A DNA stretch of 44,710 nt from Sistotremastrum niveocremeum HHB9708 (taxonomy: Eukaryota; Basidiomycota; Agaricomycetes; Sistotremastrales; Sistotremastraceae): positions 5,966-50,675 of the forward strand of contig KV419472.1 of assembly GCA_001630475.1 (NCBI GenBank), read 5' to 3'. The first letter of the stretch is position 1. Every line of letters begins with the position of its first letter. The notes beneath the pieces were generated by a model. That model saw only the letters and a list, made by a program, of their open reading frames with translations. It was not told the DNA's origin and did not search any database. The translations under genes and the position numbers were made by a program. Of the stretch, positions 1 to 44,710 are shown piece after piece.

Positions 1-409
1 TGCGGAGTTTCAAATAATTTCCTAATCCGGCTGACCTTGGGCGCTAGGGCACCTAACTCTAACATTTTGCAAATGCAAATAAGGGTAGTTAATTCGTAGC
101 AATAAGACCTGGTGATTATACTTTCGATTCTTTGTACACCAGTCATGCATGTTACTGAAGTCTCTATTTTCGTAGGCCGAGCTGTTGGAACGATAGGGCG
201 AGTTATTGCCCTGGACTCGTAGTCGGTTCGACCTAGATTGTTGAAGTCAGCAATTTCAGTCATTGAAGCCTAGATCAAGCAACAGTTAGATGGAAATCTT
301 GATGAATGAGCACAATAGAGACCATGACGAGAGGCTGAAGCTGCAGATACGCGAGGCACGGGTCAAAATAACCATCGAACAACAGATTTAGGCAGCAGAG
401 AAGAGCAGA

Positions 410-946
410 TGTCACGTGTGTCACGCGGCGTTGTCCGTATTCCGACCCTCGAGGGTCTACGGACTTAAGACGGCTTGGGCCCGCGGTCTTGAAATGCCGA
501 AAGTTGCCGTTCGCCGGGAGTTTGCGCTTTGGCTGGCCTTCGGCAAACGCCGAGGCAAGTTCGCAATTCGCGCACTTGATTCAAACTCCGCTAGCCCTCC
601 TCTCGAGCGGTCGCACACGATCGATCATCTGTTGCAAGGGCTCCTCTTTAGTTATAGATAATATAAATACACGTTTTTGTCCCTCCTATAGCCCGCTTTG
701 ACAGTAGTTGCAACGTTTATTCGTGTATCAGACTCTCTTGTCAAGTCGATTTAGAGTCTAGAGCTTGTGTTTTAGCGGTCATCTGTCAACTTATAGTGTC
801 AATTAGTCAATATATCGGTAGGATTGAAGTGAAGAGTCGACCTGCTCTCCGTCCGGGTCTTCACGCACGCTCCCGGTCTACGTTCCGTTAACGCCGAGCG
901 TGGACGATCTTGTGGGCCTCAGTTGTCGTACTTGGAGGCCCTTACA
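410..946 (+). repeat. Possible solo LTR (weak)
   Basis: The stretch begins TGTCACGTGTGTCACG and ends CTTACA, giving the TG..CA ends typical of LTRs. A TATAAATA box lies at 662-669, where an LTR promoter would be expected. No flanking target duplication is visible (GCAGA before, ATTCT after), no primer-binding site follows, and no second copy occurs in the window. The right boundary is a guess. If real, it is a solo LTR of a Ty3-type element. It could also be ordinary intergenic DNA. Confidence 0.22.
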
Positions 947-2396
947 ATTCTCAGGAATATTATGTCATACTATATACATTACTTGATTCAATAAATGATT
1001 GTCATTCTGGGCCTCCCATGCTCGGAAGTGGGTCAACTGACGAGAGGGGTCGCCCCGCTGGGAATTTTAAACTCCGCCAAAAACGACAAGATCGGTCCAG
1101 TTGTACCCCTTCTCGGGCTCCTAAATTCATATATCAAAAATTATAGACTCCATACCATCTCAAGGACACTCTGGAACCTTCCGTTGGACGAAACTGGACC
1201 TGTGGAGTAGCGGAAATCGCTCGACTGGTACACAGAGCGCGGTTCGGCGACGACCGAGATATTCGAACTCCGACCCTCCTCCTCACTTCTTCGGGTTTTT
1301 CACGCTGTATCTCGGTCCCCCGGGCTCCTATCGACGTGAACATCGGTGGATGGTGTTAATTTATGGTTTACTACGTATTCCGCGCTTCGGATGCGCCTCA
1401 GGTACCCTCCAAACGCCCTCACGCCCGAAAACGCACCCCCCTACCGGAACCGCCCTGGCAGACTCGCAAACGCTCGCACGCTCTCGACCTCTCTTTGTGC
1501 ACGTCCGGGAGAGTCACTGGCAACTTTTCCTCCCCATCCGAACGCCCCTGCGGACCTTCTTTGGGTACAACTGGGGCGATCTGGCAAAGTTCCTTCACCA
1601 GCTTTTTCTTTCCCTAGGGGAATCACAGCTTTCCAACGGTATAGGTTACATGGGGTAAAGTGGAAAAATGTGTATGAGCCCCTCATACAAGGTCCCCTAA
1701 GATGGGTGCATTATGACTTTCCCCAAGTCTAGACAATCATTTTCAGTCCTCCCCCAACCTGAACGGCTGGTCGGTCATTGTGAACGGCTACTTTTTCAAG
1801 GTCGCCCTGTAGTTTCGTTGTTGGAATCCACCGCTACCCTCGCTTGTGCTTCTGAGCAATCACTTGTGTCAATCCCAAATTCTCGATGTGGACTTGCTAC
1901 CCTATTCCGACCTAAGCATCACACATAGACCACAAGCGCACCTCGCTGTCATTAACTTTTCAGTAGCATTGAAGTCAAACTAGAAACTTTGTTCGGAAAA
2001 GTTGATTTGCGAGTCAATATACAATTCTTATATTCCTCCCAATCCACGACTACTATCAACAACAGATCAAATAAAGAGAATGTGTGAACGAGAACCCGAT
2101 CCGATCCAGTGCCTCCAAATGAATCGACGGCGACGAGAGAATATGAATGATGAAACCAAGAAATGAGTGGGCAGACAAGAAGCACGACATAGAACGGAGT
2201 ACAAAGAGAGAGAATGTGCGGAACGCTTCGCATAGTGCACCAGAGAATAGACGAAAGGACAGTAATGACACAATAGATTATAATGGAATAGAGGGGAGTA
2301 GATGAGTCTTACAACGAAGACATTCTGGACGTAATGGTCAGCATACGATGCGATACGATAGTCAACAACAAGCACGCACCTTTTTATACAAACGAC
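947..2396. other. Intergenic, no gene recognised
   Basis: Only short open frames without coding character on either strand; several begin with non-ATG codons. Scattered remnant-like text (for example near 1000-1350) suggests old repeat debris but matches nothing I can name. The last ~150 bases should contain the 3' UTR of the minus-strand Ser-rich gene. Confidence 0.5.
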
Positions 2397-4894
2397 TCAA
2401 AGTCGATTAACACCCCCTGCACCCACACCCGCCGAACTACTACTCGATCCTCCTCCAAACAATGCTCCCAAACTCTTCCTCGGCAACAACAACCGACTCG
2501 CTCTCGACGTACTCCGATACGACATCCCCGTTCCCGTTCTCGACGCTTGGGGTGTTGCTGGAGGTGTTGCAATGTTGGTCGAACTTGATAATGACTTGGG
2601 AGGAACAATGGGCGATGATACTGAGCGGGATTGCTGAAGTTGAGATGAAAGGGAACGTGATGATGTCGATGAAGAGAGTTTCGGTGGTGCACCGCCTAGA
2701 CGATATGAATGAGCGGGAGTATTGGATACCGGCGTGGTAGGTGTTGTCGGTGTATTGTTGAGAGGATGGAGTGAGCCAGATCGTTGCGTCGATGAAGAGG
2801 TCGAATGAGGAATAGGATGTAACTTCGATGATGAAGTCGACTGCGAAAGTGATGCCTTGCTCGAAATAGACGGCGAAGGAGTAGGCAACCCTCCCTTCAA
2901 CGACGTCGCCCTCGACCTCGACCCCTGCTCCGCAACCGTAACAGAAGCAGGCGGCGCACTCGGCGGTGCACCAGAAACCGACCTGCTCATATAGCTCTTC
3001 GAGATCGCCGCCGCAGGCGTCATAATCGTCCTTTTCTTCGCCGTCCCTCCACTCCCAATGGTCTCCGCCGTCAACGACACACCCACACTCGGAAGATGAA
3101 CCGCACTCCCTCCCGAACTCGCCCCACTAATAGTCCTCAACCTCCCACCTCCATAAACCCCCAATCCACTCTGTCCCTGACCCTGCTGATTAAACTCTGT
3201 CGACGCAGAAGGTGTAAGAGGGAACGCAAGCGACTGATTACTCGAACTAGGAGTCGTACCATCAACAGCACTACTAGGCGTAGGCGTACGACTCCTCTCA
3301 TCCGAAGCAACCATTGGCGAGATAGGAGGGGTAAGTGTAGCAGATATCGAAGGTGCAGGCGATATGAGCGATCCATGGGATATCGAGGACGAAGGACTCC
3401 GGAGTGATCTTGAACTGGACGATGTCGGAGAGATAGTCGGATCCGTCTGACTTCTCTTTATCCCTCCACTAATGATCATCCCCACTCTCCTCCCACTCGA
3501 ACTCTCACTGACCGTCCTAGCCCTCTCACCACCCACACTCCCACTCCCAATCGACGACATCGAGCTCTTCGTCGAAATGCTAACTTTCGAAATTGAGTTC
3601 GCACTCGAACTTCTCGGTAACGAGAAGTTGAATCCTTCCCCAGCATATCGACTCTCCACTCTCGATGACCCATTACTCGAACTCTTCGAGCTCCTCGACC
3701 TCACTTCGCTGTTATCGAGTTCCTTGGATAAATATCCAAGTTCGTCGACAACGCTTCGACCTATTTCTGGATCGAATGGCGGAGGAGCTTGCGATTGCGA
3801 ATTCTCGCCGATAGATGGGAGACTCTTGCGAGTGAGTGTCGACGGAGCATGATGGCGGGTCTTCTTCGCGAGAGGAGTCGTCGTAGTGAAGGCGGAGTAT
3901 CCTCGGGATGAGGAACGAGAAGTCGACGACTGAACCGATGAATGGGAATTCGTCGACGACGCGTATGATGTATGGGAGAGGGTGGAAGATGGTGGAGCAG
4001 ACCGAATAGAGGATGAATACGCCGAACTCCTTGACGAATTCGACGAACGCACGCTAAGCGCCGAAACGCGACGTGCTAGAGGAAGAACCTGATCTTCATC
4101 GTCCGAATCACTCCATCCAAGCCCAGTAGTCAACCCCACACCATCCCTCAACAACTTCCCATCCCGATGTCGAATTTTGCGTTTCTCAAAATCCTTATTC
4201 GATGAAGTCGAAGCGAGCGATGCACGCGAAGTTTTCGAAGATAGGGTCTGAGGAACGGGAGGAGTGGGAGACGGAGTTCTAGAGAGTGAGAACGGGGGAG
4301 GAGGAAGTGCCTTGGAATGCGGTGAGAGCAGGCCCTCGCGTAACATGATGTGCCTGCATACCCATCAATCCGATATCCAAGAATTGATAAAAGAAATAAA
4401 ACGTACGGGAGAGGAGTATGCAAGTCGATACTACTATCGCTGTTATACTCCAAATCCTGGCTCCCCTCCTCCCTCAACACATCCTCCACATCCCACGATC
4501 CATCCATCTTCGCCAAACTTCGTCCCCAATCATAGTCGTTCTTCCTGGACGATTTAGGAGGCAATAAATCCTTGATATCCGGACTCTCAGCACGCGTATC
4601 GATAGTCGACAGTGTAGCATCCATCCTAGACTTTGATTTTCGCGATTTCGATTTAGCAGGAGGCGAAGACGGGGGAGAGGAAGCAGTAATGACAGTTGCA
4701 GGGGTGGGGCGCGATGATGATGGCGGTAACGGAGGTAATGGGCTCGTGGGCGGTCTCCCTATCGGACTAGGCAGGTGATTCGGCGGCACAGGGAACGAAT
4801 CAAGAAGGAGCGGGAGAGGGGCGCCCTTCCTAATCTTGAACTTGGCCGCCATCGCAGCGAGCGACGACGAGGTGGTCGTCGTCGTGGAGGACAT
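2397..4894 (-). CDS. Ser-rich, largely disordered protein (814 aa)
   Basis: I do not recognise this protein by function. The model has two exons on the minus strand: 4894-4407 and 4353-2397 (TGA stop at 2399-2397), with a 53-nt intron 4406-4354 that starts GTACGT and ends ATGCAG. The junction reads LHTPLP-HIMLREGLLSPHSK, an ordered-looking motif in a protein otherwise dominated by Ser, Pro, Thr and Gly. The open frame continues upstream to a TTG at 4912; the first in-frame ATG is at 4894, so I start there (a second Met is 14 residues later, in MAAKFKIRKG). The low-complexity tail is full of SSS, PSS and RS stretches, consistent with a phosphorylated scaffold or regulatory protein, but that is inference. 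The 650-codon uninterrupted second exon makes the gene itself secure. Upstream it faces a region with plus-strand coding signal, so 4895-5340 may be a divergent promoter. Confidence 0.82.
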
Positions 4895-5341
4895 ACTCGA
4901 GTCGAAGTCCAAGGGGAGGTCGAGGAAAAAAGAGGAGCAGTCGAAACTGGCCCGCGTCGGCTATCGGAATTCCAAATCAAGGGGAATCCACGTTTGGTAA
5001 GATCGGTTCGCCGAACTGGATCTTCCACGCCGGAAACAGGGGAATAAAAGAACACAAAAGGGGGATTTTCAAACTATTATGTCGTCTATTGTCTGCACTG
5101 AAGCAGATCGGCCGCGGTGGCACGAACGAAGAGGAGCTGTGGAAGAACGCTATGGCCGTGACATGATCACAGAAAAACAAAGCGTAGATCTCAGATCGCT
5201 TTCGATCGTTACCAACAGAATTACGCTAAGCGTTCGAGAACACATTCCCCCTTACAAAAATTCCGTAAATCATTCAAAAGAATCCAGCCTCACGTCAACC
5301 ATCTGACAACCTAAATGACAGCCTCATATTGCATCTCTGAT

Positions 5342-5802
5342 CGACTCGCAACTCAAATCCAGAGCTGCATTTTCCTCTCCCAGATCCTCAGCACCCAACG
5401 CAATCCTCGGACGGAAAATCTATTTCCTTTCCCAATCGCCGATCAAAGCACCTTCGTCCACGCTACTCCACCCACAACGACACAGCCACCGATACCGGCA
5501 CCAGCGCCGGCCAATTCCTGCCGATTCTCACGGCCAATTCAAACCCACAGAAGCCGTTACGTCAAGAAGCCGAGCTCTTCTTTCATGACATCGAAGCCTT
5601 CTCGTCGCTGTCAACATCGTCGGACAGCAACACCGACGCTTCTTTCATTTCGTCCGCTGCTCCACATTTTCACTTCTTTGGACGTCAAAGCTCATCTCAC
5701 CGCCGACGATGGCATCCGCAGTCTGTGTCTCACCTCTCAGCGCATCAACCTAGCTCTCGTCGTGTGACCGCCTCTCAAAAATCCCACTTTCACAATCGAC
5801 CG
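5342..5802 (+). CDS. Exon-like open frame of an unresolved plus-strand gene
   Basis: A frame without stops runs from just after a TGA at ~5339 to a GTGAGT donor at 5803. It encodes text such as SAGQFLPILTANSNP and EAELFFHDIEAFSS, followed by Ser/His/Arg-rich residues. This looks like real coding sequence, but there is no in-frame ATG, so an upstream exon or a different start is needed. The best acceptor after the donor is CGCTAG at 5897-5902 (100-nt intron). The frame it enters (phase 0) closes at 6112, whereas the more coding-like frame beyond (5904-6320, Ser/Pro-rich) is out of phase. An acceptor CCGAG at ~5960 would fit that second frame. The gene is either more complex than I can resolve or damaged. 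Confidence 0.35.
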
Positions 5803-5903
5803 GTGAGTAAACTCCCTCGCTTCGAGTGAATACAAAGCCTAATCTCGCCAAACTCCCACCCCAAAATCACACAAAAACGATATAACCTTTCACGATCGCT
5901 AGT

Positions 5904-6320
5904 TGCTACGACCATCACCGACGTCATCTCCCCGGAATTCCCTTGCATACTCGATCTTCCGAGTCCTCCACGCAACTCTATTCGCCAAATCAACTCTCCC
6001 GTCCCCGTGCTCGATCACTCACCTCCCCATTCGTCTCAAAGCCGATATCTTCAATCGAAAGCCCCACTCTTATGTATTCTCCGGTCCATCGTCCCTCCCC
6101 CAATTTCCCTAGATGCACTTTATCTCGCGAAGACTCAAATCTAATCACCAGTTCTCTCGACTCTTCCAATCTTCCTATTTCTCCCGGCCTATTCCAATCA
6201 TCCCGAAACTTCTCTTCTAATTCTTCCTCCACGAGCCCATGCCCACGAGCTCATATCATATCAACCCATCATAAGATCGGCACGCTCGCAAATTCTCAAT
6301 CCAGAAGCCCCAACTTCTAA
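5904..6320 (+). CDS. Ser/Pro-rich open frame, possible exon of the same gene
   Basis: This is an uninterrupted frame ending at TAA 6318-6320, with text such as SPFVSKPISSIESPTLMYSP and ITSSLDSSNLPISPGLFQSS. It has no ATG near its start, so it would have to be an internal or final exon. Because the plus strand here is very poor in G, stop codons are rare in more than one frame and an open frame alone is weak evidence. No function can be assigned. Confidence 0.3.
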   Translation, partial: CYDHHRRHLPGIPLHTRSSESSTQLYSPNQLSRPRARSLTSPFVSKPISSIESPTLMYSPVHRPSPNFPRCTLSREDSNLITSSLDSSNLPISPGLFQSSRNFSSNSSSTSPCPRAHIISTHHKIGTLANSQSRSPNF

Positions 6321-6499
6321 CGCTAACGCTTAGATATTCCGCTTGCCATCTCCAAAAGATAAAACAAAAGAAGAATCTAATCGATATCGCTGTCACATTA
6401 GACGCCAAGCTCCGCTCTTATCCTGCCCTTGTTCTCTTTTCAGTCCTCTTCTTCGTCTGTCAACTAGTCCCATATGCTCGACGTTGCAAAGTCTAAAGA

Positions 6500-7000
6500 A
6501 TGTTGAGATACCGTGTGGATGGGACTTTCCGATCACGATCACAATCACACGCACACGCTCCTCTTCCTACCGTTCAAATCAACAAATTTGACTCTGACTT
6601 CCCTGACAACGCTACCGATATTCTATCAGACGTTTCTCTACGACCTCCTTCTTCTCGCAGTCAGCTGTTCGATTTGATTCTCCAGACGCACGCTCATTCT
6701 TTTCTCTCATATGCTGATCATAAAGACCCCATACTGAGCTATCGTGTCGACATCCTTGGCAAGCTCTCTGTCTACAATACTGACGCCGCGTTGATTTCTC
6801 TCTCGAATTTTGTCTGCAGCAGCTCGATTTATTCCTCGGTCAAACATCTGTTAAACGAAATATCTTGTGCTCTCGTCGACTTGAACAGCTGTCTAACCTC
6901 AGATGCGAACTTCAAGCCAAAACACTCGGAATCGCAACATTGGCGTCTTTATTGTCTAATCGGCAACCCATACATATATCACGCGACTTCCAACTCCTAG
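6500..7000 (+). CDS. Hypothetical 166-aa open frame
   Basis: ATG at 6500 (MLRYRVDGTF) to TAG at 6998-7000, directly after an in-frame stop. The middle reads like a folded protein (SQLFDLILQTHAHSFLSYAD, SVKHLLNEISCALVDLNSCL), but I recognise no domain. It lies in the G-poor plus-strand stretch, where stops are scarce. Further coding-like frames follow at 7258-7446 and, after a possible TTTTCAG acceptor at 7482, run to TAA ~7612 or TGA ~7663, so this may be one exon of a longer gene. Confidence 0.3.
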   Translation: MLRYRVDGTFRSRSQSHAHAPLPTVQINKFDSDFPDNATDILSDVSLRPPSSRSQLFDLILQTHAHSFLSYADHKDPILSYRVDILGKLSVYNTDAALISLSNFVCSSSIYSSVKHLLNEISCALVDLNSCLTSDANFKPKHSESQHWRLYCLIGNPYIYHATSNS

Positions 7001-7663
7001 CTTGGCGTTTCAAAGCCAAACGCGTCTATCAAATTCTCCAATCGCACTGGTACCAAAACCCCGTTTGTTGCTCCCGCTCGTTGTCGTATACGCATGGCAT
7101 TAAGCTCTCTAACGCTGTCAATGGTTCATCAAACCGACCCTACTCAAACACTTTCAGTTAGAAAAACCTCTAGATATCCCTCGCCAAAATCGCATGTCTA
7201 GTTCTACGGTCTCTGTCTCGGTCTATCGTATCAGGCTTCAGCTGCCGCCTATTCGTTTTGCTCAATGTCCTGCATCCAACAACAGATTTCTCTAATCCTC
7301 TCACTGCATCATCGAATCGGTCATTAATATTCCTTGGCGTTTTCGGGTACGCCAAACCTCTCGACGATACTCCCAAAATCGCATCTTCAATCCTAACGTC
7401 GCCATATCTGTCCCCTCAAGAATATGATGTACTCCATCACCGCTGATGAGATCTGACGCTCTGAATTACTCTATGTTTTCAGTTGATGACATCGGCTATT
7501 CCGATCATTCTCGACTTTCATCATTCCTTTCATCTCGATCCGACATTAATCCAAGCGTCTCATACTCCCTTCCAAAATCCGCCGAATCCCACCCCATCCG
7601 GTCTCTATCATAACGCAAACGAAGGTACACAACGACCTACACAAAACTCGGCCTCAAACTGAT

Positions 7664-10167
7664 TTCGCAAACTCCACACTTCACCCATTCGCATCCGGGT
7701 TTCTATCGCTCACTCCACTTCAAACGGAACCTCCGAAACCCATCTAAGCGCACATCCCTCCGTCCAATCATCGCGCCTCACACCGCCACCGCCACGCCCA
7801 TCGGACCCATTCCTTTGCTTCTCCCAAGAACGAATCTCCGGGTATCCATCATCTCAATCCGGAATGAATTCATGCATAGGTCCACTTCGTATTTCCGTTC
7901 CGTTCCTGCTCCTTATCTGTGTATTCTCGGATAATCCGGTACGGATACCTAGCGCTATAGCGCGAACGCGAGGATGAATATATATATATATTGATTTATT
8001 CCGACCAAAATTCTCAGCAACGTAGACCATCTCGAGCGTACCATAAAATCCTCATTCAATCAATCCTTCACCGACAAATCAAGACTTCAAAGAAATCCAA
8101 GAAATCACCGTGGCCAGACCTCTCATAATCATCAATCCGGGCCTTCGCTTCGTACTCCGAATCCATGTCAGTGTCCGTGAGATATCGCGACATCGGCTAG
8201 ATTCGCAGGGCCGATCCCTTTCATCACCCACCCACCCATCCAATCAGATACCGATAACGAAGACGAAGACAAATCGGAATCATAGCGCCAAGGATGACAG
8301 ACGGCATCAAATGATCAAATTCCGATCCGAATGTATAATCATGAAAAGAGCCAGACCATCTCCGTCGAATTGCTGGGATTAATAACGAGAGGGCTTGGAG
8401 TTATCGTAATAGACGGATAGAGGGCTTAGGGATCTAGACCGGTATATTGACGAAGATTATGGAATATCTGATAAGCCCATCCTAGTGCTCGAGCTCGGTC
8501 AAGAGCGCGGTCGAACATAGCATTGAGAGTCCTTTCCCCGGGGTAAGATTCGTCACCATGCTACGGTCGCTCCGACCTCAGAAGCTAAGAGAGCTAGAAC
8601 AACTAGGGCAAGAACAAGGAGAAGACAGCTCAAACCCGGTGCGATTCCTAGTCAGACGAGTCGACCACCGAACCTGATCAGCGAAAGTCGACCCTTCAAA
8701 TCATTTATGCTCACGGAGAAAATTTTCAAGGCAGCCCTGCAACCCTACCCAGCGCTCATCACTCATCACGATCCTCACGATCCTCAACACACCAGAACGA
8801 ACCGCTCAATTTTTCTCCCAAATAACCAACTTTTCTTCTCCAACATTCGCTCGTCTCGTGAAGGACCGATCGTCCACATGCCAACTCTCACAAGCTCTTT
8901 CATAGAACACCTCAGAGCCTGGGCGGTGTCTAATTAGTGAGTCCAGCACATGGCATCCTCGTGCTCGTTCCTTGACCTTAACGTGCCTTGCGAATAAGCT
9001 TACGTGCCTTATTTCGATCATCTGTCAATTCGAGTACGATCCGCAGTCCGAGCTCATCGGCCGAATGAGAACAGGTCTAGACTTCGGCCTTTGACAGAGT
9101 TCCACTCCTTTGAGCATCCACGAAATGAGAGGAGTGAAGGAGACGAACGATGAGCTTGGATGCAATGTTCAAGATACATAGCTTACGTGAGCACTGCATG
9201 ACACCTGTTTCGGGCGCTTGAGAAGGCGCCTAATCTTCTTCCATCATTCATGGTGACAGCTTCCCGTCACATATGCCGCAGAAAAGAGTTTCCCGGGGCA
9301 AAAAACAAAATTAACTCATCGCTACTTGATCGTCGACGCAATACAGTAATCATTCCATAAAGCGGTCGTTCAGGAATTTTCACCTCTCTTGCATCACCCC
9401 GAGTCACGGTATTCTTGCGACACCTCATCCGACACTACTACTGGGAAACTGATACCGACATAGGAGCCTTAGTATCACAAGGGTAAAAGGCATATTATCG
9501 AAAGATGCTCACCACTTCAGAGCACCTCCAGCGAAGTCGTGCGATCAGCGAATTTTGGCCGATTTCATGATGATAACGGTCTTGTCTATGTGGGTAATAG
9601 GGATACAGAGATCGTGAATGCTAAAAAAAGTACTCGTGGATCCTCTGGATGGTCACTCAAACCCTCAAATCCCGAGTCTATCTCGATTTTCGTCTCAACC
9701 ACCGTTAGACGCCCAGACGCGGTCAGTAATTAGGATCAAGATGAGGTTATTTCCGTCTCAATCTGTGAAAAATAAAGTCAACTTCTCGAAACTCTTTCAG
9801 TCGTATGTCACGATACGAGACTCGCGCTGCCCCTTTGGTTCATTTCTCAACAGCTGCGTCCCCGCAACGCCCACTCGAAGTTCGTCACCACATCTACTGC
9901 TAGTCCTCATGAATTCGAGTCATACAGCTTTATTCTATCATCTGATCTCGTCGATATCCCGATTTCTGCTTTGTTTCCGCTCAACGATACGAGTGAGTCG
10001 CAAACGAAACGAGACGCAGTCATTCTATCTTGCTGCAACCGACTCTGTACTTGGATTGCTTGACGGAGATACATCACGTGGGATATAGAATAATACGACG
10101 ATACATCATGCATGTTCTAACGAGTGTGCAGATGCTGATTTACGGTTTGTCTCGCTGGATATGTCTA
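7664..10167. other. Intergenic, 2.5 kb without a convincing gene
   Basis: No frame on either strand could be joined into a plausible gene. A TATATATATAT run lies near 7979. A block at about 9160-9250 resembles the upstream regions of F2 and F3 and contains GCTTACGTGA at 9181-9190. No F-box-like coding remnant follows it. Confidence 0.5.
9181..9190 (+). promoter_or_regulatory. GCTTACGTGA motif, orphan copy
   Basis: Ten bases identical to sites upstream of F2 (12044-12053) and F3 (19359-19368). The surroundings are also similar (GATGCAA..., TCAAG, then GCTTACGTGAGC and TGC). Here no F-box-like gene follows, which suggests a leftover promoter of a lost copy. Confidence 0.45.
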
Positions 10168-11827
10168 TCAATATTGCACGAGATACAAGCTGCCCACACG
10201 TGGCTTTTCATCTTCGAAAATGAACAACACAATTCGACCTTCAGAAGGATCGACGCGGCGCATGAAGTACATCTGACCACCTGTCAGTTCATGAGGAAGC
10301 GCGATCCTGAACCTCGAACGTCTTGTGCAAGAAGCGTTAAAGCAGGATATATCTAGGAGATTCTCTGTTTTTCCAGCAGATCCGAAATGAGCAGAGTGCT
10401 CTCTGGTAAAATGAGCGTAAAATGCATCATCAGGGTCACCTTTAAGAATGAAAGGAAATGAACGAAAAGGATCCTCCGTTCGTGTAGGGTCAAAGCGAAC
10501 AGAGACCATATTTTCTGTATCAAAAGGGGAGGCCATTTCTCCGTACCTGTCGACGACGAACTCATCGATCGGGACGTATTGAGAGAGAGTAGACTCATTG
10601 CTCCCGTCGAGGAGTGATGGGACAAGGTGTCCGGGGATGAGATAACTGTGCGTGAGCTTCAGCTTTTCTTGAGACCACAAGAGTTCTCGTGATTTCATGA
10701 GAAGATTGCTCCGGACCAGCGGAGTTATTCTTGGGATATCGGCCAAGAGAATTGCGCGTCGATTGCGGACAAGTCCTGGGGAGTTCTGAAGAACGACATG
10801 AATGACGAGTTTCTTCAATTCCGTGTGGAGTTGAAGACGTGTAATAGTGGGAACCTTAAAGAAAAGTCAGTGTGATGATAGCGTGAGCTGAGTAAGAACG
10901 GACTAGTCCCTCTACGCCAGTCTCATCTGCAAAGGATGGCAAATCGACAGAGAACTCGGTCCCAAAGCCTTGCTGGTAATCGATAATTCCAAACCGATTC
11001 AAGCTCATTGTTTCTGTGGTATCTAGTGTGGTGTCTAGTATGACTAGAAGAGGTCCGTGTAAGGCGACAACACTGAATGAATTCGGCAGAGTGTAGTTTT
11101 GGACGCGAGTGATATGCGGATCAGCTTCTGGAGACTCTTCAGAAGGGAACGAAAGGTTAAGAATGAATGTTTCGGACGGAGAGTTCTCGCGGCTTTAGAG
11201 GAGTGTATCAGAAAGATGTCACAGTAAAGTTAAGGAACTCGATCCACCTGGGCCAGTCATTGATTGTGAAAACGAGGATCGCTTTTCCAAATCCCACGCT
11301 TTCAAACTTTATATCTTGTATCTTTCCTCTTGCGACGAAGATGGGCTCAGAATCCAGTCCTAGATCGCCACGCCTGATATTCCGAATCCACAGTCGTTCG
11401 CAATGACTGGCGATCACCCAATCTCCGCTAGGCAAGAATGCGGTCAAATGTTTCCCGGGTTCCGAGATTTTGGAATATCGGATTGGAGTCGCGATGGGAG
11501 CTTCAAGGCGACTTCGGATGTCTACTGCACGCATTGCGAGCCGAAGGAATAAGGAGTTTGGGATAGTCGATAATGTTTCCCCGACGGGAATTGGAAGATC
11601 GTGGATATCTGGAGAGTTCATCCAGATTGAGCGGTTATTTTTGAGAATAGTATAGAGTCTACTCGATACCTAATTTGCATATAGGTCTTCCGTTCAAACC
11701 AGTCCCAGGCGAGTGAATCCGAATGACTCACTTGTGCAATCGAGACCAATGTTGACAGACACTCGTCACGAAGGATTTCGAGCACGAGTTCAGGAGCAAT
11801 GGTATGAATATTGGGATTGACCCGCAT
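10168..11827 (-). CDS. F-box-like protein F1 (497 aa)
   Basis: Four exons on the minus strand: 11827-11732, 11669-11248, 11192-10904 and 10854-10168 (1,494 nt). The introns are 62, 55 and 49 nt with phases 0, 2 and 0. The ATG at 11827 starts MRVNPNIHTIAPELVLEILR; residues ~8-45 fit an F-box (P/S-E-L-V-L-E-I-L, then TLVSIAQ and RLYTILK...SIW). F-box proteins usually link a substrate to an SCF ubiquitin ligase through Skp1; that role is inferred. The rest of the protein is shared with F2-F5, including CFNASCTRRSR and a C terminus ending YLVQY, where the others end in MQY. The third intron has an unusual GTCCGT donor, but its position and phase match the paralogs. Exon sizes 96/422/289/687 are identical to F2. 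It is transcribed away from F2. Confidence 0.88.
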
Positions 11828-12043
11828 GTTACTCTGCGCACGACGAATTAGGGGCACTCTCGAATTTCAGTCGTTCGAGTACGATGATCCAGAGTTCGAA
11901 ATCAATGTGTCCAGCAAGTGATCCGTGCGCAGGATCGGACTATAGATATATACGTATCTCGCTGTCTTGGGTATCCAAATGATGAAAGTAAAGGAGGAGC
12001 CAGGATGAAAATGATCCTTCGATGCAACGATCAAGGATGAATG

Positions 12044-12053
12044 GCTTACGTGA
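12044..12053 (+). promoter_or_regulatory. GCTTACGTGA motif of the F2 promoter, cut off by the MULE
   Basis: This motif lies in the 294-bp flank left of the MULE. The same motif sits 97 bp upstream of the F3 ATG. If the MULE and one target copy are removed, this site lies about 123 bp upstream of the F2 ATG, as expected for a shared promoter element. It contains ACGTGA, a possible bZIP/bHLH-type core. The binding factor is unknown. Confidence 0.5.
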
Positions 12054-12112
12054 GCTTTGCCTGGCGTCGGATGTCGGATTCTTCAAGCGCTTTCCGGGCG
12101 CTTAGCTTCTTT

Positions 12113-12121
12113 CTTTCGTGC
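12113..12121. repeat. Left 9-bp target-site duplication of the MULE
   Basis: CTTTCGTGC, repeated exactly at 16407-16415 on the other side of the element. Nine bases is the classic target-duplication length of Mutator-like elements. Confidence 0.9.
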
Positions 12122-12130
12122 GAGGCACGG

Positions 12131-12150
12131 CAACTTTAGTACTATAGTCA
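12131..12150. repeat. Left terminal inverted repeat core of the MULE
   Basis: CAACTTTAGTACTATAGTCA; it matches the reverse complement of 16378-16397 at all 20 positions. Confidence 0.92.
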
Positions 12151-12473
12151 CATGCGTGGGTATGGGAAAGACCCTTATCGTGCCAAATGCAGTAGGACCC
12201 TGCGCGTTCGTTCCTTAAGCTTGGTAAGCCTTGTAACCGTTTGTCTCAGCCGTAGCCGTCGTCGTGCAATATACCACCGGCGCCATCGTCATCCCAGCTC
12301 ATCCAGTGCTCCTGAATACTCTCGTTATGCCCCTGGATCATAGAGAGATCTTGTTTCGTGCCACAACACGCCACAAATAGCAACTAGAATATGCCCGCCT
12401 CGCTAATAAAATTTTCTCTGTCTCTCACCTCTACTCTTTGAATACCGGTTACACTCCCAAAAATTAGGGCGAA

Positions 12474-15400
12474 ATGCTCTCGAATACTCAGGAATTAATC
12501 CTCGCATCCAGTCATGATCTACTCGCAGCGTATATTTTATACCTAGGTACCTCCAACACTCCTTATTCTTGCCGACAAAATTTTCATACATTCCTTTCAG
12601 ATGTGCCCGAGTGCTTAGACCTCGAAATGCCATTAGATAATCCTCTCAAATGGGTTGATGAGGAGACATTTGGTGGTTTCTTGAATCTAGTATGGAACCA
12701 GGAACAAGCTGCGGGACCAAAGTGCGTCTCGATGTTTATCACGCTGTTAATTAGCGCTCATGACGATAACATTATAGCGTACCAATTCTACCACCGGCAC
12801 GTCCAGCCACTCCAAACATGTCCAATACATCACATCCCATTATCGACCTCTGTTCTCCCGCGATCCCGGATGCATCCGACAACCATGCGTTCGCGGCTGC
12901 CTCATTCGCCCAAGCAATTGACATTTCATCCGATGAATCCGACGACGATTCTGCAGTCAAAGGAAAGGGGAAGAAAGTCGATGATAAGCCTGGATATATT
13001 AATGCAAAAATATATGTTACATTGAAAGAGGATGTTGAAGAGGTGATACACCTCAATCGTGTACCTCAGCGTTGGCCCGTTCCGACAAAGTCAACTGCTT
13101 ACGTAATTGATATCGATCTTGACGGACGGAAACCAACAAAGGGAGGAATAGCCATGAAACCTGATGCTTTCATCAAAAGCGAGGTTCGTAGTTCTCTGTT
13201 TTGAGTAACTTACTCTGACATCAACAAAAGGATCCGGATTCATGGGGAGGTGGTACCAATGGTTCTGATAGTGATCCCCGAAATGTCCTCATTCTCGACA
13301 ACTTACCGTGTCGACGTTCGCAACACAACTGTCAAGGAGCCGACATTTGCGAATATTTTGATTCGGATTTAATTCAGAATTATGAACGCACCAGCAACGA
13401 CGATCTCAGTACTGTGCGAAATATATTTCACCATCATTTGACAGCCAACGAGAGGGATGCCGCAACAATATTGGGCCAGACAGCCTCGTAAGAGATATAT
13501 TCTTCAATTTATGATCCACCTATTAATGCTGAACATAAGATTTTTCCGAATAACAAGAGCAAAATCGTGCCCATGTTCCAAAGATGCACTGATTGTGCTC
13601 AAGATTCGGGCTAATGTATGCTTTCGGTGATTCTCGAAAACATACTGGCTAACTAATATGACCTCTATCTAGGGGCCTGACCTGAACGGAAAGCGCATGC
13701 ATATTGGCTGTTCACGCGACAAGGGTCCCAGTGCTGTTGCACATTATCATACTCTAATTCCGAAAGAAATCGACGAAAATATACTGTCGGAACTGTGGCA
13801 TGACGAAGTGGTTTCTGGAGACGAGTGGAGGGATTATACTGAGCCTTGTGCAACGCTTCTACACCCTCGCCACGGCCGTCAAAAGAAATGCAGTAAGTTT
13901 TGGCTCTTGTCACTTTCACTTCGCTTATTCACATTTTGGCTGCCAGAGCACATTCATTTCCATGAAGGACGATTAGTTATAGGGGACCTGGTTAATCGAA
14001 GATGTCCGGCCTCCCGTGTCATGTATACACCTATCGATCCGACGTTTAAAAAGTGTGTAGTTATATTTCGGGGCAAACACAACCATCCTCCGTTCCCAAA
14101 CGAGAAGGTTACATTCGACGCTCTCGAAGACCTCAGAAAATGTGTTGATTTGTTTGGTGAATGTGGTGCTACCGGAGGGAAGGTGAATGCAGGTATAATT
14201 CATGGTTTTAATCATTTGCAAGATGGATGCTAACCACAATCTTTCCGACAATGAAGCCTCATCAACAATTGCAGCCCTAGGTCAGCCTCTCAACGTCAAG
14301 CATGTTTCACTGCGAAGCAATCGGAAGATACAGACAGAAGTACGAAAGCTCAAACAAAATAACTCCCCAGTCGGGGTTCAATGGGAAGGTACCTACAATT
14401 TATTCAGTGGTCGGACAAACAATACTAACGAACTTGATTCCAGGAGTAGTACATTCTTATCAACAGGAATTGGGCCTCCCTGCGTCCGAGCGGTACATCC
14501 GCCATCTCTCGATGGATGGAGCTCGGAAGCTCCTTGTCACAGCAAACGCTGATCTCGCTCGATTGGTTCATCAGGTTAAGTTCATATGTTGTGACTATAC
14601 ATTCAAAAGGCTGCGCAGTGATCTGAATGAGTGGGAAGTCACACTCATGAATGAACGAACACACGAACGTGAGTCTATTCTCAATTTCTTGAGATCCGTT
14701 GGCGTGGTACCGGTGTCTGACATCTCATCAAATTTCCATAGGTGTCACTATCTCTCGCATATATTGTAATCAAGCAACTACGGAGGCCTTTAAACGGGTG
14801 TGGGAGGAGTTTTTTGCTGCCATCGAGAATGCGACGGGACAGAAATTGCTCATGCTCCCGTTTCATGGCGAAGGAAAGCTACGTGCCATCATATGCGATG
14901 CCGAGCCAGCTCAAGCAAAGGGGTTGGGTCTTGTGCTAGCACGACTCAATGATCCACAAATCAGCGGAATCAATGAGACAGATCCCGATATCCTACTAAC
15001 GTATATATTCAAGGTATGTGTGCAACACTACGATCGGTGAGTCATAATTTCGTTCTACAAATCCAGTTGATAAATCTTCTTGTATTGAAGGGGTCTCCTG
15101 AAGCTCGCCGCCGGCGGCAGGTCTTTGGTAGATTATTTGAAGACCTTTCGATCTCTCGAACACCCTGGGGATTTCCAAGCATTTGCGAAGTTCTGTCATG
15201 AAAGCCCTCTGGTGGCTGTAAGAGGTACGTTCTATCATTGATATAGCATGTGTTCCGGATCATCATATTATTTCGCAGACTGGTACAATAATAAGACAAT
15301 GTATCCGTGGTACCTACCAGCACTAAACCGAAATCTATCGCGGATGACCGCAGAGGCATGGATGAGCACCCCCGACAGCACCAATCTCGTAGAATCCGCA

Positions 15401-16142
15401 CATCCAGCAGCTAACCAAGCCACAGGCACCGGCCTCGGACTTCTTGATGCAATCAAATCGTAAGATGTTTGGTATATATCAGCATCTGATCCTTGACTGA
15501 CATTGGCATAGGGCTCGGAAATATGACTTCGAGGTAGCAGCCTCTATTGCTGCTGCTGAGCAGTCGATGATTTTGCGCAACACCTTGAACGACACTGCTT
15601 CGCGATTGAGTCGGAGGGTTGGACGTGCGGCGACTCGAGCGAACAAGGACGAAGCTCGACGAGAAATCATTAATCGGATTGAAGAGACCAACAAAGCATT
15701 GGAAGAATCTACGCAGATTTCAAGAGCCGAGGTCGAAAAGCGAAAGGAAATACAAGAAAAACAGAAAGGGCTTCGTACGTTGTACAAGTCAATCCCCTCT
15801 TCGCAGCCCATAGTTCCGCGCTCGAGCCAACGGTCCGTCAGGCCACATCTCCAGATCCCCGTCCCTCATGCTCAAAATCGCACCCCTATCCCTCAACCCA
15901 CTTATCCGGCACCTCACCCACCCTCGTTCTGGCCCTCAGCGTACCCATTCACCGATTTCCACCACCACGCCTACACCGTCGCCGCCAACTCCTCAGAGGA
16001 TGTCGTGCCGAATGTTCCCGAATTTGTACAGGGATCGTCGAGGGGAATCGGAGGGAATGGAGGGAATGGAGGGGATGCTGCTGGTGCTGGTGTGAATCCG
16101 TACACCCCTCCTAACTACGGTCACGGTTATCACTATAATTAA
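12474..16142 (+). CDS. MULE-type DDE transposase (1,016 aa, 12 exons)
   Basis: Exons: 12474-12721, 12778-13183, 13231-13487, 13540-13615, 13673-13892, 13947-14192, 14257-14388, 14444-14668, 14742-15036, 15091-15224, 15279-15459, 15512-16142. Eleven introns of 47-73 nt all keep phase, and the 3,051-nt frame has no stop. It cuts and pastes the host element by binding its TIRs. Visible parts: an acidic linker DISSDESDDDS (~aa 150); a WRKY/FLYWCH-like zinc site with Cys at ~421 and ~439 and FRGKHNHP at ~445; catalytic Asp in CCDYTFKR (~577); Asp in CDAEPAQAKG (~656); Glu in NLVESAHPAANQ (~784). These fit a MULE DDE core. The C terminus has a basic coiled coil, then a Pro/Gly/Asn-rich tail. Related long hypothetical proteins are widespread in basidiomycetes. 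The start at 12474 is the first ATG in frame; a later ATG at 12818 is possible. Confidence 0.92.
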
Positions 16143-16377
16143 GATCAGTACTTACCACGGACTCATTCAAAATAGCTTCTAGGTACTCACCTTTAGTACT
16201 ATCTCGCTCTTAATAGAAAACGGTTATGACACCGAATATGAATAGCTCATCGGTTCGGTGCTGGCGACGGTTGAGGATGCGGGTACACGGTCGAGTTGGT
16301 CGGACTGGACGATGGCGATGTACCTTGCATTGGTCAGCGTACCCTACTCGGCACACATGCCGTTACTCTCACGGACA

Positions 16378-16397
16378 TGACTATAGTACTAAAGTTG
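16378..16397. repeat. Right terminal inverted repeat core of the MULE
   Basis: TGACTATAGTACTAAAGTTG, the exact reverse complement of the left core; 9 bases separate it from the element end at 16406. Confidence 0.92.
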
Positions 16398-16406
16398 TAT
16401 GGACTC

Positions 16407-16415
16407 CTTTCGTGC
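16407..16415. repeat. Right 9-bp target-site duplication of the MULE
   Basis: CTTTCGTGC, identical to 12113-12121. The F2 start codon follows 45 bp downstream. Confidence 0.9.
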
Positions 16416-16460
16416 ATTCTGAAACCACCGATACAATCATCGCCCCCGCTTCAAACCAAC

Positions 16461-18115
16461 ATGCGAGTTCAGCCAAACCTTCATAACATTGCTTCAGAAC
16501 TTATACTCGAAATACTCCACGAAGCTTCTCTAGCTACTCTAGTCGGCGTCGCACAGGTGAGCTCAAATTCATTCCTCCGAGACACATATCAACCGACTCC
16601 GATCAACGAAAGACATCAACGAGACTCTACAATATGCTCAAGGAAACACGTTCGATCTGGATGAGCGCTCCCGATATACATGATCTCCCCCTACCCACCG
16701 CTGAAACCCTCTCCACAATCCCAACCTCTTCATTACTCCGTCTCGCAATTCGTGCCGTCGATATCCGACGAAATCTCGAAGCTCCTTTAGCCATCCCCAT
16801 CAGAAACTTCAAACTCTCTGAATCCGGGATAAATTTAACGGCTTTCTTGCCCGGCGGAGATTGGATCCTCATCACTCACTGCGAAAGACTATGGATCCAC
16901 AATCTCGCGCATGGAGCCCCTAATTTAGACTCCGAGCCTATATTTGTCTCCACCGGAAAGATTCAACATATAAATTTCGAAAGTCTAGGATTTGGAAAAG
17001 CAATCCTCGTCTTGACAATCGACGACTATCCCACGTAAGTCCCGTTTCTTCCACTACGACACATCCTTCTGATAAACTCCTCTCAAGCCACGAAAACTCA
17101 CCCTGTCAAATATCCATTCTCAACCTTCGTTTTCCTGTCGAGAGCTCCCTAGAGGCCGATCCGTACATCACACGCATACAAAATTATGCTCTCCCAGATT
17201 CACACAACGTCGTCGCCATGCACGGGCCTCTCTTAGTCATCTCAGACACCACACACGGCACCACTGGAGGAGAAAGCAACAACACCTTCGGAATCATCGA
17301 TTACCAGCAAGGTTTCGGCACCATCTTCTCCATCGACTTGCCCAACTTCACAGACGTTCTAGATGGGAATGAATTGGTTAGTCTTGTTCCACCTCAATCT
17401 ACACTATCATCCGTTGAAATTCGTTCAGATTCCCACTATTGCGCGTATTCGATTCCACCCCATCCTGAAGAAACTCATCGTTCACGTCCATCTCCAAGAG
17501 ACGGAAGAATTTCTTCACGACCGTCGTGCAATTCTCTTGTTCGACATTCCAACCATAGCTCCATTATACCGGACCAATACTCTCCTTAAGTCGCGAGAAC
17601 TCCTATGGTCCGAAGGAAGACTCATCCCCACCCACACCTATCTAATCCCGGATCGCCTTTCCGAATCAATTTTAAGCTCTCGGGACGAAGCCACGGTTTC
17701 TCGATACATTCCGATCGATGAGTTCGTACTCGACAGACATCCAGAGAGACGCTCAGCATCCGAAACCCGAAACTTGATATCCATTCGCTTCGACCCCGCC
17801 AGTCCAGACGAATCTTTTGTCTCATTCTCCTTCTTCCTGGAAGATGACCCCAATGACGAATTCTATACCCATTTTAGCAGGGATCATTCTCCCTATCTTG
17901 GATTTCCAGGACAAGTTCAAGATCTCCAAGTGATATCATGCTTCAACGCTTCATGCACGAGGCGGTCGAGGATTAGGATCCCCCTTCCCACAGAACTGAC
18001 GCGCGGTCAGTTGTACATGATTCATCGTTTCAATCCGACCGACGGTCGACTTGTTCTCCAAATCTACGAGGATGAGGAATGTCACACTGGCAGATTGTAC
18101 ATGATGCAGTACTGA
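16461..18115 (+). CDS. F-box-like protein F2 (497 aa)
   Basis: Exons 16461-16556, 16613-17034, 17088-17376 and 17429-18115; introns of 56, 53 and 52 nt at the same places and phases as F1, and exon sizes identical to F1. The F-box-like N terminus reads MRVQPNLHNIASELILEILH, then LATLVGVAQ and RLYNMLKETRSIWM. The middle carries FGIIDYQQGFGTIFSIDLP and the last exon CFNASCTRRSRIRIPLP. The protein ends GRLYMMQY. An SCF substrate-adaptor role is inferred from the F-box only; the C-terminal part, presumably the target-binding half, matches no domain I can name. The reading frame is intact, but the MULE has moved its upstream promoter (with the GCTTACGTGA motif at 12044) more than 4 kb away, so expression may be changed or lost. 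Confidence 0.9.
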
Positions 18116-18440
18116 TTGTCATGTAATAAACGACCGAAACAATAGAACCGATAAATAGACCTTTATTGGATCGTGTGTCTTCGGAACATATGCGAAATTT
18201 CACGTAGTTTCCGCTTGGACAATTCGTATGCCGAGTGTGTGCGAGAAGTGAGAAATCAACTGGGCATAGACGAGAGTCAGATAATGAACGCATGGACTAC
18301 GGGACTTGAAATTATGAGGAATAGCATTCAATGTGGTATCGTAGTACAGGGCGCTGATGCTTGAACGCAGAGATTGTGTAGGCCAAGTCAGCAGGGCGAG
18401 CCTCCGAGGGTCTCGGAACGTGAAATGCGTTTGAAGAAAA

Positions 18441-19222
18441 TCAATTTTTGCCGGCAGCAGATAAATTTCGACCGAATAGGACAGAAATGATCTTATGTTG
18501 AACTTTGGAGGTTAAATTGACGAGAGGACGATGTTGGATCTGCGAACTCGGATCGTCCACGTCAGGGCGCCTAAAGATATAGCAGCGAATGAGTTGTTCG
18601 AGAGGTAACAAATTCAGTATAGCCGCAGAATATCCAGAGTAGTCGATGTAATGAAGATGCCAGAGCTTATATCGATCGGGGCAGCAGATGTCGGGATGGG
18701 GTGGCTGTAGCCATCGTAGCGCTTGACAAGAGACAGAGAACGATACGAGAAGTACCTGCTGGTTTGATGACGAACTGACAGGACCAGGGACGTTGGTCGT
18801 TAGATGAGGCATCGAAGGAGAGAGTCGATCGGAGCGATAGAATAATCGGAGTTCGGTAGTTTCGCTCATGAAAGGCCGAGCTGGAATTTAGACGTCGTAT
18901 GATTAATATATCCTACCACCTGGATTTAGTATAGTTTAGACAAGCGATAAGCGTTAGCGAGGGCGAGACATAGCGTACCTGCCCAAAACTCGGAGAAGAG
19001 CCCATTGAGATTTCTGTGAGCTTTCGTCACTTCATCGGAAGCTCTGAACCAATGAAACGAGTGGGGAATGCGCTTGCAAGATCGTTAAATCACCGAGTAT
19101 TCATATGAGCAAGAGGTTAACAGAAATATAACAAACACTCCATTGATGATTTGACCACCATAATCACCAAAAATCAACGCATCGTCATCATATTCCGCGA
19201 AACTTTGAAGATTGCTCACCAT
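18441..19222 (-). CDS. Hypothetical protein, 188 aa, four exons
   Basis: Exons on the minus strand: 19222-19139, 19072-18979, 18880-18756 and 18704-18441 (567 nt). The introns are 66, 98 and 51 nt, and all phases fit. The protein begins MVSNLQSFAEYDDDALIFGD, continues with IPHSFHWFRASDEVTKAHRN and LNGLFSEFW, and ends with a well-ordered segment (LWHLHYIDYSG, ILNLLPLEQLIRCYIFRRP). It is soluble with no signal peptide or membrane segment. I do not recognise the family. The last intron is also open in frame (17 codons), so a 205-aa form is possible. The gene lies between F2 and F3 on the opposite strand and is unrelated to them in sequence. Confidence 0.72.
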
Positions 19223-19358
19223 GTTAGTCCGGCCACGCAAGCAAATTCCAGACTGACGTGATCAGCAGTTATGATCATGAACGTCATGGGAGTAAAGGAG
19301 GAGACAGAATGATCAGCAACGCACAGCTGCGACACGTATGTACAGGTTGAGCTGGAAG

Positions 19359-19368
19359 GCTTACGTGA
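19359..19368 (+). promoter_or_regulatory. GCTTACGTGA motif upstream of F3
   Basis: This copy lies 97 bp upstream of the F3 ATG. It is shared with the separated F2 promoter (12044) and an orphan site (9181). The motif context AAGGAGGAG..CAG further upstream is also shared with the 12.0-kb block. Confidence 0.5.
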
Positions 19369-19455
19369 TCAGTGCATGTCTGGTCGGACTTCGGTTATTT
19401 GGGCGCTTCGTTTCCGCTAACCCTCACTGGCACCAGTGAAGCTCGGGATCCCACA

Positions 19456-21095
19456 ATGACATCCAGGTCTCTTCAGACTAACACTCGAATCACGCCGAGT
19501 CTTCATACGATTGCCTCTGAATTAGTGCTTGAGATACTTCGTGAAGCTTCTTTGGCTACTCTGGTCTCCATCGCTCAGGTGAGTTTTCTCTAATTCATCG
19601 CCACGAGACGCGTCTGAACAGAAGCAACCTATGAATTTAAGACATCCGCTAGACTATACAACATGCTCAGAACAATTCGTTCGATATGGATGAACTCCCC
19701 CGACATCCACGATCTCCCAATCTCCGCTGGCGAAACCTTAACCACCATTCCAACCTCCTCATTCCTACGGCTTGCATTGCGAGCCGTGATCATCCGAACT
19801 CACCTTGAAACTCCCTTTGCTACGCCAGTCCAAATACTCAAGATTTTCGAACTCGGAGTCGAAATGAGCGTGTTGTTGCCTGGCGGAAACTGGGTGATCG
19901 TCACTCACGGCGAGAAGATGTGGATCCACAATATCGAACATGGAAGTCCCGAAATAGATTCCGAACCTATCTTTCTTGCCTCTGGAAAGATTGAGCATGT
20001 AAAGTTTGAAAGTGTTGGATCTGGCAAAGCTACCCTCGTCCTGATGATCGCTGAATCGACAAAGTGAGTCGTCACCCCGTCATGTAAGATCTGCGTACTC
20101 ATGAACTAGAAGCCTTGGACTCTCGCAATCTCAAGCATTGATATTCGATCTTCATTTTGCACCCGAGGGATCCTCTGAAGATCGTCCTCACATCGCATCC
20201 GTTGTTTCCTACCATATTCCAAACCTGTTCACCATTGTTTCCATTCGCGGACATTTTATCATGACGGATGACCCTTCAGATTCAGGCGACCGCTTGGTGA
20301 TAATCGATTACCAGCGAGGCTCTGGGACCAACTTTGACATCAGGCTAGCCAACTTTGCAGACGAGATTGAGACAGAAGAACTGGTTTGTTTCAATCCCAT
20401 CCCCCATGATCTTTGAACAACTAAAAGCTAAACAGGGCATGACTATCTATGACATCAGCTTCATCGACACCTTGCAAAAACTTGTTATTCTTGCCTATCT
20501 TCGCACTGCCGATCGCGAGGTAATTCTTTTCGCAGATGTTCCAGCAATTGAGTCAGTGGGTACGCCGAAATCAGGCGAGATTTCATGGTCTCAATCAACA
20601 CTGCATCCGACACATCAGTATCTGGTTCCTGACTTTCAATCCACAAAACTGTTAATCTCTCACGACGAGGCTCTTCTCTCTCGACACATTCCACTTCACG
20701 AATACACGGCTCCCAGTACCGGTGTTTATAGCAAAATCTTCCATGGGCGAGATATCATATCAGTCCGCTTAGCACCGAAGGGCGCCGACGGAGAGATGCT
20801 ATTCTTCCGTTTTCGTTACGAGCAGCATCCTGATGATTTATATTACACCTCTTTCAAAAGGGATCATTCCCCAGAGTTCGAACTTACCCCATCCGTGCAC
20901 TCTCGGCAGGGAATATCCTGCTTTAACGCTTCATGCACGAGGCTTTCGAGCTTACGAATCTCGATCCCTGAAGAATTACTGCTCGGCCGGCACTACATGA
21001 TTCAAACGGTCAATCCAAATGAAGGCCGGATCGTTTTACTTATATACGACGATGAACAGGAGAATATGGGCCGGTTGTATATCATGCAGTATTGA
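19456..21095 (+). CDS. F-box-like protein F3 (492 aa)
   Basis: Exons 19456-19578, 19642-20063, 20110-20383 and 20436-21095; introns of 63, 46 and 52 nt with phases 0, 2 and 0, as in F1 and F2. The first exon has a 9-residue longer N terminus (MTSRSLQTNTRITPSLHTIA), followed by the F-box-like ELVLEILREASLATLVSIAQ and RLYNMLRTIRSIWM. It shares VIIDYQRGSGTNFDIRLANF and CFNASCTRLSSLRISIPEEL with its relatives and ends GRLYIMQY. No frame damage is seen. It is closest to F1 and F2, but its third and fourth exons are shorter by 15 and 27 nt, so it has diverged more. The likely role is an SCF substrate adaptor (inferred from the F-box). Confidence 0.89.
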
Positions 21096-22644
21096 TGACT
21101 CTCAATACACTTGACCACATCATCGAAGCGATAAGCATGACTCTTACAGGCCGTGCGTCTTCGGCTCATTTGGTATAATCATGAATGCGTCCGTGCGAGG
21201 GCATTTTATGCGTTTGTTGCAGAACCAATTACCCCACGATATTTCCATTCCGCCTTGTTACGTTGACGCCACAATTGTACGTTGATCAAGAAGCAGGAAA
21301 GAGGACCTGGGCGGGATTCGATCGTATACGATATGACGAGGTGACATAGTGTGATGAGGATTCGTAGTCGACTTGGCAGCGACCTTGACGAAGGCGGTCA
21401 CATGTGTCGCGGCACAAAAATTGTCAAACTTAGAAAATCGGCAGATTGGACCGTATGCTCGTATGATACCCATAAAATAACATGTCGAGCCTTGAAGGCA
21501 TCCGAAAAGACAGAAGATCGATGTTGTATTGGGGATCTCTAACCGATCGCGTTCGATCGCCTAATGATTTCAATGCAAGCGATGGTTGGAAAGGAAGTCT
21601 GAGGAAATTCAAACTCTCGGCGCACGATTACTAAGTAAGTGCAGCCTGCTGACCGCCCCAGAATATTCACTACAAAACCGCCAAAAACTTGAGACACCAA
21701 TCTCTCAGAAATGGGAAGCAGATCAAATGAGACCGATGAGCTGGAGCCTGGACGCGCCCGGACAAGAAGGACATTATTGGAGTTTCCAAGGCTGCAATGA
21801 ATGCGAAGGTGTGAGAACGATGTTGTGTTCCGATCTCTGGTTGATGTCAGAGAGCCGAACGATATAGGCAGGATATGGTTGCGAAGAAAATCGGCAGACA
21901 TTCAGTCTCCCGGCGCGCGATCAGGTGGAGCTAGAGAATATTCAAGTAAGGTCATCTGAGACATTGTCTCAAGATCTGTATCCGTCACCCAATTTAGAGA
22001 CAAACGCTATCATCGAAAGATCGGCCAATTTTGGCCGAGCGCTCTCAAGCGACGATCTTTTCTTAGAATCGTCAGCTGACTTCCGTGGTAGAAGGATTGA
22101 GTACTATCCATGCAATTGGTTGGCTAATACCGATCCTGGTGCCAACAGAGGCGATGTGTTCTCAGAAAGATTCATCCTTGCCCGAACGATAGGCAAGTTG
22201 CTATTAAATTGTCTCTGGAGCATCGACAGTTCCTCTCCAAGATCAAGTAGGCCAAGTCTATCTTTAGCATGTTCTTGTCCGCAGTGTATTCTGGAGACCG
22301 TGCCATGTAGTCTTGAGCTCGCTGGCATCGAAATTGAAGCCAGAAGATTTACTGATCAGACCAAAGAAAAGTTCCGATTTTTTTCTTCGACATAAGACAT
22401 CAGCATACTTGATCTCATAATTCAAGACTTGCAGAGATTGTAGTTAGAATTTTCGATATCCAGAAAGGCGAGCTAGAGCAATTGAAGATGGATGATCGAA
22501 TCAACCCAAGCGCCATGTTCCGAACTCCGAACCGTCCGCAGTCATAGCGCGTTCTCCAGCTTTCTTCTCCGCCCTGATTGCTATAGCCGCTTTACTTCGC
22601 TTAACATCGTAGCACGCGGTGCTTTAGCCCACCTCGCGACAGAG
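21096..22644. other. Intergenic, no convincing gene
   Basis: Open frames such as 21925-22395 begin with GTG and show no recognisable domain. Two stretches (about 21510-21620 and 21808-21920) look loosely similar (GATGTTGT, GATCTCT, ACTCTCGGCGC/TCTCCCGGCGC), possibly an old duplicated repeat. Confidence 0.4.
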
Positions 22645-23030
22645 AGGTGAATTTAAGCGTCTTATCCGTGCTGGAATTCTTCTTGAGTAGCAATCAAATA
22701 TATATAGTACAATGTACAGCATCAAGAATATTTCGACTTATATTCGGCGTAATCTCCGATATCTCCGACAATGCGTCACCGGCAGGGCTGGTACATCGCT
22801 CATTCAGCTCGCTCAATTCCGCGGATTGGCAGCTGGAAAGTGACAGGTGGGTAGGTTCACAGGTGTAGAGCATAAATATCTAATTTATTTGGCGAATGAG
22901 TCTGAGGCAGAGGAGCGGCTGGCAATATGGCCGAGATACACAGATTTCACCTCGAGCACCCCCCCGCACTCCCTTTCCGCCGCTAACCCCGTGATGATGT
23001 AAGAGAAGAACCGGACACTTAAATTCACCT
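22645..23030. repeat. Inverted-repeat-flanked 386-bp segment, possible MITE
   Basis: AGGTGAATTTAAGCGTC at 22645-22661 faces its reverse complement with one mismatch at 23014-23030, and after a short gap both arms also share TTCTTCTT-like text inward. The inside is AT-richer (TATATATAG near 22700) and carries no gene. No clear target duplication is seen outside the arms, so mobility is a guess. Confidence 0.4.
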
Positions 23031-23175
23031 TCGCTTCGCTTCGGTGAATAACCACGGACTATGATCGCCGCGCGTATTGAAGAGCTCTTTCGCCCCTGTT
23101 ATCATCTCAGAGACTAGTTTTCGTCTGGTTCATCCTGACTGAGGCCAAGGTCCTCGGTCGCCAGTGCTCCAGATA

Positions 23176-24410
23176 ATGTTTCCACCTAGGCCTTCGCCGT
23201 CGTACTTGCCATCGCCCGGGCACCATTCTGGCACTGTACATTGGATGATAGACGGATGTACTCGAAACCTTCAAGTTCGTACCGGAATCACGGCCTCGCT
23301 CTGGAGTGAGTTCTTCACAATCATCCCATTCATAATCCACAACTTTAATCTTCATGTTTCCAGGCGTTCTCCTCGTCCTGTTCCTTATCACCTCCTGCAT
23401 CGTCCTCGGCCGCTTCGGCCTCCACCGAAAAGGCCGCCTAGTCCTCTCACTCCTCCTCATCACATTCATCATCGCAACCGTCGAATTCGGCTTGAACATT
23501 CGCAGCATCAATTCTCAAACACCAACTCGAATCGCACATCCCAAAGAATTGAATTGTGGGGATAATGATCAGCTGTATCTTCGGATTCCGATGGTTCTTG
23601 AGATGTTCATTGGGGATGCGTTCACGGTGGGGGTTGGCATACGTTCATGCGGACAGGTCATTCTGATGTGTTTGCTAGATCTATCGGACATGGCTTCTGT
23701 GGGACCGGAGACTCCTCCCAATAATATTTCCCTCGATTTTGCTATTCGTTCTTGGTCGTGAGTCCCTCGCATTCGCTCGACGTGGTATTCATTAATCTCA
23801 TCCTCGTATTACTAATAGAATGGATCATTCTCATGTCTGTAACGCCCGTCGTGACCTATCCTGTCGTCATTCCGGTCTCGCTTGCATTAAACATCGCATG
23901 CCTCAGTAAGTCTGAATCTGTTTATTCCTTTTTATATGAACATAAATTCATGGTGTGCAGGTTTGATCGGATACCGTCTCTATACTCACCCCAAACTCCC
24001 GCTACCCCGCCTTTTCATTCATACAATGATCTCGTAAATCTCTTCATCAACTCGTATGGCCATGCACTGAACTCTTTTACAGAACCAGCTGCCTCTATAT
24101 CATCCTATTATTCTATTTCATGATCACGATTTTCACAAGATGGCACTATGCCATAGCACTCGCAGGACCTATTTCGGTGAGTATTGCCCAAGGTCAACCC
24201 TCATCCCGCTGATCACGGATTGAGATCTAGATTACAACGGTGATTGCGCTATCTCTCAATCTACTGGTTCTTCAAGCTTGTCTTCCCGGCGCGTTTACCA
24301 GCGAGGGCATGATCCAGCTCACGGAACACGGGCTAGTCGGGCTTGACCCAGTTGGGACTGATACGACTTTTCCGACCGATCCTATCATCGATATCATTAT
24401 GTTTGGTTGA
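23176..24410 (+). CDS. Seven-helix membrane protein with a probable frameshift
   Basis: Exons 23176-23305, 23364-23656, 23711-23757, 23819-23905, 23961-24033, 24083-24176 and 24231-24410; introns of 49-61 nt. About 300 aa with seven hydrophobic segments: WSVLLVLFLITSCIVLG; LVLSLLLITFIIATVEF; the FIGDAF helix; LLPIIFPSILLFVLG...WIILM; PVSLALNIACLSLIGYRLY; LYIILLFYFMITIF; and TTVIALSLNLLVLQACL. The order, and GD followed by W..AYV, fit a large family of basidiomycete membrane proteins of unknown function. Exon 2 is out of frame by 2 nt: GDAFTV is read in one frame and WGLAYVHADR in another, with the switch at the GGTGGGGG run 23626-23633. All later phases agree with the second frame. The donor at 23657 (GTCATT) is weak. 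This is either a recent pseudogene or a base-call error; an unrecognised splice form is less likely. Confidence 0.72.
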
Positions 24411-24770
24411 CAAATCACTCGGGGAATGAGCAATCAATTCTTATTACCTGAACATGAATTATCGAGTGGCGCAAGTGGCGTGATGATCTGGTCTGTGATG
24501 AGAGGGCTTCGCGGATTACAGGAGCATAGGGAAGGGGAAACCCGCTTGTTAGCTCAGTCCTACCTCTATGGCACAGAGACCGTAATCTTCACCGTAAACA
24601 GCGGAACGCGCGACGTGCGAGAACGTGTTTGGGCGCCTGATCGGAGTTCGAATCCTTCACTCCCATTCTTCGACATAGCCAAAGCGCGTTGCTATTGTGC
24701 TATTGTACTCTTGTATAATCCTATATCTTGACTTGTTCATACTACCCTCTGTTCTATTTCTTGATGTATT
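24411..24770. other. Intergenic spacer and likely promoter of the coiled-coil gene
   Basis: No gene. It contains tRNA-like A- and B-box text (GTTAGCTCAG near 24548 and GTTCGAATCC near 24648), but no acceptor stem can be formed. Confidence 0.4.
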
Positions 24771-27109
24771 ATGGAAAGTTCCGAGCGTTCAAAATGGTCG
24801 AAACTCCTCAAGGAACGCGATGACAAGGTCCGTTTCTGGTCCTGTTCGGTGGTCATTATACTTCGAGACGCTGATGCCCTTAGTCTAGATTAACACTCTC
24901 CGAAATCAGTCATCAATTCAAGCCCTTCATCTCTCCCAGACGACCTCCCAACTTCTCGCAACCCAGTCAAAACTGACGGCCCTCCAATCAACCCTTGTGA
25001 ATCTCGAATCCAACATCAACTCTTCCGACCTCAAATACCGACGAGCTCACGACCGTGTACGAGCTTCAGAGAAGGAACGCGACGATCTCAGAGGAAGTGT
25101 GCGTCTCTTAACCGAGAAAGGTACGCCGTCCAGCCTATTCGCTCCCAAGCGTATTTCTTGAATTTCGGAATTTATGAAAGACTTCCATCTTCAACAGTCG
25201 AGAATGAGGGTACATCCAGGATGCGCGCTGCTCACATCATCCTTCCACGTCCTATACGATTGAAAGATCAACTGCACACTTCATCGTCTTTCCCGTCTTC
25301 GAGACATCAACGTTCTTCGTCGCAGTCCATCCAGGCTCCCGATCCCCACCCTGAACACGACGCAACAGATGAAGCTTACATCACACATATCCTGCGCGCT
25401 CTCACTGACGAGCTCACGCAAGCTCGAAAGGAACTTTCCATGCAACGCGAGAACTATGACACGCAGGTACGTAATTCATCACTATCAACTACTTCTCATC
25501 TCATCCCGATCTAGCTCACATTCCTCGAAGCTCAAGTCGCGCACCGCGATGCACTGCTGGAACGCTATATTCACTCCCCTCCTAATCCATCTCCCGATCC
25601 ACCCAATCTACCGATAGCATCATCCAGTCGTAAACCCGTCTCGAACGATACTCAAGGCACCCTATCGAATAGCCCTCCCCATGCCGAAGCCCTCCGAATC
25701 ATCCATACGTCGCATCTGCGCAATCTTGAATTGGAGGAAGAAATTCGACACTTACGTAATCGCCTCGAGGAAGAACGTGCACTGCACGAGTCTTCCTCCA
25801 ACTCATTTGGTCAGAGAGAAGCGGGAGGAACGCATCGTCCTCAATCCATTAATCGCGACGAAAGCCGAACAGACCAACATTCACGAGATCGCAGCGGAGA
25901 TTTAACTCCTACTCAGGTCCCCGCAGTGAGACCTGATGTTCGGGACACTGGTGTCGGAGATACTACACTCGACGCTGAGATGAATCTCGGGATGGAGAGC
26001 GTGAATCGACTCGAGTTAGAGATCGAAACACTACGCACCCGAGTTCACGAACTCGAACAAGCTCTGGATCATTCGAGGGATCATTCGGATGATTCTCAGG
26101 TCGAAGACGATCCCCGGGCCGATCCCGATCCGAAGTCGCCGTTACCTTTGACCGACGAAGTTCGACCTCCTAATCCCACTTCGCCTGACAGAGAGCTCCT
26201 GGATCCTCCGTCTCCTAATCCTCTGCTCTCGCTGCCCCTTCCGTACGTCTCAGCCTTCCAAGTTTTGATACATACTCATTCACTCTCTACTCTCACCAGA
26301 CCTTCCTTCGGGCCCATTCCTGGGCTGTCGACTCTACATGCTCAAATAGCCGATCTATCCTCGGAACTTGAGCGTCTGCACACCGAACAAGACCACATCA
26401 CTCAAACACAACACCAGCTATCCGTACGTCTCTCTCAAGATCTCCACGTATCACCGAGCCTCACTGTATATTCTGCTCCTAGGAACCAAGTCCTTTCATC
26501 GAACAACCTTCTTTCTCGACAGTTCTCCTCATCGAAGAAGAATGTATTCGGTTTGTACATCTTGTCAGCGATTTATTAGTGTAATCTCTCATATCGTTCA
26601 TCAGACTCCGCAAGTCGGAAGAGAATGCTCGTCAGGAGCTAGCTTACGTCAAAGCCGAGCTCGATGCTTGTCTTGCGCATCGCGCTCATTCCCGAACACC
26701 AGCTCATATACAACCACATGAGCATTCGTTGGACGAGAACGATCATGAAGACACACATCATGACGAATCCCAACATATCGACTCCCGATACGAATATTCA
26801 GCCGATGTAGACGAGTCATTTCATTCCTCCGTAGGCGCCAGCGACCTCGATTATTCTGTCCATGACAATTCATGCCGCCATCACATGCATGATGACGCTG
26901 TCCAAGAAGAAGCGATCGATGATCTTCCAGACATGAGTTTCGCATCTTCAGTCCCTCTTCCCGACTCTCCTTCTCCTGACCGAACATACACCCTTCCCCG
27001 AAACCCCTTCGGAAGATCAATAAACCAATCCGGATTATTGATCGATCACGTCGACGAGTCCGAGATAATCATGAGTGGAGTGCTGGATCATTCTACTCCT
27101 ATGAGATAA
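24771..27109 (+). CDS. Coiled-coil protein with acidic/His-rich C terminus (660 aa)
   Basis: Exons 24771-24827, 24889-25120, 25198-25466, 25515-26242, 26300-26423, 26483-26550 and 26605-27109 (1,983 nt). Introns of 48-77 nt are all in phase; intron 1 has a GTCCGT donor. The protein starts MESSERSKWSKLLKERDDK. Heptad-like coiled-coil stretches appear at about residues 10-95, 175-205, 255-280 (LEEEIRHLRNRLEEERALHE), 345-372 (LELEIETLRTRVHELEQAL), 440-470 and 492-520. They are separated by Ser/Pro/Asp-rich disorder. The tail is rich in Asp, His and Ser. No enzyme motif, signal peptide or membrane span is present. It is probably a structural or tethering protein of the cytoskeleton, spindle pole or vesicle type, but that is inference from architecture alone. 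Confidence 0.85.
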
Positions 27110-28278
27110 CTCGCACGAGCGCTCGTCTTGGATCTCAGTCCTCGTCTATTTCCACATTTGGTTTCATTGTATGTTGTCTATAATAGGTGCTAGTACAGTG
27201 TTCGGACTTGTATTTCCTTCTTTGTGTAGCGTCCCTGTAGTGTACTAGCGCATCTTCTGCTTCTGTTTATATGTCTTTGTTGTTCAATCTGTCATTCTGA
27301 CACCTTCCTCGGGATACTGCGAGACATTCACAATCATGATTTTCAGCAACCAAAGGCTTTCAGAATCACTCTCCTAAAGGAGGTGAAATAAAATCATTGG
27401 TCGAACAGTATTCGCTCACTCAGCACCACAGCCCGGAGTGGCATTCCAATTCGTCCGTGATGATGAACATTACTCGCACCGTGATACGTCTGAACATTTT
27501 GAGGGGTATGCACGACCGAAAGAATCCAGAGCTAAACATCAGCGTGATACTGAACACGCTGGTTCACGAGTCTCAAACCGTCACCCCAAAAATTCAAAGG
27601 GCTGTTCTGGGGACTCACTGAGTTCACCCATCGACTCCACTCCATCAACCCGCTCACCCGCCACAGCGCAACGGATGTGACATCCTACATTAAACCTCGG
27701 CCATCATTGTGGCAGAAGATCACGGTCGGACGGAAGGAATAAGCTACCGCCGTGATCATCCAGGTACGATCATCTAGAATCCAGATCGTCATGCCAATTG
27801 GGTAAGAGTACCCCGTCGCTGTGGTAGCTATGCAGAATAGACTAATACAGTGCCCGATCAAGTCTCCTCTCACGAGGGCACGAGTGGAACAAGGTCGAAT
27901 ATTGTTTGAAGTGCGGTATGCTTATTAATCCAGAAAATGGGCGGTGCGAAGGGACACCATCATATTCGAGCTTGTATCCGAGAATCGATCCTTTGGGATT
28001 CGTGTTGTAGACCATGCTCTAATTCAGCCTGTCCAAACGCACAGCAGCTGCCGGAGCGTCTTCGGAGCGGAAACGGAGCTATGTATCGATCAATCCTGAG
28101 AGAATGATGGCGTCTAACTCGGATACAGCAGATCGTCTCTGGACTCTCGACTCGTGGCGATGACATTGCTAACACTTCGGCACGGCAACGCTTGACGACC
28201 ATGACTTCAGAGTTTTGCTATATATCTACTCTGCTCTGTGAGTCGGAATGATTCCCAGTCGACCGCGGCACTGGGACC
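27110..28278. other. Intergenic, no gene recognised
   Basis: The 3' UTR of the coiled-coil gene is followed by about 1 kb in which neither strand gives a frame that can be spliced into a believable protein. Confidence 0.45.
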
Positions 28279-28946
28279 ATGGAGACCACTCGGGCACGCT
28301 CACTTTCTCATCAAAGTCAAGGTCAGAGTTCTACCGGCGGGAATACGATGGATCAAGCTTCCTCTCGCGATCCACGCGCGATCAAATCCGAGAAGAAGTA
28401 TCAGAAGACTTTTAATGCCTCCATCAGGGCTATAATCGACGTTTTGATCAAACGTGGTTTCGCCCCAATGTCTCGGTCCGAGATGCTGGCTCTAGCGGCA
28501 AGAACATTGAGGTATGTCCAAGCAGTATTTGATCTTTCCACCTATTTATGAGCCGAAATAGCGATGACAGGGACATTCTGGCCGAAAGAGAGGAAGAAAT
28601 CCGGTATGTGTCACGAATCATTTACTTGATCTCGTGGTATATTGAATCGGTCGTCAAACTCAGGTTACTCAGAACCGAGAATGCCAGTCTCAGGCAGGCC
28701 TACGAAGCACTCTCGGCTATTGCTCAATCCAGATTTAACCAATCCTCAACCTCGGCATCGGCATCGACAATGACACATCAATTTCCCTCGCATTTCGTCC
28801 AGACTCCACCTTGGTCTGATTCCGAGGAGTTTGGAGCTCTCTCATCATGTGGGCCAATCTTTCCATCTCCTAGGTCCCACCACTCATTGATGACATTTTG
28901 CTTAGATCCACTCAATGGGCATCCGGGTGAAAATCAATTCTTCTAG
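28279..28946 (+). CDS. Small bHLH-leucine-zipper-like protein (188 aa)
   Basis: Exons 28279-28511, 28553-28603 and 28664-28946 (567 nt); introns of 41 and 60 nt keep phase. Residues ~30-50 form a basic/helix-1 segment (RAIKSEKKYQKTFNASIRAI) with the Glu expected of E-box binders. A loop GFAPMSRSE and helix 2 (MLALAARTL) follow. After a short linker a zipper-like helix runs through EREEEIRLLRTENASLRQAY. Such proteins dimerise and bind DNA in the nucleus; this role is inferred from the fold. The basic region is weak (one expected Arg is Gln), so DNA contact is uncertain. The C-terminal 90 residues are Ser/Pro-rich and disordered. The first intron is the shortest in the window. Confidence 0.68.
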
Positions 28947-29486
28947 TATACCGGAGGACATTCATAGTATCCATAGTCACTCTTTCCATGGACAAACGTT
29001 TCCTTTCATTCTTGGACACAATCACTAGTAACACGGACTTCGGTAGTCGGAGTGTAATTTTGGTTGTTGGACTTTCTTCACTAAACCAGTCTTTACCGCC
29101 TCTCTGTCTGAATTTTTTTGACTCACAGGCTTACAACGTCAGATGTGTTCTGCTAGTACCAATTCATGTACCACTCTGTAATCGCCGAATACTGCCAAAG
29201 ACTCGGATCTCGCGATCCGGCAAATAAAAATCCGATAAATTTCTACCCAGCCGCCTCTTCTCGCGCATTTCTCTATGATCAAAAATTCAGATCGCTATGT
29301 GTATAAGACAGTATGCCCTTTTGACTCGAACGGTTGTTTGCTGGCCAGCGGGTCTATTTGAGCGAACGCCGAGATCCCCGATTCTCATCCGGTGGCTTTC
29401 CCTCGGTTCCGAAACTGTTGGGGTCGCTTCGGCTACAGCTCAGTCATTTCGTTACTTCATCTCAGCCACATCCATCCCCACGTCCA
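28947..29486 (+). promoter_or_regulatory. Upstream region of F4, duplicated upstream of F5
   Basis: From about 29065 to 29486 this matches 31213-31671 closely (for example GGACTTTCTTCA, CAGTCTTTACCG, GACTCACAG, GTCAGATGTGTTCTG, GATCCGGCAAATA, TTTCTACCCAGCCGCC). The conserved blocks mark the shared promoter of the F4/F5 duplicate pair. No reading frame here is convincing. Confidence 0.6.
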
Positions 29487-31101
29487 ATGTCTCAACCCAA
29501 TTTCCATACCCTAGCTACCGAAATCTTGCTCAAAATACTTGATGGAGTGGAATTGAACGTTCTTGTTGCGATAGCGCAGGCACGAAAATTGACCTTTCGA
29601 CCGCTATTCGAAGGAATACTGATTATCCTCCTCTTAGACTTCAAGTAGGCTATATAACTTGACCAAGACTTATCGCAGTGTCTGGATGGCAGCTGAAGAT
29701 GCTCTCGCGCTCCCTCTTCCAGAACAGGAGACGTTGCAAACTATCGCCGTGGATTCTATTCTCCAGCTCGCAATGCGAGCAGTCGATCTTCGGCGTCGAT
29801 TTCTGAATCCTGAAATCAAGCCCCTAAGGATAAGCAAAGAAGTTCCAAGACCTTGGCATGTCTTCAACGAAAAATGGGTCATCAAGACCGATGACGACGC
29901 GGCTATGATATGGATCGTACCCACCGATTCTGCCGACTCGTATAGAAGCTTCGACCCACTTTTCAAGGGCAAAGGCAGATTCGGCTGTTTTTCCATAGAA
30001 GAATTGGATGACCGCAAATTGGCAGTCATCTTTACCGTGGTTCCTCATCAAGCGTGAGTAGTGTTTGTATTCAAGTATGATATTTTGACGCATCTCAATC
30101 GACAGCTCAATTTCGGACGTCTTCCACCTTGACGTGTTGCTGATGACAATTCCGGCTCATCTTCTCGAGAATCAAGTTGCTCCCGTCTTCGAGTCCAAAC
30201 GCTACCTACTGCCCTATCGTGCGCGTCAACTCTTCTTCCAGGGCTCACGCCTTTTCATTAAAACCTGGAATTACCCTCCATATCACTATCTGATGCTCGA
30301 CTACCAGAGAAATCTCGGGGTCCAGTTGATCGTCCGAACACCGGATGGCGAACCAGCCTTTTTAGAATCCATTGTCAGTAATTCCCCCACATTTTGTTGC
30401 ATTTCACTAACCCGAAGCAGATGGGGCATCGTAAAGAATTGGTGTTTCATCCTGACCTCTCGAAAATCGTCATTGAAATCGAAATCTCTCGCATGCGAAC
30501 GGTTCTCCTACTAGCAGACGTCCCCACGATAGAAGGCCAGTCCTGTAGCGACCTTTCAGAGTTCTCTTGGAAGCCTCAATCCTGGGATACTACGCACATG
30601 TTCGATCTCCAAGACATTTCCGGTCATAACTATAACGACGAGGCCATCATGCAGAGCTATGCGGACACTTTCATTGCCGTTGACTCCTTCATATCTCCCC
30701 GCTATACCCCTGTTCATGAATTTGTATTTCGGTCGCGTCTAGATGAAGATGGTCGGCACCGGCACCGGCAATTCGTATCAATTTGTCTTGATACCGAAAC
30801 CAACAAACTGGTTGCGCTAGCCTTCCCCCCCGAGAATCCCGCCGATCATCCTACAGCTTACTGGACCATAGACGGACCGGTTGAAGACTTCGTTGAACCG
30901 GACCCTAAAAAGGAGCAATGGATGATCATATGTCCCGATTCATCAGGACGCCAGCTTTCAAAATTCAGGATTACTTTCCCGCCTGAACATTCGAAAGAAA
31001 AATCCTACTTGGTCTTGAAAGTCGACATGAGAAAGGGAGAGCTCTTGATGTATGAAAGAATTGATTATACGGCATATCAAGGATGGGTTATGCAGTATTA
31101 G
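29487..31101 (+). CDS. F-box-like protein F4 (485 aa)
   Basis: Exons 29487-29579, 29638-30053, 30106-30373 and 30421-31101 (1,458 nt); introns of 58, 52 and 47 nt in the same phases as F1-F3. The N terminus MSQPNFHTLATEILLKILDG, then LNVLVAIAQ and RLYNLTKTYRSVWM, is F-box-like. Shared later blocks include HYLMLDYQRNLGVQLIVRTP, and the end is GWVMQY. F4 and F5 form a second subfamily: the CFNASCTRR block of F1-F3 is replaced by a MIICPDSSGR block. Intron 1 begins GCACGA instead of GT; the F5 copy has GTACGG at the same place. So F4 either uses a GC-AG intron or splices poorly, in which case the 29580-29637 stretch would disrupt the frame. Confidence 0.85.
29580..29637 (+). other. F4 intron 1 with GC donor
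   Basis: It starts GCACGA and ends CTCTTAG. Alignment with F5 intron 1 (GTACGG...TTTTCAG) shows that a single T-to-C change made the GC donor. Confidence 0.65.
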
Positions 31102-31671
31102 ATATTCTGCTCGTACAGCTAGCTCTTCACCAGCCCAGACTGATAGAGTCAGCCACAGTCATGCTGAGCATTGTAAAGTCAATGATTATTCGCGTTGTGT
31201 ATCTTGCAGATTCTTGCTCGTTGGACTTTCTTCATCTGAATCAGTCTTTACCGGCTCTCTGTCTGAAGACTCTTGACTCACAGTTTGACGACGTCAGATG
31301 TGTTCTGTTAGTACCAAATCATGCACCACTCTTTAATCGCAGAATGATGCCAAAGACTTCGATCTCCGCGATCCGGCAAATAGAAATCCGATACGATTTC
31401 TACCCAGCCGCCGCTTCCTGCGCAGTTCTTTGTACTTAAATTGTTGAGAAGAGTACGGAGTGATCATCAACCTGGATCGCTCTGTGTTGGACAGTAGGCC
31501 GTTTCGACTTGAACGGGTGTTTGCTGGTCAGTGCGACTGATTAAGCAAACGCCGAGGTCCCCGATTCTCAACCGGTTGCTTTCTCTCGGTTCCGAAACTG
31601 TGGGGCCGCGTCGGCTACAGCTTCTCAGTCATTTCGTTGCTTCATCTGAACCACTCCCGTCGCCTCGTCCA
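31102..31671 (+). promoter_or_regulatory. Upstream region of F5 (duplicate of the F4 promoter)
   Basis: About 31213-31671 is the second copy of the block upstream of F4, ending just before the F5 ATG at 31672. Its retention shows that the duplicated unit included promoter and gene. Confidence 0.6.
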
Positions 31672-31702
31672 ATGTCTCATCCCAAACTCCGTACCCTAGC
31701 CC

Positions 31703-31711
31703 CCGAAATAT
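31703..31711. repeat. Left 9-bp target duplication in F5
   Basis: CCGAAATAT, repeated at 32805-32813. Confidence 0.9.
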
Positions 31712-31740
31712 GGATAATACTATTTGGCAACCCGGTTTCC
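31712..31740. repeat. Left 29-bp terminal inverted repeat
   Basis: Begins GGATAATACTATTTGG and ends CCCGGTTTCC; identical in inverted form to 32776-32804. Confidence 0.92.
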
Positions 31741-32775
31741 CAGGTTGCCACGATTAAGATCTGATTTCTGAGGTAAGCAGGATCATGAACGATGAGTACG
31801 GCAAACGCCGATAAGCATTCTTCTCTCCAGCTCGAGGACTCGTGCGACGCTGGCTTTCAAGATCTCATGTTTCCGATGTGACCTGACTCTTCTTCTCCTT
31901 CAAATCTAGTCAAACCACGTTCACCCAAGCGTACACTTGCAGCTGCTCGGTTCGTTGTAATGGCTTCAGGAGCTTCTGCGGTATGCTAAGTATCCGCCAG
32001 AACGCTGCGGTCTGCCAACGCGGGAAAGGGCTCAAAGTCTGGATGTTGGCCCGTTGATTGAATTATGAAGAGGCTAAGATCGGATGAACAGCTCGTCAAG
32101 CTCATCAGGTACGTGTATTTTAGCATTTTTCCTCCAGCAAGAGCCCTGACGACGTTTCTGTTCGTCGCTCTCGTCTCCAAAGCGGAGATGAATCGTCAAT
32201 GGAGGAGCTTCATGACTTTTACGGTTCTGGTAGCAGCTAAAAAGCTCGAGGAGTCTGTGAGGAAGTGCCGCTCCGCTAACGTGACGAATGCATCAATGTC
32301 TGGGATATGGAAATTTAACCGTATATTGAAGACGGCAAGTATAATTGTCAACCCATCTAGTACGTGTCTCCTCCTTTCTCACTCAACAGGGTGCACTGAC
32401 GATCCTACTCTCTCTCGCACCTACCTGCTCGACGTCCCCTCCCCTGGTCCATACTCGCCTCGAAGATCCTTCCACCACTAGTTCGGTTAGCATTGTTCGC
32501 TCCGAGTCTCGTTTCCGCCGACCCAACAAGTCACCCAAGCTCCATGCTGCTAAAATGAACTCTATCGCCCCTCTCTCTCTCCCTCAAAGTTCCGTGAAAA
32601 TCTCCCGTCCCACACTCCTCAGCGAATTCCTCTCCCATTCATCATACGGAAAACAGTATGCCTTAGAGCCTCATATGTATTACTTTTCGTTACGGTTGCG
32701 TAAATAATATCTACCCTCGGAGTTAAAGAACAATATCCCGTACTCATGATTTGTAAGAAAATTTGGAACAACCCC

Positions 32776-32804
32776 GGAAACCGGGTTGCCAAATAGTATT
32801 ATCC
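32776..32804. repeat. Right 29-bp terminal inverted repeat
   Basis: Begins GGAAACCGGG and ends AATAGTATTATCC, the reverse complement of 31712-31740. Confidence 0.92.
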
Positions 32805-32813
32805 CCGAAATAT
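32805..32813. repeat. Right 9-bp target duplication in F5
   Basis: CCGAAATAT, identical to 31703-31711. Confidence 0.9.
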
Positions 32814-34394
32814 TGCTCAAAATACTCGATGGAGTTGAATTGAACGTTTTAGTTGCGATAGCGCAGGTACGGAAATCGACCTTCCAATCGCTATTCGAGG
32901 GGGTACTGACTATTCTCATCTTTTCAGACTTCGAGTCGACTATATAACTTGACAAAGACTCACCGAAGTGTCTGGATGGGAGCCGAAGACCATCTGGAGC
33001 TCCCGCTCCAAGAACCGGAGACACTGTCGACGATTCCTGTGGAGTCTATTCTTCGGCTCGCAATGCGAGCAGTCGATCTTCAGCGTCGATTTCTAGATCC
33101 CGAAGTCAAACCACTGAGAATAAGCAAGGTAGACAGAAAACCTTGGTATATCTTCAACGAAAAATGGATCGTCGAGACGAAGGAAGGTGCTGCACAAGGT
33201 GCTTCATCGCTGTGGATTCTCCCCGCTGAATCGGCCGATTCGTATAAAGACTTTGAGCCAGTCATTTGCTTCGACGGCAGATTCGCATTTCGCACCGTTA
33301 AAGAACTGGATGACCGAAACTTGGTAGTTATATACACGGTGGTACCTTATCAACAGTGAGTGCGAATTGAAAGTGTTAGCCTCTTTGATTATCTGACGCA
33401 TAGGCGTTGAAAGCTCCGTTTCGGACGTCTTCTATCTCAAAGTGTTGTTAATCGAAATACCTCCTTCTAATGACGGGAACAACATGGCTTTCGTCACCGA
33501 ATCAAAAAGCTATCTACTGCCAGCCCAAGTGAAAAGTCTTGATTTAGTAGGCTCTAATCTATTCATCCGATGCTGGGGCGACCCTCCGTTTCACTACCTC
33601 ATGCTCGACTATGAGAGAAATATTGGAGCCCAGTTAGTAATCCGGACACCCGACGGCGAACCCGCCATGTTTGATTCGAGGGTCGGTTCTGTTCTCACTT
33701 CTGTTTCAAGTTTACTAAAACGGAGCAGATGGGCTACCGCAAAGCCTTTCAGTTTCATCCTGGCCTTGATAAGATTGTTCTTGTCCTGGAGGTCTCCCTG
33801 AGCCGTTCTGTTCTCCTGCTAGCAGACATGCCTACGCTGGATGCTCGCCCATCGAACGAGATTTCGGATTTCTACTGGAAGCCCGGATACTGGGACGCCA
33901 CACACATCATTGACTGGCCACATGTTCATCTCCTTTATCGTAAGGGTATTTTGCACAAGTTTGCGGACACATTGATCGCCGTGGACTCTGCTATATCTCC
34001 CCGCTATATCCCGGTGCATGAGTTCGTGTTTTTCGCGCCTCATCACGTTCACCGGCAATTCGTATCGTTCTGCTTCGACACTGAAGCAAACAAACTGGTC
34101 GCGTTGGCCTTCCCTCCAGAGGATCCCGCCGATGCTCCTACAAAATACTGGACCAGACGCGGACCGCTTGACCAATTCGTTGACCCGCAATTTGGGAAAG
34201 AGTGCTGGATGATCATATGTCCCGACTCCTCTGGAAGAAAGCTTTTGAAACTCAGGATCACTTTCCCGCCTGGACATTCCGAAGATAAATCTTACTTGGT
34301 CGCGCGAGTCGACATGAGGAAGGGAGAGCTCATGATGGACGAGGAGGAAGACGATCGTATGGGGGAATACCAAAGATGGATCATGCAGTATTAA

Positions 34395-34899
34395 AATATG
34401 CACTGCCGTTCACCAAGGAGGACCGTGCATCGAGTCCTGGGTCACACTGCCTGCTAAAGCGGGCGTGATGGGTAAATATTAGGTTATTATCAAAGTTCAA
34501 TCTCGCTACGACCAGCTTGTCTATCTCTTGGACGTCGAGCAATTGTGTTCTGGTCAGTTTCAGGCGGCATGATCCCGCCACCAAGCCCGCCACGCAAGAC
34601 GGCCGGTCGACAAAGAGACATCGGACGTATGTTTTCCCAGGTGTACTCTGGAATTTCTAGAGCTCAAGGTAGTAATCAACATCAGAAGCTTCCAAGCTTT
34701 CAATGAGACCGTACAAACGCAAGCGTCGAAGCGAGGGATCGGAGTTGAAAAAAAGAAGAAGAAAAAAGAAAAAATTAGCTTCGAATTCGGCGTTTCCCGC
34801 GGGCGCTCGGATAACCCGAAGTCAATACAACCGCTACATCCGGGCCTTTATCCTTCGCTTTGCCTCCATCTCGCCTTTCATCTCTGAACTTTTCTTTTC
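34395..34899. other. Intergenic spacer upstream of the 350-aa gene
   Basis: No convincing gene. An open frame at 34703-34903 is extremely Lys/Arg-rich (RKKKKL) and is probably 5' UTR rather than protein. Confidence 0.4.
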
Positions 34900-36066
34900 A
34901 TGACCCACACTCCCAGTCCTTTGTCAATGAATCAGACTCAAAGACTCAGAGCACCCACCGAACCGTGTTCGCAACGCCCTGCCAGCGCTATGGGATCGCA
35001 GGCTCAAGATCAACCTGCAAGCTCCCTCAACGCGAACCGTAACTCGTCGACGGCGTCGAGAGATCCCCGCACCAGACCGCCAGCCAACTCACCGAGGTCT
35101 CTCGGCGTAGCATCAGAGACGAAACCCGTATTGAAATTACTCTCTACGGCTTCCAATACGCCAATGAAGTCCGTACAAAGGGGAGACGAAAAGCAGACCT
35201 TAAGGAGGGGGAAGGATGCAGGAGGCGACTCGGGGAAAGAGGAAGACGTAGATATGGATATATCTGCTCCTTGTGAGTTCTGAGGCTTAGCTTATGCTCA
35301 TCGTGTCTGATAACGCTATGATCTTCCTTTTATTAGCTACCCCTCGGGCTTCCCGGCCGCTTCATCTCCCATTGAATGAGCTGGGATCTCCATTCTACGG
35401 AGACACGAAACTCTCTCCTAAATCAACGACGCCTCCATGCCAAACACCAACCATCCCTGTAAAGCGTCAACTCCAGACAGTGAAGAAACCAGATCTGAAG
35501 GCGAAGCGTATACGAATGACGCCGGCTAGCACTGGTATCCCGGAGCCATCATCATCAGAAACGGGAAACGTCTCCATCAGCGTCGTCCGAGAATTACTCC
35601 ACGATACTCTATCCCAATTCCTCCCTCCGAACACGAGTCCGTCTCACGAAATGGCGCACGCGTACATGTCCGCGTCCAGTAGAGGTGATTTATCTTTGCC
35701 CATCATGAACTCCTCTCTCTTAAATCTATCCCAGCCGTCCAAATGTCCATCCCTCCAACCGACAGGCTCCCCTGCACCCCCCGCACCGAACCTCCCCTTC
35801 TCCCAGTCCAACCAACACCCCCACCCTCCCCGTACGGCGACCACACCTCCCAAACATACGCAACAGTCGACGATATCCGAGCTATCCAATACGAACAACA
35901 GAAAATCGCCCATAAACAAGTCACTCGCGAGCTGAAGAACCTCCAAGACGACATCGTCTTTCACGAGAGGGACATCGAAAGGCTTCGCGCTCGTGAAGAG
36001 CGTTTGAACCAGGAACTGACATGGAGATCACATCTGATGCAGAGATATGCGCCTCCTCCAAATTAA
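34900..36066 (+). CDS. Hypothetical protein with C-terminal coiled coil (350 aa)
   Basis: Exons 34900-35272, 35337-35684 and 35735-36066 (1,053 nt); introns of 64 nt (GTGAGT..ATTAG) and 50 nt (GTGATT..CCCAG) in phase. It starts MTHTPSPLSMNQTQRLRAPT. Residues 1-240 are Ser/Pro/Thr-rich and mostly disordered, with a basic patch KKPDLKAKRIRM (~170) that could be a nuclear localisation signal. A short ordered helix VVRELLHDTLSQFLPP follows near 200. Residues ~285-340 form a charged coiled coil (VTRELKNLQDD, ERDIERLRAREERLNQEL). No known domain is recognised. A nuclear protein that dimerises through its tail is a reasonable guess, no more. Confidence 0.82.
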
Positions 36067-36445
36067 TCATTCGTTCCCGATTCCATTTCCGCTGCCAATT
36101 CGTTCCATTTGTCTGTGATCAATCATAATGTATCATTTCGTCTCGCGCACGCTGCATCTATATCCCTTTTTGTTACTTTGGTTCTAGCGCTTGGAGCACC
36201 CCATGTATTTTATAATTTATCCCTACGTCCTTATAATCGCTCCAATAATTACTTTGTCAATCGTCATTCGAGACTCCTGTTCAGCATAACGTCCGACATC
36301 CAGGTCCCCTTCGTTCATCAGATCTCGACCTTCATAGATCTCCATAATACCACGATCAGCAGAAGAGATCGTATCTAACTCAGCTCATCAGTGTACCCTA
36401 CAAAGACAAATCAATCAGCGAAATTTCACGCGCCGCGCTATACGG
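36067..36445. other. Convergent 3' region
   Basis: This is the spacer between the tail-to-tail 350-aa gene (+) and the thioesterase gene (-). It has no gene; it is pyrimidine-rich on the plus strand and presumably holds both 3' UTRs. Confidence 0.5.
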
Positions 36446-38319
36446 TCACTTACGTAATGCTCGAATCTCAGCGCCAATATCAAGCGCTCGTTTTCCTTCG
36501 AGCCACATCATCGCATCTTCATCCAAGATCCCAAATCAGACATCCATCCCTCAAACATCGGAGAAGATGCAAGTTGCATACCTTCATAGGATCGAGGAAC
36601 GACGATCCTGCTCAAAGGCTCCCCATCATCCGTACACCATGTAAAACTGAAATGATTAGTCGTAATCTCTGATCCTGTAGCCACATCCACCACGTTCGCT
36701 TTCACACCAACATTCTGAGACCACACATCTTCAGATATCCAGCGACAGAAAGAGATGGAGACGTACGACGAGAGTAGGATATTCGGGCGTCGATTCGGTA
36801 TGCGCAACGTGCGACGTAAGTCGTAGTATTGACCCAATCGGAACGGGTCTTTTGAAAGATATCCCATCAAGGGAAAGGAATCGGACAGGGTGGCGCGTAA
36901 AGAGCGTGGCGGTCGTGAATCCAAGCTCATATGCCAAGCGCATCAGATATCCTATACCAAAGATTCATCAACCGAACCAGTCAAAAGCTTCCGTATGACG
37001 TACCTCCAAAGATTTTTTGATGAACGCTAAAGCACATGAGTTTCTTGAGTGAGCTGCATTTCTAAAGACTGACTTTCTTTCTTGTGGGAACATCAGAAGA
37101 CTATTCTCCAGCTTCGTTTCGGACAGCCATACTCGTTTCGATTTCTTCTCGGCCGATCCCTCTTGTCCGTACGTAAGGAACAGATCGTGTAGAGCTTGGG
37201 CTTCCTCGGATGTCGGCGGGACCTTCGAAAGCGCGCGTAAAGAATGCGACTGCTTCCGAGACTTCTGATCTAAGGGCAATCTGAGTATTCGGATGACTGC
37301 AGAGGATCATTGTACATGCCTTCTCCGATGGCGAAAAGCTGTTTCTCCTCAGGTGTCGAAAGTATCAAGGGGTTGACTGGTCGGGCCTTATGAGTATGCG
37401 CATCCCGACATACCATCGAAAATCGCCCTGTAATCGGATAAGTCAAATTCCTCTCGATCCACGAGAACCATACCCAGCATGACCGTCTTCCCATCTGCCG
37501 CCGAATCACCCTCAGGATCTAGACTCTCAATCTTCACCGCAACCTCCATACTGCTCCGTCCCGTCGAAATAACCTGTCCACTAATCCTCAAATCCCTAAC
37601 CGGACTACTCAAACTCTCCAGCATATCCAATCGGTCCACCGCAGCAGTAACAACATAGAACCCCCTCTCACCCAAATCGCCCAATCTATTCACATCCGGA
37701 CCAAGGAGATGCTTATAAGCGCTTGAGCCTGCGAGCGAATCCAGATGTTCCATAAGCTTGCCGGTGCGGATTCCGCCGGATGCGTTGACGTATTTCTCGA
37801 GGAGCTCGGGAGAGGAGTGGAAGGGGAGGATTATTTGGGAGTAGGATTCGTGCATGTGACGAGGTTTGAGTGCATTGATGTTTGTCGGTGAAGGAGGTCG
37901 GACCTGGTGGGGTTCGGTGTTCGTCGATGTCGCTATGCTTTCGGCCCAAAGCTCAGGAATTCTGACGGGTACTGATCTATATCTTTCTGTAAGATATCGA
38001 AAAGAAAGCGAAGAGGTCGATTTGACGCACGATCTATAAGCTGGATTCGATTGTTCCCCTGCGATTTGCGATAAGTTGACGCTCGGACCACACAAGAAAA
38101 TTCTAGGCACGTACGAACCACAGACAAGAGGCGGTCAATAGCATCGACGAATCTCGTCTCCTGAGCCGAATTAATATCCTGAGTCGACTTCGCACTGCTA
38201 TCGGCGTGAAGCAATCGCGCCTTCGTCGTCGACGTCATCTTCAGAAAACAACCCTGCGGTCGACTTGACCGGGCGGACTTGGTTGAAGCCAGACATGTCC
38301 TGAGAGACCTGGATAGCAT
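36446..38319 (-). CDS. Mitochondrial acyl-CoA thioesterase, ACOT9 type (477 aa)
   Basis: It hydrolyses fatty acyl-CoA to free acid and CoA, probably in the mitochondrial matrix. Eight exons: 38319-38115, 37986-37474, 37427-37320, 37269-37074, 37026-37004, 36951-36767, 36714-36582 and 36516-36446 (1,434 nt, all phases fit). The Arg/Ser-rich start MLSRSLRTCLASTKSARSSR looks like a mitochondrial presequence. Family landmarks: HMHESYSQIILPF (~109), GGIRTGKLMEHLDSLAGS (~133), FYVVTAAVDRLDML (~165), GRFSMVCRDAHTHKARPVNP (~240) and SKVPPTSEEAQALH (~290) for the first hotdog half; FPQERNVHQKIFGGYLMRLA (~335), VRFLSLDGISFKRP (~372) and VGVKANVVDVATG (~412) for the second. It ends IGAEIRALRK. Exon 5 is only 23 nt. 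The intron at 37319-37270 has a GC donor (GCATGT). The ATG choice rests on the presequence; the frame stays open further upstream. Confidence 0.93.
37270..37319 (-). other. GC-AG intron in the thioesterase gene
   Basis: On the minus strand it reads AAG|GCATGT ... CCCTTAG|AT. The conserved protein on both sides (LFAIGEG and DQKSRKQ, then SKVPPTSEE) and the exact phase support this intron despite the GC donor. Confidence 0.75.
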
Positions 38320-38653
38320 GTTCAAAATATCGTCGGGAAACGGTAGGATCAGCTTTGAATGACTCACATCCTGAACGCCATGGCTGATCATTTCTCGGAT
38401 GTCGGACACTCGGAAGCTCTCCGACTCGGGATAATTCGGAGCCTGAGGAGCTTGCCTCGGAAAGCCTCGGAACTCTTCAAGCAGCATAGAAATTTCGAGC
38501 CGCACACTCGCAGCAAAGTCAAATATTCAAGAACACAGGATCAGGATACAAATTATAGGACCAGCCAACCAAAAAGATCTATTTTATGAAAATTTACGAA
38601 ACTCTGCCTCAGAGAGGCTCCTAGTCGTCGGCTAGCCATTACGAATCCGACGA

Positions 38654-39904
38654 TCAGACCTTGGCAGAGCACGTTTCCTGCGGATGTTCTCCAATGAAAT
38701 TTAATCTCGCGAGTTCATGATTCGCGAGCTCTTTCTTCAAATGGAGCTTCTTGAGATCAAGTTCCTGTAAGAAGATCTTGTAGTCGAGTTCTTCGATATA
38801 CCGCATGACGTGGTTGACGGATTTTTGATGACTAATGACGTCGCGAGCTTCTCTCCCTATAAGAAGCGAAGCGTCAGTATCGTCGAAGACAGCGCGGGAT
38901 CCGCAAATGACGCTTACGATAATCCTGGGTGCGGTCTTGTATGGATGGTTTCTTATCTTCGCCAGGAGGGCTCATTCTGCGCACTGCAATAAATTAGTCA
39001 ACAAATATCGTCCAAAATTGTCAAAAACACTCACCTTTTGAAACATGGTCCCGGTGCGTGGCTGCATCCTGCTCCACTCTCTCAACAACTCTAGCTTTCG
39101 AGGACGATTCATGATGCCTCTCAGCCTCCGGCGAATGAGCAGTTCGATGTCCCGGGTCGTCCTCGTCGTCTCTAGCCGCAGCCGTGACCGAAGACCCCTC
39201 CGACATCGAATCCACATCGTCCAATTTCGGAACAAGACTTTCAACCGGCGACACAGAACGATAATCCTCCACCAGCGACGCTTTCACGAATTGCGGAGGT
39301 TTCTTGGCGAGTGGTATCTCTCTCACACACTTGCGGTGATGATCTCTGCACTCGGCACACCTATTCTGGATCCCGTAGATATATTCACATTTGAGGTTGC
39401 GTTTGATGCATCCATTGCATGGAACAAGTTTCACTGACGAAGAATATCAGCGGTCTATTCTGAACGCAGTTATGGAGGAGCAACTTACGTTTCTTGGGCT
39501 CGTCCTCGGGAGACGGCTTCGACGAGGGTTTCAACGATGATTGCGACGATGATTCCGCAGGTGGGATCGGTTTCCATTTCGATTTAGAAGTTGGCTCTGT
39601 CTTAGCCAGTCGAGATAGAGGAGTATCATCTTCATCGCTCGCTTCTTCCTCTCCGAACGAAGCTTTACGCTTCCTACTAGGACTAGCAGTCGTCGAATCC
39701 GCGACGGGATGATTGGGAACGGGCGGATGAGAATGTGCTGCAATGCGTGTCAGATACCAGAGAGACGGAAGCAGCTATGGACCCACCTGAGAGCTGCTGA
39801 GAGGTACTAGCTGTTGATCTGGGTAATGATTGACTGAGAGGGATATAATTGCGCAACACCCGTAGATAAAACGTCTCGGCTGAGTCAGAGATAGGTGAGG
39901 CCAT
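38654..39904 (-). CDS. Protein with internal Zn2Cys6 cluster and coiled coil (344 aa)
   Basis: Exons on the minus strand: 39904-39787, 39737-39489, 39433-39035, 38983-38918 and 38856-38654 (1,035 nt); introns of 49-61 nt in phase. It starts MASPISDSAETFYLRVLRNY. Residues 45-122 are Ser/Lys/Pro-rich and disordered. Cys128, 131, 138, 148, 151 and 158 have spacing C-x2-C-x6-C-x9-C-x2-C-x6-C, within the fungal GAL4-type Zn2Cys6 pattern (CNGCIKRNLKC ... CAECRDHHRKC). Such clusters bind two zinc ions and usually DNA. An acidic Ser-rich linker and a C-terminal helix (YIEELDYKIFLQELDLKKLH) follow, which could dimerise. There is no fungal-specific regulatory domain, so it is a short, atypical member. 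Its 3' end lies 334 bp upstream of the thioesterase start on the same strand. Confidence 0.85.
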
Positions 39905-40166
39905 AGCGGAAGGTGCGAGATGCAAGAATAGCGAAGACAACGAGTTCAAGAGGGCATTATATACACGAAAGGTCATGCCACCAACCACCTCGAAACAAGG
40001 GTCTTATGCCGAAGTGGCATTGACCACATGTTGAGACAAAAGGGAGTGAGGCATGGATACGACGACATTTTCCCACGGTCTTCTTTTAGAGTGTGGCAAG
40101 CTAAAGGCAGATTGTTGTGATGTTCTCGAAGTTAAGCCACAGGGCTGACAAAAGGTGTCGTTAGGG

Positions 40167-40490
40167 ATGATGATGGAGTCGAAATTGCAGACAAAAAACG
40201 CACGAGCTGTTAGAATCGAACAAAAAACTCCTACTCCGCCTCCGCTTCTGTCGATGACCTCTCGTGTCAAAGAAATCTAGACGGATGGCAGGATTTCGAG
40301 AGGCACCGGTAGCCAAACTATAGAGTCGAAGATGACTGGAGGTCGAGGTGGCAAGAAGAGCTCGACAGTCTCTCGACGAAAATCGCACCAGCGCCAATGC
40401 CGCATCAACGGAGTGCGTGACCCAGGAGTTCCCAAACAGGTGATCATTGGGCTGGATTCAAGCAGGTTATTGTCCTGTTGATATGGACCA
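40167..40490 (+). CDS. Possible small plus-strand gene (low confidence)
   Basis: The ATG at 40167 opens MMMESKLQTKNARAVRIEQK. A 59-nt intron 40264-40322 (GTGTCA..CTATAG) would keep phase into a basic segment (MTGGRGGKKSSTVSRRKSHQ, RINGVRDPGVPKQ), after which the frame closes near 40490 unless another intron follows at 40440. The text looks coding, but the donor is weak and minus-strand frames here are also open. No domain is recognised. Confidence 0.28.
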
Positions 40491-40499
40491 TATGTCTCG

Positions 40500-41654
40500 T
40501 GTCGTGTTATGATGATGGAGCGCCAGAGCAGGTCAGTGCGTGAAGGACGCCGCAAAGGCAGATGTGCTTACGTAACCTTTCGCGCTCTTTCGGTGTCGGT
40601 CTTCTCACTAGAAAGCCTCGGCTCCGCCGAGCTAAACCTTGCTCGCTTGTGAGAGTCAGAGGCGGATAATTTTTTCAGTGTCTGCCGATGACAGCGAATC
40701 AGCGATACGTATATATACCCAGAATCAGGCATCATAATTAGTGTGCTATCTACAACCTTTGACAATTCCTAGATTCAAAGTCCGGATGCTTTCGAATCAT
40801 TGTTTTGGAACGATACTTCATCATTCACTCCAGACCGGAATATATTCTAGATCTAGATCTACCGTCGGAGTGTTGCCCAGTCGTCATTCATTTGCACCGC
40901 TCCGCGCTGCTCAAATGCCTGACGGTCCTGGGTCCTCGTGTTGAGACTCGGTTATTATTGGGTGGACCCAAAGTATTATTTATCGAATGAGGAGGTTTCA
41001 GAGGTGAATATGAGCGTGGACGATTGCGACGCAGGAATAATTTATTTTAAATAATATTTGTACATAATACATCGGAGATAGAAGCGCTAATAGCCGGTTG
41101 GTCAGGAACTGGAGCCATTGTGGTCCGGCCAGTAACAACCTTGCAAGCAAGGTAACACGCTCAAGATCAATTGTTTGCCAAAGAAATCTGGTAATTTTCT
41201 CCCTTCAAATGTTTTCTCGACTCTGTGTGAAAGAGACCCAGTCTCCCAGCCCTTATCCCAGCAATGCCGTAGCCTCATTGGGATTCGTTGGCGCACAAAG
41301 ATGAGCCTCCATTGATCAAACCAACGATAGCGATTTATTGTTATCAATCAACAATAACTGTCTATAACATCAGAGTTAAAGCTATGCACGGGAAGAGCAC
41401 CAACCAGACATAGGACGATCACTTACGATCCATTTTTCATTGCAACAAGACGTCCCACTTCCTCAGCTCGCTTGAAAATACGGAACTTAACTTGGAACTT
41501 GATTCATTGCTCAGTGTTCATGACGCAGAGTCAGCATTTCAGCTCAAGAACTGTACCAATTCTGATTTTCAAGATTAAATTCAACAGAAACGGGGGATAC
41601 GGATTAGTACATCAAGTGAGATTAAAAGTCCGTAGTCTGAGACGACAATACACT
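40500..41654. other. Intergenic, no secure gene
   Basis: An open frame at 40805-40990 (YILDLDLPSECCPVVIHLHR) vaguely recalls the start of a BTB domain but is short and unsupported. A TATATATA run lies near 40711. AT-rich stretches occur at 41037-41070. Confidence 0.35.
41647..41654. repeat. Left 8-bp target duplication of the hAT-type MITE
   Basis: AATACACT, repeated exactly at 42116-42123. Eight bases is the hAT-superfamily length. Confidence 0.88.
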
Positions 41655-42115
41655 TAGTGTTTGCAAGTCAGGTCACTTAACCGCCAAATAACCGCAACTT
41701 AGCCGTAACTTAACCATTTGTGACCTAACCATGGTTAATGGTCATGGCTCAGAGCTGGTGGTCAAGTCACAGTCATAGACCTCCCCGGAATCCTTAACCG
41801 CTTGCCTTGACCAACATGGGTAGATCCTTGTCTACAGCCTTCCCCAGGCCTTCTGGTGTGTTCTGCTTGTCATATACATCATATATGAGGACCAATAACC
41901 TAGATTAAGTAGTAAAAAGTGGAGATTTATGACTTTTTTGAGGTCATAACCGCATTAACCGGTCAAAGTCAGGTCATGGTCACCCAATTTTGGCTTAACC
42001 GTGACCGTTGGCGGTTATAGGTTACAGCAAAACCCATTAACCATAACCGTGGTTTGGTTACGGTTAGGGCCTCCGAGGGGCCCATAACCTAACTTAACCT
42101 GACTTTCAAACACTA
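41655..42115. mobile_element. hAT-type MITE, 461 bp
   Basis: The ends are TAGTGTTTG ... CAAACACTA; after one mismatch the inverted similarity continues (AAGTCAGGT on the left; on the right, ACCTGACTTT). A perfect 8-bp duplication AATACACT flanks it, and TAGxG ends are typical of hAT elements. It encodes nothing. The inside is packed with repeats of TTAACCGTAACC and its complement, plus the palindrome TAACCATGGTTA near 41726, so each strand could fold into extensive hairpins. Any transposase that moves it must be elsewhere in the genome. Confidence 0.87.
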
Positions 42116-42123
42116 AATACACT
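42116..42123. repeat. Right 8-bp target duplication of the hAT-type MITE
   Basis: AATACACT, identical to 41647-41654. Confidence 0.88.
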
Positions 42124-43323
42124 ACACATTTGTCCACAGCCTGTATCATACACTTGAGAAAATTCCTGACACAAAGAGACGACTTCGTCACAGAGAAAGG
42201 AAGAAGCAAAAAAAAAACATATCGACGATAGCATTGCCTGTTTCGGCTTGTCCGTTGACTCGGGCAATGAGAGAAGTCCGATTGCTGGCATCAAAGAGCC
42301 AGTGTGCATTCAGAAGAAGGGAAGCCTCCCGAGTTCCTGTAGCTGGTATGCCGCTATCTGGGCTTCTAGGATGGCGATATGTTCCGCATGGGCCCTAAAT
42401 TACTGATGATTAGTCATAAAGAGTGCACGAAGTATACGGTGAGACTGACTGAAGGATCTGTCCATCTTGACTGGGATTATATAGTCAATAATGCCCACTT
42501 CGTTGAAAACATAATCTCTGACCGTATGATCTCTGCTGCGCGCATGTTGAGATCAGCCCGAGAAAGAGTAGAAACTGATTCGCCACGATCCCCGATAGCT
42601 CGACGAAGGACTTGGAAGCCTTCCTTCAGCCTCCTCTGACTCTTTTTCTCAGCTTCGATCTGTCCTTCAGGCCGAGAAGGCCGAGAGCTTATCGGTTCCT
42701 ACTAACAGTCAGAATTATGGTCGAGAAAATCAATAATGAATAGGGGCCACACGCACACCGTACATATTGCGGAAGGGAAGTGGTTGTTGGATTCCCGACT
42801 TCAGCAAGCGACGGCTCTTAGCTCCACACTATATATTATCACAAGTCTGCGATCTGTCTGGATGAGTGGGACGTGATGCCAGCTATGATTAAGGGCCCAT
42901 GGATCCAGTAGCGCACGAACGACCGGTGTTCCGTTCAAGCAAAGAAACAACCTTTTCTTACAACGGATCCGTGGAGGGCATGTGAGCGATAAGGAGGCCA
43001 TCGATTCCAGGGTTTGCCTGTTCTGACGCGCTGGATGGCACCTCTGCAACGCTTTCAAGGGTTCACACCATTCCCAATCTGCGTGAAGTAGAACAAAAGT
43101 CAAGATCCGCGAACGAAAATGAACTCCCGTACTCAGCGCTTTATAAATTCGATCTAGCCGTCAAACTTTGTGGGCCTCAGTGCGGTACAAGCTGTGCTAT
43201 CACTGCTATGTCATCAGTCTTATCAGCGCATGTACGGGGAAAGGTCAGAGGTGATTGAGACTCGCACTTCGGGACGGAGTGGACTTGAAATGAATTCTGC
43301 AATGGTGGCGAGATCACCTGGGG
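42124..43323. other. Intergenic, no gene recognised
   Basis: No frame with coding character on either strand. A run of A (about 42210-42218) and scattered short frames only. Confidence 0.4.
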
Positions 43324-43680
43324 TTAGGGTTTGAAGGTCCGGTCCGGTCCGGTCTTTGGCGTTTTTTGAGGTGGGACCAGGACTGATTTGCGGTCCTGGT
43401 CCTTGGGATTTGGTGGGACCAGCAACCAGGACCGGTCCTAAAAAGACTGGTCCTGGTCCGGTCCTTCGGTCTTTTTGATTATTTTTATTCATTTTCAAGG
43501 TTTTAACTATCTATATCTATTCATTGGCAGTTGTTCTACCTATATAACATCAAAGACCACTGCCCAGATGCTTGTGGAAGGCTGTAGGAGCATCGGTCCA
43601 CAAGTGGTCCTAAAGACTGGTCCTAGATCAGTCCTAAATCTCAGCATGAGGTAGGACCAGGACTGACAGTCCGGTATCAC
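43324..43680. repeat. GGTCC/GGACC-rich repeat block, probable transposon remnant
   Basis: Begins TTAGGGTTTGAAGGTCCGGT, a hAT-like end, followed by tandem GGTCCGGTCC. Many copies of GGTCCTGGTCC, GGACCAGGAC and GACTGGTCCT recur up to 43675 in both orientations. A matching CAAACCCTA end and a target duplication are not visible, so the right end is probably lost. The dense inverted pentamers resemble subterminal transposase-binding sites. Confidence 0.5.
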
Positions 43681-44069
43681 GCATTGTTGCGAGATATGTC
43701 ATATGCAACATTATTTCGGACTTCAAGATTTCACATTTCTTTCCATTTTCAACTCCGACTCTCAATATGGTATCTATCGGCCTTACCGGACATTCGACGC
43801 GTTCAACACGCAAGCTCATTCCCCACTCAATCCCCTTCCAAATATTCATTCAGCTTCACTTCGAGATATGCCATCGAACATCGGATTCAACTCCACGTTC
43901 ATCCCAAATCTTATTATTTTTCAAAAATCAGATTAAATCAACTTTTATTCGCACGCAAAGTCTATCTCGGAATTATACCGATCACCGCCAGTCGCGCACA
44001 TCGCAGTGCTTCCACCACCCTTGAACCTTATCCCATCTTATCCGATCAACACCTCGCATTGCCCCATAC

Positions 44070-44710
44070 ATGATGTCATTCGTCCGATCAGATGTCTACC
44101 ACCCAGCCGAATCCCTCATTCGTCGATGCGACGGTCGTCTGGATGAAGTCCATTACGAAGTGCCGGAGTACATCTCTAATATCAAGGAGGACTTGTTGCG
44201 CAAGCCGCATATCTTGGAGCCGTTGACAGTAGAAGAACGGATGGGAGGAGCGGTGTATAGGAGAGATGGTGTATGGCTTCGGATGGTATGGGTTTTGCTC
44301 AACGGTCTCCCCCGTTTTTCCTACAACAAACCCTTCACTATTCCTAATTTCGGCACTCTCATCATCACCGAATGTGTCATGATCAACCATTCAGCGAAGA
44401 TCGTATGGTTTCGAGCACGAGATATCAAACTCGATGTCGAATTCACCTATTCGCTAGGATTACCGGGATCTGGGTCGGCTACTCGACGACCTATAACTGT
44501 CACTTGTCGTAAAGGAAGCATCGGAATTCCATTCGATGTGGGATTTCTACCATTGCGGCTAGTATGTCTACGAGGAATATGGACATATCGATTGAAGGAA
44601 TGGTTGACGAAGAAGAAATTAGTTCTTAAAAATATCCTCACTTCAACCATTCCGATGCCTCGTTTTCAGTCCCCTCCTCCTATTCCTGTTGAAGTTCACA
44701 TTGAGCTTTG
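44070..44710 (+). CDS. Partial gene running off the right edge (at least 213 aa)
   Basis: The ATG at 44070 (MMSFVRSDVYHPAESLIRRC; a second ATG follows at once) opens a frame with no stop to the end of the window. It reads as folded protein: VHYEVPEYISNIKEDLLRKP, VWLRMVWVLLNGLPRFSYNK, GTLIITECVMINHSAKIVWF and DIKLDVEFTYSLGLPG. The last residues, IPVEVHIEL, resemble the start of an F-box (P-x-E-x-x-x-E-I/L), which could place an F-box in the missing part, but the match is too short to rely on. It shows no similarity to F1-F5 over its visible part. No intron is needed in the visible segment. Confidence 0.7.
   Translation, partial: MMSFVRSDVYHPAESLIRRCDGRLDEVHYEVPEYISNIKEDLLRKPHILEPLTVEERMGGAVYRRDGVWLRMVWVLLNGLPRFSYNKPFTIPNFGTLIITECVMINHSAKIVWFRARDIKLDVEFTYSLGLPGSGSATRRPITVTCRKGSIGIPFDVGFLPLRLVCLRGIWTYRLKEWLTKKKLVLKNILTSTIPMPRFQSPPPIPVEVHIEL

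Follow-up and report, generated by a model that had tools for sequence, protein, structure and literature searches.

A probable MULE-type DNA transposon with a divergent transposase, and a shorter element with the same ends, in Sistotremastrum niveocremeum

The element and its ends

In the basidiomycete Sistotremastrum niveocremeum HHB9708 (GCA_001630475.1), a transposable element, here called A, is flanked by a pair of head-to-head genes with a mutual match of 72% over ~480 bp. The window, that is, the whole stretch of DNA analyzed, spans 44,710 bp of contig KV419472.1 (positions 5,966 to 50,675), and positions are those of the window unless a contig of the assembly is named. The element and its borders are as follows.

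12113..12121, no strand: left 9-bp target site duplication of A, CTTTCGTGC
12122..16406, plus strand: transposable element A, 4285 bp (G000:C79:18087-22371 in the assembly), whose end sequences also bound element B
12122..12158, plus strand: left TIR of A, GAGGCACGG followed by the 20-bp core CAACTTTAGTACTATAGTCA (12131-12150) and an imperfect inner part
16188..16202, plus strand: additional copy of the TIR core inside the element, the third in all, with 14 of 15 bases; it follows the stop codon and precedes the right TIR
16370..16406, minus strand: right TIR of A, read inwards GAGTCCATA followed by the same core (16378-16397)
16407..16415, no strand: right 9-bp target site duplication of A, CTTTCGTGC

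The geometry claimed for this element in an earlier note, with identical 9-bp duplications and inverted cores matching at 20 of 20 bases 9 bp from the ends, was reproduced. On both strands of the window, CTTTCGTGC occurs in two exact copies only, which are the two flanks of A, and each core starts 9 bases from its end. For ends fixed beforehand, a 9-bp match has a probability of 4^-9, or about 4e-6 with uniform bases; since the ends of A are fixed by element B (see below), its duplication exceeds what chance would give. The TIRs had also been called symmetric, which is true over the 20-bp core and not outside it: the outermost 9 bases are alike at 4 of 9 positions between left and right, the arms match at 89% over 28 nt, and the matching fades about 40 bp inwards.

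Two overlapping 8-bp palindromes, TAGTACTA and ACTATAGT, are contained in the core. When up to one mismatch is allowed, its 15-base version has 3 matches in the window and none in each of 100 shuffles. The internal copy runs in the same direction as the left TIR, and it is possible that it is an extra site for the transposase or a leftover of an older end.

The transposase gene

A single spliced gene occupies most of the element, and the residues discussed below map to the following positions.

12474..16142, plus strand: predicted transposase gene of A, 1016 aa, 12 exons, from frame, introns and splice signals
12474-12721, 12778-13183, 13231-13487, 13540-13615, 13673-13892, 13947-14192, plus strand: exons 1 to 6
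14257-14388, 14444-14668, 14742-15036, 15091-15224, 15279-15459, 15512-16142, plus strand: exons 7 to 12
14003..14086, plus strand: putative zinc site C422-x16-C439-x7-H447-x-H449
14593..14595, plus strand: codon of the putative catalytic D579 (FICCDYTF)
14897..14899, plus strand: codon of the putative catalytic D656 (AIICDAEP), 77 residues past the first D
15017..15028, plus strand: C696-x2-H699, the sole CxxH of the transposase
15392..15394, plus strand: codon of the putative catalytic E785 (TNLVESAH), 129 residues past the second D and 11 past W774

The frame of 12 exons and 1016 codons claimed earlier was recovered with a single stop, at its end. As the model was assembled manually, guided by splice signals and open frames and with those numbers already known, it is a check rather than a blind prediction, and its start codon is a choice. 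All 11 introns are bounded by GT...AG (partly by construction) and measure 47 to 73 nt, with GTRAG donors in 5 and a CTRAY-type branch-point motif in 6 of the 11. Their GC content is 0.375, against 0.57, 0.43 and 0.46 at codon positions 1, 2 and 3.

The order of the residues D579, D656, C696-x2-H699, W774 and E785 is that of MULE transposases, as judged by eye on a single sequence in which W748 and W757 are alternative candidates for the tryptophan. The residues of the putative zinc site and DDE triad claimed earlier are present in this order. The zinc-site segment had no match in the segment scan of Pfam. We take the C422...H449 spacing to be of the WRKY/GCM1/FLYWCH kind. To look for the RNase H-like fold of MULE catalytic domains, exon 9 was folded alone from its single sequence; a strand-helix-strand-helix-helix arrangement was obtained, with D656 just past the second strand; the confidence of this fold is low (mean pLDDT 48).

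A further element sharing the ends of A

The assembly searched has 34.7 Mb in 111 contigs; the counts obtained from it are lower bounds, and repeats may be missing from it. With the spliced transposase as query and E up to 0.001, all 8 matches fell on contig C79, at its own locus. Searches with the DNA and with the core pattern revealed a second element, B, at C25:84702-86690 (1989 bp). B starts with GAGGCACGGCAA and finishes with TTGTATGGACTC, like A, and is flanked on both sides by a perfect 9-bp duplication of its own, CGAATATAG. The search for other copies that had been proposed in the earlier note was thus productive for the ends, with one further element, and not for the transposase.

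The similarity between A and B is limited to about 75 bp per end (82% over 74 bp at the left, 75% over 77 bp at the right). GAGGCACGG is retained at the left end of both elements and TATGGACTC at their right end, and their interiors have no significant similarity. The TIR of B, with 41 nt and 85%, is longer and more regular than that of A. With up to 3 mismatches, the core pattern has 5 matches in the assembly, of which 3 are exact (both ends of A and the right end of B). The other two, with 3 mismatches, are the left end of B and C47:81895; matches of this kind mean nothing by themselves, because a control with the reversed pattern gives 4. The left end of B is supported by its longer match to A in the DNA search (E = 2.3e-11), and C47:81895 was treated as a chance match rather than a further element end on account of the same control.

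B shares both of the distinct end sequences with A and has a separate 9-bp duplication, which confirms the boundaries of A independently and shows that this pair of ends has served in two insertions or more, so that the family has moved. The divergence between A and B indicates that neither is a recent copy of the other, and a single transposase copy gives no direct sign of spread. For the interior of B, no other match was obtained in the genome (E up to 10), and the idea of a Pack-MULE carrying captured sequence of the present host is for that reason unsupported.

A possible decayed relative around B

In a low-threshold search of the genome with the protein of A (E up to 10), five of 6 matches were at A itself, and the sixth was at C25:86949-87185 (minus strand, E = 0.18), some 260 bp outside B. 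A second stretch, at C25:84286-84357 (DSTNVVQ...GTGMGLV), lies beyond the opposite end of B, collinear with the first on the minus strand; it resembles the region of E785, with Q in place of the E of A. The first stretch scored 77 and the largest of 200 shuffled queries 47, and the second scored 59 against a shuffle maximum of 46 or 49 (200 shuffles, two query lengths), in a test region of 5 kb that was picked because of the weak E = 0.18 match. The best sum of same-strand scores was 136 at C25 versus 89 in 22 overlapping control windows of the genome, and the second stretch alone reached 59 versus a control-window maximum of 51.

Other searches were less favorable. Among the 22 matches of a default tblastn up to E = 50, the first stretch was absent and the second had E = 0.034 for 20 kb, and a more sensitive tblastn for this possible relic returned no lines. 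In an exon-by-exon test at C25 with 100 shuffles, only exon 11 was above all shuffles; exon 8 alone was reached by 6 of 100 and each of the other 10 exons by at least 14 of 100. The evidence is mixed, and on these sequence comparisons we lean towards the view that B is inserted into the decayed remains of a sequence distantly related to the transposase of A.

Mobility of the element

The two flanks of A were searched separately for the empty site that the earlier note had proposed to look for, and neither revealed one. The left flank matched itself only, and the right one matched itself and, inverted and with 72% identity over ~480 bp, a sequence on the left side of A, which is the paralogous gene. 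The recent movement suggested for A was not borne out: one transposase copy was found, no empty site was seen with either flank, and the symmetry of the TIRs is confined to the core. The perfect duplications and the open frame are compatible with recent movement and give no date. It had also been stated that everything needed for activity is present. This is supported for the structure, in that the cut-and-paste element looks complete and its transposase gene is open, and was not borne out for activity itself; we find it doubtful that A is mobile at present.

The single transposase copy with its open frame, the failure of both flanks to reveal an empty site and the raggedness of the TIRs outside the core would also suit an immobile remnant, with fossil ends and a transposase kept open by host use, that is, domesticated. 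We regard this as unlikely, since the core and the duplication of A are still exact, its putative catalytic residues are kept, and, as B demonstrates, the ends have served for more than one insertion.

Assignment to a superfamily

We consider instead that A probably works like a MULE, as an autonomous cut-and-paste DNA transposon with a DDE transposase, an assignment that rests on the ends, the duplication length and the motif order, with no profile match. According to the accessible part of PMC6446971, MULEs generate duplications of 8-11 bp and have TIRs of 14-500 bp. The duplications match at 9 of 9 bases both at A and at B, and TIRs are present in the two elements, with a core of 20/20 and 28-nt arms of 89% in A and 41 nt of 85% in B. 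The earlier assignment to MULEs is supported by the duplications, the TIRs, the GAG...CTC ends and the D-D-CxxH-W-E order seen by eye, and not by any profile or protein match.

The domain PF10551 has 4 loci above the cut-off in the genome and 1 below it, none of them at A. The ones above the cut-off are ordinary MULE transposases:

C17:7911-8177, PF10551 segment
C6:636078-636344, PF10551 segment
C27:137-409, PF10551 segment
C100:2327-2650, PF10551 segment

The segments at C17 and C6 are nearly identical. Compared with the C100 segment, the transposase of A gave a best BLASTP E of 0.11 over 20 residues, which is not significant, and with a profile of the four in-genome MULE sequences, three rows of which are fragments, the hhalign probability was 0.4%. 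The transposase of A thus matches neither PF10551 nor a MULE protein, in comparisons whose sensitivity is low, because a single sequence without relatives was used.

The whole transposase matched 0 families of Pfam up to E = 10 (the HMMER filters drop most matches above ~0.1), and its segments had only weak matches below the cut-off, to DUF687, MG280, DUF1664 and Rrn6_K-rich (E from 0.12 to 0.74), none of which are transposases. There was no match in NCBIfam for the 211-aa catalytic stretch. Among solved structures, 9 sequences matched up to E = 1, none named transposase; the best of them, a focal adhesion kinase/paxillin chimera, matched the C-terminal tail (E = 0.026). No relative of the transposase was found by tblastn of viral contigs and genome contigs.

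This absence of a MULE profile match could also mean that A is a cut-and-paste element that makes 9-bp duplications but belongs to a different DDE superfamily, be it hAT, KDZ/Zisupton or one not yet described, and the CxxH and W residues are common to MULE and hAT transposases (PMC5225508, accessible part). We judge this quite improbable. The insertions of A and B have 9 bp, whereas the lengths in the accessible part of PMC12730594 are 7 bp for Kyakuja, 8 bp for both Zisupton and a Dileera family, and in most cases 8 bp for hAT; duplications of 7-8 bp are expected for KDZ as a whole, and 5-7 bp are found in some hAT elements. In addition, the whole-protein Pfam scan named no family, hence none of these. 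That A is an artefact of chance or assembly, an unrelated gene between coincidental repeats, is extremely improbable even for an element known from assembled sequence rather than reads, given that B has the same ends with another perfect duplication and that none of 100 shuffled versions of the window contained a match to the core. Under the MULE-type reading, A is likely a new, divergent family.

Proposed mechanism

The single spliced gene of A would encode the 1016-aa DDE transposase, whose Cys/His-rich N-terminal half may bind the ends of the element by recognizing the 20-bp core with its palindromes. Cutting would occur at the GAG...CTC ends, and the gap left by a 9-bp staggered insertion would be filled in, producing the 9-bp duplication, an outcome seen twice, in A and in B. 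The unlike left and right ends of both elements presumably matter for function. B may be a non-autonomous partner mobilized in trans, either by A itself or by a relative that has been lost.

Comparison with known elements

Some MULEs have no TIRs. As in MULEs generally (PMC6446971, accessible part), A has a 9-bp duplication, TIRs within the known range, a putative DDE transposase and a possible zinc motif, and B resembles non-autonomous MULE partners with unrelated interiors. A departs from them in that PF10551 is blind to it, the outer 9 bp differ between its ends and its TIR is near the short end of the range. By its description in the same source, the Hop group of fungal MULEs is similar to A in its fungal hosts and C/H-type motifs; one mixed sub-group that includes Basidiomycota has TIRs of 30-220 bp, and the Ascomycete-only sub-groups have TIRs of 22-99 bp.

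Muta1 from Aedes aegypti is an active MULE with the residues D214, D283, H307, W401 and E419; it encodes 504 aa in two exons, is present in eight copies that are virtually identical, along with over 300 derivatives, and is active in yeast (PMC5225508, accessible part). A shares with it the D-D-H-W-E order and a palindromic motif in the ends, and the duplications of Muta1 have 8-9 bp. The spacing from first to second D is 77 residues in A versus 69 in Muta1, from second D to E 129 versus 136 and from W to E 11 versus 18, while the distance from second D to H differs more clearly (43 versus 24). Unlike Muta1, A has 1016 aa in twelve exons and is represented in the assembly searched by one copy and one partner.

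In Marasmius oreades, a mushroom-forming fungus, putative non-autonomous MULEs are widespread, and their autonomous partners were sought with pfam10551 (PMC8290104, accessible part). These are MULE-type insertions, as is A on our reading, and A would escape a search of that kind, since pfam10551 does not find its transposase. As a tentative proposal, A may represent a fungal MULE-type lineage unseen by current MULE profiles and with functionally distinct ends, and such lineages may be the missing autonomous partners of orphan non-autonomous MULEs in that fungus.

Three end strings were not found in the literature searched (Repbase and most subscription papers were outside the search), and among the literature matches listed no title or opening of an abstract describes this family. 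Unnamed proteins resembling the transposase of A, with a CP...HNHP stretch, are presumably common in Agaricomycetes. If the assignment is right, autonomous elements escape the mining of fungal genomes with the standard MULE profile, and some short insertions with 9-bp duplications are left without an assigned source. A and B form a clean pair, with unlike interiors and distinct left and right termini retained. A is otherwise an ordinary single-copy transposon.

The genes around the insertion

MULEs are said to insert preferentially in or near genes (PMC6446971, accessible part). By eye, the start codons of the genes next to A are at 11827 (minus strand), 294 bp from the element, and at 16461 (plus strand), 54 bp from it. 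In Pfam, the 67-aa start of these neighbors matched 0 families and a 183-aa stretch had only a match below the cut-off, to fn3_4.

Long open frames at 10168-10866 (minus strand) and at 17363-18115, 20349-21095, 30382-31101 and 33675-34394 (plus strand) appear by eye to be paralogues of one family, and A lies within this cluster. The four frames of the plus strand had no Pfam match up to E = 1. Another open frame in the window, at 37388-38134 (minus strand), has a weak match below the cut-off to a 4HBT thioesterase (E = 0.022).
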